Of a stretch of 64,000 nucleotides of DNA, positions 1 to 64,000 are shown in pieces. How positions within the stretch are numbered: the first letter of the stretch is position 1; each line of letters starts with the position of its first letter. Below the pieces are notes generated by a model. The model did no database searches and had not been told where the DNA came from. It was given only the letters and a program-made list of their open reading frames with translations. Location of the stretch: positions 373,547 through 437,546 of the forward strand of contig JAOAHZ010000001.1 of the NCBI GenBank assembly GCA_026414975.1. Direction: 5' to 3'. The position numbers and the translations under genes are program-made. The stretch comes from Bacteroidia bacterium (GTDB lineage: Bacteria > Bacteroidota > Bacteroidia > SpSt-205).

Positions 1-1
1 G

Positions 2-958
2 CGGCGCCTTCCCTATTGGGGGCAGTTTGAGCATCCGCGCACATGGCACTTTGCTCTATACGACTACCTTGCCAGACTTCATTTTCCCCCTGAAGCCCAG
101 TTTCTCTGGGCTTGGAGCGGTACGAGTCTCTTCACGATGCGTCATGCTAAAAGGTTAGGCCTACCTGTATTTTTAGAGTTTCCTGCAGCCCATCCTCGTT
201 TTTGGGCTGAGCTCGCTACAAAGACATATCGCTCTCTCCCCCTTTCGAAGGGTCGCTTTGGGATTCTCCCAGAAAGTCTCATTCGGCGTCAAGAAGCCGA
301 AATCAAATCAGCCGATAAAGTGGTGGTGCTCTCTTCATTTGCAAAGCGCACTCTGATAGAAAAAGGTGTGCCCTCTGAAAAGATCGCTATCATCCCCTTA
401 GGGGTGGAAGCGAATGTATTCACGCCAGCCTCACGACTCCTCAGGTCGCCATTTCGTGTAGTGTATGTCGGGCGTATAGACCCTCTCAAAGGCGTCCATG
501 TGCTTCTGAAAGCATGGGAACGCTTGAACCTCCCTCAAGCGGAACTGTGGATTGTAGGTCATGTCGTGCCTGAGATGCAAAGGGTATTAGCCCAGTATGA
601 GGGGAGGTTTAGGCTAATACAGGCTTTGTCTCGAGAGAAACTCCCAGACCTCTATCGCCAAGCCACAGTTTTGGTCTTTCCTACCCTGATGGATGCTTTT
701 GGATTGGTATTATTAGAAGCCATGGCATCAGGTCTGCCTGTGATTGCCACGCAAAATAGCGCCGCTCCAGACGTATTGGAAGAGGGGATTATCCCCGCTG
801 ATGATGGAGAAGCTCTACAGGCCGCTCTCTTAGACTTCTACAAGCGGCGGGACTTAGAGGACATAGGCAGGGCGAATCGGGAGCGGGTAGAGCGGGGTTA
901 TACCGCTGCGCACTATTACCAGCGGGTTAATCGTCTTTTAGAGGAGCATGGCTTGTAA
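2..958 (+). CDS. GT4-family (group 1) glycosyltransferase, 5' end cut by the window
   Basis: Transfers a sugar from a nucleotide-sugar donor, probably for cell-surface polysaccharide or glycolipid. The frame is open from base 2 through the first ATG at 137, and the upstream codons read as real GT-B N-terminal protein (WAWSGTSLFTMRHAKRLG), so the gene begins outside the window. The C-terminal GT-B donor domain is clear: VVYVGRIDPLKGVHVLL, then the E-x7-E type region DAFGLVLLEAMASGLPVIA. Its last 11 bases overlap the next glycosyltransferase, which suggests translational coupling. The acceptor and donor sugars cannot be told from sequence. Confidence 0.88.
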   Translation, partial: RRLPYWGQFEHPRTWHFALYDYLARLHFPPEAQFLWAWSGTSLFTMRHAKRLGLPVFLEFPAAHPRFWAELATKTYRSLPLSKGRFGILPESLIRRQEAEIKSADKVVVLSSFAKRTLIEKGVPSEKIAIIPLGVEANVFTPASRLLRSPFRVVYVGRIDPLKGVHVLLKAWERLNLPQAELWIVGHVVPEMQRVLAQYEGRFRLIQALSREKLPDLYRQATVLVFPTLMDAFGLVLLEAMASGLPVIATQNSAAPDVLEEGIIPADDGEALQAALLDFYKRRDLEDIGRANRERVERGYTAAHYYQRVNRLLEEHGL

Positions 959-2015
959 TCTCCGCGTAGCCTATTTGCGGGGTCGTCCCGACGGTCATCC
1001 CATCCACAAAGCTTATGCTCAAGCAATTGGAGACAACTTTCATTATGTGGATGAGGTGGCAAGGTAACACGATTTAGCTTTACCTGCGCCCATTCGGTAT
1101 TGGCGATGGCTTCAGAATGCCTTGAGGTTTCCTTATGGCCAATACGATGCTCTTCTGATTGAGGGACCTCACATATGGCCTCCTCTTGCTGGCCGGTGGC
1201 TTCAGATACCTGTGTGGGGTCTTATAGATGAGCATACCTTTTATTTTCTTCATGAGCGATACTTTCCGAAAACTACTCGGTTGGCCCTCACTTTTGCTTT
1301 ACGACGCTACACGGGCCTTTTTGTAATAGGACAAATGCTGGCTCGATTAGCTAAGAGCGTCTTAGGCCCAACCTGTCCTCCCCTCTATATCGGCTTCAAC
1401 GGTGTAGAAGAGCTCCGTTTAGAGCGCCTTCTGATGGTGAAGCCCTTGCTTGAGAATCCGACCCTTATCATCATTGCTCATGGAGAGGAGGGGTGGCGTA
1501 CCTATTACAAAGGTTTAGACCTGTACATGGAGACGCTTACCCTTCTGAGGAGGCACATGCCCAGCATACAGGGACTGATTGTGGGGCGTTGGACAAAGCG
1601 AGAGCAGGATCGACTGTTTGGTCTATTTCCAAAGGCACCCGTCCGCTTTTTAGGCGCCGTGGGGGATATAGAGACAATCTTAGGAGAGACCAGTTTATAC
1701 CTTCACTTAGCACGAGGAGAGGCTTGGGGCATAGCTGTCCAAGAAGCTATCGCAGCCGGCGTACCAGCAATTGTATCCGAATGGACGGGAGCCGCCGAAG
1801 TCGTCTCTCAAATATGGAGCCATGGGGTCGTCCCCCTCTGCCCTAAGACAGCGACTGAACGCATCTTAGAGTACTTCAGCCTGCCTGTAGCCGAACGCAA
1901 AGTCATAGCCGAACGAGGTCGCTCCCTCATAAGGTCCTCCTACACGCGTCGTCAAGCGGTAGAGCGCTTCTACCAGCTCTTTGAGGACGCCTGTCGCCGT
2001 GTATCCGTGAGCTGA
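948..2015 (+). pseudogene. GT4-family glycosyltransferase interrupted by an in-frame TAA
   Basis: A second glycosyltransferase starts at ATG 948, inside the end of the previous gene. Its first 39 codons encode a plausible GT-B beginning (RVAYLRGRPDGHPIHKAYAQ). A TAA at 1065-1067 then stops the frame, after which the same frame continues without shift (HDLALPAPIRYWRW) to 2015. The C-terminal donor domain is intact, with RGEAWGIAVQEAIAAGVPAIV. Without the stop the product would be about 355 residues, a normal GT-B length. Restarting at ATG 1122 would lack the first Rossmann strand. One base change (for example CAA to TAA) explains it; a sequencing error is the main alternative. Confidence 0.75.
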
Positions 2016-2037
2016 TTTTGTTATCTTGCACTCAGGT

Positions 2038-2505
2038 ATGCTGCCTGAGCTTCAAACTTTATACCAGGAGCTGATCATGGAACATAATCGGTATCCACGC
2101 AATTATAAGCGGATTGAGGCTCCCACACATGAAGGACATGGCTATAATCCTCTCTGCGGGGACGAAGTTCATGTAACGCTGCGTGTGGAGGACCATGTCA
2201 TAGCTGATGTTGGGTTTGAGGGTAAGAGCTGCGCTATCTGTAGAGCTTCTTCCTCCATCATGACTACACTTATAAAAGGGCAGTCCTTGGAGATGGTGGA
2301 AAGCCTTTTTCAAGCCTTTCATGAGCTCCTTACGCAGGAGGAGGCGCCACATATGGCTAGCCTCCCACCCGCTTTCCAAGAGAAGCTCCGAATTTTTTCC
2401 ACTGTAAAGAACTTTCCAATGCGAGTCAAGTGCGCTACTCTCCCTTGGCATACTTTGCATACTGCCCTGCATAAACCTGCCGGAGTCGTAGCTACCACAG
2501 AATAA
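2038..2505 (+). CDS. sufU: SufU/IscU-type iron-sulfur cluster scaffold or sulfur-transfer protein
   Basis: SufU-family protein of about 155 residues that receives sulfur from the SufS cysteine desulfurase for Fe-S assembly. The three conserved cysteine regions are present: NPLCGD near residue 42, GKSCAICRASSS near 68, and VKCATLPWHTL near 135. Start chosen at ATG 2038; a TTG at 2026 is in frame but overlaps a -7-like box (TTATCTTG, 2021-2028). The next gene is the sufT-like protein 9 bases on, so the two are probably one operon. sufBCDS are not in the window. Confidence 0.88.
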   Translation: MLPELQTLYQELIMEHNRYPRNYKRIEAPTHEGHGYNPLCGDEVHVTLRVEDHVIADVGFEGKSCAICRASSSIMTTLIKGQSLEMVESLFQAFHELLTQEEAPHMASLPPAFQEKLRIFSTVKNFPMRVKCATLPWHTLHTALHKPAGVVATTE

Positions 2506-2514
2506 TAATCGCTT

Positions 2515-2844
2515 ATGGAGACCTTCTCCTTTCAGGACCCAGCCCTTCTCCAAGAAGCCATAATCCGTGCTCTCCGAGAAGTGTATGACCCAGAGATCCC
2601 CGTAGATATCTATGAGCTGGGGCTGATTTATCACATAGAGGTAAGTCCAGTAGGGGAGGTAAAAATTGTTATGACCTTGACTTCGGCTTTCTGTCCCGCT
2701 GCTCAACACCTTCCGGATGATGTCAAGAAGGCCGTAGAAGCCGTCCCTGGCGTCAAATCCGTAGAAGTAGAAGTTACATTTGACCCTCCCTGGGATATGT
2801 CTCGTATGAGCGAAAATGCCCGAATTCAGTTAGGACTTCTATAA
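2515..2844 (+). CDS. sufT: SufT-like MIP18/DUF59 Fe-S maturation protein
   Basis: A 109-residue MIP18 (DUF59) family protein, an auxiliary factor in Fe-S protein maturation. The hallmark DPEIPVDIYELGLIY motif is at residues 25-40, followed by TSAFCPAAQHLPDDV with the conserved cysteine, and VEVEVTFDPPWDMSRMSE at the end. It lies 9 bases after sufU, which supports a role in Fe-S assembly. The family also contains PaaD; this protein lacks PaaD's C-terminal zinc ribbon, and a true paaD is present at 32.4 kb. Confidence 0.88.
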   Translation: METFSFQDPALLQEAIIRALREVYDPEIPVDIYELGLIYHIEVSPVGEVKIVMTLTSAFCPAAQHLPDDVKKAVEAVPGVKSVEVEVTFDPPWDMSRMSENARIQLGLL

Positions 2845-2852
2845 AACCTCTG

Positions 2853-2860
2853 TAACTTTG
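2853..2860 (+). promoter_or_regulatory. -7 promoter box TAACTTTG
   Basis: Exact match to the Bacteroidota -7 consensus TAnnTTTG, ending 4 bases before ATG 2865. No good TTG is seen at the expected upstream distance. Transcription would begin at or next to the start codon. Confidence 0.6.
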
Positions 2861-2864
2861 GAGA

Positions 2865-3488
2865 ATGAAAGTTCTCCTATGTACGGGTGTTTTGATGGGC
2901 TTTGTATGGTCGCAGAAGGCCCAGTGTATCTTGGTTAAGCTCAAGCATGCCTCTGACCTCACGGCCGACAACGCCTTGCATCCTTCTTGGGAGGAGAAAA
3001 GTGTCCGCCTCAAACTACCTGACAACTTAGAAGAGTCCTTTATAGACGCAGAGGATGAAGCTACAGACCGCTCCATTGCAGAATGTTTTACGCCTCAGCT
3101 CAAACTTATCACCGAGCGATACACCTATATCATAAGTTTAGCTTGCCAAAATCTCATCGCCTACCAGAATACTTCCCCTTACAAGCCATCTCCCCGTCGT
3201 GTTCAAAGTCCTATAAGCTTTACCGAGGATTTTCGCTATTTCCTGGAGAAATCCATTGAAAAATACATGAAAGTACCCCCTCGTCGACTTTATGCTGAAT
3301 ATTCGCTGGCTTATATTCCACCTACTCAAGGGGTCATCAAGTATGAAGAGTTGGACTTTCTCCTCAATCAGTCTCAACTGATGGAAGAAGAGGACGACGA
3401 TGAGGACCCAGAGCCTGATTTGCCCAGCGAGTCTCCAAGTGATTGGATGGGAGAGGAACTGGAAGAAGCCGATGGAGAGAATGACTGA
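2865..3488 (+). CDS. exported protein of unknown function with acidic C-terminus
   Basis: I do not recognise this 207-residue protein. It begins with a short signal-peptide-like segment (MKVLLCTGVLMGFVWSQ), followed by a mixed alpha/beta-looking body with no motif I know. It ends in a strongly acidic tail of about 40 residues (MEEEDDDEDPEPDLPSE and onward) that is probably disordered. It has its own -7 box directly upstream. It sits between sufT and bcp on the same strand. Likely periplasmic or surface-exposed; the acidic tail might bind cations or a basic partner, but that is speculation. Confidence 0.65.
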   Translation: MKVLLCTGVLMGFVWSQKAQCILVKLKHASDLTADNALHPSWEEKSVRLKLPDNLEESFIDAEDEATDRSIAECFTPQLKLITERYTYIISLACQNLIAYQNTSPYKPSPRRVQSPISFTEDFRYFLEKSIEKYMKVPPRRLYAEYSLAYIPPTQGVIKYEELDFLLNQSQLMEEEDDDEDPEPDLPSESPSDWMGEELEEADGEND

Positions 3489-3508
3489 GCTTTTTGTTTT
3501 TAGCTCGT

Positions 3509-3970
3509 ATGAGTACTCTATTAGCAATCGGTACAGAGGCTCCTGACTTTGCAGCACCTGACCAGTCGGGTCGCATGATACGCCTATCTGACTTTCGGGG
3601 TAAGAAGGTCATCCTCTACTTTTATCCTAAAGATGATACGCCTGGCTGTACCAAAGAAGCCTGTAATCTGCGCGACCACTACAAAGAACTACAAAATGCC
3701 GGCTATGTAGTCTTGGGTGTGAGCGCAGATGATGTAAGTTCGCATAAGCGCTTTGCGGAAAAGTATAACCTTCCCTTCCCGCTCTTAGCAGACCCTGACA
3801 AGTCTATCATCAAGGCCTACGGGGCTTGGGGCGTGAAGAAGATGTATGGTAAAACCTACGAGGGTACTCAGCGCATCACCTATGTGATTGATGAGCAAGG
3901 TCGTATTATGAAAGTCATCACTCAGGTCAAAACCGAAGCCCACGCTCAGCAAATCTTAGGAGAGGCATGA
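3509..3970 (+). CDS. bcp: thioredoxin-dependent peroxiredoxin (BCP/PrxQ type)
   Basis: A peroxiredoxin of about 153 residues that reduces hydroperoxides using thioredoxin. The active-site segment PKDDTPGCTKEACNLRD has the peroxidatic cysteine and a second cysteine five residues later, as in atypical 2-Cys PrxQ/BCP enzymes. The N-terminus (GTEAPDFAAPDQSG) is typical. ATG 3509 is preferred to an in-frame TTG at 3494 because the family start follows it directly. Its stop overlaps the next gene by 4 bases. Confidence 0.93.
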   Translation: MSTLLAIGTEAPDFAAPDQSGRMIRLSDFRGKKVILYFYPKDDTPGCTKEACNLRDHYKELQNAGYVVLGVSADDVSSHKRFAEKYNLPFPLLADPDKSIIKAYGAWGVKKMYGKTYEGTQRITYVIDEQGRIMKVITQVKTEAHAQQILGEA

Positions 3971-4686
3971 AGCCTCCCATCCAGTTCATAGGGGCCGGAG
4001 GAGCTCATGATGTTCATTTAGGGAACTCGGCTGCCCTCCTCCAATGGAATGGCAAGAACATTCTTATAGACTGCGGCTTTACTGTATATCCCAGCCTCGT
4101 TCGTCACCAGCTGGTAGAGGATATTGACGCCATTTGTATCACCCACCTGCATGATGACCATATCGGTAGTTTATCGGCTCTGCTTTACCATCGGCACTTT
4201 ATCAGTAAGCTACCTCCTGTCCCTGTGATAGCGGGCATACCGGAGCTGTATTCCAAGCTTTACACCTACCTTCACTTCCTCATGGGAGAGGTGGAGCGAT
4301 TTGCCCAAGTGCTCCTACCCAAAGGGTATGCTTCTTATATAGAGGCCATTTCTACTACGCGTTTGCATTCACCTCATATGCCGAGTTGTGCTTACCTTTT
4401 CACCTCATCTGAGATGAATCTGATCTACAGCGGAGACATTGGAGAACCCTTGCCCATGTTGAGAGATTCTGAATGGTTAGAAGCCCATCCATCTCTGTAT
4501 GTATTTCACGATGTAGCTTTTCATCCGACGCCGTCTCACTGCTACTATCAATCGCTTCATTCGTTTTTAGGAAAGGTCAAGCTCTGGGGCTATCACTGCG
4601 ACCCTCGTGAAGCTCCTAGCGATAATCAGATTCCTTTGGTTCATAACGAGCTGATGTTAGAGCGTTATGAAAGAGGAGCGAGATAA
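3967..4686 (+). CDS. metallo-beta-lactamase-fold hydrolase
   Basis: A 239-residue MBL-fold protein. The zinc-binding signature THLHDDHIGS is at about residues 57-66, with further probable ligands in LHSPHMPSC and YSGDIGE. The early segment NSAALLQWNGKNILIDCGF resembles RNase Z-like and cyclic-nucleotide phosphodiesterase-like MBL proteins, but I cannot assign a substrate. The 4-base overlap with bcp and 20-base overlap with the SUI1 gene suggest an operon. Cytoplasmic; no signal peptide. Confidence 0.8.
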   Translation: MKPPIQFIGAGGAHDVHLGNSAALLQWNGKNILIDCGFTVYPSLVRHQLVEDIDAICITHLHDDHIGSLSALLYHRHFISKLPPVPVIAGIPELYSKLYTYLHFLMGEVERFAQVLLPKGYASYIEAISTTRLHSPHMPSCAYLFTSSEMNLIYSGDIGEPLPMLRDSEWLEAHPSLYVFHDVAFHPTPSHCYYQSLHSFLGKVKLWGYHCDPREAPSDNQIPLVHNELMLERYERGAR

Positions 4687-4984
4687 GCTGGTATTTTCTA
4701 CTCGTCCGATTAAGGGGCCTGATCCGGAGGGGCCTCCCACTCCTTCTCGCCAGACCCTTCGGATACAGCGGCGCCGCATTGCTGGGGGAAAGGAGGTTAC
4801 GGAGATCACAGGCTTTGTAGGGAAGCGTACCGATCTGGAAGCTCTCGCTAAGCGGCTCCGACAGGCTTGTGCCACAGGGGGTAGCATCACCGAGGACAAA
4901 ATTCTCCTTCAAGGAGACCAAGTAGAGAAAGTTTTAGAGCTTCTGCGCCAAGAAGGCCACATCGCTAAACGTAGTGGTGGATAA
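4667..4984 (+). CDS. SUI1/eIF1-family translation factor (YciH type)
   Basis: A 105-residue protein with a C-terminal SUI1 domain (residues 25-105) and a charged N-terminal extension. Conserved features are the basic RIQRRRIAGGKEVTEITGF strand, the LAKRLRQACATGGSI helix-turn and the DQVEKVLELLRQEGH end. Bacterial YciH homologues are thought to influence start-codon selection, which may matter in a genome that seems to use many near-leaderless mRNAs. It overlaps the genes on both sides (20 and 11 bases). Confidence 0.9.
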   Translation: MKEERDKLVFSTRPIKGPDPEGPPTPSRQTLRIQRRRIAGGKEVTEITGFVGKRTDLEALAKRLRQACATGGSITEDKILLQGDQVEKVLELLRQEGHIAKRSGG

Positions 4985-5528
4985 GTGGGTCTTTGCTACC
5001 AAAAATCCCCATAAGTTTTCTGAGGTTTGTCAAATCGTCGGGTCTGCCATCTGCATAGAGACTCTTCCTCCCGATGTAGAAGAGGCTCCTGAGCCTTACT
5101 CTACTCTGTACGAGAACGCCCTATCTAAAGCCGCCTTTTATGCTGATCGGCTTCGCTTACCGGTGATAGCCGAAGATAGCGGGCTCTTCGTTCCGGCATT
5201 GGGGGGGCGGCCGGGGGTGCACACCGCTCGCCTGGGCGGACCTGAGCGCCTCTTAGAACTCATGCAAGGTGTGCAAGACCGACGAGCCTATTTTGTGTCC
5301 GTGATGGTAGCTTATCGCAGCCCAGACCAGTACCTCTTTAGTACGGGGTTCTGGCAGGGCTCTATTGCTCTAAAACCGGCTGGTCAGGCAGGATTTGGGT
5401 ATGACCCAGTTTTTGTTCCGCATGGATATTCAGATACTGTGGCTCAGCTTGGTGTGGCTTGGAAACTTCAGCATTCTCACCGAACTCGGGCCCTTCATAA
5501 GCTGCTCGTACAGCTCTCCCAGAAATGA
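4974..5528 (+). CDS. rdgB: RdgB/HAM1 non-canonical purine NTP pyrophosphatase
   Basis: Hydrolyses dITP, dXTP and XTP to monophosphates, preventing their incorporation into nucleic acids. The N-terminal FATKNPHKFSEV loop, the YENALSKAAFYADRLRLPV helix, the EDSGLFVPALGGRPGVHTAR motif and GFGYDPVFVPHGY are all family signatures. The length of 184 residues is normal. It starts with GTG at 4974, overlapping the SUI1 gene by 11 bases; GTG 4977 is an equally possible start. Confidence 0.93.
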   Translation: MVDKWVFATKNPHKFSEVCQIVGSAICIETLPPDVEEAPEPYSTLYENALSKAAFYADRLRLPVIAEDSGLFVPALGGRPGVHTARLGGPERLLELMQGVQDRRAYFVSVMVAYRSPDQYLFSTGFWQGSIALKPAGQAGFGYDPVFVPHGYSDTVAQLGVAWKLQHSHRTRALHKLLVQLSQK

Positions 5529-5536
5529 GACCTTTG
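5529..5536 (+). promoter_or_regulatory. -7-like promoter box GACCTTTG
   Basis: Matches TAnnTTTG at all but the first base and ends 4 bases before ATG 5541. It lies just over the stop region of rdgB, so udk may have its own start in addition to read-through. Confidence 0.4.
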
Positions 5537-5540
5537 CGGT

Positions 5541-6164
5541 ATGCCCTATTGGGTAGGGATCACGGGCGGAAGTGCGTCAGGGAAGACATACCTATTAGAA
5601 CTGCTTCGCAAAGCCCTGCCTTCCAATAAGGTAACCTTCATCTCTATCGATCACTACTATAAGGACCTGTCCTTGCAACCAAAAGACCCTGAGGGACGCA
5701 TCAACTTTGACCACCCAGAAGCGATAGATTACGAGAAGCTCTATCACGACTTTAGGGCGCTTAGGTCAGGGCAATCTGTAACTCAACGGGAATATACCTT
5801 CAATCAGCCTGGTGTAGAGCCTCGGCTTTTGACTTTCAGGCCTGCTCCAGTTCTGATTGCGGAGGGGCTATTTCTTTTTTACTGGGCGCCGATCCGGGAC
5901 TTATTTGACCTGCGGATATTCATGGAGGCAGAGGAGCCGTATCGCTTTATTCGTCGCCTTCAGCGAGATCAGAAGGAGCGCGGCTACTCGGCCGACTCTA
6001 TCACGCACCAGTATCTTACGCAAGTTTTACCCTCGTATGAGCAGTTTGTGGCGCCATTGCGCCAGTACTCTCACCTTATCATTCAAAATCGGTACGGAGA
6101 CCTCATGCCTGCGCTGAGCGTTCTGCTCAGTCATCTTAAGGGCGTAGTAGAGCGAAGCTCATAA
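5541..6164 (+). CDS. udk: uridine kinase
   Basis: Phosphorylates uridine and cytidine in pyrimidine salvage. The P-loop GGSASGKT is at residues 9-16, followed by SIDHYYKDLS and NFDHPEAIDYE, which contribute to nucleoside binding, and EGLFLFYW, the equivalent of the Walker B region. The RRLQRDQKERGYS segment matches the lid. The length of 207 residues is normal. It is the last gene of this plus-strand run and converges on rnpB. Confidence 0.94.
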   Translation: MPYWVGITGGSASGKTYLLELLRKALPSNKVTFISIDHYYKDLSLQPKDPEGRINFDHPEAIDYEKLYHDFRALRSGQSVTQREYTFNQPGVEPRLLTFRPAPVLIAEGLFLFYWAPIRDLFDLRIFMEAEEPYRFIRRLQRDQKERGYSADSITHQYLTQVLPSYEQFVAPLRQYSHLIIQNRYGDLMPALSVLLSHLKGVVERSS

Positions 6165-6250
6165 GAGAGGATGCCCCTCAGGATGAAGCAATCCGTAGCT
6201 GCCACCAGTCAAAGGGGGCTCTTTTCGTCTTAGGAGGGGTGGATAAGAGA

Positions 6251-6552
6251 GGGGGATGGGTGGTAAGCCGGGTTCTGTGTCTACGCCTGCATTTCTCTAA
6301 GCGGCTTACCCGCCAGCTATGGGAGCGGTCATCGCTGGCTACTTAGCCTTGCGTCGGCTGGGGGTTGTCCGAGGGGACGCTTTTACCGTCCCTTTTCACC
6401 CTTACCTCAAAGGAGGCGGTATATTTTCTGTGACCCTGTCCGTCTGGGCCCCTTGCGAAGCCCAGCCTCCCCTTTCGGGGAGCAGCCTGCTCCCTGACGC
6501 CCGGACTTTCCTCCAAAAGCTTTCGCTCTCGGCGCAGGCGCCCCCATCCCCC
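6251..6552 (-). ncRNA. rnpB: RNase P RNA (catalytic subunit, type A-like)
   Basis: RNA component of RNase P, which trims tRNA 5' ends. On the minus strand the 5' region has GGAGGAAAGTCCGGGC (P4 and flanks), the middle has GGTAAGGGTGAAAAGGGACG and GGTAAAAGCGTCCCC, and the 3' region has ACAGAACCCGGCTTA. The ends pair as helix P1: GGGGGATGGG (6552-6543) with CCCATCCCCC (6260-6251). At about 300 bases it is on the short side. Its 5' end lies about ten bases after the stop of the upstream minus-strand gene. A weak -7-like TTGATTTG (6559-6552) overlaps that gap; otherwise it would be processed from the longer transcript. The interval between udk and this RNA (6165-6250) shows nothing recognisable. 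Confidence 0.95.
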
Positions 6553-6561
6553 AAATCAATA

Positions 6562-8574
6562 TCATCTTTCTGCAAAATCCAGTCCAATAATCCTAAACTC
6601 CGCCCGACGATTAGCTTGCTCATCTGCATCAGAGAGTTCAGGATAGATCAGGGGTTGCGACTCTCCATAGCCAACAGATGTAAGACGACGGGGGTTGATC
6701 CCTTTTTGCGTCAAATAATTCACCACCGATTTAGCTCGGTTATTGGAGAGGCGGATATTATACTGCTCGCTGCCATTGGTATCCGTATGAGCTCCAATCA
6801 GGATACGAAGGGAAGGATTATTTTGAAGGAGGACAACCAGTCTATCTAGCTCAGCTGCCGCATCAGGGCGAATGTCATACTTATCAAAATCAAAGTAGAT
6901 ATTTTGCAGGACAATCGGGCGAGCTATTTCAATGCGATCCAAGTAAATGTCTATGTCGGCTTCCAGCTCCATGGACTTTGAGGCGTCACGGGTGGAGACA
7001 GCTACTTCGTTTGCGAGGTACTCTGGAGCATTGCCAATTAGACGATAATCCTTTCCAGGTTGTAGCGTGAAGCGGTAGCGAGCGCTCTGGTCTGTGTTGA
7101 AGGTATCGAGAGGAATGAGCCTGCCTTCTTTGGCTTCGTAGAGCGTGACGGTGGCAAAGGGGATAGGGAGCTTAGTAGTACCGTCGCGGACTGTACCTTG
7201 TACGGCAAGCTCTATCTTTACGACGGGGATCCGTTTGATATAGTAGATATCATCTCGCCCTCGCCCGCCGGGTCGGTTAGAGGCTAAGAAACCCAAGGAG
7301 TCTTGCCTGACCCAGAAAAGGGAAAAGTCATCGTAGGAGGAATTAATAGGAGAACCAAGGTTTTTAGGGGGTTGCCAGGAGGCTAAACGTCCTTCGGCTC
7401 GGAAAATATCATAACCTCCTAAGCCAGGATGTCCATCTGAGGCGAAGTACAGCGTCTTCCCGTCTCGTCCTACATGGGGGTAAATTTCGTTGAAAGGCGT
7501 GTTAATGATTTTGCCCGCATGGACGGGGGCCCCCCATTCTTTGCCCACCTTTTGAGCGTACCAAATATCCGTTCCACCCAAACCTCCATCTCGGTCAGAA
7601 ATGAAATACATAATGTTTCCGTCGGGAGTGAGCGTCGGCTGTGCATCGTAAGTTGGGACGAGTTTCTTCTTGCCCTTGGAATTCACGGCCACTTCTCGTT
7701 TGCCTGCTAAGGCTTCTATTTTCTCAAAGGGGCCCCATTCTTTCTTCTGAGGGTCATAAGTACTCTGGTAAATACCACACCCCCAGTACTTGTGGTATTT
7801 TCCTTGACCACAGATGGTATAATACATTGTGAGTCCATCGGGCGCGATGACTGCGCCTCCATCGTTGGCTGCGGTGTTAACCTTCTTGCCGAGATTTTGC
7901 ACTTTGCTAACCACCTTGCCGAGGAAAGCTGTGTCGCTCTTGAGCTGAACAACCCACAAGTCCGAGTAAGTCGGCTCCCCATACTCATAAAAGCGCTCTC
8001 GACTTTGCCCCCCCGTTCGATGGCTGGTGAAAATCAGAAAGGTGTCGCTCTTGACGACAAAAAGCGTAGGGGCATATTCGCTTACTTGGGAATTTACTGC
8101 AGCAAGGGCGCGCAACTCATACTCGGGTTTTTCGGCTAAGAGGCGTTCAGCTAATGTGCATCCTTCTATCTCTATCTCAGCCTGCTTACGCAGAATATCC
8201 TGAGCCTTGTGCCGGGATAAAAACTCTTGCAAGGTCTTCTTAGCTTCGGCATATTGCCCGAGTTTTTTCTGAGCGATGCCCAAGTCTAAATAGATCGTGT
8301 CACAGGTTTCTGCATTGATAGCCAGGGCTTTCTGATAGGCTTCTACAGCTCTTTCCGTTTCGTTAGTGTACCAGTAGCAACGAGCCAAACGATAAGCGGC
8401 ATATTGATTATTCTGATCTAAGGAGAGAACCTGCTTATATAGCTCTGCTGCCTTTTCTGGATTGCGGTTGGTGTAGTATTCCTTGTCTGCTTCGGCGAGC
8501 AGTTTGCGTACCTTAGACGACTGGGCAAAGAGAGTCGCCAGCCCAGCACTTAGTAATAGTGCATACAGTCGCAT
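6562..8574 (-). CDS. PorE-like envelope protein: TPR, PD40 propeller, carboxypeptidase-regulatory-like and OmpA domains
   Basis: A 670-residue exported protein. Domains in order: signal peptide (1-17), TPR helices (about 20-140), PD40/WD40-like beta-propeller repeats (about 165-450; DRDGGLGGTDIWYA and DGHPGLGGYDIFRAE are repeat signatures), a carboxypeptidase-regulatory-like domain (about 460-545) and an OmpA C-terminal peptidoglycan-binding domain (about 560-665; NIYFDFDKYDIRP, GAHTDTNGSEQYN). This order matches PorE, which anchors the type IX secretion machinery to peptidoglycan. Bacteroidota usually carry several such paralogues, so the exact role is uncertain. It has a TATATTTG box 7 bases before the start and is divergent from alaS. 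Confidence 0.85.
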   Translation of the reverse strand: MRLYALLLSAGLATLFAQSSKVRKLLAEADKEYYTNRNPEKAAELYKQVLSLDQNNQYAAYRLARCYWYTNETERAVEAYQKALAINAETCDTIYLDLGIAQKKLGQYAEAKKTLQEFLSRHKAQDILRKQAEIEIEGCTLAERLLAEKPEYELRALAAVNSQVSEYAPTLFVVKSDTFLIFTSHRTGGQSRERFYEYGEPTYSDLWVVQLKSDTAFLGKVVSKVQNLGKKVNTAANDGGAVIAPDGLTMYYTICGQGKYHKYWGCGIYQSTYDPQKKEWGPFEKIEALAGKREVAVNSKGKKKLVPTYDAQPTLTPDGNIMYFISDRDGGLGGTDIWYAQKVGKEWGAPVHAGKIINTPFNEIYPHVGRDGKTLYFASDGHPGLGGYDIFRAEGRLASWQPPKNLGSPINSSYDDFSLFWVRQDSLGFLASNRPGGRGRDDIYYIKRIPVVKIELAVQGTVRDGTTKLPIPFATVTLYEAKEGRLIPLDTFNTDQSARYRFTLQPGKDYRLIGNAPEYLANEVAVSTRDASKSMELEADIDIYLDRIEIARPIVLQNIYFDFDKYDIRPDAAAELDRLVVLLQNNPSLRILIGAHTDTNGSEQYNIRLSNNRAKSVVNYLTQKGINPRRLTSVGYGESQPLIYPELSDADEQANRRAEFRIIGLDFAER

Positions 8575-8581
8575 GCCGCCA

Positions 8582-8589
8582 CAAATATA
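8582..8589 (-). promoter_or_regulatory. -7 promoter box TATATTTG for the PorE-like gene
   Basis: Exact TAnnTTTG match on the minus strand, 7 bases before the start codon at 8574. The alaS box lies 30 bases away on the other strand, making a compact divergent promoter. Confidence 0.6.
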
Positions 8590-8619
8590 GATAAAAGGCT
8601 AAGACCCTTGCGCATTCTT

Positions 8620-8627
8620 TACCTTTG
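8620..8627 (+). promoter_or_regulatory. -7 promoter box TACCTTTG for alaS
   Basis: Exact TAnnTTTG match ending 4 bases before ATG 8632. An in-frame TTG at 8608 lies upstream of the box and is therefore unlikely to be the start. Confidence 0.65.
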
Positions 8628-8631
8628 CTTT

Positions 8632-11205
8632 ATGTGGTCAACGGCTCGGGTGCGAAAGACTTTTCTGGATTTTTTCAGTGAAAGAGGACATTTGATAGTT
8701 CCTTCGGCCCCCTTAGTCAATAAACACGATCCCACGCTTTTCTTCGTGAATGCTGGCATGAATCCATTCAAGGATGTGTTTATGGGTTTCAAGGAGGCAC
8801 CTGCTCCTCGGGTAGCTGATACTCAGAAGTGCCTCCGTGTTTCAGGCAAACACAACGACCTTGAAGAAGTGGGGCATGACACCTATCATCACACCTTTTT
8901 TGAGATGTTGGGCAACTGGTCCTTTGGAGATTACTTTAAGGCTGAGGCTATCGCTTGGGCCTGGGAGCTCCTGACAAAGGTCTATCAAATCCCCGAAGAA
9001 CGCTTATATGTTACGGTATTTGGAGGGGATGAAGAATGGGGACTGCCCAAAGATGAAGAGGCTTACGCTCTGTGGCTACAATATGTGCCGACCGAACGGA
9101 TTCGGTTCTTTGGGAGAAAGGATAACTTTTGGGAAATGGGGGACACGGGCCCTTGCGGCCCCTGCACAGAGATACATATAGACCTGCGTCCTGATGCTAA
9201 GGACTCGGCGGCTTCTCTCCTCAATACAGGTAATCCACTCGTGATAGAGCTTTGGAATCTAGTCTTTATCCAGTACAATCGCCGTAGTGATGGGTCTTTG
9301 GAGCTCCTTCCGATGAAGAGTGTAGATACAGGCATGGGTTTAGAGCGGCTTGCCATGGTTCTCCAAGGGCAGACTTCCACTTATGACATAGACCTCTTTC
9401 GGCGCTTGCGCTCTGCTGTAGAGGAGAAGACAGGCGTTCGATACGGAACGGGTGGCCCGACCGATGTAGCCATACGGGTAGTTTGCGACCACATTCGTGC
9501 GTTAGGCTTTGCCATGGCAGATGGACAGGTGCCCAGCAATACGGGTGCAGGGTATGTTCTACGCCGCTTGCTGCGGCGTGCTGTGCGATATGGGTATCAG
9601 TTTCTCGGTTGCCAGCAGCCCTTCCTGCATACGCTGATTCCATTATTAGTGGAGCTATACAGAGACACCTTTCCAGACCTTGAAGAACAGATGGATACCA
9701 TCCAGCGGGTTATCGCCGGCGAGGAGGAGAGCTTTCTACGAACCTTAGGGCGTGGTATGGCTCGCTTAGAAGGGTTTCTCTCGCAGCATCGGGGGAATGT
9801 TATTCCGGGCGAAGTGGCTTTTGAGCTCTATGATACATACGGATTTCCATTGGATTTGACACAGCTCATTGCCCGCGAGCGAGGGCTTTCAGTAGATGTG
9901 GAGGGGTATGAGCGCGCTTTGGCTGCGCAAAAAGCTCGAAGCCGACAAGCCACTCACCGAGATTTCGGAGACTGGTTAGAAGTAGAAGAAGGCGAGCATT
10001 CTCACTTCGTGGGATACGATGCCTATGAGGCCCGTGTGCTTATTATACGCATGCGCCAAGTAGAAGGAGCTAAGGGACGAGAGTACCATGTCGTTCTTGA
10101 CAAGACTCCTTTCTATCCAGAGGGCGGAGGACAAGTTAGCGATGTAGGGTATCTCCGACGGGAGCGAGACCGCTTAGAGGTCATCCATGTGTATCGGGAG
10201 CAGGACAGCATCATCCACGTTTTGAATGCGCTGCCCGAAAATCCCGAGGGAGAATGGTATGCGGCTATAGATATTGGTCGTCGGAAAGCCACCTCGCAGC
10301 ATCATACGGCTACCCATCTCTTACATGCCGCCTTGCGTGAGGTATTGGGGCCTCATGTTCGGCAAAGCGGCTCTCTGGTAGCCCCCGACCGACTGCGCTT
10401 TGATTTTTCTCACCCTCAAAAAGTAACCCCCGACGAGCTGAATACGATAGAACGGATCGTGAATGATAAAATAGCCGCAGCCCTCCCCCGCCGAGAATAT
10501 AGAGACCTTCCCTACGAAGTCGCTTTGGCCAAGGGAGCTCTGGCCTTTTTCGGTGAGAAGTACGGAGAGCGGGTGCGCATGATAGAGTTTGGGGGGAAGT
10601 TCTCTCGAGAACTGTGTGGGGGGACTCATGTTTCCAATACCTTAGAGCTGCGTTACTTCAAAATCCTAAGTGAGTCCGCCAGCGCAGCAGGCATACGACG
10701 GATAGAGGCCATCACCGGTGAGGCTTACTTTAGTTGGGTGCAAAGCCACTTTCAAGAGATGGAGCAGATTCGCGGCCTTCTCAAGCACCCCCCTCATCTT
10801 CTGAAGGCTGTGGAGAAGCTGATAGCCGAAAAGGCTGAACTGGATCGTCGTCAGGCTGCCTGGCTGCGCTTGTATGCTCAGATGCTCTTGGCTCGGTGGC
10901 AGCTGCGCTCCCTTTATCTTGAACAGGTAGAGCTGCCAGATGGCGTTGAATTACGGGACCTTCTGCAAGCTCTCCAGCATCAGCATCCTGAAGCCACCTT
11001 TATTCTCCTCGTTCCAGAAAAGTCAGGCTATGGTATAGGTGTAGCGGCCCCCCGAGAGGCGCAGCGAATCTTAGCCAGTATATGCGGCGCCTTAGGAGGT
11101 CGAGGAGGCGGACAGGCCAAGCTTGCCCTTGGCAAGCTCCCCTCCTTATCAGACCCCGTGAAGCAGATTTCGTCGTTTCTGCCTGCAATTCAGAGTCCTT
11201 TGTAA
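8632..11205 (+). CDS. alaS: alanyl-tRNA synthetase
   Basis: Charges tRNA-Ala and clears mischarged Ser/Gly-tRNA. The class II catalytic core starts directly (TFLDFFSERGH, VNAGMNPFKDVF, DTGPCGPCTEIH, and the glycine-rich GTGGPTDVAIR region). The editing domain has HHTATHLLHAAL and the zinc-type CGGTHVSNT motif, and a C-Ala domain with a glycine-rich end (GGRGGGQAKLALG) closes the protein. At 857 residues it is full length. ATG 8632 gives the expected N-terminus (STARVRKTFLDFF). Confidence 0.97.
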   Translation: MWSTARVRKTFLDFFSERGHLIVPSAPLVNKHDPTLFFVNAGMNPFKDVFMGFKEAPAPRVADTQKCLRVSGKHNDLEEVGHDTYHHTFFEMLGNWSFGDYFKAEAIAWAWELLTKVYQIPEERLYVTVFGGDEEWGLPKDEEAYALWLQYVPTERIRFFGRKDNFWEMGDTGPCGPCTEIHIDLRPDAKDSAASLLNTGNPLVIELWNLVFIQYNRRSDGSLELLPMKSVDTGMGLERLAMVLQGQTSTYDIDLFRRLRSAVEEKTGVRYGTGGPTDVAIRVVCDHIRALGFAMADGQVPSNTGAGYVLRRLLRRAVRYGYQFLGCQQPFLHTLIPLLVELYRDTFPDLEEQMDTIQRVIAGEEESFLRTLGRGMARLEGFLSQHRGNVIPGEVAFELYDTYGFPLDLTQLIARERGLSVDVEGYERALAAQKARSRQATHRDFGDWLEVEEGEHSHFVGYDAYEARVLIIRMRQVEGAKGREYHVVLDKTPFYPEGGGQVSDVGYLRRERDRLEVIHVYREQDSIIHVLNALPENPEGEWYAAIDIGRRKATSQHHTATHLLHAALREVLGPHVRQSGSLVAPDRLRFDFSHPQKVTPDELNTIERIVNDKIAAALPRREYRDLPYEVALAKGALAFFGEKYGERVRMIEFGGKFSRELCGGTHVSNTLELRYFKILSESASAAGIRRIEAITGEAYFSWVQSHFQEMEQIRGLLKHPPHLLKAVEKLIAEKAELDRRQAAWLRLYAQMLLARWQLRSLYLEQVELPDGVELRDLLQALQHQHPEATFILLVPEKSGYGIGVAAPREAQRILASICGALGGRGGGQAKLALGKLPSLSDPVKQISSFLPAIQSPL

Positions 11206-11271
11206 AGTCCAAGGGACGCAAAGAGGATCAGGATAGGGCTGTGCGGCTCAGGTAGAGCAAACTTTTTGGCT

Positions 11272-11279
11272 TACCTTTA
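11272..11279 (+). promoter_or_regulatory. -7-like promoter box TACCTTTA
   Basis: One mismatch to TAnnTTTG (final A), ending 5 bases before ATG 11285. Confidence 0.45.
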
Positions 11280-11284
11280 GGCGT

Positions 11285-12571
11285 ATGAACCGCTGGATAG
11301 CCTGCCTTTTAGGCTTTGTAAGCCTACTCGCAGCTCAGACAGCCTACGAAAAAGATATCCAAGTAGCCTTCTCCAAGGCAAAGAAGCAAAAGCGCCCCCT
11401 TTGGATTATGGTTTCGGCGACCTGGTGCGGTCCCTGCAAGGTCGTAGAACAGCGTGTCCTCACGGACCCACGATTTGTAGAGGCTCTGAACCGAGATTTT
11501 GTACCCCTCAAAGTGTATGCTGCCAGTGATGAAGAAAGTACTCCGGGGGGCGACTCGCTGGCTAAGGTGTATAATGTGAAAGTTTTTCCCACCTTTCTAG
11601 GGGTGGAGCCATCGGGTGAGCTTTTCTACCGAGCGGAGGGGGTTATTCAAGACTCCGAGAACCCTACGGCTTCTTTGACTGAGGGCTTTCTGCGAAGTCT
11701 AGAGCAGGCAAAAACCGCTCGCAAGGAACTACCCGAGATGCGCCGCCGTTTCCAGAGAGGGGAGCGCTCTTTGGATTTTCTGCGGAGCTACTTGTTGAAG
11801 TTAGCGGAGTTGGGTCAGAAAGAGGAGGGTACTAAAGTGCTTGAAGCCTATCTCAAAGTGGCTAAAACTCCTCGTATAGCTTGGCTGGGTACGCCAGGTT
11901 ATGTAGGAATTTTAGCTCGCATCAGTGAATGGGGGCCTCAGTATGCTGAGTATGTGTTTTCTCTGGCAGATACGCTACGCCCGGCCGTTCCCTCGGACTT
12001 GTATGAAGCGATCTACATGCCTATTTTAGAAAAGAGCCTGGTCAAAAAGCTTAGCAGCTCCTCCCGAAAGGAGTGGGATGAGGCGGCAAGCATAGTAGAG
12101 CAGTTTATAAAGGAGCACCGCAGCCGCTTCCCTTTTGTAGAGAGCATGGCTCTAACGGCACTCTGGCAAAATGGACTGAAATCACCTAAGCCAGAAACTC
12201 GGGCGAAGGCTGCCTCCCTGGCGCTTAGAGCTGTAGCTTTGGAATGGCCCCTGGAGATTCCTAACGCAGAGGACCGTCAGATCCGAGCCCTAAGCTACAA
12301 CAACTTGGCTTGGACCTTTTATGAGCAGGTGGAAGACCCTGATAAGCTCTGGGTAGCCGTGATTTTAGCTAAGCAGGCCCTGGCTTATGCGCCAGATGAA
12401 TGGCATATTTGGGATACCCTCGGGGCCCTATACTACAAGCTGGGGCGAAAGCGTGACTCTTTAGAGACTTTGGATAAGGCTATTCAATTGGCTAAGCAGC
12501 AGGGCGTGCCAGAGAGTGATTACGAAGATACCTTAAAACTGTATCAGAAGGCGATGCAGCTTGGAGATTAG
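11285..12571 (+). CDS. exported thioredoxin-fold protein with TPR C-terminus
   Basis: A 428-residue protein with a signal peptide (MNRWIACLLGFVSLLAAQT), a thioredoxin-like domain (about 22-140) with the redox motif ATWCGPCKVVE, and a helical region ending in TPR-like repeats (ALSYNNLAWTFYEQ, WHIWDTLGALYYKLGR). It probably acts as a periplasmic thiol reductase or disulfide-handling protein that also binds protein partners. A smaller thioredoxin-like protein with WCSPC is encoded at 28.5 kb. It has its own near-leaderless promoter. The specific substrate is unknown. Confidence 0.8.
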   Translation: MNRWIACLLGFVSLLAAQTAYEKDIQVAFSKAKKQKRPLWIMVSATWCGPCKVVEQRVLTDPRFVEALNRDFVPLKVYAASDEESTPGGDSLAKVYNVKVFPTFLGVEPSGELFYRAEGVIQDSENPTASLTEGFLRSLEQAKTARKELPEMRRRFQRGERSLDFLRSYLLKLAELGQKEEGTKVLEAYLKVAKTPRIAWLGTPGYVGILARISEWGPQYAEYVFSLADTLRPAVPSDLYEAIYMPILEKSLVKKLSSSSRKEWDEAASIVEQFIKEHRSRFPFVESMALTALWQNGLKSPKPETRAKAASLALRAVALEWPLEIPNAEDRQIRALSYNNLAWTFYEQVEDPDKLWVAVILAKQALAYAPDEWHIWDTLGALYYKLGRKRDSLETLDKAIQLAKQQGVPESDYEDTLKLYQKAMQLGD

Positions 12572-12684
12572 GGGGGCTGTCGGTAAGCATTTGCTGATAG
12601 TTTGTCCTTGAGGGGTGTATCTTCATCCTTGTGAGGGTGTAGAGGGGAGGCTGAAAATTTTTCGGGCGAGACAAGGTGGTCTCC

Positions 12685-12692
12685 TACTTTTG
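12685..12692 (+). promoter_or_regulatory. -7 promoter box TACTTTTG
   Basis: Exact TAnnTTTG match ending 3 bases before ATG 12696. It argues that the true start is this ATG and not the open frame further upstream. Confidence 0.6.
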
Positions 12693-12695
12693 CAT

Positions 12696-13772
12696 ATGGC
12701 TGAGATATTTACAATACGCTGCAAGGGTTGTGGTGCATCTGTTGTATACGAGGCAACCCGCGAGAAGCTACAATGCCCCTATTGTAAGGGAGAGCAGGAT
12801 GTGCCAGTTTCTTATGAGGGCATACAGGAGATAGACTTAGAAGCGGCCCTCAAAGCCGCCCAAGAAGCACGCGAAGCTATCCCAGAACACATCGTGCTGA
12901 GCTGTAGCAGCTGCGGGGCTCAAATCGCGTGTAAAGAAGCCCGTGCTACATGCGATTTCTGTGGAGCTGAGGCCGTGAGTGAAATGGCTCTAAAAAACCA
13001 GCCTATACGGCCTCAGGGGGTTCTTCCCTTCAAGGTGGAAGCTCGTTCCGCTCAGGAGGCGTTCCAACGATGGGTAAAGAGCCTTTGGTTTGCCCCCTCT
13101 GACCTTATGCGTCGCACGCGAGTAGATGACCTGCGCGGGGTGTATTTACCAGTTTGGACTTTTGACGCTCATGTATGGGCTCACTGGCAGGCCATCCCGG
13201 GGTATTACCGCACGCGCACTGAACGGTTTTTTGATCAGCAGACCCGCTCTTGGCAGACCCGCACCGTTACTTATACTGAATGGGGCCCCCCCGTCTCGGG
13301 GCACCACCGAGACTTTTTTGACGATGTATTGATTTCAGGCTTACGCAGCCTTCCCAACCATTATTTAGAGGGCGTAGGAGAGTTTGCTACGACCACGGAC
13401 CTGCGGGCCTACGAGCCTGCTTATTTCTTGGGCTGGGATGTCGCCCTGCCAGATAAGCCCCTTCAGGAAGCCTGGGGCGAAGGCCATCGTCGCATATACG
13501 ACATGACCGCTGAAATCTGCAAGAGAGCCATTCCGGGCGATACCTACAAGGACTTTCGAATGCAGCTTCAGCTCTCCGGACTCACAACGAAACTCGTATA
13601 TGTGCCGATTTACATTCTGGCTTACCGCTACAGAAATAAGTCCTATCGGGTCGTAATTCACGGTCGTACAGGGGTCGTGAGTGGAGATCGTCCGGTGAGC
13701 TGGGTGAAGGTGGGTCTTGCTATCCTTCTTGGACTTGCTGTCATAGCAGGGCTTGCCTACCTAGCTCAGTAG
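12696..13772 (+). CDS. double zinc-ribbon protein with C-terminal membrane anchor
   Basis: A 358-residue protein. Two zinc ribbons are at the N-terminus: CKGCG with CPYC (about residues 9-30) and CSSCG with CDFCG (about 65-90). The middle (about 110-320) is rich in aromatic residues and beta-like, for example LRGVYLPVWTFDAHVWAHWQ, and is a region of unknown function. A single hydrophobic helix (VGLAILLGLAVIAGLAYLA) ends the protein. Similar proteins are often annotated loosely as TFIIB-type zinc-ribbon or PriA-like; no helicase motif is present here, so that name would mislead. Function unknown. Confidence 0.7.
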   Translation: MAEIFTIRCKGCGASVVYEATREKLQCPYCKGEQDVPVSYEGIQEIDLEAALKAAQEAREAIPEHIVLSCSSCGAQIACKEARATCDFCGAEAVSEMALKNQPIRPQGVLPFKVEARSAQEAFQRWVKSLWFAPSDLMRRTRVDDLRGVYLPVWTFDAHVWAHWQAIPGYYRTRTERFFDQQTRSWQTRTVTYTEWGPPVSGHHRDFFDDVLISGLRSLPNHYLEGVGEFATTTDLRAYEPAYFLGWDVALPDKPLQEAWGEGHRRIYDMTAEICKRAIPGDTYKDFRMQLQLSGLTTKLVYVPIYILAYRYRNKSYRVVIHGRTGVVSGDRPVSWVKVGLAILLGLAVIAGLAYLAQ

Positions 13773-13855
13773 AGCTTGTAAAAACCTCAGCCATCTCCAG
13801 CCCTTGTAGCATGGGCTCGCCCGAGGAAGTTCTCGTTTCCGATGGCAATCCTTGT

Positions 13856-14059
13856 CTAAGGATTGGGACAGCTTTTTCGGACGGGGCGGGCGGCTTTGCC
13901 GATTTTGCCTCGGCTGCGGGTTTCTTTCGCCAGTCGTGAGGCTTGCTGCTGCCTGATGTACTCTTCGTGTTTTGGATGATTGCAGTTGGCCCGTGGATCG
14001 CGGAATATACCGCAGCCCATCAGCCAAATAAGCGGTATGAGTAAGGCTTTAGTCCGCAT
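13856..14059 (-). CDS. small predicted lipoprotein
   Basis: A 67-residue protein with a short basic N-terminus, a hydrophobic stretch and a lipobox-like LMGC at about residues 13-16, leaving a charged mature part of about 50 residues (QQASRLAKETRSRGKIGKA). It starts 11 bases inside the end of the upstream DUF6438-like gene, so it is probably translated from the same mRNA. I recognise no family. Could be spurious, but the lipobox and coupled start favour a real gene. Confidence 0.5.
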   Translation of the reverse strand: MRTKALLIPLIWLMGCGIFRDPRANCNHPKHEEYIRQQQASRLAKETRSRGKIGKAARPVRKSCPNP

Positions 14060-14552
14060 CGCTATCTGATTGAGGTCCCTCTATCATCTGAAAATCACCT
14101 TGCTCGGCGAGATATGCCCGAATCTTCTCCACTTTATCTGGCAAATCGGGGGGGCACTGTGCTCGGCAGGTTATTTTTTTCTCCTGGCCTCCCATCTTGT
14201 AGTGTAAAATGAGAGAAGGGAGGTCCGTAATGTAGGGGTTGTCATAGACGTCCTTATAGGCTTCAAATCGTCCCTCTCTCAGAAGCTGATAGAGCTCAGA
14301 GCGTTCCTTGTCTGAGATACGACGAGTGTAAACGCCCACTCTGTCCACAAAGCGCTCACCGTAGTACCGGACCGTGCCATCTGGCAGGAGTTCAACCTTG
14401 TCTATGGGACATCGTCCGTAACAGCCAGTGCGAGCCACCGATATGTATAGGGTATCAGTCGCTGAGCCTTTGGGGGTAGGTTGGCTCCGTCCGCCGCACT
14501 GATGGACATGGAGCCACAAAAAAGCTGCTCCGCCGAGCATGTACAGCCTCAT
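14049..14552 (-). CDS. DUF6438-like exported protein
   Basis: A 167-residue protein with an N-terminal hydrophobic segment (MLGGAAFLWLHVHQCGG), possibly a lipoprotein signal. The conserved core RTGCYGRCPIDKVELLPDG is the DUF6438 signature, with further cysteines at ITCRAQCPPDLP. Members are small envelope proteins of unknown function in Bacteroidota. An imperfect -7 box (TATCTTAG) ends 5 bases before the start. It is coupled to the small lipoprotein gene behind it. Confidence 0.7.
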   Translation of the reverse strand: MRLYMLGGAAFLWLHVHQCGGRSQPTPKGSATDTLYISVARTGCYGRCPIDKVELLPDGTVRYYGERFVDRVGVYTRRISDKERSELYQLLREGRFEAYKDVYDNPYITDLPSLILHYKMGGQEKKITCRAQCPPDLPDKVEKIRAYLAEQGDFQMIEGPQSDSDAD

Positions 14553-14573
14553 CTAAGCTAAGATACGCGAAAG

Positions 14574-14602
14574 CAGCTAATCTCTTGAAGAGTCGTTAGC
14601 TG
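14574..14602 (-). terminator. candidate hairpin after the PKD/T9SS gene
   Basis: The inverted arms CAGCTAA and TTAGCTG enclose a second inner inverted repeat (CTCTT/AGAG). It lies between the stop of the 970-residue gene (14661) and the next minus-strand start (14552). No clear T-run follows, so it could be a weak or factor-dependent terminator. Confidence 0.35.
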
Positions 14603-14660
14603 TGGCAGGATGTTTTTCTCATCGCTACGCTATATAGGGTAAGCGGATTCCCCCTTTTCT

Positions 14661-17573
14661 CTACTCTATCAGCAGCTTCATCGTCTCAGTGCCCCGCTGG
14701 CTTCTAATCTGGACCATATAGAGTCCAGTGGGTAAGTTGCCGAGAGGCATCCTATGGAGTCCTTCTTTTATTTGCCACTGCGCTGACACCTCTCCTCTCA
14801 GGCTAAACAGGCGTACCTCTCCCTCAAAGGGTGCTTCTATCCACACCTCATCATGAGCGGGATTAGGGTATATTCGCCAACCCCGTCTGTTTAGCTCACC
14901 TGTCAGGCTGGTTACTTGCATTTCGGCTGTGCTGACCCCGCAGCCGTTATATGCATACAGCCGTAGAGTATAGGGGCCATTGCCTGCGTAGGTATGGGTT
15001 CCGGAAAGGACACCAGTGAGGGTATTCCCGTCCCCGAAGCTCCACACTACGCTATCTGCTCCCACTGCTTGACCCATGAAGGTAAGGATCCCGCCGGATA
15101 GGGAAGCTGAGAGGATTTGCGCTGTAGGCGGTCTATCCGCTACCACTATTGTGCGCGTGAAGGTTGTAAGACCACAAGAGGGGGTGTTGCTTCGCAGCGT
15201 TACATCGTAAATGCCTGGTTTGGTGTAGGTATGGCTAAAAGTCTGTGTGGTGTCGCCTCTGACAGTTCCATCTCCCATTTCCCACTGGAGGGCGGTGGGG
15301 TGGCCCTGCCAGGTGTTGGGGCTTTGTCTCTGGAAAAGGACAGGCTGTCCGGCGCATGCTCGGGTAGGAGCCTGAAATGAAGCGGCTGCAGCTTCCTTGA
15401 CTTCTAATCGTAGGGTCAGAGTATCTCGCGCCCCATTACAAGCTTGCCAAATTTGATATAGGGTGTGGTGCCCTGGCTGGAATGGGGCGACGAAAGAGAG
15501 CGACCCTCCTGAGGTAGATACGACTTCAGGACGCTGACCGTTGGCATAGACTAGGCGCACACTTTCTATACCCCCTCCTCCATAATCTAAGATATACCCA
15601 TAAGAAATCCATACTTGCGTGCCAGCACACACAGAGAAAGTCGCCTCACTCTTGTATGCAGATAAAACACCTCCTCCCCCTGGTGCACAGGTAGAGGGAC
15701 CATCTTGAATCGCTCCAGGGCGCCCTAAGCCCTGGTTTTCTACGCGTACTGCCCATACTTCTTTCCAGACGCCGCAGGAGGTAATCAATTCACTCTCTAT
15801 GCCGTACACGCCAGGGGTCTGGGGCAGCATGTAATCATAGGCTTCTGGTGCGCTTTCAGCCGTGAAGGTTACAGGACCGGTAGGCAGGGTAAGCCGCCAC
15901 TGCCAAGAGGTCCCTCGAGGACGCTGAATGAGAGCGAAACGAATAGGCGTCCCTCCACAGTACGCATTCTGCATCATGGTCGGGGGTATGCACCAATCCT
16001 GGGTGCAGGACTGAGGGACTCGGGTGACCCGAGTATGCCTCCCCATCGGCTGAAAGGTATTGAGTGCTCTTATAGAGACCCCACTTAGGGTTTGAGTACC
16101 TCCACTGGGATGGTAAAGCTGGGCTTGGACATTCAGAGGGACTCCACTCCAAACAACAGTAGTTTCTACGGCTGTTTCAGATGGAGCGGTCCAGCCCGTC
16201 CCAAAATTCCATGCAACTTGATGACCAGGTTCTCTCGGAGAAAAGTTTGCCGTCGGAGTGATACTTAGCGTAACCGAATCCCCTGCACAAAAGACGGGAT
16301 TGCGAACCGATATGAACCCATTAGGTGTTAGAGTAGTGACTATAGTAGGATTCCATGTGACTACATTTTCCTGACTTGTGCCGCAGAGTTCCTGGCGAAT
16401 GCGTACCCGGTAGCCTCCGGCGGGCGGAGGGCTGGTGAATCGGTATGTAGGGGTGCGGCGAGGGCTTGTACCACTCACAGACCCTTCCCATGTTCCATCG
16501 TCTTCAAAGTCTACGATAGTTAGCCCCTGAGCCCCTAAAACGCCCATTCGGATCGGACTGCCCAGGACGTAGGTAGAGGGAGCAACTAATGAGGCAGGAT
16601 TCAGAGTTGGAGCAGACTCTACTGTAACCGTGGTTTGTAGCTGAGTCTGACATGAAGGAGACCAGAAAAGGGTTACATTGACAGTATAGGTGCCAGGCGA
16701 ACTATATACATATCGTCCTATTATACCCGTCGCATCAGTTGTGCCGTTGTTGTCAAAGTCCCAAGCTATCTGAGAAGGCAAAGGAAACTCGCTTGAATTA
16801 ACGTCCAAGGAGAGCTCCACGGGATGTCCTACACAAAACCGCCCTAAAGGCTGAATAGCACAGGAGGGTATAGAAGGAGCGGGCTCTACGGTAAGCAGGG
16901 TCGTCATAGGACCTCCATAGGAAAGAGGAAGCCTTCGCCCTCGTGTATATACCCAACCTTTCACTTCGTAGATACCAGGATTGGAAGGAGCAGTAAAACG
17001 CCATAGCGTCGGCTTGCGAACCAGAATAGAATCGTACCGAGTGCCTCCTTGCTCGATCCAGACCCGGATAGAATCCACATCCGTAGTTGTAATATCGACA
17101 GAGATTTCTGCCATACCCCCCGGGCAGACCCAGTAACGTGGGCTTCCCAGGGTTCCCCAGGTACTTCGGGGCTGTAGAATCCGATACGACTCGCTTTTCT
17201 GCCCATTGCTACCCATGACCTCTAATCTTAGCGTAAGGAAGGGTGGATTAGAAAAAAACTCTGTAGTTCCTGCTTGGAAGAAGAAGGTATCAGCGGTAGA
17301 GGTAGAGGACGTGAAATACCCTGGCACTGTCTGAGCAGGCTCTAACTGCCAAGTCCAACCCGTGATACCCGCAGCCCCCATCCCCGCTGTATCTACAATT
17401 GCCACGAAGCTATCGCCAGGAAATACTAACGCCGGAGAAGATAAAGAAGGACCTGTAGGTTGCCTATTCTGGACGGCGTATATATGCCATTTACTCAGCG
17501 GCCAGGGAGCTATTTGGGCCTGGATAGTTGCACTCCACAAAAGGAGGGTCCAATATAAATCTCGCAGATTCAT
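14661..17573 (-). CDS. large secreted PKD-domain protein with T9SS type A sorting domain
   Basis: A 970-residue protein with a signal peptide (about 1-19), many beta-sandwich repeats, and recognisable PKD domains near 245-320 (IAWDFDNNGTTDATG, YVYSSPGTYTVNVTL), 740-810 (LQWEMGDGTVRGDTT) and 820-885 (VVWSFGDGNTLTG). The last 70 residues are a type A T9SS sorting domain (WRIYPNPAHDEVWIEAP, then LPTGLYMVQIRSQRGT). The product should cross the outer membrane by the T9SS and be anchored or released at the surface. No catalytic domain is visible; adhesion or matrix roles are usual for such proteins. Its promoter region carries a duplicated element. Confidence 0.85.
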   Translation of the reverse strand: MNLRDLYWTLLLWSATIQAQIAPWPLSKWHIYAVQNRQPTGPSLSSPALVFPGDSFVAIVDTAGMGAAGITGWTWQLEPAQTVPGYFTSSTSTADTFFFQAGTTEFFSNPPFLTLRLEVMGSNGQKSESYRILQPRSTWGTLGSPRYWVCPGGMAEISVDITTTDVDSIRVWIEQGGTRYDSILVRKPTLWRFTAPSNPGIYEVKGWVYTRGRRLPLSYGGPMTTLLTVEPAPSIPSCAIQPLGRFCVGHPVELSLDVNSSEFPLPSQIAWDFDNNGTTDATGIIGRYVYSSPGTYTVNVTLFWSPSCQTQLQTTVTVESAPTLNPASLVAPSTYVLGSPIRMGVLGAQGLTIVDFEDDGTWEGSVSGTSPRRTPTYRFTSPPPAGGYRVRIRQELCGTSQENVVTWNPTIVTTLTPNGFISVRNPVFCAGDSVTLSITPTANFSPREPGHQVAWNFGTGWTAPSETAVETTVVWSGVPLNVQAQLYHPSGGTQTLSGVSIRALNTFQPMGRHTRVTRVPQSCTQDWCIPPTMMQNAYCGGTPIRFALIQRPRGTSWQWRLTLPTGPVTFTAESAPEAYDYMLPQTPGVYGIESELITSCGVWKEVWAVRVENQGLGRPGAIQDGPSTCAPGGGGVLSAYKSEATFSVCAGTQVWISYGYILDYGGGGIESVRLVYANGQRPEVVSTSGGSLSFVAPFQPGHHTLYQIWQACNGARDTLTLRLEVKEAAAASFQAPTRACAGQPVLFQRQSPNTWQGHPTALQWEMGDGTVRGDTTQTFSHTYTKPGIYDVTLRSNTPSCGLTTFTRTIVVADRPPTAQILSASLSGGILTFMGQAVGADSVVWSFGDGNTLTGVLSGTHTYAGNGPYTLRLYAYNGCGVSTAEMQVTSLTGELNRRGWRIYPNPAHDEVWIEAPFEGEVRLFSLRGEVSAQWQIKEGLHRMPLGNLPTGLYMVQIRSQRGTETMKLLIE

Positions 17574-17592
17574 ACGCTTGATTCTTTCACTA

Positions 17593-17623
17593 CAAACCTA
17601 CAGCATTTTTGTCAATAATGCAA
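17593..17623 (-). promoter_or_regulatory. promoter TTG-20-TAGGTTTG for the PKD/T9SS gene
   Basis: On the minus strand TTG (17623-17621) is followed by 20 bases and the -7 box TAGGTTTG (17600-17593). The start codon at 17573 is 19 bases further, so the leader should be short. Confidence 0.55.
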
Positions 17624-17692
17624 GGTCATCTGGCCCTCTAACCCGAAAGGAGATACTCCTCCTATACAGCATTTTCTCGTCAATGATGCAAG
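17599..17692. repeat. two tandem copies of a 26-28 base promoter-like element
   Basis: TACAGCATTTT, then TCAAT, then ATGCAAG occur at 17599-17624 and again at 17665-17692, differing by a 2-base insertion and a few substitutions. The copy nearer the gene contains the -33 region and the junction with the -7 box; the second copy keeps TTGCAT but not the TAGGTTTG. The 243-base gap between rnhB and the PKD gene holds nothing else recognisable. Confidence 0.6.
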
Positions 17693-17815
17693 AGCATGCC
17701 CCCTTAGCTAAGCTTTACAGACATTTACCTGACCCATGTTTAGACTGCTTCTGAACCAGAACTGGGAGGTGGTTAGCTGGTCCTATTCGGTCATCTTTTC
17801 TCTGCTTTTGTCTAT

Positions 17816-18355
17816 TCATAGAAAAGATAACCGATGTAAAGGCGATACACCATATGTTTTGATAGCAAGGCGGTGTGTAGGTGTGGGATAACCTTTATTA
17901 GCAGCCCAGTTGTAGAGGGGATAGTCTTTATGAAGGAGCTGCATGAGCTGGTCTCGGATTATCTTGGCTACAATAGAGGCAGCGGCTATTTCGGGGAAGG
18001 TTTGGTCGCCTCGTATATAAGTTTCTACGCCAGCTTGGCGGGGAGCGTGCGGGCCATCCACGCGGATTCGAGCTGGCGATAAAGGTAGGCTATCTATAGC
18101 CTCCTCCATACTAAGAAGGGTGGCGCGCAGGATGTTAAGACGGTCTATCACCTCAGGTCCTTGCATGCCGATGCCGATGAGTGCGCCAGCTTCCATTAGA
18201 CGATGAAATAGAAGGGCTCGCTGGGTAGGCGTGAGAGTCTTGCTATCTCGTAAGAGGGGATGAGTGAAGCCCTCAGGTAAAACTACGGCTGCGGCTACGA
18301 CTGGACCCGCTAAGGCGCCACGCCCTGCTTCGTCTACCCCAGCAATCCAGGGCAT
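17816..18355 (-). CDS. rnhB: ribonuclease HII
   Basis: Cleaves RNA in RNA-DNA hybrids and single ribonucleotides in DNA. The catalytic motif IAGVDEAGRGALAGPVVAAA is at the N-terminus, with the second acidic residue in LLRDSKTLTP and further motifs RVDGPHAP and AAASIVAKIIRD. The start is placed at 18355 (MPWIAGVDEAGRG) because a GACCTTTG box ends 7 bases before it and the longer frame would run into the divergent gene. That gives about 179 residues, slightly short for the family but with all catalytic residues. Confidence 0.92.
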   Translation of the reverse strand: MPWIAGVDEAGRGALAGPVVAAAVVLPEGFTHPLLRDSKTLTPTQRALLFHRLMEAGALIGIGMQGPEVIDRLNILRATLLSMEEAIDSLPLSPARIRVDGPHAPRQAGVETYIRGDQTFPEIAAASIVAKIIRDQLMQLLHKDYPLYNWAANKGYPTPTHRLAIKTYGVSPLHRLSFL

Positions 18356-18362
18356 AGTTCCA

Positions 18363-18388
18363 CAAAGGTCGGTTTCCTCGTACTTTTG
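18363..18388. promoter_or_regulatory. divergent -7 boxes for rnhB (-) and the thioesterase (+)
   Basis: Minus-strand GACCTTTG (18370-18363) faces rnhB with 7 bases to its ATG. Plus-strand TACTTTTG (18381-18388) faces the thioesterase with 4 bases to its ATG. Only 37 bases separate the two start codons, so each promoter's -33 region falls at or beyond the other's start. Confidence 0.55.
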
Positions 18389-18392
18389 ACGC

Positions 18393-18896
18393 ATGGACCC
18401 TAAGCCCCCCTCTCTCTCTTTTACGGTGCTAACTGAAATGGTTTTCCCCAATCACGCCAACGCCCTGGGAAACCTAATGGGAGGGCAGCTTTTATACTGG
18501 ATGGATATAGCTGCTGCTATTGCTGCTTATAGGCATTCACAGCGGGTATGCGTAACGGCTGCGGTGGATTATGTGAGCTTCCGTTCGGCTATCCGGGTGG
18601 GCGAGCTGCTCACCATAGAGGCTTATGTAACTCGCGCTTTCAATACCTCCATGGAGGTGTATCTACGCGTATATGCGCAGAGCCTACCTACGAATGAAAA
18701 AAGGCTATCTAACGAAGCCTATTACACCTTTGTAGCGATAGACCAGAGCGGCTGTCCCATTCCCGTTCCCCCTGTCGTACCTGAGACAGAGGAGGAGAAG
18801 CGACAATATGAAGGGGCGCTGCGTCGCCGAGAGATGCGACTGATTATGGCGGGTAAACTGGACCCCACCCAGGCTTCCACGCTTAAGCTCACCTGA
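18393..18896 (+). CDS. hotdog-fold acyl-CoA thioesterase (YciA/BFIT type)
   Basis: A 167-residue single-hotdog acyl-CoA hydrolase. Family features include VFPNHANALGNLMGGQLLYW, with conserved N and G residues around the catalytic Asp of WMDIAAAIAA, then VTAAVDYVSFRSAIRVGELL and the EVYLRVYAQSL strand. It releases free acids from acyl-CoA; chain-length preference cannot be read. Its stop overlaps dapD by one base (TGATG). Confidence 0.9.
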   Translation: MDPKPPSLSFTVLTEMVFPNHANALGNLMGGQLLYWMDIAAAIAAYRHSQRVCVTAAVDYVSFRSAIRVGELLTIEAYVTRAFNTSMEVYLRVYAQSLPTNEKRLSNEAYYTFVAIDQSGCPIPVPPVVPETEEEKRQYEGALRRREMRLIMAGKLDPTQASTLKLT

Positions 18897-19711
18897 TGTT
18901 CGACTTAGAGTCTATCATCCAAGAAGCCTGGGCCGACCCCGTGCGCCTGACCCAGCCCCCCTACCAAGAAGCGATAGAACAGGTCATAGCAGACCTGGAT
19001 GAAGGGCGACTGCGTTGTGCCGCCCCCGGGCCAGATGGAAACTGGATAGTACAGGAATGGGTAAAAAAAGCCATCTTGCTCTACTTTCGTTTGCGGAAAG
19101 CGGAGCCTATAACCGCTGGAAGCCTGCGTTTCAGAGATAAAATTCCCCTCAAGACTAAGTATCCCACTGATGTGCGGATTGTACCCCCTGGTGTGGTACG
19201 ATATGGCAGTTACGTAGCGCCGGGCGTGGTAGTTATGCCAGCTTATGTGAATATTGGTGCCTATGTGGGGGAAGGTACGATGATAGATACGTGGGCTACG
19301 ATTGGGTCTTGTGCGCAGATCGGCAAGGGGGTCCATATCAGTGGAGGCGTTGGGATAGGGGGGGTGTTGGAGCCGCCGCAGGCGCGCCCGGTGATTATAG
19401 AAGACGGAGCTTTTGTTGGTAGTCGATGCATCATTGTAGAGGGGGTGCAGGTGGGTGAAAAAGCTATCATCGGGGCAGGGACTATTCTCACTGCCAGTAT
19501 GCCTATCATAGATGTAACGCAGGAAAAGCCCGTGGAATACCGAGGTTATGTACCAGCTCGGGCGGTTGTAATCAGTGGCATGCGAGAGAAGGTTTTTTCA
19601 GCGGGACGATACGGGGTTCCTTGCGCCCTTATCATCGGTTGGCGGCGTTCAGAACACGATGATAAACTGGCTCTCAATGCGTTCCTTCGGGATCTGGATG
19701 TGCCTGTGTAG
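18896..19711 (+). CDS. dapD: tetrahydrodipicolinate N-succinyltransferase
   Basis: Transfers succinyl from succinyl-CoA to tetrahydrodipicolinate in lysine and diaminopimelate synthesis. An N-terminal helical domain is followed by a left-handed beta-helix of hexapeptide repeats (VRYGSYVAPGVVVMPAYVNI, GAYVGEGTMIDTWATIGSCA, GVGIGGVLEPPQARPVIIED). The length of 271 residues is standard. It supplies the succinylase branch of the diaminopimelate route. Confidence 0.95.
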   Translation: MFDLESIIQEAWADPVRLTQPPYQEAIEQVIADLDEGRLRCAAPGPDGNWIVQEWVKKAILLYFRLRKAEPITAGSLRFRDKIPLKTKYPTDVRIVPPGVVRYGSYVAPGVVVMPAYVNIGAYVGEGTMIDTWATIGSCAQIGKGVHISGGVGIGGVLEPPQARPVIIEDGAFVGSRCIIVEGVQVGEKAIIGAGTILTASMPIIDVTQEKPVEYRGYVPARAVVISGMREKVFSAGRYGVPCALIIGWRRSEHDDKLALNAFLRDLDVPV

Positions 19712-20279
19712 CTCATTGTGGGCTCAGTGGGGCGTGGGTCTCCTTTTTCAGGGGCGGTTTAACTACGCAACCGATAGAGGGGACCCCGTACCAGTGGGAT
19801 GGTTTTCTGATGCAGCCGTGGGCCTTCATGGGAAAAGCTATTGGTGGGGAGCAGGCTGGGAGGCCTCCCTCCTTTGGGTTTACAAAGGAGCTCCTGGAGA
19901 GGTACGCCTGCCTCTCGTCAATCAAGACTTCCACTCTGGACAAGTTACGGCCTACAAAGCCGTAGAGGGAGCATTTCGTTTCGGTCCGCGCTGGAAGGTA
20001 TTCTACCCTAAAACGGGTTTGGTTGTCGGCTATCGGTATCAGCAGCGAGGGCTCAGTACCCATCCAACTCGTTCCGTCAACCGCTGGTATGGTTTTGTGC
20101 CGATTGGCTTGACCGTAGAACTGCCCGTTCAGTTTGGCACGACGGGATTGAGTGCTTACTATGAGATCGGCGTTTCCAATATATTGCAGCGTCCCCCTAC
20201 AGGGGGGGGAGTGTACGAGGGAGCGAAGTTACGACGACTGCTTTTTGAGATTCATGTAATGTGGGGTGAAACTCGCTAA
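19677..20279 (+). CDS. exported protein, probably a small outer-membrane barrel
   Basis: A protein of about 200 residues with a signal peptide (MRSFGIWMCLCSSLWAQ). The mature part has alternating aromatic and polar strands typical of outer-membrane beta-barrels (WGVGLLFQGRFNY, SYWWGAGWEASLLWV, TGLVVGYRYQQRGL). No named family is recognised. The start is chosen at ATG 19677, overlapping dapD by 35 bases in another frame; ATG 19659 and 19698 are alternatives. Confidence 0.6.
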   Translation: MRSFGIWMCLCSSLWAQWGVGLLFQGRFNYATDRGDPVPVGWFSDAAVGLHGKSYWWGAGWEASLLWVYKGAPGEVRLPLVNQDFHSGQVTAYKAVEGAFRFGPRWKVFYPKTGLVVGYRYQQRGLSTHPTRSVNRWYGFVPIGLTVELPVQFGTTGLSAYYEIGVSNILQRPPTGGGVYEGAKLRRLLFEIHVMWGETR

Positions 20280-20287
20280 AGTTCCTT

Positions 20288-20295
20288 TATCTTTG
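20288..20295 (+). promoter_or_regulatory. -7 promoter box TATCTTTG
   Basis: Exact TAnnTTTG match ending 4 bases before ATG 20300, next to the stop of the preceding gene. Confidence 0.6.
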
Positions 20296-20299
20296 CAGC

Positions 20300-21805
20300 A
20301 TGAGTATCAAAAGCCGATTGGATGCAGAGCTACGGACTCAAGCTCTTCTGGCGGGTGGAGTGGAGCTACTGGCGTGGGATCAAGAGGTGTGCATGCCTCC
20401 AGCCGGGGTTCAAGGGCGGGCGAGTCTTATAGGGGTTTTAGCCACTTTGGTACATCAGCGGGTTGTTGAGACTATCTTGCCTCTCCTTAGAGAGGCTGAA
20501 AGCGATCCCAACTTAGACCCAGAAACTCAGGCGGAAATACGCATTTTATTGGAAGATGCCGAGATGATAGAAAAGCTCCCGGCAGATTTAGTGCGTGCTC
20601 TGTCAGAAGCGGCGAGTTTAGCTCAACAGGCTTGGGCTCAAGCTCGCCATCAGTCGGACTTTGATAGCTTTCGCCCACACCTGGAGAAGCTCGTTCATCT
20701 GTCTCGGGAGAAAGCCGCTGCTTTGGGATACACTCAGGAGCCTTATGAAGCCCTCCTTCGTTTATATGAGCGCAGCACCAACCCCCAGCAAGTTGAAGCT
20801 ATCTTTGCCGAGCTGCGTCCTTTCCTAATAGAAACTGTAAGGCTTTGTCAGGCAAATCCTGTGTCGGGTTTAGAGGGTGTCTCTCTAAGCCTATCAGCTT
20901 CCGACCAAAGGTCTTTGATTCGTGAGGTCGTAAGCCGGCTGGGATATGATTTGAATCGGGGTCGCATAGATGAGTCCAATCATCCCTTCTGCACAGGCAT
21001 CAACCCCGATGATGTGCGCATTACAGTCCGAATCTATGAGGATGATTTGACAATGGCTTTAGGGTCTGCGCTTCATGAGATGGGACATGCTTTGTATGAA
21101 CAGGGGCTTCCCCGAGAGCCGTTGGGTTGGCCTCGTACGCATTCTGCTTCCCTAAGCGTGCATGAATCGCAGTCTCGCTTCTGGGAGAACCACATTGGCG
21201 CTTCCCTGGGTTTTTGGACTTTCCTTTATCAGAAGGTGCTGCCTGCTTATCAACCGGCTTGGCTGGATGAGTACTCTCCGCTCACCCTGACTCGTCGTGT
21301 CAATCGAATCCAGCCCGGGCTCATTCGCATCCAGTCAGATGAAGTGAGCTATCACCTGCATATTCTGTTGCGCTTTGAGCTTGAGCGGGCTCTCATCAAC
21401 GGCGATTTATCGGTGCGGGATCTTCCCGCTGCATGGAATGAAAAAGTCAAAGCCTATTTAGGGCTAACTGTGCCTAACGATGCCCAAGGCGTACTTCAAG
21501 ATATTCATTGGTCTATGGGCAGCTTTGGGTATTTTCCTACTTACTCCTTAGGGAGTCTGCTGGCAGCCCAGTTAGCCGAATCGCTCACTCAGACCTATCC
21601 TGATTGGGAAGACCAGCTTAGGGAGGGGGACGGGAGCCTTCCGCTCCATTGGATGAGGGAGCATATTCATCAGTACGGGGGGCGTTATCGCATGCAAGAG
21701 TTGTGTGAAAAAGCCACGGGAGCTCCTCTTTCTCCTAAGCCATTCATTCGGTACATTCAGCGCAAGGCAGCTCAGCTTTACGAAGGCCTCGCTATCCCTG
21801 CGTGA
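20300..21805 (+). CDS. M32-family (Taq-type) metallocarboxypeptidase
   Basis: A 501-residue cytoplasmic zinc carboxypeptidase that removes C-terminal amino acids from peptides. The N-terminal LLAWDQEVCMPP motif and the zinc site HEMGH at residues 259-263 with the downstream HESQSRFWEN segment are diagnostic. The helical C-terminus (RRVNRIQPGLIRIQSDEVSY) also fits. It overlaps the ABC exporter gene by 4 bases. Confidence 0.94.
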   Translation: MSIKSRLDAELRTQALLAGGVELLAWDQEVCMPPAGVQGRASLIGVLATLVHQRVVETILPLLREAESDPNLDPETQAEIRILLEDAEMIEKLPADLVRALSEAASLAQQAWAQARHQSDFDSFRPHLEKLVHLSREKAAALGYTQEPYEALLRLYERSTNPQQVEAIFAELRPFLIETVRLCQANPVSGLEGVSLSLSASDQRSLIREVVSRLGYDLNRGRIDESNHPFCTGINPDDVRITVRIYEDDLTMALGSALHEMGHALYEQGLPREPLGWPRTHSASLSVHESQSRFWENHIGASLGFWTFLYQKVLPAYQPAWLDEYSPLTLTRRVNRIQPGLIRIQSDEVSYHLHILLRFELERALINGDLSVRDLPAAWNEKVKAYLGLTVPNDAQGVLQDIHWSMGSFGYFPTYSLGSLLAAQLAESLTQTYPDWEDQLREGDGSLPLHWMREHIHQYGGRYRMQELCEKATGAPLSPKPFIRYIQRKAAQLYEGLAIPA

Positions 21806-23445
21806 AGACCTCTTCGGTATTCCTTCGGCTTGCCCATATTCTACTAAGAGAGGGACGGGTCTTCTGGGTAGCATTTAGCCTAGTCACGCTTGCTTCTTTC
21901 TTCCAGCCCTTGCGTCCCTATCTCTACCGCTATGTCATAGACTATCCGCTCCGTTCGGGAGATATTCAAGCTTTATGGGGATGGGGAGCTATTCTGATTG
22001 GGACTACACTCTTTCATGCCATTATCCAGCGAGCTCAGATTCTTTTCACTCAGCGTTTAGCATGGAATGTAGCGCGCCGGCTTCGTCAGGCGCTATTCTC
22101 TAAAGTACTTCGTCTCTCTATCCCCAGCATAGAAAAATATCCCACTGGCATTCTCTATACCCGTACGCTTACAGATACCCAGACGCTCCAAAGTACCCTG
22201 GCTGAAACTATCCTCGTTATAGCTGGAGAACTTTTACAGCTCCTCTTTCTTATCGGGCTTATGCTGCTTGTGGATGTACAGCTAACCTTAGTTACGCTTA
22301 TGGTCATGCCCTTAGGTATGTGGGCCTCTCGGTACTTTTCTCAAAAAATCCGAGAGAGTTTTTCTAAGGTACGCCTTTACATCGCCCGCATGAACGGCTA
22401 TCTCCAAGACCTTATTCAAAGCCGAGAGCTGACCGATAGTACGGGCAGCGAGCCCTCTCTATGGCAGCGGTTTCGTCGTTTGAACCGCCTTTACTACCTC
22501 AGCTATAGACGGGTCGTAGGTTATTTTGCTTGGTTTTTTCCTACGATGGAGACGGTTACTCTAATAGGGCTTAGTGCGGTACTTCTGGTTGGTGCTTACT
22601 TAGTCCAGCGGGGGGAAACCACTGTAGGAGCGGTTGTGGCTTTTACCCTGTATCAACAGCTCTTCTTTCGGCCTTTTCGGATTATTGCAGATCAGGTCAA
22701 TAGCCTTCAAATGGGGCTTGTAAGCGCTGATAGGATATTTCGCCTTTTAGACCAAGGAGGAGAAGAGAAGGCAGGAGGCGAAGTCCCTTCCACACCGCCT
22801 CCTTATGAAGTTTCTATTCGGAATGTGTCATTCGGCTATAAAGCTGATCAGCCTGTGATTGAGGGGCTTACACTTCATTTCTCCCCTGGGCGAGTGTATG
22901 GAATTACGGCACCGACGGGCAGCGGGAAAAGCACGCTGTTCTACCTTATCTTAGGATACTACGAGCCTCAGCAGGGGGATATTCGTATAGGGGGACTTCC
23001 CGTATCTCGCTGGGATAAGAGAAGACTGCGTGAGTTGGTTGCTTATATTCCTCAAGAACCTGTGCTTTTTGAGGGGACGCTTCGAGAAAATCTCACCCTC
23101 TACGATAACATCCCAGATGAAGCGATATGGGCAAGCGCTGAGAAGTTAGGTATCACGGCATATGTGAGGGGTTGGAGTTTAGACCAGTTCGTAGGAGCGG
23201 GAGGGACGGCTTTCTCCGCAGGGGAGAAGCAGGTAATAGCCTTGTGGCGTGCAGCTCTCCGAAAGCCAGCTATCTGGATATTGGATGAACCCACCGCTCA
23301 TATAGATCCTCAGACGGAGGCTCTTATTTATCAGCGCCTTCGTCCTTTAGCTAAGGAGGCGATAGTTCTGGTGGTTACACACCGTCCCGAGGCGCGCCAT
23401 TACTGCGATGAAATCCTCTCTCTCGTTGCCACCCATGCAGCCTGA
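21802..23445 (+). CDS. ABC exporter, fused membrane and ATPase domains (MsbA/LmrA type)
   Basis: A 547-residue half-transporter. Residues 1-310 hold about six transmembrane helices (for example VFWVAFSLVTLASFF and LLQLLFLIGLMLLVDVQLTLV). The C-terminal ATPase has Walker A TAPTGSGKST, a degenerate signature FSAGEKQVIALWRAAL, and Walker B IWILDEPTAHIDP. It probably works as a homodimer exporting a lipid or peptide. It begins with GTG overlapping the peptidase stop (GTGA) and overlaps the GT2 gene by 11 bases. The substrate is unknown. Confidence 0.88.
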   Translation: MKTSSVFLRLAHILLREGRVFWVAFSLVTLASFFQPLRPYLYRYVIDYPLRSGDIQALWGWGAILIGTTLFHAIIQRAQILFTQRLAWNVARRLRQALFSKVLRLSIPSIEKYPTGILYTRTLTDTQTLQSTLAETILVIAGELLQLLFLIGLMLLVDVQLTLVTLMVMPLGMWASRYFSQKIRESFSKVRLYIARMNGYLQDLIQSRELTDSTGSEPSLWQRFRRLNRLYYLSYRRVVGYFAWFFPTMETVTLIGLSAVLLVGAYLVQRGETTVGAVVAFTLYQQLFFRPFRIIADQVNSLQMGLVSADRIFRLLDQGGEEKAGGEVPSTPPPYEVSIRNVSFGYKADQPVIEGLTLHFSPGRVYGITAPTGSGKSTLFYLILGYYEPQQGDIRIGGLPVSRWDKRRLRELVAYIPQEPVLFEGTLRENLTLYDNIPDEAIWASAEKLGITAYVRGWSLDQFVGAGGTAFSAGEKQVIALWRAALRKPAIWILDEPTAHIDPQTEALIYQRLRPLAKEAIVLVVTHRPEARHYCDEILSLVATHAA

Positions 23446-24232
23446 ACACTGGGTCGTCTTGCCTACCTACAACGAATCGGACAACATACGCTCTATGCTG
23501 GATGCCTTACGTCAGCTTCCCTTAGCTGTTGGTGTGCTGGTGGTGGATGACAACTCGCCCGATGGAACGGGAGATTTGGTACTCGCTTATAAGCGAGAGC
23601 AACCTACTTTTCCGGTGGAGCTCCTTCATCGTCCAAACAAGGAAGGTCTTGGGCGGGCCTATGAAGCGGGCTTCCGTTGGATCCTTCAAAATACCTCCGC
23701 TGCTTACATCTACGAAATGGATGCCGATTTTAGCCATCCCCCTGCGTACCTCCCACGCTTGGCGGAGGCTCTGAGGGAAGCTGACATGGCGGTTGGTTCT
23801 CGATACATCCAAGGCATCAATGTAGTGAACTGGCCTCTTAGTCGCATCCTGCTGAGCTATGGGGCAAGCTGGTACGTCCGACTCATCACAGGCATGCCTA
23901 TAAAGGACCCTACAGCCGGCTTTATAGGATATAGACGATGGCTGTTGGAGCGGATTTTATCGGTAGGGCCAGTGCGGTTCAAGGGCTATGCATTCCAGAT
24001 AGAGATGAAATACAAAGCTCTCTTGGCGGGGGCTCGGGTGGTAGAGGTGCCGATTGTCTTCGTAGAGCGGATAGCGGGTAGGTCTAAGATGAGCCGACAA
24101 GTTATCCAAGAAGCTATATGGGGGGTGGTCTGGCTGCGGATGCAGCGTCAGCGGCTCAAGAGCTTACTCAAACAGGAATCCATTCCCACAGAAAGCGGGG
24201 TTGTTTCCACTTCTCTTTCAGAGAGAGAGTAG
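23435..24232 (+). CDS. polyprenol-phosphate mannosyltransferase-like GT2
   Basis: A GT-A glycosyltransferase of 265 residues resembling dolichol-phosphate mannosyltransferase; it would load a sugar onto a polyprenyl phosphate. Motifs are VVLPTYNESDNIRSML, VVDDNSPDGTGDLV, the DXD-type YEMDADFSHPP, and KDPTAGFIGYRRW. No C-terminal membrane domain is present, as in soluble DPM1-type enzymes. The start at 23435 gives an 11-base overlap; ATG 23408 is possible. Its 3' end overlaps convergently with holB by 65 bases. Confidence 0.88.
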   Translation: MQPEHWVVLPTYNESDNIRSMLDALRQLPLAVGVLVVDDNSPDGTGDLVLAYKREQPTFPVELLHRPNKEGLGRAYEAGFRWILQNTSAAYIYEMDADFSHPPAYLPRLAEALREADMAVGSRYIQGINVVNWPLSRILLSYGASWYVRLITGMPIKDPTAGFIGYRRWLLERILSVGPVRFKGYAFQIEMKYKALLAGARVVEVPIVFVERIAGRSKMSRQVIQEAIWGVVWLRMQRQRLKSLLKQESIPTESGVVSTSLSERE

Positions 24233-25196
24233 CCTCCCACAAAAGCAAAGCGGGCTGTAGGTTCGCTTCTACCCCTTCAGCAATGCGAAGAAGGATATCC
24301 ATGCCGATAGCTTTTTGGGCAACGGTCAGTTCGGGATGTTCTCTAACTAAAATAGCTCCCATGACGAGCACTTCCCCGAGCTGAGGGGCTTGGAGGAGCT
24401 CCTCAATAGCTGGACTGGGGTCTGCTTCAGGCTGAAGAAGGGTTCGCAACCAAGTCTGCAGGGATCGGATGGATTTCTCCATGGAGGCATCCCTAAGGCG
24501 GCGCAGACGGCCGTAACTCCCTTGAGCTAAAATGATCATAGGGGTAGGTAAGGGAGCTCCAGCAAGTTGTTCCAGTTGGGTTTTGGATAAAGGCGGGAAC
24601 CTCCAGGTCTGACAGCGGGACCGTAAGGTGACGGGTAGAGTATCAGCTTGATTCGTGAGAAAAATAAATAGCGTGCGGGCAGGAGGCTCCTCTATGATTT
24701 TGAGAAGGGCATTAGCCGCTTGTCGGGTAAGGGTCTCTGCGTGCCAGAACCACACCACTCGCCAAGTTTTACCTGGGCTGACTAAACTCAATTCCTCATG
24801 AAGACGGCGTACTGTGTCTACGCCTAACGAAAGGCTACCCTTAGCCCCTGATAGAGCCAGTTCCCACTCAGACAGCAAGAGGAAGGGATTGTTTAGCAGA
24901 GTTTGCCGAAATCGTTGCACACCTTCTTCCAGCGAGCCTTTTCCTCCCGTGGGAACCAGAAGTAAGAGGTTAGGATGCTCTAATCTATCCACGAGTTGGC
25001 AGTTCCTACAAGTGCCACAGGGTTCCACTGGGTCTCCCTGACTACATAAAAGCGCTTTTGTAAGCATCCACGCTGCAGCGGTTTTACCTACGCCTTCTAT
25101 CCCTTTCCAAAGCAAGGCAGGAGGGATACGGTCTGGGAAAAGAGAACGCCACTGAGCTTTAACCTCAGGGGCGTGGGGTACATCTATCCATCGCAC
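24168..25196 (-). CDS. holB: DNA polymerase III delta' subunit
   Basis: Clamp-loader subunit of the replicase. The AAA+ domain has Walker [15 protein letters not shown], a zinc-binding cluster ([10 protein letters not shown]), and the conserved [14 protein letters not shown] and [14 protein letters not shown] motifs, where SRC is the sensor 1 signature. It has 342 residues. It starts with GTG at 25196, which has a GACCTTTG box 4 bases upstream; no better ATG exists. Divergent from ahcY. Confidence 0.9.
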
Positions 25197-25200
25197 GACC

Positions 25201-25208
25201 CAAAGGTC
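25201..25208 (-). promoter_or_regulatory. -7-like box GACCTTTG for holB
   Basis: One mismatch to TAnnTTTG, ending 4 bases before the GTG start at 25196. Confidence 0.45.
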
Positions 25209-25263
25209 AGCATTCTATGCTATATGCAGCTAATCGGCAAGCTGTATTTTGTTGGTCGTGTCG

Positions 25264-25271
25264 TACCTTTG
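25264..25271 (+). promoter_or_regulatory. -7 promoter box TACCTTTG for ahcY
   Basis: Exact match ending 8 bases before ATG 25280. It supports that start over the in-frame positions upstream, which would put the box inside the gene. Confidence 0.6.
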
Positions 25272-25279
25272 CTATCCGT

Positions 25280-26590
25280 ATGGTTACGACAACGCACCAA
25301 GATTTCAAGGTAGCGGACCTCTCGTTGGCTGAGTGGGGACGCCGAGAGATTCGCTTGGCTGAAGCTGAAATGCCTGGACTGATGGCGATTCGAGAGCGTT
25401 ATCGCGATAGCAAACCGCTCCGAGGTGCCCGTATCGCAGGCTGCCTTCATATGACCATAGAGACGGCGGTTCTCATAGAAACGCTCGTAGATTTAGGAGC
25501 GGAGGTTCGCTGGTCTTCTTGCAATCCTTTCTCTACCCAGGATCATGCAGCTGCAGCCATAGCTGCAGCGGGCATTCCCGTTTTTGCGTGGAAAGGGCAA
25601 ACGGAAGAAGAGTACTGGTGGTGCATAGAACAAACCCTGTACTTCGGGAGTAAAGATCGTCCTCTCAATATGATCTTGGATGATGGAGGCGACCTAACTT
25701 GGCTGATTATGGAAAAGTACCCTGAGCTAGCGAAAAGTGTAAAGGGTGTTTCCGAAGAAACGACCACAGGTGTGCGGCGATTATATGAATACGCTGCTCA
25801 AGGACGCTTACCTTTTCCGGCTATTAATGTGAATGACTCCGTGACGAAGTCTAAGTTTGATAACATATACGGGTGCCGTGAGTCGGCTGTAGATGCGGTG
25901 CGGCGTGCAACGGGTATCATGATAGCTGGCAAAACGGTGGTCGTCGCTGGCTATGGCGACGTTGGAGCCGGTACAGCTCAAGCGTTTGCTGGAGCAGGAG
26001 CTCAGGTTATCGTTACAGAGATTGATCCTATTTGTGCCCTTCAGGCAGTAATGGATGGCTTCCGAGTGATGAAGATGGATAATGCTGTCCCTCTTGCTGA
26101 TATTATCATCACCGCTACTGGCAATAGAGATGTGGTCGTGGGACGGCACTTCTTAGCCATGAAGGATAAAGCTATTGTAGGTAACATCGGGCACTTTGAC
26201 TTGGAGATAGATGTTGCTTGGCTCAATAAGCACTACGGCCATACCAAATACACCATCAAGCCGTATGTAGATGTCTATAATGTGGAAGGCAAGGAGATCA
26301 TCCTTTTAGCTGAAGGTCGCCTTATGAATCTTGCTTGTGCTGAGGGGCATCCTTCCTTTGTCATGTCCTGTTCGTTCTCTAATCAAGTTCTGGCCCAGAT
26401 TGAGCTGTGGACGCGAGGCGAGCAGTATGAGAATAAAGTTTACACGCTACCGAAGCATCTGGATGAGATGGTGGCTCGCCTTCATCTTGAGAAGTTAGGA
26501 GCAGAGTTAGATGAGCTGACACCTGAACAGGCAGCGTATATTGGGGTCCCTATAGAAGGTCCCTACAAGCCCGAGTGGTATCGGTATTAG
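25280..26590 (+). CDS. ahcY: adenosylhomocysteinase (SAH hydrolase)
   Basis: Splits S-adenosylhomocysteine into adenosine and homocysteine in the methyl cycle. Of about 436 residues, the substrate domain has [19 protein letters not shown] and [15 protein letters not shown]. The NAD domain has [17 protein letters not shown], and [19 protein letters not shown] and the C-terminal KPEWYRY are family hallmarks. A strong GC-rich hairpin follows the stop. No SAH riboswitch-like structure is apparent in the short upstream region. Confidence 0.96.
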
Positions 26591-26598
26591 GGGGGCGG

Positions 26599-26641
26599 TT
26601 GGGGGGGGCGCCAGCGCCTTCGGCGCTGGCGCCCCCCCCAA
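26599..26641. repeat. 43-base perfect palindrome, probable bidirectional terminator
   Basis: Two perfect 20-base arms (TTGGGGGGGGCGCCAGCGCC and its complement) around a TTC loop, between the convergent ahcY and dnaJ. No T-run follows. The inner GCGCCAGCGCC-loop-GGCGCTGGCGC core and overall size are shared with the element at 53183-53225. The remaining 135 bases up to dnaJ contain nothing convincing. Confidence 0.75.
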
Positions 26642-26776
26642 CAAAGCCTAACAATCATTCCCCTTCTCTACTCTTCAGGTTATGCACTCAATAGAGCTCC
26701 TTGACTTACCTAAGCCCCCCTTTGGTCCACAGGCTAAACAGCATCCTCAATCATCCTTGCGACCCTCCTGTTGAGA

Positions 26777-27889
26777 TTACTCAAAAATCTCTCGGATTCG
26801 CTTCCAGAACCCTTTTTCCGTTCGCTTCTCCTTGGGCTGGAAAGCTCTAAGGGCTCTCATCTCTTCCAGGAGCCTCTTCTCTTCTCTAGATACTTTACTG
26901 GGGACCCATACATGAACCTGGACCAATAAATGGCCCCGTTTCTGGCTATTGTACCGAGGGAGTCCTTTGCCCGGAAGTTTGAAGACCTCACCAGAGGGCG
27001 TGCCGGGGGATATGTGCAGGGGAATCTCTTCTCCGCTGAGAGTGGGTATGGATAGAGTCGTTCCTAAGACTAAGTCAGGGTAGGATACCCAAGCTTCATA
27101 AATAAGGTCCTCGCCCTTGCGCGTAAAGATAGGGTGGGGCTTTTCATGAATCTCTATGAGGAGGTCGCCCGGTGGACCTCCCCAGGGCCCCCGATTACCC
27201 GCGCCTCGCAGCGCTAAGGTTATGCCGCCGGAGGCACCGGGTGGTATTTGGACGGTCTGTCTATATACCTTTTTTCTGATACCGACGCCCCCACAACCTG
27301 CACAACGCTCAATAATACGGTAGCCTGTGCCCTGACAATCCGAGCAGACTTGATATACAATCTGCTGAAAGAAGCCTCCTCCCACTCTATAAGCTATTTG
27401 GCCGCTTCCTCCACAGGAGGGGCAGGATTGGGGAGGGCGCTTATTAGAGCTGCCCGTTCCCCCACACAGTTCGCAGATTTCGTCCCGAAGGTATTCAACC
27501 TCCTTTTCCACGCCAAATGCGATCTCTTCTAAGGAAAGCTGTATTTGTATGCGAACATCTTCACCTGAGATAGCTTGGGGACGACGCCCCCCTGAGCTTC
27601 GCCCTCCAAAAAAGGTACTGAATATCTCTTCTACCGCTTGAGAGAAGATTGTTTCTGCGCTTCCCCCTGCTGAACCGACAGTGCCAAAAAGATCGTATTG
27701 GCGGCGCTTCTCTGGGTCGCTTAGTACCTCATATGCCTCAGAGATTTCTTTGAATCGTTCTTCTGCTTCTTTATTGTTGGGGTTGCGGTCTGGGTGGTAT
27801 TCTAAAGCTAATCGCCGATAGGCTTTTTTGATAGTCTCAGCGTCGGCTTCTCGGCTGACACCTAAGATTTTGTAATAATCCTTTCTCAT
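26777..27889 (-). CDS. dnaJ: chaperone DnaJ (Hsp40)
   Basis: Co-chaperone that delivers substrates to DnaK and stimulates its ATPase. The J domain (1-68) has YHPDRNP with the HPD motif. There is a shortened G/F-rich linker, then four zinc motifs ([32 protein letters not shown], about 140-210) and the C-terminal peptide-binding domains. It has 370 residues. Last gene of the gapA-pgk-trx-grpE-dnaJ unit; starts 4 bases inside grpE. dnaK is not in the window. Confidence 0.96.
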
Positions 27890-28485
27890 TCTGTGGTAAT
27901 CACACGGGCGGGACGCAGAAGCTGACCTTGGTAAAGGTAGCCAGCCTCCACGACTTCTAAGATGGTGTGAGGTTGGACGCCCTCTGGTGCGGGAACGGTA
28001 GAGATAACCTCGTGATACGCAGGATCAGGTAGGCTACCTACTTCAGGTTGAATAACCTGGATGGAGAGCTTTTGGAGAATATGGCTAAACTGCCGCTGCA
28101 TTAGTTCCAGACCCTCTTTGAGTCGGTCCAAATCAGGAGCTTCTCGAGCGGCTTGTAGCCCACGCTGGATGTTATCCAGTAGAGTCAGAAGGGGGCGAAG
28201 CAGGTCCATCTGAGCTGAAAGAATCTGCTGATGGAGGTCGCGCTGAACGCGACGGCGATAATTTTCCAGTTCGGCGGCGGCACGCAAAGCTCGGTCTTTC
28301 CAGACTTCTACCTCAGTTCGCAGGTGAGCTACTTCCTCTTCTAACTCAGAAGAGGCGCTCCTGCCTTCTTGCGCCTTAGAAGGAGGAACAGTTGTCTCTT
28401 CTTCCAGCCCAGAAGGGGCAGCTGCCTCTTCCAAGAGAATTTGTTCAGTCGTTTCAGGATTTTTCGTCAGGTCGGTCTCTGTCAT
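27886..28485 (-). CDS. grpE: nucleotide exchange factor GrpE
   Basis: Releases ADP from DnaK. An acidic, disordered N-terminus (about 1-50) is followed by a long coiled coil ([20 protein letters not shown]) with the conserved [14 protein letters not shown], and the beta-domain with [10 protein letters not shown] and [20 protein letters not shown]. It has 199 residues. It overlaps both neighbours by 4 bases, so grpE and dnaJ are probably translationally coupled. Confidence 0.94.
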
Positions 28486-28976
28486 AACTGAGAGGGATAG
28501 GTTTGCTTAAAGGTCTCCCAGCTCATAAAACGATGGAATCCCCCTGCAAAGTAACGCAGTACCTCGTCCATGAGACGGGGCGCGATGTATCCTCTCAGGA
28601 CGAGGAGTACCGCTCCGGAGGGCTCCATCAGCACGAGAGTGGGATATTCCATTTTTCCCTCTAACAAAAGATATGCCAACTGATTAGCATGCAGTTCTGG
28701 CAGATAAGGGAATAGGGTGCCGTTGAAAGGGATAGAGTCGCGTGATTCAGCGTTGAGGCGGATGCAGTGGAAGTTCTTTGCGGCGAAGTTGGCTATGATG
28801 GGATGAGACCAAGTATTCTGCTCCATCATAACGCAAGGGCTGCACCAAGGGGTGTAGATGTATATCAGAAGGAGTCTATCTACATACCGAGCCCGCTGGA
28901 AGGCTGTTTCTAAGTCCTGCCAAAGGATTTGAGCGAAGAGAGGCGAGACCAAGGCGATACCCCAGCGGGCTATCAT
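28482..28976 (-). CDS. exported thioredoxin-like protein (WCSPC)
   Basis: A 164-residue protein with a short N-terminal signal-like segment (MIARWGIALVSPLFAQ) and a thioredoxin fold with YTPWCSPCVMMEQNTW near residue 45. It is probably a periplasmic thiol-disulfide protein. It sits between pgk and grpE with 4-base overlaps on both sides, an unexpected place for an envelope redox protein. A related thioredoxin-TPR protein is encoded at 11.3 kb. Confidence 0.75.
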   Translation of the reverse strand: MIARWGIALVSPLFAQILWQDLETAFQRARYVDRLLLIYIYTPWCSPCVMMEQNTWSHPIIANFAAKNFHCIRLNAESRDSIPFNGTLFPYLPELHANQLAYLLLEGKMEYPTLVLMEPSGAVLLVLRGYIAPRLMDEVLRYFAGGFHRFMSWETFKQTYPSQL

Positions 28977-30157
28977 GACAGGAGTACAGCGAGGCCTGGA
29001 AGCGTTTCACCTGCGAGGAGTTCTAAGAGAGCTCCACCCCCCGTTGAGATGTAACTCACTTTGTCTGCTACGTCGGCTACTTCGGCTGCTGCAGCCGTAT
29101 CGCCGCCCCCGACAAGGCTGTATGCCCCACGCGCCGTTTCAGCTGCAATATACTCGGCGATCTTGGTAGTACCTTGTCTGAAAGCCTCCCATTCAAAGAC
29201 ACCCATCGGACCATTCCAAAGGATAGTACGGCTCCCTGAGATAAAAGAGCTGGCGGCTTGTATCGTTGCTGGACCGATGTCTAAACCCATATACCCTTCG
29301 GGAAAGGCCCCTACTTCATGAGGAAATACGCGCGCTGGAGCATCCGCCCGAAACTCCGTCGCAGCTACCGAGTCGCTGGGGAGGAGCACTTTCTTCCCCA
29401 TCTTCTCAGCTTGGGAGAGAATCTCTTTGGCGGCTTCCACCTGCTCGCGCTCTAAAAGCGATTTTCCGATAGGTAGGCCCAAGGCGTGAAGGAATGTGTA
29501 GCTCATACCTCCTCCAATCAATAGCCTATCTAAGCGGGATAAGAGGTTATGCAGAAGGGGCAGTTTATCGCTCACTTTAGCTCCCCCGATGACGACGAGA
29601 TAAGGCGATTCAATCTGTGTCAAGACTCGTTGAGCATTCTGCCATTCGGCCTCTACGAGGAAGCCAGCGTAGCGCTCAGGAAACAGCCGAGCCAGCGCCT
29701 CTACTGAAGCATGAGCCCGATGGAGAGACCCAAAAGCGTCACTGACATAGAGGTCGGCCCACTGAGCAAGAGCCTGAGCCAGTTGAGGGTCATTCGTCGT
29801 CTCTCCTGGAAAGAATCGGATATTTTCCATTAGATACACCCGTCCTCTCTCTATGGGCTGTGGTGTAAACGGATCGGCAATCCATCCTACGGGTTGCCCC
29901 AAGAGGCGTTCTAAGTGAGCTCGTACAGGAGCTAAGGAGTACTTCGGGTCGGGCTGCCCTTCCTTAGGGCGTCCTAAATGCGAACAGAGCACAACCCCTG
30001 CTCCTTCCTTGAGTAGATATTGAATCGTGGGAAGGGCGCTCCGAATGCGCCTATCATCTGTGATGCGTCCATCCTCTAAGGGAACATTGAAATCCACCCG
30101 AACAAACGCTCGGCGGTTCTGAAGCTGAGCCTGGTGTAGCGAAGGAAGGCCCTGCAT
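28973..30157 (-). CDS. pgk: phosphoglycerate kinase
   Basis: Transfers phosphate from 1,3-bisphosphoglycerate to ADP in glycolysis. Characteristic are RRAFVRVDFNVPLEDGRITDD, VVLCSHLGRPK, the GGAKVSDKLPLL segment and the C-terminal GGGDTAAAAEVADV and ISTGGGALLELLAG motifs. The length of 394 residues is standard. It lies one base after gapA. Confidence 0.97.
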   Translation of the reverse strand: MQGLPSLHQAQLQNRRAFVRVDFNVPLEDGRITDDRRIRSALPTIQYLLKEGAGVVLCSHLGRPKEGQPDPKYSLAPVRAHLERLLGQPVGWIADPFTPQPIERGRVYLMENIRFFPGETTNDPQLAQALAQWADLYVSDAFGSLHRAHASVEALARLFPERYAGFLVEAEWQNAQRVLTQIESPYLVVIGGAKVSDKLPLLHNLLSRLDRLLIGGGMSYTFLHALGLPIGKSLLEREQVEAAKEILSQAEKMGKKVLLPSDSVAATEFRADAPARVFPHEVGAFPEGYMGLDIGPATIQAASSFISGSRTILWNGPMGVFEWEAFRQGTTKIAEYIAAETARGAYSLVGGGDTAAAAEVADVADKVSYISTGGGALLELLAGETLPGLAVLLS

Positions 30158-30158
30158 G

Positions 30159-31228
<1,070 letters not shown>

Positions 31229-31232
31229 GAGC

Positions 31233-32273
31233 ATGGAGGCCCTTCGACAGGCTTATGAAACTCTTCGCCAGCGGGAGCCCCATCTTTACCTCCGTGAAGC
31301 TGCTGAGCGCTTGGGTGTGAGTGAAATGGAGCTTCTCCGCTTAGATGTAGGCAAGCAGGTTACGCGCCTTTCCCCCGACATACCGTCCATCCTTGAGTCC
31401 TTACCCTCCATGGGTCCCCTTAAGGCGCTGAGTCGGAACCGCTGGGTCGTTATAGAAACCACGGGCTCTTACCCTCGCCCTTATACTGAGCGGCATGTCA
31501 TGGTCTTTGCAAGTTCTGGAATAGACCTCCGAATCTACCTGCTGGCATGGAAGCATGTGTTTGCCGTGCGGTCCTTTGGGCGAGATGGACAGCCCCTATA
31601 CAGCATTCAGTTTTTCACGGAGTGGGGCGAAGCGGTTCATAAGGTTTATTTGACCACCGCTGAACAGCTCCCATTATGGGAGTCCCTTGTACAGACTTAT
31701 CGCCATGCCGACCAATCTATAGAAGCGGAACCAATCGCCTCAGCTCCTCCCTCGCCCTATGAGACGCCTCTTTCTCCCGATGTTCAAGCTGAGTTTTTGA
31801 AGCAGTGGGGAGCATTGGGGGATACGCATGAGTTTTTTGAGCTATTACGCCGTTTTCGGGTAGGCCGCCTTACCGCCGTGCAAATAGCTGAGGGGCGATA
31901 TGCGTGGCAGCTCCCGACGGAGGCTCTTCATCGGGTATTAGAGTGGGCTAAAGCGAGCCAGACTCCGATTATGTTCTTTGTAGGGAACGCAGGGATACAC
32001 CACATCTATTCGGGTACGATTCAGACGCTATCGCTGGCTCGGGGATGGCTGAATGTCTTAGACTCTCATTTCAACCTTCATATCAACCCTGCAGGAATCG
32101 GTCGTCTCTATTTGGTATGCAAGCCTACTAAGGAGGGCCCTATCTATTCTGTAGAAGCCTTCGGTCCTCAGGGAGAGGAGGTACTTTGGGTATTCGGGGC
32201 GCGCAAGCCAGGGACTGCCGTACCTCCGAGCTGGCAGGCTTATGTACAGAGCCTAATAGCTGCCACAGCATAA
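31233..32273 (+). CDS. HmuS/HemS-like haem-handling protein (hemin-degrading factor)
   Basis: A 346-residue protein with two homologous halves, as in HemS/HmuS/ChuS, cytoplasmic proteins that bind haem and help degrade or traffic it. The first half has YLREAAERLGVSEMELLRLD and LKALSRNRWVVIETTGSY. The second half has FVGNAGIHHIYSGTIQTL and ends with VFGARKPGTAVPPSWQAYV, the usual repeat ending. No haem transporter or TonB receptor gene is adjacent. The frame is open upstream, but the promoter fixes the start at 31233. Confidence 0.85.
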   Translation: MEALRQAYETLRQREPHLYLREAAERLGVSEMELLRLDVGKQVTRLSPDIPSILESLPSMGPLKALSRNRWVVIETTGSYPRPYTERHVMVFASSGIDLRIYLLAWKHVFAVRSFGRDGQPLYSIQFFTEWGEAVHKVYLTTAEQLPLWESLVQTYRHADQSIEAEPIASAPPSPYETPLSPDVQAEFLKQWGALGDTHEFFELLRRFRVGRLTAVQIAEGRYAWQLPTEALHRVLEWAKASQTPIMFFVGNAGIHHIYSGTIQTLSLARGWLNVLDSHFNLHINPAGIGRLYLVCKPTKEGPIYSVEAFGPQGEEVLWVFGARKPGTAVPPSWQAYVQSLIAATA

Positions 32274-32340
32274 TCGGGGAAAAGACGAAGGGTTAGAAGG
32301 GGTCTTGTTTTAGGAGCACGGAGAATCATCTGAAAGCGGT

Positions 32341-32371
32341 GGCAGAGGCATCGGTTCGGGATGGGTCTGCC
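32341..32371. terminator. candidate hairpin between convergent genes
   Basis: GGCAGA with TCTGCC, an internal mismatch, then CATC with GATG around a small loop. It lies in the 135-base gap between the HmuS-like gene and paaD, which converge. A smaller GGGCG/CGCCC inverted repeat follows at about 32378-32394. Confidence 0.35.
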
Positions 32372-32408
32372 TTACATGGGCGGCTCAGACGCCCTAAATG
32401 CCAGAGCT

Positions 32409-32894
32409 CTATAAAGGAGGTTTGAAGAGCTCAAAGGCTTCTCCACAACTGTGGCAATAGAAAATGGCCCGGCAGGCCGTCGGACCAAAAGGGGAAGTGA
32501 GGCTGACAGCTTCTGAGTGGCAGCGAGGACAGGCTACCTCTGAGAACATTTCTCGGGGGTCATCCGTGAGCTTTTTCGGAATAGCAAATCCTGCCTTTCG
32601 GAGGGCTGTCCAGCCTGCCTCCGTAACATACTCAGCCTGCCAGGGGCGGCTATACTCCACATGAACTTTAGGCTTCAAGCCTTTTTCCCTCAGAAGGGCT
32701 TCTATGCTTTGTTGGAGCAGCTTTACCGCGGGGCACCCCGCAAAGGTGGGAATCAGCTCTACCTGTACGCCTTCCTCTTCAACTCGAATCTCCCCAACCA
32801 TCCCCATATCTACGACGGATACATGAGGTATTTCTGGGTCTGGGATGGACTTGAGCCATTCTCGTATCGTATCGGGCGTGAGGGAGGCTTTCAT
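32409..32894 (-). CDS. paaD: phenylacetate degradation protein PaaD
   Basis: A MIP18/DUF59-type protein of about 161 residues required for maturation of the phenylacetyl-CoA epoxidase. The DUF59 core has SIPDPEIPHVSVVDMGMV and TFAGCPAVKLLQQSIEALL. The C-terminal zinc or Fe-S ribbon has CPRCHSE and CHSCGEAFELFKP, the feature that separates PaaD from SufT. The start at 32894 overlaps arsC by 4 bases; an upstream ATG would overlap further. Confidence 0.92.
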   Translation of the reverse strand: MKASLTPDTIREWLKSIPDPEIPHVSVVDMGMVGEIRVEEEGVQVELIPTFAGCPAVKLLQQSIEALLREKGLKPKVHVEYSRPWQAEYVTEAGWTALRKAGFAIPKKLTDDPREMFSEVACPRCHSEAVSLTSPFGPTACRAIFYCHSCGEAFELFKPPL

Positions 32895-33283
32895 ATCTGG
32901 CGAGCAAAGTCGGTTGCCCACACCCGAATAGCGTCTCTAACTTGGCGGAAGAGTTCTATATCGCCTTGCGATGGATCAGGAAAGCTCACATGCAGGTTAT
33001 ACCGAGCGGGGATGTAGGGACAGCTCTCCCGGGCCGAGTCGCAGACAGTAATCACATAATCCCAAGTTTGGCCGGCGTATTTCTCTACGGCATCCGAGGT
33101 GTGAGTGGATAGGTCATATCCTTCTTCGGCCATGACGGCTTTAGCTAAGGGATGGATACCGCGAGGGTCGGTTCCAGCGCTATACACTTCGGCTCTGTCA
33201 TTCAGCAGTCGCCGTAGGTAAGCCTCGGCTATCTGGCTGCGGGTGCTATTGTGCGTACAAACCACGAGAATGCGCGTTACCAT
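32891..33283 (-). CDS. arsC: arsenate reductase, thioredoxin-coupled (LMW-phosphatase fold)
   Basis: Reduces arsenate to arsenite, using an N-terminal CX5R phosphatase loop (VVCTHNSTRSQIAEAY) and a downstream cysteine pair in VCDSARESCP, the relay used with thioredoxin. It has 130 residues. A low-molecular-weight tyrosine phosphatase is less likely because the second cysteine pair is present. It lies between paaC and paaD with overlaps of 7 and 4 bases, so it is part of the phenylacetate operon. No arsR or arsB-like gene is nearby. Confidence 0.88.
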   Translation of the reverse strand: MVTRILVVCTHNSTRSQIAEAYLRRLLNDRAEVYSAGTDPRGIHPLAKAVMAEEGYDLSTHTSDAVEKYAGQTWDYVITVCDSARESCPYIPARYNLHVSFPDPSQGDIELFRQVRDAIRVWATDFARQI

Positions 33284-34041
33284 TCGGCTTCTGGATCGGA
33301 GGCGGAGACCTCTGTCATTTCGGCATACAGCTCGTCAAAATAGAGGCTTCGTAGGCCGTGGCGAGCCCCCTTGAGAGGAAGTAAAGCGCTTTCCGAAGGT
33401 TGGGTATGGACAAGGCCAGCTTCTCTGAGCCAGGGGGTTATTTGGGCCAGCCATAGGTTTCGCAGGTCTGACGAGGGGGGTATCCAACCAGCTTCTACCA
33501 TATCGGGTTCATAAGGCATCTCTTCAAAGAGCATCCATGCGTAAGGGAAGAGCTGGTCCAAAGCGCTTTGTAGGCGTAGATGAGCTTCCTCCGTGGAGCG
33601 TCCCAGTCGCTGAACCCAGGTGTACGCATGCATCCAGTGGTATTTCTCCTCACGAAGGAGGCGCTCAGCTAAGCCAGCCAAAGGCTCGTAGGTACTGTGT
33701 CTTAGGGCCTCTAAACGAACCTGCTCCGCTGCATCGTACAAGAAGTGCCTCATTAGAGCTAAGCCGTAATCATAGTCAAAGTTGGGAAGCTCTACTAAGT
33801 GGGCGCTGCGGAAAGCGTTAGGTTGCCGTTTAAAGGCGTATTCGTCGGGAGAGGAAAGGCCTAAATCCGTAAGGAGCTGGTAATACGCTTGGGCGTGACC
33901 AGTCTCATCCTGAGCTATGGAAGCAAAGGCGATGTCCTCTTCCAGTATGGGTCCTAAGCCTATCCATTCAGCATGGCGATGACCCATCAACAGTTCATCA
34001 TCCGCCAAAGAGAGCACCAAGGATTCCAGAGCCTCTATCAT
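33277..34041 (-). CDS. paaC: phenylacetyl-CoA epoxidase structural subunit PaaC
   Basis: A ferritin-like four-helix subunit of 254 residues that pairs with PaaA in the phenylacetyl-CoA 1,2-epoxidase complex. Characteristic segments are ADDELLMGHRHAEWIGLGP, FASIAQDETGHAQAYY and LLREEKYHWMHAYTWVQRL. It overlaps paaB and arsC. Established family knowledge: PaaC supports PaaA structurally, with PaaA holding the di-iron site. Confidence 0.95.
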   Translation of the reverse strand: MIEALESLVLSLADDELLMGHRHAEWIGLGPILEEDIAFASIAQDETGHAQAYYQLLTDLGLSSPDEYAFKRQPNAFRSAHLVELPNFDYDYGLALMRHFLYDAAEQVRLEALRHSTYEPLAGLAERLLREEKYHWMHAYTWVQRLGRSTEEAHLRLQSALDQLFPYAWMLFEEMPYEPDMVEAGWIPPSSDLRNLWLAQITPWLREAGLVHTQPSESALLPLKGARHGLRSLYFDELYAEMTEVSASDPEAEW

Positions 34042-34424
34042 GCTGAGGTAGGCTTGAGGCGGTCGCGGTATTTTTCCAGGCGTTCGCGGGTATGAAGGTA
34101 GCCCTGCGGTTCTCGGTAACTTTTATCGGTGGCAGGGGTAAAAAGCTCTTCGTCTTCTGGACTTGTCCATAAAATAGCTTCGGTGGGGACGACCCAGAGA
34201 GCTACACAGGGACTGCGACGGGCGTATTGTTCTTTTGCTAAAAGGAGGGCTATATCTGGGCTGGGTGCATGTAGGGAGCCGACATGTTGGGCATGGCTGC
34301 CGCGGGTGCGCAGCACGAATACTTCGTAGGTTGGCCAGTGTTCAAGGGCTTCAAGGGGGCGCTGTGGGAGTTGCCAGAGTTCAGGTTCCGCCCGCCGAAT
34401 GCGCGGGTCTAACGACTTTTTCAT
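34038..34424 (-). CDS. paaB: phenylacetyl-CoA epoxidase small subunit PaaB
   Basis: A 128-residue subunit of the multicomponent epoxidase. The conserved [21 protein letters not shown] and [17 protein letters not shown] segments identify it. The start is set at ATG 34424 (MKKSLDPRI), giving a 4-base ATGA overlap with paaA; a longer open frame upstream only reads antisense-like sequence inside paaA. Confidence 0.94.
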
Positions 34425-35416
34425 GCCAAAGGCGTTACATACCGCGCCTCGGGAGAGCGAAGGGCCTCTCGCACCCACCGCCCCTTCTCCTCGGCGAAGC
34501 GGCGCACAGCGAGACGCTCCTTGTTGCAAGGCCCATCTCCATTTATCACCCGCCAAAACTCATCCCAGTCTGGGTCTGAATACTCCCAGCGGCCTGTATC
34601 AGGGTTTTTTCGGAGGTTAGGGTCTGGAATCGTTAGGCCCAGCTCCCATATCTTCGGAACATACATGTCCAGAAACTGCTGGCGCATTTCGTCGTTGGTA
34701 GCCAGCTTGACTTTCCACTTGACGAGCTTCTCGGTATGGACGGATTGGGTATCAGGGGGGCCAAAAAAGTGCATGATAGGGCGCCACCAACGATTAAGGG
34801 CATCTTGCAGCATAGCGCGCTGTTTAGGCGTCCCTGTAGCTAAGTAGACTACGCTATCGTAGCCATATTTGAGGTGAAAGGATTCTTCCCAACAGATACG
34901 CTCTAAGGCACGGATGTAGGGGCCGTAAGAGCCCTTAGAGTTGGTGGTCTGATTGATGATAGCCCCTGCGTCCACCAGCCAAGCTATTACCGCCGTATCA
35001 GCCCAAGTTTGAGCAGGGTAGTTGAAGACATTGGAGTATTTGGACTTTCCAGAGAGCAGGTCGTTTATCATTTGCTCTCGGGGCTTTCCTAAGGTTTCAG
35101 CAGCGCTATACAGGAGCTGAGCATGTCCCACTTCATCTTGAACTTTTGCCATGAGGGCAAGTTTTCGGCGAAAATTAGGGGCTCGGGTGATCCAAGTGCC
35201 CTCAGGTAAGGCGCCAATAATCTCAGAATGAGCATGCTGCTCTATGAGCCGAATAAGCTGACGCCGGTACTCAAATGGCATCCAATCTTGGGGCTCTATC
35301 TTGTCTCCCCGGGCAATGCGAGCCTCAAACTCCGCCAGCTTATCCGGGTCCTCCTCGTGAACTTTTTTGCCCCAGTTTTCAATGTCCTCAGGGCGCAGAG
35401 TCAAGTTGCCGTACAT
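34421..35416 (-). CDS. paaA: phenylacetyl-CoA epoxidase catalytic subunit PaaA
   Basis: Di-iron oxygenase subunit that epoxidises the aromatic ring of phenylacetyl-CoA, the entry to aerobic phenylacetate breakdown. Ferritin-like iron ligands are visible in [30 protein letters not shown] and [14 protein letters not shown]. It has about 331 residues. The start is placed at 35416 because TATATTTG ends 4 bases before it; the longer frame covers the promoter. paaE (reductase) and paaK (ligase) are not in the window. Confidence 0.96.
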
Positions 35417-35420
35417 GAGA

Positions 35421-35449
35421 CAAATATACGACTTTTTCCAATCTTCCAA
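35421..35449 (-). promoter_or_regulatory. promoter TTG-18-TATATTTG for the paa operon
   Basis: Minus-strand TTG (35449-35447), 18 bases, then TATATTTG (35428-35421), ending 4 bases before the paaA ATG. No PaaR-type operator palindrome was recognised. Confidence 0.7.
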
Positions 35450-35585
35450 ATGTTTGGTCGGTAAATGCCAATCCGCAAGTAAGCTGCGCTGAGTAGCCCA
35501 AAGGCGGGCTTTGATTCCCTGCCTTTGAGGGGCAAGCTCTATTGACCGAGCTTTGCTTTTCCCAGAGCGAGGAAGCGGTTGAGTG

Positions 35586-36551
35586 ATGGATTCCTCCTGT
35601 ACCTTCGTAGGCGTGTGGCGGAGTGAAGCCTATGAGCGTGGCTTAGAAGCCCTTCATTGGCCGGAATTAGACGCGTGGGAGACGTGGATGCACTATGCCC
35701 TTTCGGGGGGCGGCAAGCGACTGCGTCCCTACTTAGCGTGGATGAGTTATGCGTATTATGCACAGGAGCGGGCTTCTTGGGAGGAGGCGCTTCCGCTGCT
35801 GCGAGCTATTGAAATCTTGCACACCTTCACCCTCGTGCATGACGATGTAATGGATAAATCTGAGCTCCGGCGGGGCCGACCGACGATTTATCGGCTTACC
35901 GATGAAAATACCGCTATTCTTATCGGAGATGCCTTGATAATCGCAGCTTATAGAGAATTGATGGCGATATCTTCTCCCGCAACTGGCCGGTTAGGGGACA
36001 TCCTATCTTCTGCGGCTCTTCGGGTGTGTCATGGTCAGCTATTGGACTTAGCTCTTGCTAGGCGTCCAACTGCGATGGTCAAAATGGACGACTATCTCAA
36101 AATGATCTCCGAAAAAACGGGAGCCCTCTTAGGAGCAGCTTTAGAGACGGGGGCTGTTCTGGGTGGAGCTTCTGAAGCCGAATCTCACCAACTTCGACTT
36201 ATAGGTGAGGCAATAGGCCGATACTTTCAGCTACAGGATGACTACCTGGATGCATTTGGAGAGGAAACTGGCAAAGTACGGGGGGGCGATATCGTAGAGG
36301 GTAAGAAGACCTTTCTCTGGCTTTGGGCTTGGGCTGAGGCCTCTCCTGATGAGCAAATGCAGTTAGAAACTCTCACCGGCGAAGAGCGCCGGGCCTTTGG
36401 ACTCCATTTGTACGAGAAGCTCGGTCTACAGAAGCGAGGGACTCAATACCTGAAGGAAGAGCGTGCCGAAGTGGAAAAACTCTTGCATGGGGTTGCCTGT
36501 AGGTCCCTACTGTCAGAGATATTGATTCAGTTAGAAAGACGGTCTCGGTGA
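35586..36551 (+). CDS. polyprenyl (trans-isoprenyl) diphosphate synthase
   Basis: Condenses isopentenyl diphosphate onto allylic diphosphates. The first aspartate-rich motif is in [18 protein letters not shown] and the second in [21 protein letters not shown], as in FPP, GGPP and longer-chain synthases. [12 protein letters not shown] is also conserved. It has 321 residues. Chain length cannot be read safely. ATG 35586 or the adjacent GTG 35583 may be used; no clear -7 box precedes it. Confidence 0.93.
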
Positions 36552-36565
36552 AGGGCGCAACTCCT

Positions 36566-36573
36566 TACCTTTG
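36566..36573 (+). promoter_or_regulatory. -7 promoter box TACCTTTG for glnN
   Basis: Exact TAnnTTTG match ending 6 bases before ATG 36580. Confidence 0.6.
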
Positions 36574-36579
36574 CGATCC

Positions 36580-38730
36580 ATGATAACGAAAACTGCCCCC
36601 GCCAACGGGGTTGCCATGGCTCGTCTCCGGCCTGAGCAGTTTGGCGAGCTCGTTTTTCACAAGGAAGTCATGCGTCAGTATCTCTCGGAGAGCGCCTTAG
36701 AGGGGATTCAGCGTTGGGAGCGTGGGGATCCCATCTCACCTGAACTGGCTGATGAGATAGCCAACGCCCTCCGCCAATGGGCCACTGAACGAGGCGCCAC
36801 CCATTATACGCACTGGTTTCAGCCTCTAACCGGCCTTACCGCCGAAAAACATGAAAACTTTTTTGAAGTCTATGGGGGCAAGGTGCTTAGCGGCTTCAAC
36901 GGGAATGAGCTTCTCCAGCAGGAGCCCGATGCTTCGTCTTTCCCCAGCGGGGGGTTACGCAGCACTTTTGAGGCTCGGGGCTACACGGCTTGGGACCCTA
37001 CTTCTCCTCCTTTCATCTATGGGCGCACACTCTGCATTCCATCTGTGTATGTCTCATATGACGGACATGCCTTAGACTATAAAACCCCCCTGCTTCGTTC
37101 CATAGAAGCCCTTAACGCCTCGGTCCGAAAAGTGGTCTCCCTTTTCTATAGGGGTGTACAGCGGGTTTTCCCTACCTTAGGGATTGAACAGGAGTTCTTT
37201 CTGATAGAAGCAAGCCACTTTGCCCAGCGGCCTGATCTCCAACTTACGGGTCGCACTCTCATAGGCGCCCCTTCTCCACGGGGACAGCAGATGGAAGATC
37301 ACTACTTTGGGTCTATTCCCGAGCGGGTCATAGCTTTTTTTGAAGAGTTAGAGCTCGAGGCTTGGCGTCTGGGGATTCCGCTCAAAACGCGGCACAATGA
37401 GGTGGCCCCTGCTCAGTACGAATGCGCCCCTGTCTTTGAGGAACTGAATGTAGCGATTGACCATAATCAGCTCTTGATGGACCTGCTTCAGCGGACAGCT
37501 CGGCGCCACGGTTTGGAATGCCTTCTCCACGAGAAGCCTTTTGCAGGTATCAACGGCTCAGGCAAACATAACAACTGGTCCCTCTCTACCGATACCGGTA
37601 TCAATCTACTCTCTGTCGGTAAAAACCCCCGAGAAAACCTTCGCTTTTTCTCTATCCTAAGCATCATTCTACGAGCTGTCTATACTCATGCAGACCTCCT
37701 GCGAGCCACTATAGCCACGCCGGGTAATGAACATCGCTTGGGGGGTAACGAAGCTCCACCCGCAATCCTCTCGGTGTTCTTAGGCAAAGCGGTCTCTCAA
37801 GCGGTAGAAGCTCTGGAGAAAGTGCCCGAACTGCCGAAGCTCACCGATAAGACGCCTCTTTCCCTGCTTATTCCGCGTTTACCTAGCCTCCTCAGAGATA
37901 ACACCGACCGTAATCGTACAGCTCCCTTTGCCTTTACAGGAAATAAGTTTGAGTTTCGGGCGGTGGGAGCCTCTGCCCACTGCGCTCCCGCAATGATAGT
38001 CTTGAATGCAGCGGTAGCTGAGTCCGCTGAACGGTTCATCGCTGAGGTAGAGGCTCGTCGTACAGCCTTCCCATCCAAAGAAATGGCCATTCTTTCTGTC
38101 GTGCGGGATTTTCTAATAGAGAGTCGTCCGATCCGCTTTGACGGAAATAACTATGACCCGGCATGGCAGGAGGAAGCCAGCCGTCGGGGTCTCTCTGTTT
38201 CTTTCCACATACCCAAGCTCCTTCGGACCTATATCAGCTCTTCTACGCAGAAACTTTTCATTGAGCAAAAAATCTTCTCCTCAACCGAGCTCCATGCCCG
38301 ATACGAGGTGCGTTTGGAGCGATACGTCAAAGCCTACGGTATAGAGCTTCACACGCTGCTGGACCTCCTTCGTACGCGGGTGCTGCCAGCTGCTTTCCAG
38401 TATCAGCAGCAGCTTGCTACCTTGCTATCCAGCCCTACCGATCAAGCTCTTGCCACTTCTTCAGCACCAGAGAAGCTGCCTCAGCAGATTTTATTCGAGA
38501 CCCTTCAAGCTCATATCACCGAAATCTGGAAAGGAATCCACCATGCTCAGAAAATATGGGATGAGATTACCAGCTTGCCTAATGTAGAGGAGCAAGCCTC
38601 AGCTATATTTGAACGAGTCCGCTCTTGCATGGCGGAGCTTCGCATGCATGCTGATGCCGTAGAAGCCCTTCTGCCAAAAGATTTATATCCCATGCCGAGA
38701 TACGCTGATATCCTCTTCACTGTGCGATAG
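36580..38730 (+). CDS. glnN: glutamine synthetase type III
   Basis: Makes glutamine from glutamate and ammonia. The 716-residue length is typical of GSIII, the form common in Bacteroidota and cyanobacteria. Characteristic segments are THYTHWFQPLTGLTAEKH, GIEQEFFLIEASHFA, KTRHNEVAPAQYECAP, AGINGSGKHNNWSL and APFAFTGNKFEFRAVG. The C-terminal helical domain (about 600-716) is the usual GSIII extension. It ends at a probable bidirectional terminator. Confidence 0.96.
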   Translation: MITKTAPANGVAMARLRPEQFGELVFHKEVMRQYLSESALEGIQRWERGDPISPELADEIANALRQWATERGATHYTHWFQPLTGLTAEKHENFFEVYGGKVLSGFNGNELLQQEPDASSFPSGGLRSTFEARGYTAWDPTSPPFIYGRTLCIPSVYVSYDGHALDYKTPLLRSIEALNASVRKVVSLFYRGVQRVFPTLGIEQEFFLIEASHFAQRPDLQLTGRTLIGAPSPRGQQMEDHYFGSIPERVIAFFEELELEAWRLGIPLKTRHNEVAPAQYECAPVFEELNVAIDHNQLLMDLLQRTARRHGLECLLHEKPFAGINGSGKHNNWSLSTDTGINLLSVGKNPRENLRFFSILSIILRAVYTHADLLRATIATPGNEHRLGGNEAPPAILSVFLGKAVSQAVEALEKVPELPKLTDKTPLSLLIPRLPSLLRDNTDRNRTAPFAFTGNKFEFRAVGASAHCAPAMIVLNAAVAESAERFIAEVEARRTAFPSKEMAILSVVRDFLIESRPIRFDGNNYDPAWQEEASRRGLSVSFHIPKLLRTYISSSTQKLFIEQKIFSSTELHARYEVRLERYVKAYGIELHTLLDLLRTRVLPAAFQYQQQLATLLSSPTDQALATSSAPEKLPQQILFETLQAHITEIWKGIHHAQKIWDEITSLPNVEEQASAIFERVRSCMAELRMHADAVEALLPKDLYPMPRYADILFTVR

Positions 38731-38850
38731 TCTAAAGCTCATCGGACATAACCTCTCAATGCGCAGGGGTCGCTGCTCTCCTCAAGGGAGGCGGGTGGCC
38801 TTTGGTTTGGCGGTGCTTCCCATACTTCGCTAAGTGGAGGGGGCTACTTC

Positions 38851-38885
38851 AAAAAAAAGAGAAGCTATGAGCTTCCTCTTTTTTT
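38851..38885. terminator. bidirectional terminator between glnN and the YfhO-type gene
   Basis: An A-rich strand with GAGAAGCT, a short ATG loop, then AGCTTCCTC and a T-run. The stem is flanked by an A-tract on one side and a T-tract on the other, so it can act for both converging genes. It touches the stop codon of the minus-strand gene. Confidence 0.75.
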
Positions 38886-41553
38886 ACGAGGCAGGGTTAG
38901 GTGTGGGGAGGTGTGTCCTCGGCTTATCAGGCCTCCGAATCATCCACAAAAAGCTTACAATAACCAGTCCCCAAGCTACCACCGAGCCAGTCAAGGACAG
39001 ATTGCGTCCTAAGAGGTGAATATCGCTCTCTATGTAAAGCCGCACAGTGGATTCACCCGGAGGCACGACCAAAGCCCGCAGAATGTAGTTCGCAGGAATG
39101 ATAGGTGTGAGCTTATCGTTGACCACAGCTTTCCAGTCTTTGGGGTAATATACTTCACTCAACACGAGAAGGCGGGGCTGGCGTGCTGTGACCTTGTATA
39201 TTAGCTCGTTAGGGGAGCGTCGTAGACACACGACCCTCTCTCCTGTATCTAAGGGGGCATCGGTGGGACGCAACTTAAGCCGCTCCCAGTCTTTTTGAGC
39301 GACCATGGCGACTCGATGAACGAGGTAGCGCCCGAGGCTGTCTAAAGTTTGGTCGGTACGAGGAAAGATTTTGACTTGCTCCACTAGCCACGCCATAGGA
39401 AGGGAGTCCTTAGCTCGGAATATAACCACCTCATCAGGCGTCTGCGCCAAGCTATCGTAGTTAGGGGGGGGAGGGGTGCCCGCTTTGGCTGTGATGTATC
39501 GGATGGCTAACATTCTCAGCGCCTCAGGCTGCATCTGACTGAGATGGGTTTCTATAAACTGCTGATATCGTTTCAGCTTGGCAGGATGATAGCCGCCAGC
39601 GTTCTCAAAGTAGACCGAGGGGCGTGCATCGGTAAAAGCACTTGTGTGCAGAGGTAGGATACGATACCAGCTCGTATCTCTAAGGATAACCTCCTCGTGA
39701 GGTAATGGAGGGGGAGGGTTGGGTAGCTCTCGGTTGCGCATATAAGTTTCTCGCTTGGGAAAGTAGGCGCTATTCAAAAGCCATCCATCGGCTGCAAATA
39801 GCATTGCGCTGAGCCCTCCCACAAGAGAAGCCCTGAGCTGTCCCGCCAAGAAAAGCCAAAGAAGCCCCCCTGTAGCCATGACCCAGAAAAGGCTCCGAAG
39901 AGCGGACTGCCGAGCGATAGCTATACGGTCCTCTCGGAGAGCTTCCATAAACCAGTCAGGCAGTTGAGCTTGAGCTTTCAGAGTAGCATCTCCCGGACTT
40001 TCAAAGCTGAAACCCCACATAGAACCCCCTATACCGATCAAGAGAATAATAACTGCACTTAAGCCTACAGCCGTGAAAAGGTTTTCTCGTTTGGGTTGCT
40101 CTAAGAATCGGAGCACTCCCCTCATAGCTGCCCAAGGCAATATAAATCCCATGAGGACTAACCATGTGGAGGGCGCGCGGAACTTGTTGTAGAAGGGAAG
40201 ATACTCCAGAGCCCAGTCGGTCAGCTTGTAGGCCGAGTCTGGGTGGTCATCTATAAGGCTGAGAACACCCCAGCCTCCAAGGAAAACAGCCGAGGCTACG
40301 CCCGCTCGTATATAAAGTTTTTTCTGGGGCCGAGCGGCGTAATAGGCAGCTACGGGCAAGAGGAGCAGTATAGGAGTCGCCCACAGACTATATCCGTAAG
40401 CTCCCAAAGCCAGTTGGAGGACAAGCCAGCCTATGTAAGCCAGGGTCCAATCCCACGCATTCAGTCCATAGGTCCAGCCTAAAATCATCAGGAAAAAGGC
40501 TATCGCACTTACATAGAAGGACCCAGCCGAGAAAGGCGATCCCCCCCAATAAGTAGGCATGGCGCGGAGAAACCCTACATCGCCGATACCCCTTTCTCTA
40601 AGCGCCTCAACTAAAGCCGAGTTGCGTCCCAAGCGTCCTATGATATCTTCGTGAGAGGTGCCTCCAACAAAGTCAGGAATAACAAGAGTCCAGAGCTCGG
40701 CACGGTTCGCAGAGTAGCTTTGAGCGTATTCTTTATCTAAGCCGGACTGGAGAGATGGGTCTCTGTTGGTATCGCGTTCAAGCTCGCTGCCTCCACGGAT
40801 GGAGTAGCGTCCATATTCATAATAGGGAAGTAAGCTGCTGGCTTGGGAGAGCGTGCCCGCTACAGCCGCTATAGCCAGTAGGCCTGTCCCTGTGGCAAAG
40901 CTTTTCCACTGGCGATTTTGCCAGCTCTCCCATGCCCAGACTATAGCATATCCGCCTATTAGCGTGAGAGCGTAATAAGCCATCTGAGGATGGTTACCAC
41001 CAGCGATACCAGCCCAGCCTAAAAGGGACAAAAGGACACCCCAGCCCCACAGCTGTCGGCGAAGCAAAGACATTCCTGCCAGTACATAGGGAACGGAAAA
41101 AAGGACATTGCTCTTGCCCCAATGGGTGGCAACAATCATGTTGGTATAGTAGCTGGTGAGAACAAAGCCTAAGGCGCCTGCCATAGCCCAGCTCCATGAA
41201 AGACCTTCTATCCTGAGAAATAAGAAAAAGCCTAAGGCCCCAATGAAAAATATCATCGGTGGATATGCTCTAAATAGCCACTCTAACCACATAAAAGGGG
41301 CTAAGAAGTATATCCCCTCGGGCACATAATGAACAAGATAACTGGGCATGCCCCCGAATAAGTTGGGGGCCCAGAAGGGTAGCTCGCCTGTTTCTTGATA
41401 GACTTTATAGACATGGTAGCCCATGTAAATCAGCTGTATTTGGTCGGACGCTTTGAAGCGGTAGCCTTGATAGTAGGGGAAAAAGTAGAGAATACCGAAG
41501 AGAGCCAGTAGAAAGGGTGGCAGGATTAGCTCGGAAAGCCTTTTTTTCTGCAT
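38884..41553 (-). CDS. YfhO-family multi-pass membrane protein
   Basis: A protein of about 889 residues with a dozen or more transmembrane helices in the first 650 residues, then a soluble C-terminal domain of about 200 residues and a final helix (VVAWGLVIVSFLWMI). The early ASDQIQLIYMGYHVYKVYQE and FWAPNLFGGMPSYLVHYVPE segments match YfhO proteins, which resemble GT-C glycosyltransferases. It may modify surface glycans or teichoic-like polymers; the reaction is not known here. The start at 41553 follows a TATATTTG box. Confidence 0.82.
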   Translation of the reverse strand: MQKKRLSELILPPFLLALFGILYFFPYYQGYRFKASDQIQLIYMGYHVYKVYQETGELPFWAPNLFGGMPSYLVHYVPEGIYFLAPFMWLEWLFRAYPPMIFFIGALGFFLFLRIEGLSWSWAMAGALGFVLTSYYTNMIVATHWGKSNVLFSVPYVLAGMSLLRRQLWGWGVLLSLLGWAGIAGGNHPQMAYYALTLIGGYAIVWAWESWQNRQWKSFATGTGLLAIAAVAGTLSQASSLLPYYEYGRYSIRGGSELERDTNRDPSLQSGLDKEYAQSYSANRAELWTLVIPDFVGGTSHEDIIGRLGRNSALVEALRERGIGDVGFLRAMPTYWGGSPFSAGSFYVSAIAFFLMILGWTYGLNAWDWTLAYIGWLVLQLALGAYGYSLWATPILLLLPVAAYYAARPQKKLYIRAGVASAVFLGGWGVLSLIDDHPDSAYKLTDWALEYLPFYNKFRAPSTWLVLMGFILPWAAMRGVLRFLEQPKRENLFTAVGLSAVIILLIGIGGSMWGFSFESPGDATLKAQAQLPDWFMEALREDRIAIARQSALRSLFWVMATGGLLWLFLAGQLRASLVGGLSAMLFAADGWLLNSAYFPKRETYMRNRELPNPPPPLPHEEVILRDTSWYRILPLHTSAFTDARPSVYFENAGGYHPAKLKRYQQFIETHLSQMQPEALRMLAIRYITAKAGTPPPPNYDSLAQTPDEVVIFRAKDSLPMAWLVEQVKIFPRTDQTLDSLGRYLVHRVAMVAQKDWERLKLRPTDAPLDTGERVVCLRRSPNELIYKVTARQPRLLVLSEVYYPKDWKAVVNDKLTPIIPANYILRALVVPPGESTVRLYIESDIHLLGRNLSLTGSVVAWGLVIVSFLWMIRRPDKPRTHLPTPNPAS

Positions 41554-41559
41554 CGCCAC

Positions 41560-41577
41560 CAAATATACCCATCTTTG
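41560..41577. promoter_or_regulatory. back-to-back divergent -7 boxes
   Basis: Minus-strand TATATTTG (41567-41560), 6 bases from the YfhO-type ATG, and plus-strand CATCTTTG (41570-41577), 4 bases from the DUF58 GTG, are separated by only 2 bases. The two start codons are 28 bases apart. Each upstream promoter half must lie within the other gene's coding sequence. Confidence 0.55.
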
Positions 41578-41581
41578 TGAG

Positions 41582-42397
41582 GTGGAGCTGTGGAAGGTAA
41601 TACAACGAGTGGAGCGTCTGAGATGGCAGCTGCTCAAGCCTGTGCAAAGCCTTTTAGTAGGTCCTTATCGCTCAACTTTTCGGGGGGAGGGAATTGAGTT
41701 TGCTGATACTCGTCCTTATGAAGTAGGGGATGATTGGCGTCGGATTCACTGGAGCCTCACCGCCCGAAAAAATCAGCCTTACCTTCGGCTCGGTCAAGAA
41801 GAACGGGAACTCACCTGCCTTATAGCGATTGATCGGAGCCGTTCTATGCTCATCGCGCCAGACAAAGAGGCGCTCACTTTGACGGCAGCGGTTGCCTTGG
41901 CTTTATCAGCTGTTCTCAATGGAGACCGGGTACGGTGGGTAAGCTTTGCAGAAAAGGTGGAGTGGTTTTCGCCAGCTTGCAAAGGAGAAAAGCTCATCTG
42001 GGGCTACTTAGCTCATTTGTGGCGCCGACCCGTGCAAGGGCATCGCTCTTATCTCTCGCCTCTTCTTCAATGGATCGGAGCTATGCATAAGCGGCGGATA
42101 CTTCTTGTCCTTCTGTCGGATTTATTTTTTCACGATAAAGAGGGATGGACGCTCTTAAGGGGGCTCTCGCAGCGTCATTTTGTTTTAGTAATAGGGCTAC
42201 ATTCTCCTCAAGAGGCTTTCACTCCAGCGTGGGGCTATCTTCCTGTCCGAGAGGTAGAGGAGGGACATGCATTCATCAGCCAAGGCGGTACTCGGTCCTC
42301 TCTACCCCTACTGGCGTCTCTCAGGGGAACTGTGATTTATTCTGAAGAGGCTCTTTTGCCCAGCTTGAGAGAAGTTCTGCTTCCCCCCTTGCAATAG
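41582..42397 (+). CDS. DUF58 protein (MoxR-associated, vWA-like)
   Basis: A 271-residue protein of the DUF58 family, usually encoded with MoxR ATPases and thought to act in assembly of envelope or metabolic complexes. The signature [20 protein letters not shown] is at about residues 40-60, followed by a vWA-like region with a MIDAS-like IAIDRSRSM. No moxR gene is adjacent. The start codon is GTG at 41582, 4 bases after the -7-like box. Confidence 0.85.
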
Positions 42398-42417
42398 CTC
42401 GGAAGTCTGTACCTTTG
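42389..42417 (+). promoter_or_regulatory. promoter TTG-18-TACCTTTG for acpP-fabF-rnc
   Basis: TTG at 42389-42391, 18 bases, then TACCTTTG at 42410-42417. The acpP start lies 12 or 18 bases further on, so this transcript has a short leader, longer than those of the other genes here. Confidence 0.65.
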
Positions 42418-42435
42418 TGCCCAAACTTCATGCTT

Positions 42436-42675
42436 ATGGCGAGTATTGAAGAACGCGTCAAAAACATCATCGTCAACAAATTGGGCGTAGAAGCTGAGAA
42501 GGTTACTCGCGAAGCTACTTTTACTAATGATTTGGGGGCAGACTCCTTGGATACCGTAGAGCTGATCATGGAGTTTGAGAAAGAGTTTGGCATATCCATT
42601 CCAGATGAGGTGGCCGAGAAGATAGAGACAGTGGGCGATGCTATCAAGTATATTGAAGAACACGTCAGCGCCTGA
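42436..42675 (+). CDS. acpP: acyl carrier protein
   Basis: Carries growing acyl chains on a 4'-phosphopantetheine arm. The attachment serine is in [19 protein letters not shown]. The protein has 79 residues. ATG 42436 ([12 protein letters not shown]) matches the usual N-terminus; ATG 42430 is also in frame. It is followed by fabF with a TGATG junction, the standard acpP-fabF pair. Confidence 0.96.
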
Positions 42676-43907
42676 TGAGGCGTGTTGTAGTAACAGGTCT
42701 CGGAGCCCTTACACCGATTGGAACGGATGTGCCCTCGTTCTGGGAGGGGTTGTTGAATGGCGTAAGTGGAGCGGACTATATCACGAAGTTTGACGCCTCC
42801 CAGTTCCGAACTCGCTTTGCCTGCGAACTGAAGGGTTTTGACCCGACACAGCATATTGATCGTCGTGAAGCTCGGAAGATGGATGCCTTCACTCAATATG
42901 CGTTAGTAGCAGCCGATGAAGCGATCAGGGATGCGGGTTTAGACCGTGCTTCTATAGACAAAGATGCTGTAGGGGTCATATTCTCCTCTGGGATAGGTGG
43001 TTTATATACCTTCATCGAGGAGATGCGGGGATACGCACCTGGCACACCTCCTCGCTTCAACCCTTTCTTTATTCCCAAGATGATCATAGATATCGCAGCA
43101 GGGCATATTTCCATCAAGTACGGTTATCGAGGACCTAACTATGCCACAGTTTCAGCTTGTGCTTCTTCTTCTCATGCCATAGCGGATGGCTTCCTGCTTA
43201 TACAAGCGGGTCTGGCGGATGTTATGGTAGTAGGAGGGAGTGAAGCTGCTATTAATGAAGCTGGTGTGGGGGGATTCAATGCTATGCGAGCTTTGTCGGA
43301 GCGAAACGATGACCCTAAGACGGCGAGTCGCCCTTTTGACAAGGATAGAGATGGCTTTGTCTTAGGGGAGGGGGCAGGGGCTTTAGTATTAGAAGAGTTA
43401 GGGCATGCCCTGCGTAGAAACAGCCGCATTTATGCAGAAGTCGTCGGTGTTGGCTTGTCGGCGGATGCTCACCATATCACAGCGCCCTGTGCTAATGGAG
43501 CAGCCCTCGTCATGCGGCGTGCTCTCGCTTCTGCTAAGATTACACCCGATGTCGTGGATTATATCAATGTTCACGGCACTTCTACTCCTTTGGGAGATAT
43601 CTCCGAAACGGAGGCCATCAAGAGTGTTTTTCAAGACCATGCATTCAGCCTAAATATCAGCTCGACTAAATCTATGATAGGACATCTGCTCGGAGCAGCA
43701 GGTGCCGTAGAGGCAGTTGCCACCGTGCTCACGATTCATCACCAAATCGTTCATCCCACCATCAATCATTTTACTGACGATCCAGCTTGTGACCTCAACT
43801 ATACTTTTCATAAGCCGGTCAAGCGTAACATTCGCTACGCTCTGAGCAATAGCTTTGGATTTGGAGGGCATAATGCATGTATAGTGTTCAAGAAGTATGA
43901 GGAATGA
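42675..43907 (+). CDS. fabF: beta-ketoacyl-ACP synthase II
   Basis: Elongates fatty acids by condensing malonyl-ACP with acyl-ACP. The catalytic triad is visible: Cys in TVSACASSSHAIADG, His in INVHGTSTPLGD and His in SSTKSMIGHLLGAAG. The length of 410 residues is standard, with a RVVVTGLGALTPIG start. Overlaps acpP by one base and rnc by four. Confidence 0.97.
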   Translation: MRRVVVTGLGALTPIGTDVPSFWEGLLNGVSGADYITKFDASQFRTRFACELKGFDPTQHIDRREARKMDAFTQYALVAADEAIRDAGLDRASIDKDAVGVIFSSGIGGLYTFIEEMRGYAPGTPPRFNPFFIPKMIIDIAAGHISIKYGYRGPNYATVSACASSSHAIADGFLLIQAGLADVMVVGGSEAAINEAGVGGFNAMRALSERNDDPKTASRPFDKDRDGFVLGEGAGALVLEELGHALRRNSRIYAEVVGVGLSADAHHITAPCANGAALVMRRALASAKITPDVVDYINVHGTSTPLGDISETEAIKSVFQDHAFSLNISSTKSMIGHLLGAAGAVEAVATVLTIHHQIVHPTINHFTDDPACDLNYTFHKPVKRNIRYALSNSFGFGGHNACIVFKKYEE

Positions 43908-44617
43908 GGATATGGTGGCAGCGGCTTTTTGGGCCAGAGAGGATAGCCTACCGACGGTACCGTGAGCTTATAGGCACTTGGCCAAAGGACCTAAGCTGGT
44001 ATAGAGCAGCTTTTACCCTGCCTACGTCCACGCCGTCTCGCGAAGCCTATCTGCTTCATTCCTATGAACGTTTAGAGTTTTTAGGCGATGCGGTGCTGCA
44101 GCTTGTGGTTACCGACTACATATTTAGGCATTATCCTCACTTTGATGAGGGGGAAATGACAGAGCTGCGCGCTAAGGTTGTGAATACGGAGTTCCTGACC
44201 GAGATAGCTCAGCACCTCATGCTGCCAAGCCTTATTCTAACAGAGGCCTCTGCTTTGCCTCGGAGGCAGGATTACTTAGCAGACATGGTAGAGGCGGTCA
44301 TAGGAGCCATCTACATAGATTTAGGATACAAAGCTGCCTATCGGTTTATCCACAAGAAAATATTTCCATTTATCAACTGGAGCCGAGTGGAAGCGGCTGA
44401 GTTCAACTATAAGGGGAAACTCTTAGAGCTTGTTCAACAGCGTCAGTTAGGTCAGGTGGAGTTTGTAGTGCAGGAGCGGCGACGCACCTCCAGAGGGGAG
44501 GTTTTCCTTGTGCGGCTGCGCCTGAACGGAAAAGAAATCAGCACAGGCACAGGGCTTCGAAAAAAGGAAGCCGAGCAGGCCGCTGCCCGAGCTGCTCTCA
44601 GGCTCCTGAGCGAGTAG
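43904..44617 (+). CDS. rnc: ribonuclease III
   Basis: Cleaves double-stranded RNA in rRNA and mRNA processing. The catalytic motif YERLEFLGDAVLQLVVTDY and the second acidic site DMVEAVIGAIYIDLG are clear, and a dsRNA-binding domain occupies residues 165-237 (FNYKGKLLELVQQR, TGLRKKEAEQAAARAAL). It has 237 residues. Its presence after acpP-fabF is a common Bacteroidota arrangement. Confidence 0.95.
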   Translation: MRIWWQRLFGPERIAYRRYRELIGTWPKDLSWYRAAFTLPTSTPSREAYLLHSYERLEFLGDAVLQLVVTDYIFRHYPHFDEGEMTELRAKVVNTEFLTEIAQHLMLPSLILTEASALPRRQDYLADMVEAVIGAIYIDLGYKAAYRFIHKKIFPFINWSRVEAAEFNYKGKLLELVQQRQLGQVEFVVQERRRTSRGEVFLVRLRLNGKEISTGTGLRKKEAEQAAARAALRLLSE

Positions 44618-44769
44618 TAATAGCTTTGCCCATTTGAAGGCCTTAGGGTGCTTGGGTAGAATAACCCAACTACCACCTCTTAGCCTAATCAAGGCTTATT
44701 CGGTAGCTCGTGAGGTGGAAAGCTCAAACTTCAAATCCCTGCGCAATCAACCCCAGCCAAAAGCGAAGC

Positions 44770-44807
44770 GGGCGAGAAGCCCCACTTGTCTTGAGCTTCT
44801 CGCCCGA
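44770..44807. terminator. hairpin between rnc and the convergent barrel gene
   Basis: Perfect 12-base arms CGGGCGAGAAGC and GCTTCTCGCCCG around a 14-base loop. No clear T-run, but the position between convergent stops suits a terminator. The rest of the 241-base gap shows nothing recognisable. Confidence 0.6.
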
Positions 44808-44858
44808 AGGACTTAGTATGAGTTACGCTTCTGGTGCTCTCTTTAGTAGGTTAGGCTT

Positions 44859-45551
44859 CTAAAACTGATAACCTAGCCGCAGGGCTGATATGGCAGAGGT
44901 GAGAATCCCGCCTTGCGAGCCACCAGCTTGCGTAACTTTTGTCGTGATGCCTCCAGAGGATGTTTCTATGACCACGTCTGAGGTGCTGACCCTCTGAAAG
45001 AGAAGTCCCCATTCTACGCCCAAGTAAATCTTTTCTGTAAAGTACCAATCAAAACCTGAATACAGCCCTAACCCTATGCTTGTCCCTTTATTACCAAAGT
45101 CAGAGGATCCGTCTACGGTCTGGGAGAAGTTTGGGGTATAACCTCCAGCAGAGTAGTTGGTTCGCTCAGTGCGAGCTCCAGATAGGGCAAACAGGAGGTA
45201 GGCTCCTGCAAAGGTGGAGAGCTTTTCACCTCCTGCAAAGTGGTACTCAACCCCAGGCAGGATGCCAAACTCAGAGTACCTGTGCTTCTCTTCGCCCACA
45301 GCTCCCGTTCCGTCAGGATTTTCATAATCTTTTTCCACCTTGCTACGAGTATCGAGACTAAGACCTAGCCTTACGGCTAAGTTGTCTCCTAAGAAGTAAC
45401 GGACACGGGCGCCTTGTACCAAACCTATGTTTACATTGTTGATGGCGCCTCTTAGGGCGACTTCACTCGTTACAGTTCCTGCAGTGGGCTTTTGAGCAAA
45501 AGCCACGGTAAGCAACAGACTGCCGAGTACGAGTTTACGATTCGCTTTCAT
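44859..45551 (-). CDS. outer-membrane beta-barrel protein
   Basis: A 230-residue protein with a signal peptide (MKANRKLVLGSLLLTVAFAQ) and alternating amphipathic strands (VQGARVRYFLGDNLAVRLG, EFGILPGVEYHFAGGEK, IGLGLYSGFDWYFTEKIYLG), ending in LRLGYQF with the C-terminal aromatic used by the BAM machinery. It fits the porin-like Omp-beta-barrel families of Bacteroidota; the ligand is unknown. The start at 45551 is fixed by the promoter; the open frame upstream runs antisense into recQ. Confidence 0.8.
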   Translation of the reverse strand: MKANRKLVLGSLLLTVAFAQKPTAGTVTSEVALRGAINNVNIGLVQGARVRYFLGDNLAVRLGLSLDTRSKVEKDYENPDGTGAVGEEKHRYSEFGILPGVEYHFAGGEKLSTFAGAYLLFALSGARTERTNYSAGGYTPNFSQTVDGSSDFGNKGTSIGLGLYSGFDWYFTEKIYLGVEWGLLFQRVSTSDVVIETSSGGITTKVTQAGGSQGGILTSAISALRLGYQF

Positions 45552-45559
45552 ATCGGCCG

Positions 45560-45587
45560 CAAATATACTGCGAGGTGGGCAAATCAA
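45560..45587 (-). promoter_or_regulatory. promoter TTG-17-TATATTTG for the barrel gene
   Basis: Minus-strand TTG (45587-45585), 17 bases, TATATTTG (45567-45560), then 8 bases to ATG 45551. Confidence 0.65.
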
Positions 45588-45600
45588 AGCGATCTTTTCC

Positions 45601-47463
45601 TCAGCTTTTCCACCGAAGACGCCAATCAGGTAAAACTTCCAGCCTACCTTCGGCAAGGAAAGCCTCCAAGAGGAGATCACCTTTTTGAGGGAAGAGCCTT
45701 TGAAGAGCGGTTTTGAGTTCGTGGGGGAAGCGGGGGTGCTTAGCTGCCTCGGCGAGCCAGGCGGCTGCAGCCGCTTTTTCATCAGAAGTAGGATTCTTAG
45801 CGTTATAGTAGCCTTGACACACGTCGCAGTGTCCACAGGGCTGCACTTCTTCTTCAAAGTACCTTAGGAGATACTGAGCTCGGCATATCTCTTGCTGCCG
45901 ATAGTATCCCAACATGAATCGAGCTCTAAGCTGGGCTTGTCGCTGGAGAATTTGGTATTTGTATCGGAGAGCTTGCCATTGAGTTGGAGAGGGGGGGTCA
46001 TGAAGGGTGATTTCTCCAGTCTGCTCCATAAGAGCATTATGATATAGCCAGCCTCGATGCCGAAGAGCCTCTAATGAGTCATATAGCTTAGCGTACGGTA
46101 CTTTGAGTTGATAGGCCCAGTCGGCCATGTCTGCATAAACTCCTTCGTTGAAGAGAGCCGCTCCTCCTAACCGGGCTATCCATCGCTCTATCTCCGAAGG
46201 TGTATCCTGCCAGCGGGTGGGCGGAACTAAACTGCGCAGATAACTGCGGGTGTCATCACTCTCTCGGTAAGAGAGCAGTTCCTCTTGGCTAAGGAGATGC
46301 AAAGCTCGACGCAATGCGTACGGGGTAGCCCCTATACGCTGTGCTAAATCTGTAAGAGAGCCTCTTACAGGGGATCCCCATTGCCGAAGCATCTCATATA
46401 AGCGCAGCAGGAGCTCATAGGAGGGGTATTTCTCTTGTAGTCGATGCCAGAGATCCTCCGCATCTCTCGGAGCAAATAAAGTAATAGCATAGGCCAACTC
46501 CCCATCTCGTCCAGCTCGTCCTATTTCCTGAAAGTAGGCTTCCGGTTCGGCTGCAAGGTCATAGTGAATCACAAAACGGGTGTTAGGTTTATCTATGCCC
46601 ATCCCAAAGGCGGTCGTTGCTACGATAATCCGTACCTTCTCACGGATCCAGGCTTCTTGTACTTGGGATCTGAGAACGTTTGGCATTCCAGCGTGATACG
46701 CCGCTGCCGAAAAACCCTGTTGCTTCAGCTTTTCAGCAACCTGTACGCTGGCCCGGCGCGAACCTACATATACGATTCCCGAACCTGATAGCTTCTTTAG
46801 ACTCTGCACGAGTCTTTTATCTTTGTCCATGTCGTGTACGACAGCATAGTAGAAGTTCTCTCGATTAAAGGGCTGCTTGATAGTGATAGGATTATTGAGC
46901 CTGAGGTAGGTGATGATGTCCCGTTGGACTTGGGGGGTAGCTGTGGCTGTGAGGGCTATCCACTGAGCTTGGGGAACATGGGGACGCAGTTCCCCTAATC
47001 GCAAGTAGGAGGCTCTAAAATCGTGTCCCCACTGGCTTATGCAGTGGGCTTCATCCACTGCGATGAGGCGTATAGGGAGTGCAGATAGCTTCTCTATGAA
47101 GGAGGGGGCAATGAGCCGCTCAGGCGCTACATAAAGAAAGCTCAGTTCCCCTGTTTGGGCTTCAGAGAAGACCCTTTCTTTCAGAGAGGAGGGTAAGGTG
47201 CTGTCAATCGCAGCAGCGGGAATTCCCCGTCGAACCAGACCTTCCACTTGGTCTCGCATGAGGGCAATCAAAGGGGATATCACGAGCGTAAGACCACCTA
47301 AGACGAGCCCTGGTACTTGATAGCAGAGGGATTTACCTCCGCCAGTAGGCAGAAGAGCTAATACTTCACGTCCAGCCAGAACCCCTTCTATTACTGCTGC
47401 TTGCGACGGACGAAAGTCTGAATAGCCCCAGTACTGTTTCAGAACCGCTTTCGCCCGCTCCAT
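45601..47463 (-). CDS. recQ: RecQ-family DNA helicase without HRDC
   Basis: A 3'-5' DNA helicase for recombination and repair. Helicase motifs are LLPTGGGKSLCYQVPG (Walker A), AVDEAHCISQWGHDFR (DEAH box and aromatic loop), VYVGSRRASVQVAEKL, and HYDLAAEPEAYFQEIGRAGRDG. A helix-turn-helix-like segment follows at about 370-410. Unlike E. coli RecQ, the zinc cysteines (EICRAQYLL, CGHCDVC) are close to residues 520-560. No HRDC domain is visible in the 620 residues, which is usual for this RecQ subgroup. TATTTTTG ends 4 bases before the ATG. Confidence 0.93.
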   Translation of the reverse strand: MERAKAVLKQYWGYSDFRPSQAAVIEGVLAGREVLALLPTGGGKSLCYQVPGLVLGGLTLVISPLIALMRDQVEGLVRRGIPAAAIDSTLPSSLKERVFSEAQTGELSFLYVAPERLIAPSFIEKLSALPIRLIAVDEAHCISQWGHDFRASYLRLGELRPHVPQAQWIALTATATPQVQRDIITYLRLNNPITIKQPFNRENFYYAVVHDMDKDKRLVQSLKKLSGSGIVYVGSRRASVQVAEKLKQQGFSAAAYHAGMPNVLRSQVQEAWIREKVRIIVATTAFGMGIDKPNTRFVIHYDLAAEPEAYFQEIGRAGRDGELAYAITLFAPRDAEDLWHRLQEKYPSYELLLRLYEMLRQWGSPVRGSLTDLAQRIGATPYALRRALHLLSQEELLSYRESDDTRSYLRSLVPPTRWQDTPSEIERWIARLGGAALFNEGVYADMADWAYQLKVPYAKLYDSLEALRHRGWLYHNALMEQTGEITLHDPPSPTQWQALRYKYQILQRQAQLRARFMLGYYRQQEICRAQYLLRYFEEEVQPCGHCDVCQGYYNAKNPTSDEKAAAAAWLAEAAKHPRFPHELKTALQRLFPQKGDLLLEAFLAEGRLEVLPDWRLRWKS

Positions 47464-47467
47464 TAGA

Positions 47468-47475
47468 CAAAAATA
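47468..47475 (-). promoter_or_regulatory. -7 promoter box TATTTTTG for recQ
   Basis: Exact TAnnTTTG match on the minus strand, 4 bases from the recQ ATG at 47463. The gap up to the M1 peptidase promoter holds nothing else recognised. Confidence 0.6.
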
Positions 47476-47585
47476 CTTATGTTGCGTTGAGATAGCGTAG
47501 CTTCAACCCCGATAGCCAATCCGATTCCCAACACCTGCACGCCTCATGGTAGAGGCTATGAGTGCAAGCATTGCTTGACAAAGGC

Positions 47586-47615
47586 TTGGCCCATATGGAG
47601 GGTGTGCTATATTTG
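47586..47615 (+). promoter_or_regulatory. promoter TTG-19-TATATTTG for the M1 peptidase
   Basis: TTG at 47586-47588, 19 bases, TATATTTG at 47608-47615, then 4 bases to ATG 47620. One of the best full promoters in the window. Confidence 0.72.
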
Positions 47616-47619
47616 CTGA

Positions 47620-49887
47620 ATGGGTCCGAAGGTTGGATGGCTATCATTCTCGCTTCTGTGGGCGCAAGCGCCAGTGGTATTGGGCTATGACCTATGGTTG
47701 GACTCAATAAATTTTACGACGAAGCAGTGGGTCTGGCGAGCTGGCGTAGTTATACAGCCTCAGAACACCTCCATACTCTCTTTGACTCTTCAAGGCTATT
47801 CGGTGGATTCAGTTAAGCTTGGTGGGGCTCATCTGGCCTTTACCTACAATGACAGCCTGCTTCAGATTACGCTACCTGCCGTTTTGAGTAGCCCTGAAAC
47901 GGTGGTGGTATTCTATCAGGGTCAAGGGCTTGCGGATCCCACGGGGCGTGGAGGGGTCTACTGGGGCGCTAATACAGTTGCTAATGTAGGTGTTTCCTTT
48001 GCGTATGTCCCACATAGTTTTGGACGTGCTTGGCATCCCTGTGTGGATACATTTGGGCATAAAGCGTTGTATAAGTTCCATCTCCGCGTTCCAGAGCCGT
48101 TAGCTGGCACAGCGAACGGCCTGTTAGATAGCATCACCCCAGCGGGTGTAGGCTGGAAAAGATGGCACTGGCATGTACCTCACCTTCTACCGGCTTATTT
48201 AGCTGGGGTCGCTATAGGTCCCTATGTGGCAGCACCCGATACATTTATTCGAGCGCCGGGTGACACTATACTCATCCAATACTGGCTACGGCGGGCAGAT
48301 AGTGCGGGGGTATATGTAACCTTTCAGCGCCTCAAAGATCTCTTGAGGGATTGGGAGAGACGATTTGGTCCCTATCCGCATCGGCGCATAGGTTATGTCG
48401 CCACGAGCGTGAGCAACCTGGCTATGGAACACTCCACGCATATTGTGTACCCCGAGATTATTATCGCTAATACCAATGCGTATGACTGGCTTTGGGCGCA
48501 TGAGCTGGCTCACGAATGGTTTGGCAACTCCGTAACCGGGAGCTCTGAGGCTCAGATATTTCTAAAGGAAGGCTTCGCCACACACGCCGAAGCCCTTTTT
48601 TACGAACGCTTCAGCGGCAAGGGGGCCTATTACGATTACATCAGGGGCTTTTTAGAGCGGACCTTACGACTGCTGCGCTGGGAAGAAGGGCTTTTTCCTC
48701 TTTCAGCTATACCTGCAGAGCATACTTACGGTATTGCTACGTATCAGAAGGGCGCCACTGTTCTAAATACGCTAAGACATCAACTGGGAGATAGTTTGTA
48801 TTTCCGGGGACTGCGTTCCTACACTAGCCGCTACCGACAGGGTCTGGTTACTTTGGATAGTCTTCTGAGGGTGCTTGAGGATAGCACAGGGGTGGCTCTG
48901 GGGGACTTTTTTGATGATTGGCTGAGTCAGCCTGGAGAGGTTCATTTCCGCATAGACTCTTTCGGCAGGCAGGGCAATGATAGCGTATGGATAGCTTGGA
49001 GGATGAGCTTGCGTGACAAACCCAGTTATCGAACTCGGACACGCCTTACGGTATATCTAAGGGGTGACCATGCGGGAGATACCTTGTATGCGCAGTTTTT
49101 CACCGATGGCACTATGCAGGGGCGCAGTGTAGTGGCCTGTCCTTTTATACCTCGGGTCGCTATTCTCAACCCGAATGGAGAAGTATCAGATGCTTCCACG
49201 CACGGCAAGCGCTGGCTTAAGAACACGGGTAATGTCTCGTTTCCCCAGACTTATATCGTCCTTCGTCCTGTAGGGCTGCCAGCCGGGGATTCAGTTTGGG
49301 TGCATGTTGCGCTAAACTGGGTAGGGGCCTATGATCCAGGGGGACTCCCTCTGTCATCGGTTCGTTATTTCCAGATAGATGGGGTATGGGACCGTGCTTT
49401 GGCTATGCGGGGGCTTTTCACCTACAACGGAAGCAACACAGGTACTGGAGCTTATTTGGACATGCCCTGGTTAAACTTTCCTGAAGATTCCTTAGCGCTG
49501 TTTTGGCGTCCTCATGCTGGAGAAAGCTGGCGAGAATGGCCTTTCTATACCGTAGAGGCAGGGAATAGCCTTGCGGACGGGCGCGGGCGCCTCGTCGCTG
49601 ATTCTCTCCTACCCGGTGAATACGCTTTTGGAAGGAAATCCGCCCTCTCCACGACGATAATCGCATCAGAGCCTTCGTCGCTCTGGCAGGCTTGGGGGAC
49701 TAACGGGCTTTTATATCTCTATAACCGCGGCTTATCAGGCGGCACCTATGCTATCTATGATTTGCTTGGACGCTCGTATGGACGGGGCTATTTGGCTCCT
49801 CAGGAGCAGGTATATTTTCATCTATCCCCCGGGCTATATGTAGTTCAGACGCCCGAAGGCGGAAAAAAGGTATTGGTTTTCCCCTAA
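47620..49887 (+). CDS. secreted M1-family metallopeptidase with T9SS type A sorting domain
   Basis: A 755-residue zinc aminopeptidase-like protein. After a short signal peptide come the M1 N-terminal beta domain and the catalytic domain with HELAH at residues 294-298 and the third ligand Glu317 (18 residues after the second His). The exopeptidase motif that is GxMEN in most M1 enzymes reads LAMEH here. Beta-rich domains follow, and the last 70 residues are a T9SS type A tail (GLSGGTYAIYDLLGRSYGRG, SPGLYVVQTPEGGKKVLVF). It should be secreted and used to degrade peptides outside the cell. Confidence 0.88.
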   Translation: MGPKVGWLSFSLLWAQAPVVLGYDLWLDSINFTTKQWVWRAGVVIQPQNTSILSLTLQGYSVDSVKLGGAHLAFTYNDSLLQITLPAVLSSPETVVVFYQGQGLADPTGRGGVYWGANTVANVGVSFAYVPHSFGRAWHPCVDTFGHKALYKFHLRVPEPLAGTANGLLDSITPAGVGWKRWHWHVPHLLPAYLAGVAIGPYVAAPDTFIRAPGDTILIQYWLRRADSAGVYVTFQRLKDLLRDWERRFGPYPHRRIGYVATSVSNLAMEHSTHIVYPEIIIANTNAYDWLWAHELAHEWFGNSVTGSSEAQIFLKEGFATHAEALFYERFSGKGAYYDYIRGFLERTLRLLRWEEGLFPLSAIPAEHTYGIATYQKGATVLNTLRHQLGDSLYFRGLRSYTSRYRQGLVTLDSLLRVLEDSTGVALGDFFDDWLSQPGEVHFRIDSFGRQGNDSVWIAWRMSLRDKPSYRTRTRLTVYLRGDHAGDTLYAQFFTDGTMQGRSVVACPFIPRVAILNPNGEVSDASTHGKRWLKNTGNVSFPQTYIVLRPVGLPAGDSVWVHVALNWVGAYDPGGLPLSSVRYFQIDGVWDRALAMRGLFTYNGSNTGTGAYLDMPWLNFPEDSLALFWRPHAGESWREWPFYTVEAGNSLADGRGRLVADSLLPGEYAFGRKSALSTTIIASEPSSLWQAWGTNGLLYLYNRGLSGGTYAIYDLLGRSYGRGYLAPQEQVYFHLSPGLYVVQTPEGGKKVLVFP

Positions 49888-49891
49888 TCCG

Positions 49892-49899
49892 TATCTTTG
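49892..49899 (+). promoter_or_regulatory. -7 promoter box TATCTTTG
   Basis: Exact match ending 3 bases before ATG 49903; a TTG lies 16 bases upstream. Confidence 0.6.
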
Positions 49900-49902
49900 A
49901 CC

Positions 49903-50925
49903 ATGGTATTCTCCTTCCTGCGACGGCAGTTCATAGATATCATTGAATGGGTAGATGAAACCCGTGATACCCTCATCTGGAAGTTTCCTGATGAAGACCG
50001 AGAGATCAAGATGGGAGCTCAGCTCACGGTACGGGAATCTCAAGTGGCTATTCTCGTCAATGAGGGTAAGATCGCCGATGTATATGGCCCCGGACGACAT
50101 GAGCTGACGACTCGAAACATGCCTATTCTCACAAACCTTCGAGGGTGGAAGTACGGCTTTGAGTCGCCCTTCAAGGTGGATGTGTATTTCGTAAGCATGC
50201 GAGAGTTTCAAAATTTGCGCTGGGGGACTCAACAACCGGTTATGGTAGAGGACCCTGACCTAAGCCTGGTTCCCTTGCGAGCTTTTGGGACTTTTGCCAT
50301 GAGGGTTCGAGACGCGGCTACCTTCTTCCGAGAGTTTGCGGGGACAGACCCCGTTGTTACGATAGAGGAATTTTTAGAGGGCGGTTTCCGTAGCTTAGTA
50401 GTTACCCACTTTTCCCATGCCCTTAAGCGTTCGGGGCGTAGCCTGGCTGAGATTAATGCCCAAGCGAACCAGCTTGGCGATACGCTGTTGCCGCTTCTTC
50501 AGCCAGAGTTCCAGCGGTTGGGGGTAGAGCTGACGCGGTTTCTCGTAGAGAGTGTTACTCTCCCCGAAGACATACAAAAGCAGCTTGTGGAGCAGGATAT
50601 GGAGCTGAGGCGGCTGCGGCGTAAGGTTGGTCTCTCTCAAGAAGTGGGAGACATGAATAAGTTTCTCCAGTTTCAAGCTGGACAAGCGATGGAGAAAGCT
50701 GATGCGGGTGGAGCGGGATTGGCTCGTTCGGCGTTGGAGCTGAGTCTTGGCATGCAGATGGCTCAGCAGATGCAACAGGGAAATGCTCCTTCTACTAAAG
50801 CCTCAGCCGAAGAGCGAGCTCAGATTCTCCAGACTCTGAAAGAGCTTGCTGAACTCAAGAGCGCTGGTGTTCTCACTGAAGAGGAGTTTGAGTCTAAAAA
50901 GAAGGAGCTTCTGGCGCGTCTTTAA
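49903..50925 (+). CDS. SPFH-domain protein with C-terminal SHOCT motif
   Basis: A 340-residue YdjI-type SPFH protein. An N-terminal SPFH/band-7 domain (about 25-230; GAQLTVRESQVAILVNEGKI, VYGPGRHELTTRNMPIL) is followed by a glutamine- and methionine-rich linker and a SHOCT helix pair (ILQTLKELAELKSAGVLTEEEFE). No membrane helix is visible, so it may associate with membranes peripherally. The family is linked to membrane-microdomain and stress roles, but its function here is unknown. Its stop overlaps the kinase start by one base. Confidence 0.82.
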   Translation: MVFSFLRRQFIDIIEWVDETRDTLIWKFPDEDREIKMGAQLTVRESQVAILVNEGKIADVYGPGRHELTTRNMPILTNLRGWKYGFESPFKVDVYFVSMREFQNLRWGTQQPVMVEDPDLSLVPLRAFGTFAMRVRDAATFFREFAGTDPVVTIEEFLEGGFRSLVVTHFSHALKRSGRSLAEINAQANQLGDTLLPLLQPEFQRLGVELTRFLVESVTLPEDIQKQLVEQDMELRRLRRKVGLSQEVGDMNKFLQFQAGQAMEKADAGGAGLARSALELSLGMQMAQQMQQGNAPSTKASAEERAQILQTLKELAELKSAGVLTEEEFESKKKELLARL

Positions 50926-51791
50926 TGGTTGAGCTGCTCGGCGCTGTCATAGGTTTAGCGGGGGCGAGCTGGGGTCTATACCAATATAGGCAGTGCCAAC
51001 GCATCCAAAAAACGCTCCGCAGCCTTCTGGGTTCTGAAGCATGGGAGACAGCGCTACGAGCTCTCCTCCATCGGGTCAAGGTACATGAAGAATCCGCCCA
51101 AGCCCAGCACGCCTTTCTTGCTGAAGTCTCACACGAGCTCAAGACCCCCCTAAACATTTTGCTCGGCTATTTAGATACCCTTGTGCAAGGTGCTTGGAGA
51201 GATGAGAAAGTCGCTCCCTCCTTCTTAGAGAAATCTTTAGCCCAAGTCTACCGAATGAACTCTCTGGTACAAGACATTTTACTTTTGGCTCAGATAGAAA
51301 GCGGGGGGTGGCTCATCCAGCCCGAAGCCACGCCGTTGTATCCGCTCTTAGAAGAAGTCTGGTCTGAACTGGAGCCTCTTGCTCGTCGCAAGAGCATCAC
51401 GCTTCGCAAGCCTTCCTTAGAAGTGCAGGACCTATCCGTGGAAGCGGATCCCTTCGCTCTGCGCAAGGTATTCAAAAACCTTTTAGAAAATGCTATTCAA
51501 TACAGTCCAGAGGGGAGCACCGTTACGGTTTCTTGGGAACTCACCCTTGACAAAAAACGCGTCAAGATTTCTGTACAGGATGAAGGGATCGGCATTCCAG
51601 AAGAGCACCTATCTCGCATATTTGATCGATTTTATCGGGTGGATAAGAGCCGCTCTCGCCAGAGTGGCGGCACAGGCTTGGGGCTCTCTATTGTAAAAGA
51701 ACTCATAGATGCCCACGGAGCGTCTATATCGGTCCGCAGCCGAGTAGGTTCGGGTACAACCTTTACCTTTGCTCTGCCTGCATGCGCATGA
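50925..51791 (+). CDS. orphan membrane histidine kinase (PhoR-like)
   Basis: A 288-residue kinase with one N-terminal hydrophobic helix (VELLGAVIGLAGASWGLYQY), no recognisable sensor domain, a HisKA domain with the phospho-acceptor His70 in EVSHELKTPLN, and a complete ATPase domain (FKNLLENAIQYSPEG, VQDEGIGIPEEHL, GGTGLGLSIVKEL). It probably responds to the SPFH protein or membrane state, given the coupling. No response regulator is encoded nearby. Confidence 0.92.
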   Translation: MVELLGAVIGLAGASWGLYQYRQCQRIQKTLRSLLGSEAWETALRALLHRVKVHEESAQAQHAFLAEVSHELKTPLNILLGYLDTLVQGAWRDEKVAPSFLEKSLAQVYRMNSLVQDILLLAQIESGGWLIQPEATPLYPLLEEVWSELEPLARRKSITLRKPSLEVQDLSVEADPFALRKVFKNLLENAIQYSPEGSTVTVSWELTLDKKRVKISVQDEGIGIPEEHLSRIFDRFYRVDKSRSRQSGGTGLGLSIVKELIDAHGASISVRSRVGSGTTFTFALPACA

Positions 51792-51811
51792 TTTTTGTAG
51801 GTGTTGAAAGG

Positions 51812-52186
51812 ATGATTGTGAGGTGGATATGGCTAGGGGCATTAGTTTGGGCTCAAGCCCCACGGCTAAGGGTGCAGCCGGTTGAGCAGAGTTTTGGGCG
51901 TGTCTCTCAAGGCACCCTCGTCAAAGCGCGTTTCACCCTCCTCAACGAAGGGAAAGCCCCTCTCCAGATTCAGGATATCAAGCCCAGCTGTAGCTGCTCT
52001 ATTCTGTCTTGGGAACGACGCAACCTTGCTCCCGGAGATTCTATTCAGGTAGAGGTATCTTTCAATACCGCTGGGAAAGTAGGACGTCAGCGGAAGAGTT
52101 TCTCAGTCCTCAGCAACGCCGACAATTCTCCCACTCTCTTTTATCTGTCAGGAGAAGTGGAGGCAGGCACCCTGTATGAAGACTGA
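51812..52186 (+). CDS. DUF1573 exported protein
   Basis: A 124-residue protein with a signal peptide (MIVRWIWLGALVWAQ) and a single DUF1573 immunoglobulin-like domain (GKAPLQIQDIKPSCSCSIL, RRNLAPGDSIQVEVSFNTAG). The CSC motif is typical of the family, which is widespread in Bacteroidota envelopes with unknown function. ATG 51782, inside the kinase gene, is an alternative start. Confidence 0.85.
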   Translation: MIVRWIWLGALVWAQAPRLRVQPVEQSFGRVSQGTLVKARFTLLNEGKAPLQIQDIKPSCSCSILSWERRNLAPGDSIQVEVSFNTAGKVGRQRKSFSVLSNADNSPTLFYLSGEVEAGTLYED

Positions 52187-52193
52187 AATCCCC

Positions 52194-52201
52194 TATCTTT
52201 G
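52194..52201 (+). promoter_or_regulatory. -7 promoter box TATCTTTG for infC
   Basis: Exact match, 8 bases before the GTG start at 52210. Confidence 0.6.
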
Positions 52202-52209
52202 CCTAAGCG

Positions 52210-52764
52210 GTGAGTAAAGAGGTAAACTACCGTATTAATCGCGAGATCACAGCTCCAGAGGTGCGTGTGGTTGGCTTGGAACCGGCGGAACTTAATGGCA
52301 TCTACCCTTTAGAGCAGGCTCTACGCATGGCTGAAGAGCGAGGAATGGACTTAGTGGAAATCGCCCCTCAGGCCACCCCTCCCGTTTGTCGCATCATAGA
52401 GTACTCTCGGCTGCGCTTTGAGCAAAAAAAGAAAGCCAAAGAAGCCAAGCAGAAGCTTCATCAAATAGAGGTCAAGGAAATCCGCTTTCGCCCACACACC
52501 GATGACCATGACCTTGCCTTCAAAGTGCGTCATGCTGAAAACTTTTTACAGGAGGGGAACAAGATCAAGGCAACCGTGTTCTTCCGCGGTCGGAGTATTG
52601 TACATCCGGAGTTTGGGGAGCGTTTGTTGAAGGAGTTTGCGGAGCGTCTGTCGCACTTAGCGAAGGTGGAGTCGGAGCCTCGGTTGGATGGGAAGAATAT
52701 GACGATGGTGCTGGCCCCCTTGAAAGTAGGAAAGCGTTCAACTGGCGGTAAATCGGAGGGATAA
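52210..52764 (+). CDS. infC: translation initiation factor IF-3
   Basis: Binds the 30S subunit and checks start-codon and tRNA fidelity. The N-terminal domain has YRINREITAPEVRVVG and LEQALRMAEERGMDLVEI, then the basic linker (EQKKKAKEAKQKLHQIEVKE), and the C-terminal domain with RPHTDDHDLAFKVRHAENFL. It has 184 residues. It starts with GTG, an uncommon start that recalls the atypical AUU of other infC genes. rpmI and rplT do not follow; instead nuoA converges on its 3' end. Confidence 0.95.
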   Translation: MSKEVNYRINREITAPEVRVVGLEPAELNGIYPLEQALRMAEERGMDLVEIAPQATPPVCRIIEYSRLRFEQKKKAKEAKQKLHQIEVKEIRFRPHTDDHDLAFKVRHAENFLQEGNKIKATVFFRGRSIVHPEFGERLLKEFAERLSHLAKVESEPRLDGKNMTMVLAPLKVGKRSTGGKSEG

Positions 52765-53152
52765 TCAGAGTCCTTTGTCTTCTCGGTGGCGTAAAGGCGA
52801 GCCATCCCTTTCGCAGAGCGTAAATATAAGCCGCTGCCAACGGCAGGATCAGGAGCAGCAACTCTATCCAAAAAACAGGAGCGGGAGTACTACGCTGTAT
52901 CCATACCCAAGGTAGGGCTAAAACGATTTCGGCCTCAAGTATGAGCAGAATGGCGCCAAGCCGAATGTAAGGCCATACGAAAGGAGTATAAGGAGACCCA
53001 ATGGGCTTCTCTCCACACTCATAAGGTTCGGCTGAGGGCGGGGTAGCGCTCTTTTTTCGCAGGAGACGACGCACCCATAGAGCAACTATGGCTACAACCC
53101 CTCCTATCCCCACGTAGAAGAGGAAAATCGCCAGTTCTATGGATTCATTCAT
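52565..53152 (-). CDS. nuoA: NADH-quinone oxidoreductase subunit A with unusual C-terminal tail
   Basis: Membrane subunit of complex I. Residues 1-120 carry three transmembrane helices and family motifs (SAEPYECGEKPIGSPYTPFV, LILEAEIVLALPWVW, AYIYALRKGWLA). The frame then continues for about 75 residues of Pro/Thr/Ser-rich sequence (SHPTEAPTPPSLSATDAPQ), the last 200 bases of it antisense to infC. Subunit A normally ends soon after the third helix. Either the tail is real, or a nearby stop has been lost. The start is at 53152, 11 bases after a TATCTTTG box. Confidence 0.85.
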   Translation of the reverse strand: MNESIELAIFLFYVGIGGVVAIVALWVRRLLRKKSATPPSAEPYECGEKPIGSPYTPFVWPYIRLGAILLILEAEIVLALPWVWIQRSTPAPVFWIELLLLILPLAAAYIYALRKGWLAFTPPRRQRTLIIPPIYRQLNAFLLSRGPAPSSYSSHPTEAPTPPSLSATDAPQTPSTNAPQTPDVQYSDRGRTRLP

Positions 53153-53163
53153 TCTGGAGGATG

Positions 53164-53171
53164 CAAAGATA
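53164..53171 (-). promoter_or_regulatory. -7 promoter box TATCTTTG for nuoA
   Basis: Exact match on the minus strand, 11 bases from the ATG at 53152. The 43-base palindrome begins 11 bases upstream of this box. Confidence 0.55.
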
Positions 53172-53182
53172 GTTTGTTGGTG

Positions 53183-53225
53183 GGAGGGGGTGCGCCAGCG
53201 CCTGAGGCGCTGGCGCACCCCCTCC
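53183..53225. repeat. 43-base perfect palindrome sharing a core with 26599-26641
   Basis: Two perfect 20-base arms (GGAGGGGGTGCGCCAGCGCC and complement) around a TGA loop, between the DECR-like gene and the nuoA promoter. Arm length, 3-base loop and the inner GCGCCAGCGCC core equal those of the element behind ahcY, while outer arm bases differ but stay complementary. Confidence 0.75.
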
Positions 53226-53304
53226 AAACCCTCCCCATGCATCGGCAGCGTAGTCAGCTATACCTGCTTTGAATGGGACATCCCCTAACCCGGCTTCACC
53301 CAAA

Positions 53305-54156
53305 CTATTCCGAAGCTGAGCGGGTCGCTTGGCGAAGGGCTTCAAAGGCTTGCTTTAGGGTCTCCCGATCACTGATCTGCGCTAAGTAATTGAACATAGC
53401 GCCTTGCAGACGCTCGGCGCCGTCTATCGGTATCACAGCACCTGTTATATATGGAGCTAAGTCGGAGAGAAGGAATGCAGCAAGAGCACCCAACTCAGCA
53501 TGTTCACCATATCGGCGAGTCGGTAGGCGCTTTTTATACTCTTCCTCAAAATTACGACCTGGCATTAGCCTTGACCATGCACCTTCCGTGGGAAAGGGAC
53601 CCGGCGCAATAGCATTTGCCCGAATCCCATAGGGAGCCCACTCATAAGCTAATGAGAGGGTAAGAGCTTGAACCCCCGCCTTAGCCGCAGCCGAGGGCAG
53701 TACAAACGCACAGCCCGTATCGGTATAAGTGGTTACAATATTCAAAATGTGTCCAGAGCGCTTGTTCGCTATCCAGTAAGCACCTGCCCACCGACTCACA
53801 TGGAAGGTTCCTATCAAGACGATATCCACCACCGCTCGGAATCCCTTGGGCGAGAGCGTCTCTGAAGCAGCAAGGAAGTTGCCCGCTGCATTGTTCACTA
53901 CTGCATCCAGTTGTCCGAAATCCTCTACCACCTTTCCTAAGAAAGCCTCTACGCTTTCCCAGCTGCGAACATCACAGGTGTAGGCCCGAACGGCAGGCCC
54001 AAGAGCACGAGCCGCCTCCTCTACAACGTGAGAGCGTCGCCCGCAGATGGCTACCTGAGCTCCACACCGAACAAATGTTTCCGTCATGGATCGCCCTAAG
54101 CCCGTTCCTCCCCCTGTTACTACAATAACCTTACCTGTCAGGTCTATGGCAAGCAT
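53305..54156 (-). CDS. short-chain dehydrogenase resembling 2,4-dienoyl-CoA reductase (DECR)
   Basis: A 283-residue Rossmann-fold NADPH enzyme that in the family reduces 2,4-dienoyl-CoA during breakdown of unsaturated fatty acids. The cofactor motif TGGGTGLGRS and NNAAGNF are present. Instead of the usual YxxxK, it has TTYTDTG and then PSAAAKAG, the arrangement of DECR enzymes, and GIRANAIAPGPFPTEGAWSRL also fits. It starts 4 bases after the DUF1571 gene and ends the lipid A operon; a beta-oxidation role suggests a different job from its neighbours. Confidence 0.85.
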   Translation of the reverse strand: MLAIDLTGKVIVVTGGGTGLGRSMTETFVRCGAQVAICGRRSHVVEEAARALGPAVRAYTCDVRSWESVEAFLGKVVEDFGQLDAVVNNAAGNFLAASETLSPKGFRAVVDIVLIGTFHVSRWAGAYWIANKRSGHILNIVTTYTDTGCAFVLPSAAAKAGVQALTLSLAYEWAPYGIRANAIAPGPFPTEGAWSRLMPGRNFEEEYKKRLPTRRYGEHAELGALAAFLLSDLAPYITGAVIPIDGAERLQGAMFNYLAQISDRETLKQAFEALRQATRSASE

Positions 54157-54160
54157 ACTC

Positions 54161-55018
54161 CTAAAACTTGTATTCTGGATTGGTTTTAGAGAAGTCTTTA
54201 TCGGTAAAGGGTGGGTCTATCTCTACGTTGTAGTACTCGTACCGCTCATAAACTCCTATCTCATCTTCCACTTCTAAGACCAGCGGAATAAACCGCTCAG
54301 CATCTATTATCAGCCGGATCACCTTACCATAGTCTGATGGAACCTTGAGTACCTGGCCTGGCTTGAGTGCAGTGTTAGGGGACTTAAGTCCGTTGAGTTC
54401 CATGATTTTGTACCAATTCACCTGGAGTTTGTCAGCTATGGAGAAGAGGTTATCTCCACTCTGCACAGTGTAGGAGCGTATCTCATAAGCGGGAGGTTGC
54501 AGAAGGAGCTTGTAGCAGCGATGTCCGTCCCATACAAGGGTGCCTTCATACTTGACGAGGCGTGGCAGTTCACTTCTGTACTTATCTCGAGCGGCAATGA
54601 GTAAGGATCGGCTCTGGTCGTAACCTACAGCTCGTATGGTTTGGTGTTGGTTCTCTAAGATGAGGTCACTGTTTGGGTCAAAAGTAAGCGAGATGTAAGG
54701 AAAGGAGTTAGGCTTGACGAGGAGACGGTTATTTCCGGGTTCGACGGGAAAGAGTACCTCCACTCCTTGTCGAGGGCTGATTTGATACCCATATACAGCG
54801 AAAGGATTGCGGCGCAGCTTGAATCGCATGTGTTCAAGGAGGAGCTTGCCTTGAATGCGCTCATATTTTTTGAGCTCATAGCGAAGGGTGCGAAGCGTGC
54901 CGGTTCGCTCTATCATGGTGTTGAGGATTTGGAGGGGTTCAGGATGCTGCGAAAAACTTAGCGTCCAGGTGATTGGGAGGAGTCTTAGGACATGTCGGAG
55001 CGCTCCATTCCTAAACAT
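54161..55018 (-). CDS. DUF1571 protein with LysM repeat
   Basis: An exported protein of about 285 residues. The N-terminal hydrophobic segment (LRHVLRLLPITWTLSFSQ) is followed by a DUF1571 domain (LRYELKKYERIQGKLLLEHM, onwards) into which a LysM peptidoglycan-binding module is inserted (YTVQSGDNLFSIADKLQVNW, LKPGQVLKVPSDYG). This insertion is usual in Bacteroidota members. Start chosen at ATG 55018; the frame is open upstream but would overlap the ABC gene. Probably periplasmic, bound to the cell wall. Confidence 0.8.
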   Translation of the reverse strand: MFRNGALRHVLRLLPITWTLSFSQHPEPLQILNTMIERTGTLRTLRYELKKYERIQGKLLLEHMRFKLRRNPFAVYGYQISPRQGVEVLFPVEPGNNRLLVKPNSFPYISLTFDPNSDLILENQHQTIRAVGYDQSRSLLIAARDKYRSELPRLVKYEGTLVWDGHRCYKLLLQPPAYEIRSYTVQSGDNLFSIADKLQVNWYKIMELNGLKSPNTALKPGQVLKVPSDYGKVIRLIIDAERFIPLVLEVEDEIGVYERYEYYNVEIDPPFTDKDFSKTNPEYKF

Positions 55019-55070
55019 AAGGCCAAGACAGAGCCTTCGGGCCTTTCTTAGAAGATGACTTGACCTGATG

Positions 55071-55667
55071 TCATACCCTTCTATCAGGGGCATACGAGGG
55101 TAAATGTAAGCACTTCGGAAATAGAGAGGCTTCCTCTGGGTCGTTAGTAGCACACAAGATAAGGAGTTGAGGCTCACCGATGCGCTGGCGCAGCAGCCCA
55201 TGGATATGCCGACGATGCGGTTCGTCTAAAAAGGCAGTAGGTTCATCCAGCAAAACAATACCCTGAGTAAGGGACAAAGCTAATCCCGTGAGGAGGCGCT
55301 GACGCATACCCGATGAGAGAGTATAAAAAGGTTTATGCTCTGGTAGAGCCCACTGCACAGCAAAGTCTTTAGATAAGCTCATCTCTTTGTATCGACGCCA
55401 GTCCCTCAATATATCGCTGACGAGCAGGTCAGGAGGAGGCTGTACGTGAGGCGACTGCCACGATAGCTTAGAGCCTTCTCGGACTACCCTTCCATGAGAG
55501 GGATGTAGGTATCCCGCGACTATAGCTAAGAGGCTGCTTTTACCTGAGCCATTTGGTCCTGTTATCGCCCATGCTTCTCCACCTTGCATGGATACAGTTA
55601 CCCCTTCGAAGAGAGGCTGTAACCCATACCTAAGTCCTACCTTCTCCAGAAGGAGCTTTGGCGGCAT
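55071..55667 (-). CDS. ABC transporter ATP-binding protein
   Basis: A stand-alone ATPase of about 198 residues. Walker A GPNGSGKSSLLAI, signature YTLSSGMRQRLLTGLAL and Walker B GIVLLDEPTAFLDEP are intact. It resembles CcmA-type ATPases, but no membrane partner gene is in the window. Start placed at 55667 ([15 protein letters not shown]), overlapping lpxC-fabZ by 38 bases; ATG 55697 is an alternative. Its location suggests envelope lipid export, which is inference. Confidence 0.85.
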   Translation of the reverse strand: MPPKLLLEKVGLRYGLQPLFEGVTVSMQGGEAWAITGPNGSGKSSLLAIVAGYLHPSHGRVVREGSKLSWQSPHVQPPPDLLVSDILRDWRRYKEMSLSKDFAVQWALPEHKPFYTLSSGMRQRLLTGLALSLTQGIVLLDEPTAFLDEPHRRHIHGLLRQRIGEPQLLILCATNDPEEASLFPKCLHLPSYAPDRRV

Positions 55668-57072
55668 AGGCAGTCTTGATAGAACTTTTAGGTACAAGGC
55701 TGGCGGTTAGCTCAGCTTCGCAGACTAGCTTATCATCCACATAAGCCTTGCCAGCCATCTTGCAGATTCCACGCCGCAGTTGAAGCATGTCTAACTTGAA
55801 GACAAGCTGATCCCCGGGAACTACGGGCTTTTTGAACCGAGCCCCATCTATTGCCAAGAAATACACCCAATAATCTTGGGGATTTTCTACAATGTTGAGG
55901 AAAAGAATACCTCCGACTTGCGCCATAGCTTCCAGAATGAGAACGCCGGGCATGATGGGATTATCCTCAAAGTGCCCAACGAAGAAGGGTTCATTTATAG
56001 TGACATTCTTAATGCCAATGATGCTATCTTCACTGAAGTGAGTTATGCGATCCACTAATAGAAAGGGATAGCGGTGGGGGAGGATTTGGCGAATTGCATG
56101 GATATCAAAGACAACGCCCCCGGAAGCAGGGGTTTTTTGAAAGCGTTGGATGATGCGGCGCTTTTGAATCAGCTTGTAAAGGGTTCGGATGAACTCAATA
56201 TTGGCGGCATGCCCGGGGCGCATAGCTACAATCTGTCCGCGCAGGGGAGCCCCCAGTAAAGCTAAGTCTCCGATCAAGTCTAATAGCTTATGGCGAGCAG
56301 GCTCATTATCAAATCTCAGCGGGGTATTATTGAGAACACCTTGTTCTACGACTTGTACATTAGGATAACCAAAAAGTGACCCGATTCGATGCAGTTCCTC
56401 AGGGGTGTAAGGTCTATCTACAATGACGATAGCATTCTCTAAGGTACCACCTCGGATGAGCCCTAACCGATGCAGTTCCTCCAGCTCATAAAGCAAGCAA
56501 AAAGTACGAGCTGGTGCTATTTCGGTGGCGAAGTCTTCCCATCGTACAAGGGTAGCGGGCTGAATACCTAAGACTTGAGAGTTGTAATCCACGATTACTG
56601 TTGCTCGGAAACCCTCAAAGGGAAAGGCAGCGATATCCACGCCTCGCTCTTTGTTCTGGTAGTGAATGGGCTCTTCTATGTGGTAGAACTGCTGGGGCTC
56701 TTTTTGGGGCTGAAGTCCTACTTGCGCAATAGCTTCTACGAAAGGCAGAGCGCTCCCATCTAAAATAGGTATCTCAGAGCCCCATACTTCTATACGAGCG
56801 TTAGAGACGCCGGTCCCCATGAGAGCAGCCAGTAGGTGTTCTACCGTATGAATGCGTGCTCCATCTTTGCCTAAGGTGGTAGAACGCATAAGGTCTACCA
56901 CGTACTCCACTCGGGCAGGAATCTCTACGGGCTGTGGGGTATCCATTCTTACGAAAACATACCCCGTGTTCTCCCCGGTGGGCGATACCTGAATGCGCAC
57001 ACTCTCACCTGTGTGCAACCCTACCCCCTCAAAAAGCAGAGGCTCTCTTAGAGTGTGCTGTTTTTGAAACAT
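55630..57072 (-). CDS. lpxC-fabZ: bifunctional LpxC deacetylase / FabZ dehydratase
   Basis: A 480-residue fusion typical of Bacteroidota. The N-terminal half is UDP-3-O-acyl-GlcNAc deacetylase, the committed zinc-dependent step of lipid A synthesis ([42 protein letters not shown]). From about residue 330 it is beta-hydroxyacyl-ACP dehydratase ([13 protein letters not shown], and [19 protein letters not shown] with the catalytic His). Both active sites look intact. Lies 3 bases after lpxD. Confidence 0.96.
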
Positions 57073-57075
57073 GAT

Positions 57076-58113
57076 TTACGAATGCAGGATGGTTTTTTCA
57101 ATCTCAAGCAGCTTTGGATAGAGGTCAGGAAGCCGGCGCATAATGGCTTCCATGAGGAGCTGTTGCCGCACCTCTTGGGCTGGAGACCCACGCCAAGATT
57201 TGCCTGGGGTCGTAATGGAACGGGATATACCGCTTTGGGCGGCTATAGATGAGTGGTCGGCAATACGCAAGTGATCAGCGATACCCACTTGCCCCCCGAT
57301 GCGACAGTACGAGCCTACGATGGTACTTCCCGCTATGCCCGTTTGGGCTGCTATCGCTGTATGCGCCCCAATCTGCACATTATGTCCGATTTGAATGAGG
57401 TTGTCTAGCTTCACCCCCAATCCTATGCGCGTAATGCCCAAAGTAGCTCGGTCCACGCATGTGTTTGCGCCCACTTCCACTTCGTCTTCTATGAGAACAT
57501 ACCCAATCTGGGGAATTCGTTCGTATAGCCGCTGCTCCCCCTTATAAAATCCAAATCCATCCGCTCCAACAATCGCCCCAGGATGAATAATGCAGTTTCG
57601 CCCGATGCGAGTGCCCGGCATGATCACCGCATGGGGATAAATAATAGTCCCTTCTCCAATCTCAACCCTCGCTCCGATATAAACAAAAGGGAATATCCAA
57701 ACCTGAGGGGAGAGTTTCGCTTGTTCTCCGATATAGCTGAATGAACCTATGTAGGTCTCTTCTGGTACTTGGGCCGTAGGGTGAATAACACTGTATGGCT
57801 CCCGCCCCCAGGCAATAAGCGGTGCTACACCATATTTACGAACTAAGGAGTAAAATGCTTGGTCCGGATGCTTGACATAAATCTGAGTTAGTCCTTCTGG
57901 TAGCGGCTTCTTGGGTTGGAATCCTACGGGAAGTAGAACCGCACCGGCTTTCGTCGTATAAAGATAGGACTCATATCGTGCATCGGAGAAAAATGATAAA
58001 TCTTCTTCTCTTGCCTCGGCTAAGCTGGAAAAACCTGTAAGAGTCTTCCGATCATCACCGATAATCTGCTCAATCCGGATCACTTTGGCGATTTCTATAG
58101 GTGTCAAATTCAT
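57076..58113 (-). CDS. lpxD: UDP-3-O-acylglucosamine N-acyltransferase
   Basis: Third step of lipid A synthesis, adding a hydroxyacyl chain. The N-terminal LpxD uridine-binding domain (1-110) is followed by a left-handed beta-helix (AVIMPGTRIGRNCIIHPGAI, VCVDRATLG, QIGHNVQIGAHTAIAAQTGI with the catalytic His) and a helical C-terminus. It has 345 residues. It overlaps the upstream FTCD-like gene by 4 bases. Confidence 0.95.
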   Translation of the reverse strand: MNLTPIEIAKVIRIEQIIGDDRKTLTGFSSLAEAREEDLSFFSDARYESYLYTTKAGAVLLPVGFQPKKPLPEGLTQIYVKHPDQAFYSLVRKYGVAPLIAWGREPYSVIHPTAQVPEETYIGSFSYIGEQAKLSPQVWIFPFVYIGARVEIGEGTIIYPHAVIMPGTRIGRNCIIHPGAIVGADGFGFYKGEQRLYERIPQIGYVLIEDEVEVGANTCVDRATLGITRIGLGVKLDNLIQIGHNVQIGAHTAIAAQTGIAGSTIVGSYCRIGGQVGIADHLRIADHSSIAAQSGISRSITTPGKSWRGSPAQEVRQQLLMEAIMRRLPDLYPKLLEIEKTILHS

Positions 58114-59567
58114 ACACGCAGTCGCTTGAGGATTTCTTCTCGGAAAAAGCGCCCTTGTAACTCAATATCATGACGCTCTTGGGCTATCTCTGGGCTTCCA
58201 TTTTGATAGGGGAAGAAGGCGGTGGCTAAGCTTTCCACTGAGCTGCTGAAAAGCTGGCTCAGAAGGATCAGGTGTTCGCTCTGATCGGCTGACAGGGTCT
58301 CCCCGATCTGTCGAAGAAGGGCGAAGCCTCGTAGCACCTTTTTACTCAAAAAGCGTATAGTATCTAGGCTTATATGAGGATTTTGGAGGAGAAGGAGAGT
58401 GTCTTGTAGCAGTTGAATGTACTCGGCGTGGGCGAAAGCATGTCGAGCTGGGAGTCCAGATACAATACGAGCGGCAAAGCTTAGGGCGATGGCGCAGACT
58501 ACTATCACCGTTGTTTCGGGAGAGAGGGGTTGATGTCGGTCAGCCATGCGCCAGAGAAGTTCTCGCAAAGGCAGCTCGCCTAAATCTTGGCCGCCTTCAA
58601 CGGGTCCAAAAACAAGTTCTGGGCAACGCTCTTCCGGGTGGAATCCCTTTAGCATGAGGGAACGGATAGCGATCTGAACGAGCTCCTCGTTAGACAGTTT
58701 GGAAGCGGGCTCGCCTGCCTTTTCAGCGAAGTAGTGACCAGCTTCAACGAGAGCCCGATAGGGTAAAATGCCAACTATTTCGGTTTCCGTAACTCGGGCT
58801 CCGGCGCTTCGTGCTGCTTCTTCTACGGCTTCAAATGCTTTGTGTAGCGGCGTCTCTTTTAGATTCGTGACATTTAGGCTGATCTGTACAAAGCCCAGTT
58901 CTGGCAGAAGCCAACTAATCGCTTGGACGTGGGGCAAGCCACCTGAGCTCTCACGCACCTGCTTGGCTATACGACGACCTATGGCATCGGAGCGAGTGTT
59001 GAGGGTGAGGTTGAATGCAGCAATAAAGTCGCGCACGCCGATAACGGTCGCACCGGAGCGGGCATTGAACGCAACCGGTCCAAAATCCGGTGTCCAAAGG
59101 GGATCCCGTAGTTTATCTTGAAGCCCTTCATACTCTCCCTTACGGATTAAGGGAAGGGATCGGCGTTCAGGACTGCGGGCTGACTCGGCGTACAGGTACA
59201 CGGGCACACGGAAGCTATCACCTATCTCTTGAGCAAATCGCTCTACCCGATTCAAGAGCCAGGTGCGATCTACCCTACGGTAAGGGGTGAAAGGGCATAC
59301 GTCCACAGCTCCTAAGCGAGGGTGGGCCCCTTTGTGTTGGCGCATGTCAATCTGCTTCAGAGCCACCTCATAAGCAGCCCGTGCTGCCGAAAATACCGCC
59401 TCAGGCTCCCCGCCAAAAGCAACTACCGTCCTATTAACTGTGATGCCTCGGTCTATGGCTAAAACTTTGACCTGAGGCACGCTCCGAATAACCTCAGCGA
59501 TAGATCGTATGACCTCCTCTCGCGTCCCTTCACTAAAGTTAGGGGTACATAGAAGCACAGGCTCCAT
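58110..59567 (-). CDS. glutamate formiminotransferase / cyclodeaminase-like (FTCD) protein
   Basis: A 485-residue protein with the three FTCD parts: N-terminal formiminotransferase domain (CTPNFSEGTREEVIRSI, HKGAHPRLGAVDVCPFTP), its C-terminal half (about 180-325; GGLPHVQAISWLLPELGFVQ), and a cyclodeaminase-like helical domain (about 335-485). In the family it handles formimino-folate from histidine degradation. No other histidine-degradation gene is here; it leads the lipid A operon and carries its promoter. Confidence 0.9.
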   Translation of the reverse strand: MEPVLLCTPNFSEGTREEVIRSIAEVIRSVPQVKVLAIDRGITVNRTVVAFGGEPEAVFSAARAAYEVALKQIDMRQHKGAHPRLGAVDVCPFTPYRRVDRTWLLNRVERFAQEIGDSFRVPVYLYAESARSPERRSLPLIRKGEYEGLQDKLRDPLWTPDFGPVAFNARSGATVIGVRDFIAAFNLTLNTRSDAIGRRIAKQVRESSGGLPHVQAISWLLPELGFVQISLNVTNLKETPLHKAFEAVEEAARSAGARVTETEIVGILPYRALVEAGHYFAEKAGEPASKLSNEELVQIAIRSLMLKGFHPEERCPELVFGPVEGGQDLGELPLRELLWRMADRHQPLSPETTVIVVCAIALSFAARIVSGLPARHAFAHAEYIQLLQDTLLLLQNPHISLDTIRFLSKKVLRGFALLRQIGETLSADQSEHLILLSQLFSSSVESLATAFFPYQNGSPEIAQERHDIELQGRFFREEILKRLRV

Positions 59568-59572
59568 ACAGG

Positions 59573-59580
59573 CAAACTTA
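59573..59580 (-). promoter_or_regulatory. -7 promoter box TAAGTTTG for the FTCD-lpx operon
   Basis: Exact TAnnTTTG match on the minus strand, 5 bases before the ATG at 59567. It sits between the stop of the phosphatase gene and this operon. Confidence 0.6.
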
Positions 59581-59585
59581 CAAAA

Positions 59586-61112
59586 TCACACCCTCACACC
59601 TATTACTAAGATATCGTCTATCTGGGGTTGCTTTCCCCCCATCCAATTTTCTAACTCAACCCTCAAAGCTTCCATCTGCGCATCGGGTGAAAGCGGACCA
59701 ATCTGAGCCAGAAAGCGCTTAAACCGTCGGCTCATATACTTTCGTCCATCAGGGCCTCCGAACTGGTCTGCATACCCATCAGACGAGATGTAGAGCCAGC
59801 TACCTTGGGGTGGCTCTACTATATGGAGGGTAAAATACTGCTCAGGTGGAGCCGCAGCGCCTCCGATACCTTTTCTATCCGCTGCATATTCTATAAGCTC
59901 TTGGGCATCGGGTTGCCATATCCAAAGAGGGCGATTAGCTCCTGCGTACAGAATGCGTTCGCGCTCAAAGCAAAGCATGGCAATATCCATCCCGTCCTGA
60001 GAGGTGGAACCCGTCTCATCTTGACGCAGCGAGCGGCGCAGAAGCTGATGAGCTCTACTTAGAACCTCATCGGGACTACGCAAACCATCACCCAAAACAG
60101 CTTGCGTTAGAGTCGCTGAGGCTATCATTGTCATGAGGGCACCCGGAACCCCATGACCGGTACAGTCAGCAGCGGCTAGATAAATGCGATCTTCTACTAC
60201 CGTAAACCAGTAAAAGTCCCCACTAACGATATCTCGTGGACGCCAAAAGACAAAGCTCTCAGGTAGATACCGTCGAATAGTGCCTAAGGGAGCTACCATG
60301 CCCTGTTGAATGCGAGCAGCATATTGGAGGCTTTCTTCTATCTCAGCGTTTTTCTGCTCTATAATCCGGTAAGCCTCTTCTAACTGGCGTCGACTTTGTT
60401 CTATGAGCTGCTTTTCGTACTCAGCTCGTTCTCGTTCCACAGCGAGACGCAGGGCTGCGGCTTCCTTTTCTCGACGCTGCTCCTCCTCGCGTTTCCGATC
60501 GGTAATATCCCTGAGCGTGAGCAAGTAGCCTTGAATGATCGGGTCTTTATAGAGTGGCTGTCCTATTCCATCAAAGTATCGCCAGTAACCTTCTCGGTGT
60601 TGGAGGCGCACCGTAAATACAGCTGAGCTTTGTCGTTCCAGGGCGCCTCCTATAAGAGCTCTATCTTCTGGATGAACGATCACAGTGAGAGGCTCTTTCT
60701 CTAAGTCTTTAGGGATATATCCCAGTGTACGCTGAACAGAAGGACTGACATAAAGAATCTGACCTCCTTTGTCGGAGATCAGAAAGACGTCGGATGCATA
60801 CTGAATCAAGGCTTTGTACCGGCCTTCTATGCGAAGGACAGCTTCGCGGGCTTCTAAGGCTGCTGATTCTTTGTATCGCTGGGCCGAGCGCCATACTTTC
60901 CACCCTAATCCAGCCGTTCCCCCTACGGTACCCAACCAAAAAAGAGCTAACATATAAGCTGGCCAATCTCTGCTGGTCCAAAATATCAGAAGGAGTCCAA
61001 CTATAGCAAGCCCGCCTGCTATAACCGTCAGTCTTACGACTTCTCTGCGCAAAGAAGGAGCCTGTTGGGTTGGACGAACTGCTGAGAGGACTACAGCCAT
61101 TTCCCGAGCCAT
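59586..61112 (-). CDS. membrane PAS/PP2C (SpoIIE-type) serine phosphatase
   Basis: A 508-residue regulator. Two N-terminal transmembrane helices (LTVIAGGLAIVGLLLIFW; YMLALFWLGTVGGTAGLGW), a PAS domain (about 105-215; DVFLISDKGGQILYVSPSVQ, TLRDITDRKREEEQRRE), a coiled coil (about 215-280) and a SpoIIE phosphatase domain (about 290-508) with metal-binding aspartates in DIVSGDFYWF, AADCTGHGVPGALMT, ISSDGYADQFGG and IDDILVIGV. It starts 3 bases after the PorP-like gene, so it is in the same unit. The target (perhaps an anti-sigma-factor antagonist) is unknown. Confidence 0.9.
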   Translation of the reverse strand: MAREMAVVLSAVRPTQQAPSLRREVVRLTVIAGGLAIVGLLLIFWTSRDWPAYMLALFWLGTVGGTAGLGWKVWRSAQRYKESAALEAREAVLRIEGRYKALIQYASDVFLISDKGGQILYVSPSVQRTLGYIPKDLEKEPLTVIVHPEDRALIGGALERQSSAVFTVRLQHREGYWRYFDGIGQPLYKDPIIQGYLLTLRDITDRKREEEQRREKEAAALRLAVERERAEYEKQLIEQSRRQLEEAYRIIEQKNAEIEESLQYAARIQQGMVAPLGTIRRYLPESFVFWRPRDIVSGDFYWFTVVEDRIYLAAADCTGHGVPGALMTMIASATLTQAVLGDGLRSPDEVLSRAHQLLRRSLRQDETGSTSQDGMDIAMLCFERERILYAGANRPLWIWQPDAQELIEYAADRKGIGGAAAPPEQYFTLHIVEPPQGSWLYISSDGYADQFGGPDGRKYMSRRFKRFLAQIGPLSPDAQMEALRVELENWMGGKQPQIDDILVIGVRV

Positions 61113-61115
61113 ACC

Positions 61116-62135
61116 CTAAAAGATAGGGAATGGGTAAGTTATGCCTCGTTCTTGGTAGGTGTACCCCAGCTGGTACTGCATCATCAACTGAATGCCCCCA
61201 AAAGCCGTAGGTGTAGTGGTTCGGCGGGTCAAGAGGCTATAGGCTAAGCCGACCGAAAGCCCTTTCTGTAGGGTAAAGCCAGCCATAAGGGCGTATTGGT
61301 CCCGGGCTCTTAAGGCAGCCCCTGCATGAATAGAACCCAGAGGACGAGTATGCCAATATCCCCCTTCATAAATCACAAACTCCATGAGAAAGCTACTCCC
61401 CAGCCAACTACTTTGATTAGAACGAGCATAAATAAGAGTCCCCACGAGCTGTAAAGGAGTCCGAGTAAAAAGCCGAGCCCCACCATGCCCGGACCATAGA
61501 AGAGAAAGCCTATCTGTATCTTGCACTAAAAAACCAATACTTGGACGGTTGAGGCGAGCAGCGGAAAATCCTATGAAGGGAGCCAGCTCTACATTGCCCG
61601 GCACCTTTTGCGTTCTATAGTATAGCAAGCCTATACCAAAGTCAGCATGCCAAAGGGTTGTACGACTGAAGTTTTCAGCCGTAGGTCGGCTAAAACTTAC
61701 CCCGTCGAACTGATCTTCAAAGTATAGGTCCGTAGGTTCTATCAAGCGATTCACAAATCCTGCATAAACTCCGCCGCGCAAATGATCGTATCGTACTCGG
61801 CTGCCTAAGGGTGCTTCGTATGCCAGGCTAAATAGGCCTTTGGTTATTCGCCAACCTCCCGCTACATCGGATAAAAACAGCCCCCCTAGTCCTGCGGGCA
61901 ATTCTCTCAGCTGGAATGGAACTTCTACCCCTACCCAGGTACTAGTGAAGTTGGTGAAGCCTGTCGCTGGACGGAACATATGAGTTAAGCGTAAGCGCCC
62001 CTTTCCATCTACTAAGCCTACTAAAGCAGGGTTCAAGGCTTGGGGTTGAGACCAGAGGCCTACAGGTAAAATCTCTTGTGCTAATAGATTACCGCACAAT
62101 ATGAACCAGACCTGTGTATGTAAATAGCCCTTCAT
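61116..62135 (-). CDS. PorP/SprF-family type IX secretion outer-membrane protein
   Basis: A 339-residue beta-barrel of the PorP/SprF family, which links T9SS export or type B substrate attachment at the outer membrane. A signal peptide (MKGYLHTQVWFILCGNLLAQ) is followed by LPVGLWSQPQALNPALVGL, the usual start, then strands, with LRARDQYALMAGFTLQKGLSVGLAY and a final QYQLGYTYQERGITYPFPIF. It overlaps the end of the type B substrate by 47 bases in another frame, the classic substrate-SprF pair. Confidence 0.9.
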   Translation of the reverse strand: MKGYLHTQVWFILCGNLLAQEILPVGLWSQPQALNPALVGLVDGKGRLRLTHMFRPATGFTNFTSTWVGVEVPFQLRELPAGLGGLFLSDVAGGWRITKGLFSLAYEAPLGSRVRYDHLRGGVYAGFVNRLIEPTDLYFEDQFDGVSFSRPTAENFSRTTLWHADFGIGLLYYRTQKVPGNVELAPFIGFSAARLNRPSIGFLVQDTDRLSLLWSGHGGARLFTRTPLQLVGTLIYARSNQSSWLGSSFLMEFVIYEGGYWHTRPLGSIHAGAALRARDQYALMAGFTLQKGLSVGLAYSLLTRRTTTPTAFGGIQLMMQYQLGYTYQERGITYPFPIF

Positions 62136-63999
62136 CGGGAATCAAGATTACAGCTCGGTATGTATAGGCTCCTGCATCTAAAGGTTGTCCATCTTTTCCT
62201 TCTCCTTTCCATTCTGAAATGTTGTCCCCAGCAAATACTATCTGTCCCCATCGGTCAAAGATTTCTAATCTAGTAAAATAAAAGCCTTCTTCCGTGGGTA
62301 AAATGCGAAAGCTGTCGTTTCGACCATCGCCGTTTGGCGAAAAAGCATTGGGAAGATAAACGCGTCGCGGAAGAATCTGAATACAATCGGTGCAGACATA
62401 AAAGTCAGAGCATCCCAGATCATTCTCCACGTATAGGACTACAGAGTAGACTCCGGGTGCTGAATACACATGCTCTATTTCCCTGCTCGATGCATCGGTA
62501 GTAAGGCGGTTAAGGTCTCCGAAGTCCCAGACATGAGTGACGGCCCCCTGAGACTGAGAAATAAACCGAATGCGGGGGTTATTCATAGTCGTGAGACGGG
62601 GGGACAGCTCAAAAGCGGCTTGCGGAGATGGGATAACCTCCACAGGAAACTCATCCACGCTTTCACAGGTGCCTTGACGCAAATAGACAACAAATGTATC
62701 CCGTCCTACAGGGAGGCGCCCTGCCTCATACAAGCTTCCAGTAGTGAGAAAATAAGGATTGGTCGTAGAGAAACCTCCACTGGCTCTAATCCGCTCTATA
62801 CTTCCTCTAAACCACAGTATGTCACTGCGATTCGGCACAGCAGACAAAGTGAGGGCAACCCCGCTGCACACCTGATTAGGGGCTGAGATGCGTATTGAAG
62901 TGCCAGACTCCACATACACAGAGTCCGTATAAACCATACCGCCACAAGTAGTGCCTAAAACCACCCAAGAAATGTATACCCAGCTGCCTACATCTCTTGG
63001 ATCAGGTATGTAGTAAGCTTCAGGGACAAGAATACTGGGATAAAAGACACCATTTCCATTAGGGGTGGTCCAAAAGCCCCCTGCACCTGATGTGATTTCT
63101 CCCCTCAGACGCACTCGCCCCCCGTAGCAAACATATCGGTTGGCAGAGTTTATAGAGAAGCTGCCCTGGGCATCCGTAGGATTTACTGTGAGCTGAAGGC
63201 ACAGAGTATCCTTATTCCTATCTCGACAGAGCGTCGTATCTTCAGGGCGAATAACCCAACAGATCGTAACTTGATTGAAATCTCCTAGGCCTACCACATA
63301 TAGCCCACTGGGGTTTGTAGAGTCTATAAAGGTACCTGTACCATTCGGAGTGAGCCAAATACCAGGTCCCACTGCGTTTAAGCTGATTGTATCCCCTTGA
63401 CAACCAGGCGAAGTCATCCCATAAAACTCTCTTACAAGACCGCTACTCGATACAGTCAAGGTAACAGGGCTGCTGTAGACCTCACATCTGCCATAATACA
63501 GCTTGACCCGGTAGGCATGCACTCCTGAAGGAAGAGAAGGGGTTAAGTATAAGGGGAGGGTAGGATTGCTCCCTTCATTGAGTATATCGGTCCATGTAGA
63601 GCCAACTTCTTTCTGCCATCGAAGGCTATCGGGTGGAGCAGAGAGCCCTGTTAGTTCTAAAGAAGCAGATTGTCCATCGCATAAGGTAGTGGAACTAGCT
63701 ACTATACTCCCGCCCGACGATGGGCAAGCCCGAACAACTACATACTTCTGTACTTTACTGGAGCAGGGATTGCCGGAGAAACTGTATCTTACTAATAGAG
63801 TGTCTACCCGAGGTGGAGTGGGGCTCTGATCAAATCTTACGGCCATAGACGGCCCACTGCCTAAATAAGTAGAGGAGCTTCCCGCTATAAGGTACCAGTC
63901 AGTCATAGCAGATGTTTGAGACAGCGTATAGACAGCTTCTGTTCCTGGATAGACACTATCTGGTCCATAGATGTGAAGAGGTGTAGGAGCATAAACCAT
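62089..63999 (-). CDS. large secreted protein with T9SS type B sorting domain, 5' end outside the window
   Basis: The last 636 or more residues of a gliding-type surface protein; the frame reaches the window edge, so the start lies beyond. It contains several Ig-like domains (about 100-450; SGGSIVASSTTLCDGQSASL), a PKD-like domain near 470-540 (VTHVWDFGDLNRLTT, VYSAPGVYSVVLYVEN) and the type B sorting domain at the end (YLPNAFSPNGDGRNDSFRI, LEIFDRWGQIVFAG, LDAGAYTYRAVI). Type B substrates generally need a SprF partner, which is the next gene. Probably adhesin- or matrix-like. Confidence 0.88.
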   Translation of the reverse strand: MVYAPTPLHIYGPDSVYPGTEAVYTLSQTSAMTDWYLIAGSSSTYLGSGPSMAVRFDQSPTPPRVDTLLVRYSFSGNPCSSKVQKYVVVRACPSSGGSIVASSTTLCDGQSASLELTGLSAPPDSLRWQKEVGSTWTDILNEGSNPTLPLYLTPSLPSGVHAYRVKLYYGRCEVYSSPVTLTVSSSGLVREFYGMTSPGCQGDTISLNAVGPGIWLTPNGTGTFIDSTNPSGLYVVGLGDFNQVTICWVIRPEDTTLCRDRNKDTLCLQLTVNPTDAQGSFSINSANRYVCYGGRVRLRGEITSGAGGFWTTPNGNGVFYPSILVPEAYYIPDPRDVGSWVYISWVVLGTTCGGMVYTDSVYVESGTSIRISAPNQVCSGVALTLSAVPNRSDILWFRGSIERIRASGGFSTTNPYFLTTGSLYEAGRLPVGRDTFVVYLRQGTCESVDEFPVEVIPSPQAAFELSPRLTTMNNPRIRFISQSQGAVTHVWDFGDLNRLTTDASSREIEHVYSAPGVYSVVLYVENDLGCSDFYVCTDCIQILPRRVYLPNAFSPNGDGRNDSFRILPTEEGFYFTRLEIFDRWGQIVFAGDNISEWKGEGKDGQPLDAGAYTYRAVILIPDEGLFTYTGLVHIVR

Positions 64000-64000
64000 C

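Follow-up and report, generated by a model that had tools for sequence, protein, structure and literature searches.

Both type B T9SS substrate-shuttle pairs and the SiaABC switch have been described before. In F. johnsoniae, sprB-sprF and Fjoh_3952-3951-3950 resemble our locus in having a substrate with a type B CTD and a PorP/SprF-like gene directly downstream, and the static operons of the same species share with it a third gene after the shuttle (accessible portions of PMC12618676 and PMC9143113). The third gene of the static operons is a PorE-like peptidoglycan anchor, whereas here it encodes a PAS-PP2C phosphatase. SprF itself is linked to GldK through a Cys-X-Cys in its C-tail (excerpt of PMC12635249). 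Phosphatases of the RsbP-RsbQ/RsbU type are similar to ours in combining a PAS domain or other sensor, a helical linker and a PP2C domain, with a partner protein in the case of RsbP (excerpt of PMC12143880). Signal transduction is coupled to the T9SS by PorXY-SigP of P. gingivalis, although through a two-component system and an ECF sigma factor rather than the PP2C partner switch considered here (accessible text of PMC4800418). In the open-licence literature, within the portions of text available, we found nothing connecting a PP2C partner switch with T9SS export, the only related paper being that on PorXY-SigP.

The locus lies at the end of the window, i.e., the whole stretch of 64,000 nucleotides that was analysed, and comprises the following features.

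62089..64000, minus strand: T9SS type B substrate of 911 aa, the part within the window (CHU_C, TIGR04131 and PKD matches)
62092..62355, minus strand: type B CTD (sorting domain) covering substrate residues 824-911 (TIGR04131 over 824-892, PF13585 over 824-891)
62404..62556, minus strand: PKD domain adjoining the sorting domain, residues 757-807 (PF18911, 41.6 bits)
61116..62135, minus strand: PorP/SprF-like outer-membrane shuttle/anchor of 339 aa (PF11751, junctions, cysteines and C-tails of 16 orthologues)
59586..61112, minus strand: membrane PAS-PP2C phosphatase of 508 aa, SpoIIE-family and SiaA-like (PF07228, PAS_9, affinity to SiaA-PP2C 6k4e)
60498..60821, minus strand: PAS domain, at about residues 98-205 of the phosphatase (PAS_9, PF13426, 39.3 bits over residues 108-205; TIGR00229, 60.7 bits)
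59589..60380, minus strand: end of the helical linker and PP2C catalytic domain of the phosphatase, residues 245-508 (Pfam, PDB profile, AlphaFold2)

The ATG at 63999, taken as the substrate start in a preliminary description of this DNA, is internal: the ORF (L004:10089-12824, minus strand) corresponds to window positions 62089-64824, with its first 824 bases outside the window. Its C-terminal sorting domain scores over the cut-offs of both CHU_C/PF13585 (55.3 bits, cut-off 27) and TIGR04131 (35.4, cut-off 35), which upholds the earlier assignment to type B. The PorP/SprF gene reported directly downstream was likewise recovered (PF11751, 55.3 bits versus a cut-off of 22.3); it scored 76.8 against NCBIfam TIGR03519, below the cut-off of 90.55, and is therefore a divergent member of the family. 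Its signal peptide is coded within the 47 bases shared with the substrate gene and is not followed by a cysteine. The C-tail ends in PFPIF, none of the 16 PorP orthologues has a cysteine in its last 15 residues, and the Cys-X-Cys that marks the periplasmic C-tail of the SprF gliding carrier is absent from this PorP. We therefore consider that it is not an SprF-type gliding carrier and rejected the adhesin as gliding cargo. Comparison of PorP with solved structures returned no match. PorP may be required to secrete or anchor the substrate.

Re-checked coordinates reproduce exactly both the 47-base overlap between substrate and PorP and the 3-base gap between PorP and phosphatase. Tight spacing by itself is ordinary in this very compact genome, where 21 of 32 neighbouring same-strand ORF pairs in the window, as chosen by our own greedy picking, are spaced by 10 bases or fewer (median 1); conservation is what counts. 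All ten same-genus genomes with this PorP carry the substrate-PorP-phosphatase order, with the overlap kept in 9/9 loci where the junction is visible and a PorP-phosphatase gap of 1-3 bases in 10/10. Among class genomes, the order extends beyond the genus, which was the check on other Bacteroidota suggested earlier: five of the seven genomes from other families with this PorP retain it (G157, G287, G347, G186 and G264), and four further families, whose flanks differ, keep PorP and phosphatase paired. This conservation argues against pure chance adjacency, which we rejected despite the ordinary spacing. The trees of PorP and phosphatase share two groupings, the genus clade and G287 with G157.

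The wider sample comprised 395 genomes drawn evenly from the class, the first 13 being this genome and its closest relatives. With the best three phosphatase and best five PorP candidates per genome scored, so that copy numbers are lower bounds, this PorP was found in 17 genomes (over 200 bits; next best 127) and the full-length phosphatase in 19 (E <= 1e-120 with the PAS domain covered; the runner-up, at 355 bits, matches in its catalytic part alone). All 17 PorP genomes fall among the 19 and represent the same seven families. Orthologues of the phosphatase in unrelated contexts, which the preliminary description held to weigh against a link with the substrate, do occur in part: three of eight outside the genus lack an adjoining PorP (G012, G059 and G240), but five of eight are paired, and in G012 and G059 PorP is present elsewhere in the genome. 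Here, we show from sequence that the type B T9SS substrate, its PorP/SprF-like partner and the SiaA-type membrane PAS phosphatase make up a unit retained in several families of uncultured Bacteroidota.

The gene run itself exceeds three. Two T9SS-related genes (one of 329 aa whose product bears a type A tail, the other of 200 aa) lie upstream of the substrate, beyond the window, and the phosphatase is followed on the same strand by FTCD, lpxD and lpxC-fabZ. That the entire stretch to lpxC-fabZ is also kept within the genus, in a genome this compact, would fit a phosphatase that is a global sensor sharing the transcript of the adhesin pair as a matter of operon convenience, with no functional tie to it. 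The separation of the two halves in G012 and G059 points the same way, as does a SUKH gene that outside the genus comes after the phosphatase and not after PorP. We regard this as possible but rather unlikely, given the co-occurrence of the two genes and the persistence of the pair amid differing flanks. Moreover, 26 other PorP loci (18 and 8, drawn from two separate PorP searches; 1.5 kb flanks) yielded one PP2C, on the opposite strand and convergent. A general PorP-PP2C pairing was rejected on this count, and the pairing appears specific to this orthologue pair. A scan of L004 with a Bacteroidota-type promoter pattern gave one match (14385-14416; 0.21 expected), on the other strand before a divergent esterase-like gene. 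We infer that the phosphatase may be functionally tied to the substrate, including control of substrate expression or export as first proposed, and the recurring gene order suggests that surface-protein display is coupled to a little-studied phosphorylation switch.

Membership of the phosphatase in a partner-switching family, as first described, is supported by several lines of comparison. Its SpoIIE match (PF07228, 58.4 bits) and the PAS_9 match are both over cut-off, and D299, D316, D445, D499 and D500, presumably metal ligands, are invariant in seven aligned orthologues. In the PDB profile search, 6k4e (SiaA-PP2C) matched at 4e-59 over profile positions 229-511, every other match falling in the PAS part; Foldseek with the predicted fold placed 6k4e in the top two positions (E about 1e-19), followed by RsbX (1e-10). 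With a SpoIIE-type PP2C, conserved aspartates and SiaA as closest solved structure, the enzyme is of SiaA type. SiaA was also the best NCBIfam match (183.4 versus a cut-off of 700), a score that makes the protein SiaA-like and not SiaA itself. The catalytic-domain tree singles out no SiaA-like paralogue as nearest, and its support for uniting the orthologues of the genus with those from outside it is not strong. Overall, sequence, predicted fold and tree alike make the phosphatase SiaA-like, although it differs from SiaA of Pseudomonas in its N-terminus of two helices plus PAS.

One of the two membrane helices originally described is clear (residues 25-43, Kyte-Doolittle 2.45) but the other is weaker (52-70, 1.26), its orthologous counterparts reaching 2.0-2.6 in G006, G287, G157 and G012 and not exceeding 1.0 in G347, G008, G003 and G264. 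The AlphaFold2 model has helices at 21-46 and 50-106 with a predicted loop of about 3 residues between them. Given this loop, generic PAS matches and no periplasmic sensor domain found in the phosphatase, the suggested sensing of envelope or redox state is unsupported by the anatomy.

A switch of the RsbU/SigB type would have the phosphatase act on a STAS anti-anti-sigma factor and so free a sigma factor from its HATPase anti-sigma kinase, with the substrate operon perhaps in the regulon. The genome does hold STAS in four places (one weak), two strong solo HATPase_c_2 genes and one PP2C-STAS-HATPase run on C2. However, that run owns a phosphatase, L087, very distant from the focal one: the focal catalytic profile scores it at only 14.3 bits, whereas the SiaBC-linked paralogue reaches 237.7 and SiaA 189.1, and it sits on a 6.9-long branch of the catalytic-domain tree. 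STAS or HATPase anti-sigma genes near the unit, sought on the earlier suggestion, did not appear: neither PF01740 nor PF13581 matches anything inside it, and the closest HATPase candidate, about 8 kb off at C11:425029-425313, scores a weak 23.6 bits, below the cut-off. In these respects, and in its SiaA-type catalytic domain, the locus departs from the RsbP-RsbQ/RsbU systems, and we consider the RsbU/SigB reading unlikely.

On homology, the closest partner system for the phosphatase is SiaB/SiaC, not a nearby STAS/HATPase anti-sigma pair. As in Pseudomonas SiaABC(D), SiaB- and SiaC-like genes are present in the genome: five SiaC and at least three SiaB-like DUF6272 genes, three of the latter adjoining SiaC genes. 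The top-scoring own paralogue of the phosphatase (L083:2675-5410) is part of a PP2C-DUF6272-SiaC-DUF6272-SiaC run. Three of the five SiaC retain the N-T-S site that corresponds to T68 of SiaC, the phospho-site threonine; the other two have serine there. Unlike in Pseudomonas, the focal phosphatase is encoded within a T9SS operon and apart from siaBC, there being neither a SiaB nor a SiaC gene at the unit. Across the class sample, 194/395 genomes have both a SiaA-like PP2C (195 genomes, limit 1e-80) and SiaC (limit 1e-10), one has the PP2C alone and 17 have SiaC alone; these are raw counts that ignore phylogeny and take in all SiaA-like phosphatases, not the focal one. A further difference from Pseudomonas is the output, as no GGDEF protein was found in the 15 unit-bearing genomes searched (15/20, leaving out G001, G004, G007, G008 and G011). 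SiaD is thus missing there, a cyclic-di-GMP output was rejected, and the switch in these genomes should have another output. SiaC occurs in about half of the sampled genomes (211/395).

The reading we favour, at roughly an even chance, is a type B adhesin-shuttle operon whose PAS-controlled phosphatase feeds a SiaB/SiaC switch with an output other than a diguanylate cyclase. As the genome contains some 18 SpoIIE phosphatases, any single wiring is uncertain. The substrate would be exported by the T9SS, shuttled by PorP and then anchored by it. The PAS domain, via the helical linker, would turn on the dimeric PP2C domains, which we infer dephosphorylate a SiaC-type (STAS-like) protein, itself phosphorylated by a SiaB-type kinase. 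Free SiaC would bind and alter a partner other than a diguanylate cyclase, and making sensor and adhesin together would tie the attachment programme to the signal. The operon offers a physical handle, adhesin display, for seeking the output of the switch.

Outside the genus, a SUKH/SMI1-KNR4 gene directly follows the phosphatase in 8/8 cases and stays with it where the substrate-PorP pair sits elsewhere; at the locus in the own genus it is absent. The gene adjacent to RsbP-type phosphatases is, by comparison, an alpha/beta hydrolase. The SUKH protein may serve this phosphatase as its own regulator, or as a partner. A bolder and improbable extension of the SiaB/SiaC reading is a four-part surface-sensing cassette, in which T9SS adhesin, PorP anchor, PAS phosphatase and SUKH as a dedicated RsbQ/RsbT-like regulator would report adhesin display or engagement to the switch without cyclic-di-GMP; if true, it would be the first known case of a partner switch embedded in a T9SS export operon. 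Bacteroidetes polymorphic toxin neighbourhoods are rich in T9SS substrates, and SUKH-1 proteins downstream of such toxins are reported as predicted immunity proteins (accessible part of PMC7073777), which could make the locus a contact or toxin-immunity module with the substrate as polymorphic toxin. We consider this very improbable, as SUKH keeps to the phosphatase and the own genus does without it at the locus, and as the substrates end in a type B sorting domain. Substrates of the orthologous units outside the genus bear repeats, and Pfam gave CHU_C, PKD and Ig_7 alone in five substrates other than that of the window (four clipped by locus ends). Including the window substrate, the six scans returned no toxin domain, only sorting, PKD and Ig-like domains with one weak FlgD_ig match. 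Elsewhere in the own genome, a divergent SUKH-like ORF (L193:1393-1773; 25.4 bits with our own profile, 19.8 with Pfam, under cut-off) is a candidate member of the family.

In the 2.2 Mb genome that holds the window (C11, 373547-437546, + strand), the gene for a T9SS substrate is followed on the - strand, in the direction of transcription, by genes for a PorP/SprF-like protein and then a PAS-PP2C phosphatase. The unit and its neighbours are as follows.

Upstream of the substrate, outside the window: 329-aa protein whose tail is of type A (TIGR04183 26.6, cut-off 23)
Upstream of the substrate, outside the window: 200-aa protein, dockerin-like by a weak match
62089-64824, - strand: T9SS type B substrate
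61116-62135, - strand: PorP/SprF-like protein, 339 aa
59586-61112, - strand: PAS-PP2C phosphatase, 508 aa
Downstream of the phosphatase: formiminotransferase
Downstream of the phosphatase: probable lpxD and lpxC-fabZ

The tight junctions claimed in the preliminary description were confirmed: the substrate stop lies 47 bases into porP, in an overlap that, judged by eye, encodes the signal peptide of PorP, and 3 bases separate porP from the phosphatase. The substrate extent read from the window had to be corrected, the true ORF (911 aa) starting 824 bases outside it. Because 21 of 32 same-strand neighbours within the window are also ≤10 bases apart, short gaps alone say little about a unit, and conservation weighs more.

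The unit occurs in all ten genomes of its own genus that carry this PorP; G001, also of the genus, shows no more than part of the phosphatase, at the edge of a contig. Genus members are MAGs, including KatS3mg025/026 and the SKYB and SKYG bins, presumably of hot-spring origin. Since genes farther downstream are likewise conserved, conservation within the genus is weak support alone. Outside the genus, profile searches of 395 class genomes recovered this PorP in seven more genomes (scores split by a gap, 220 then 127 bits) and the full-length phosphatase in eight (scores dropping from 411 bits, PAS included, to 355 bits, PAS absent). In five of them (G157, G287, G347, G186 and G264; G287 is ACE_BAC9, its locus also seen as L112) the phosphatase lies immediately 3' of PorP and shares its strand, with differing flanking genes. 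G012 and G059 encode both on separate contigs, and the profile search found no close PorP in G240, which has the phosphatase. There, a second PP2C gene lies directly 5' of the orthologous phosphatase (L149:3517-4998).

A SUKH/SMI1-KNR4 gene follows the phosphatase on the same strand in 8/8 genomes outside the genus, even where PorP is not alongside. Seven cases were observed directly (PF09346, 39-77 bits, cut-off 25.4). For G264, we infer that two contigs join across the phosphatase gene, the second ending with its remaining part and then a gene matching the SUKH profile (105 bits). The own genus lacks a SUKH gene at the unit locus, and 9/11 of its genomes gave a weak profile match (≤31 bits); in the own genome the SUKH-like candidate is a divergent, unlinked short ORF (L193:1393-1773).

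The PKD and sorting region at the substrate's C-terminus is common to its orthologues. Outside the genus, orthologues carry up to about ten copies of the region near residues 470-656, which gives the substrate the look of a surface protein with a repeat stalk; lengths run from 860 to >2300 aa, several orthologues being cut by locus ends. The substrate may be an adhesin. In G007 (L058:6121-8926) the substrate frame seems interrupted upstream of the sorting domain, possibly an assembly error. The own genome has a core T9SS run, PorP-GldK-GldL-GldM-GldN (L066:8648-14268; GldN below its cut-off), and therefore the secretion machine. By analogy with known relatives, the substrate would be exported by the T9SS and would depend on PorP, a dependence on a PorP-type partner that is shown for the F. 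johnsoniae substrate-shuttle pairs (PMC12618676). Elsewhere in the own genome (L099:5314-15000), another PP2C (1222 aa) precedes a pair of large PKD/Ig-like proteins; the type A tail of one scores slightly below the Pfam cut-off.

The phosphatase is predicted to comprise two N-terminal helices with almost no loop, followed by PAS, a long helix and finally PP2C, an arrangement made uncertain by the model's mean pLDDT of 77.7, pTM of 0.50 and input of 8 sequences. The aspartates are conserved. In related phosphatases, helical linkers act as switches through dimerisation (PMC12143880). The lack of a periplasmic domain argues against the direct form of the envelope sensing proposed earlier, although the membrane helices could still react to the membrane.

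The closest solved structure is SiaA-PP2C, by profile (4e-59) and by Foldseek. In the catalytic-domain tree the phosphatase, SiaA and most own paralogues branch from one unresolved fork, far from the multi-helix membrane phosphatase of the own PP2C-STAS-HATPase run (L087:5523-8285), a run separate from the unit. Of five own SiaC-like genes, some adjoin three DUF6272 (SiaB-like) genes. The T68 peptide of SiaC, named in PMC7647112, aligns with N-T-S in three of the five SiaC and with serine in the other two. The own paralogue scoring highest against the unit's phosphatase (198.1 bits total; close behind, 194.5 and 192.1) starts a PP2C-DUF6272-SiaC-DUF6272-SiaC run (L083:2675-7357), in which one PAS phosphatase precedes two SiaB/SiaC pairs. 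Among the 395 genomes, 195 have a SiaA-like phosphatase (E ≤ 1e-80), 211 have SiaC and 194 have both, kinship inflating the test value of this co-occurrence. Judging from known relatives, the phosphatase would dephosphorylate SiaC, and its half of the unit may be coupled with the substrate-PorP half. In Pseudomonas, SiaC activates SiaD (PMC8457831). GGDEF was found in 0/15 unit-bearing genomes, where SiaC is present, vs 8/14 control genomes; if Pseudomonas logic applies, the SiaC effector therefore differs from SiaD.

The substrate-shuttle and phosphatase halves are each already known, and their union was not found in the literature searched; we file the unit with type B substrate-shuttle operons, as a new variation. 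The own genome also has 18 strong and two weak SpoIIE-family matches (L005-L024), a large set for 2.2 Mb.
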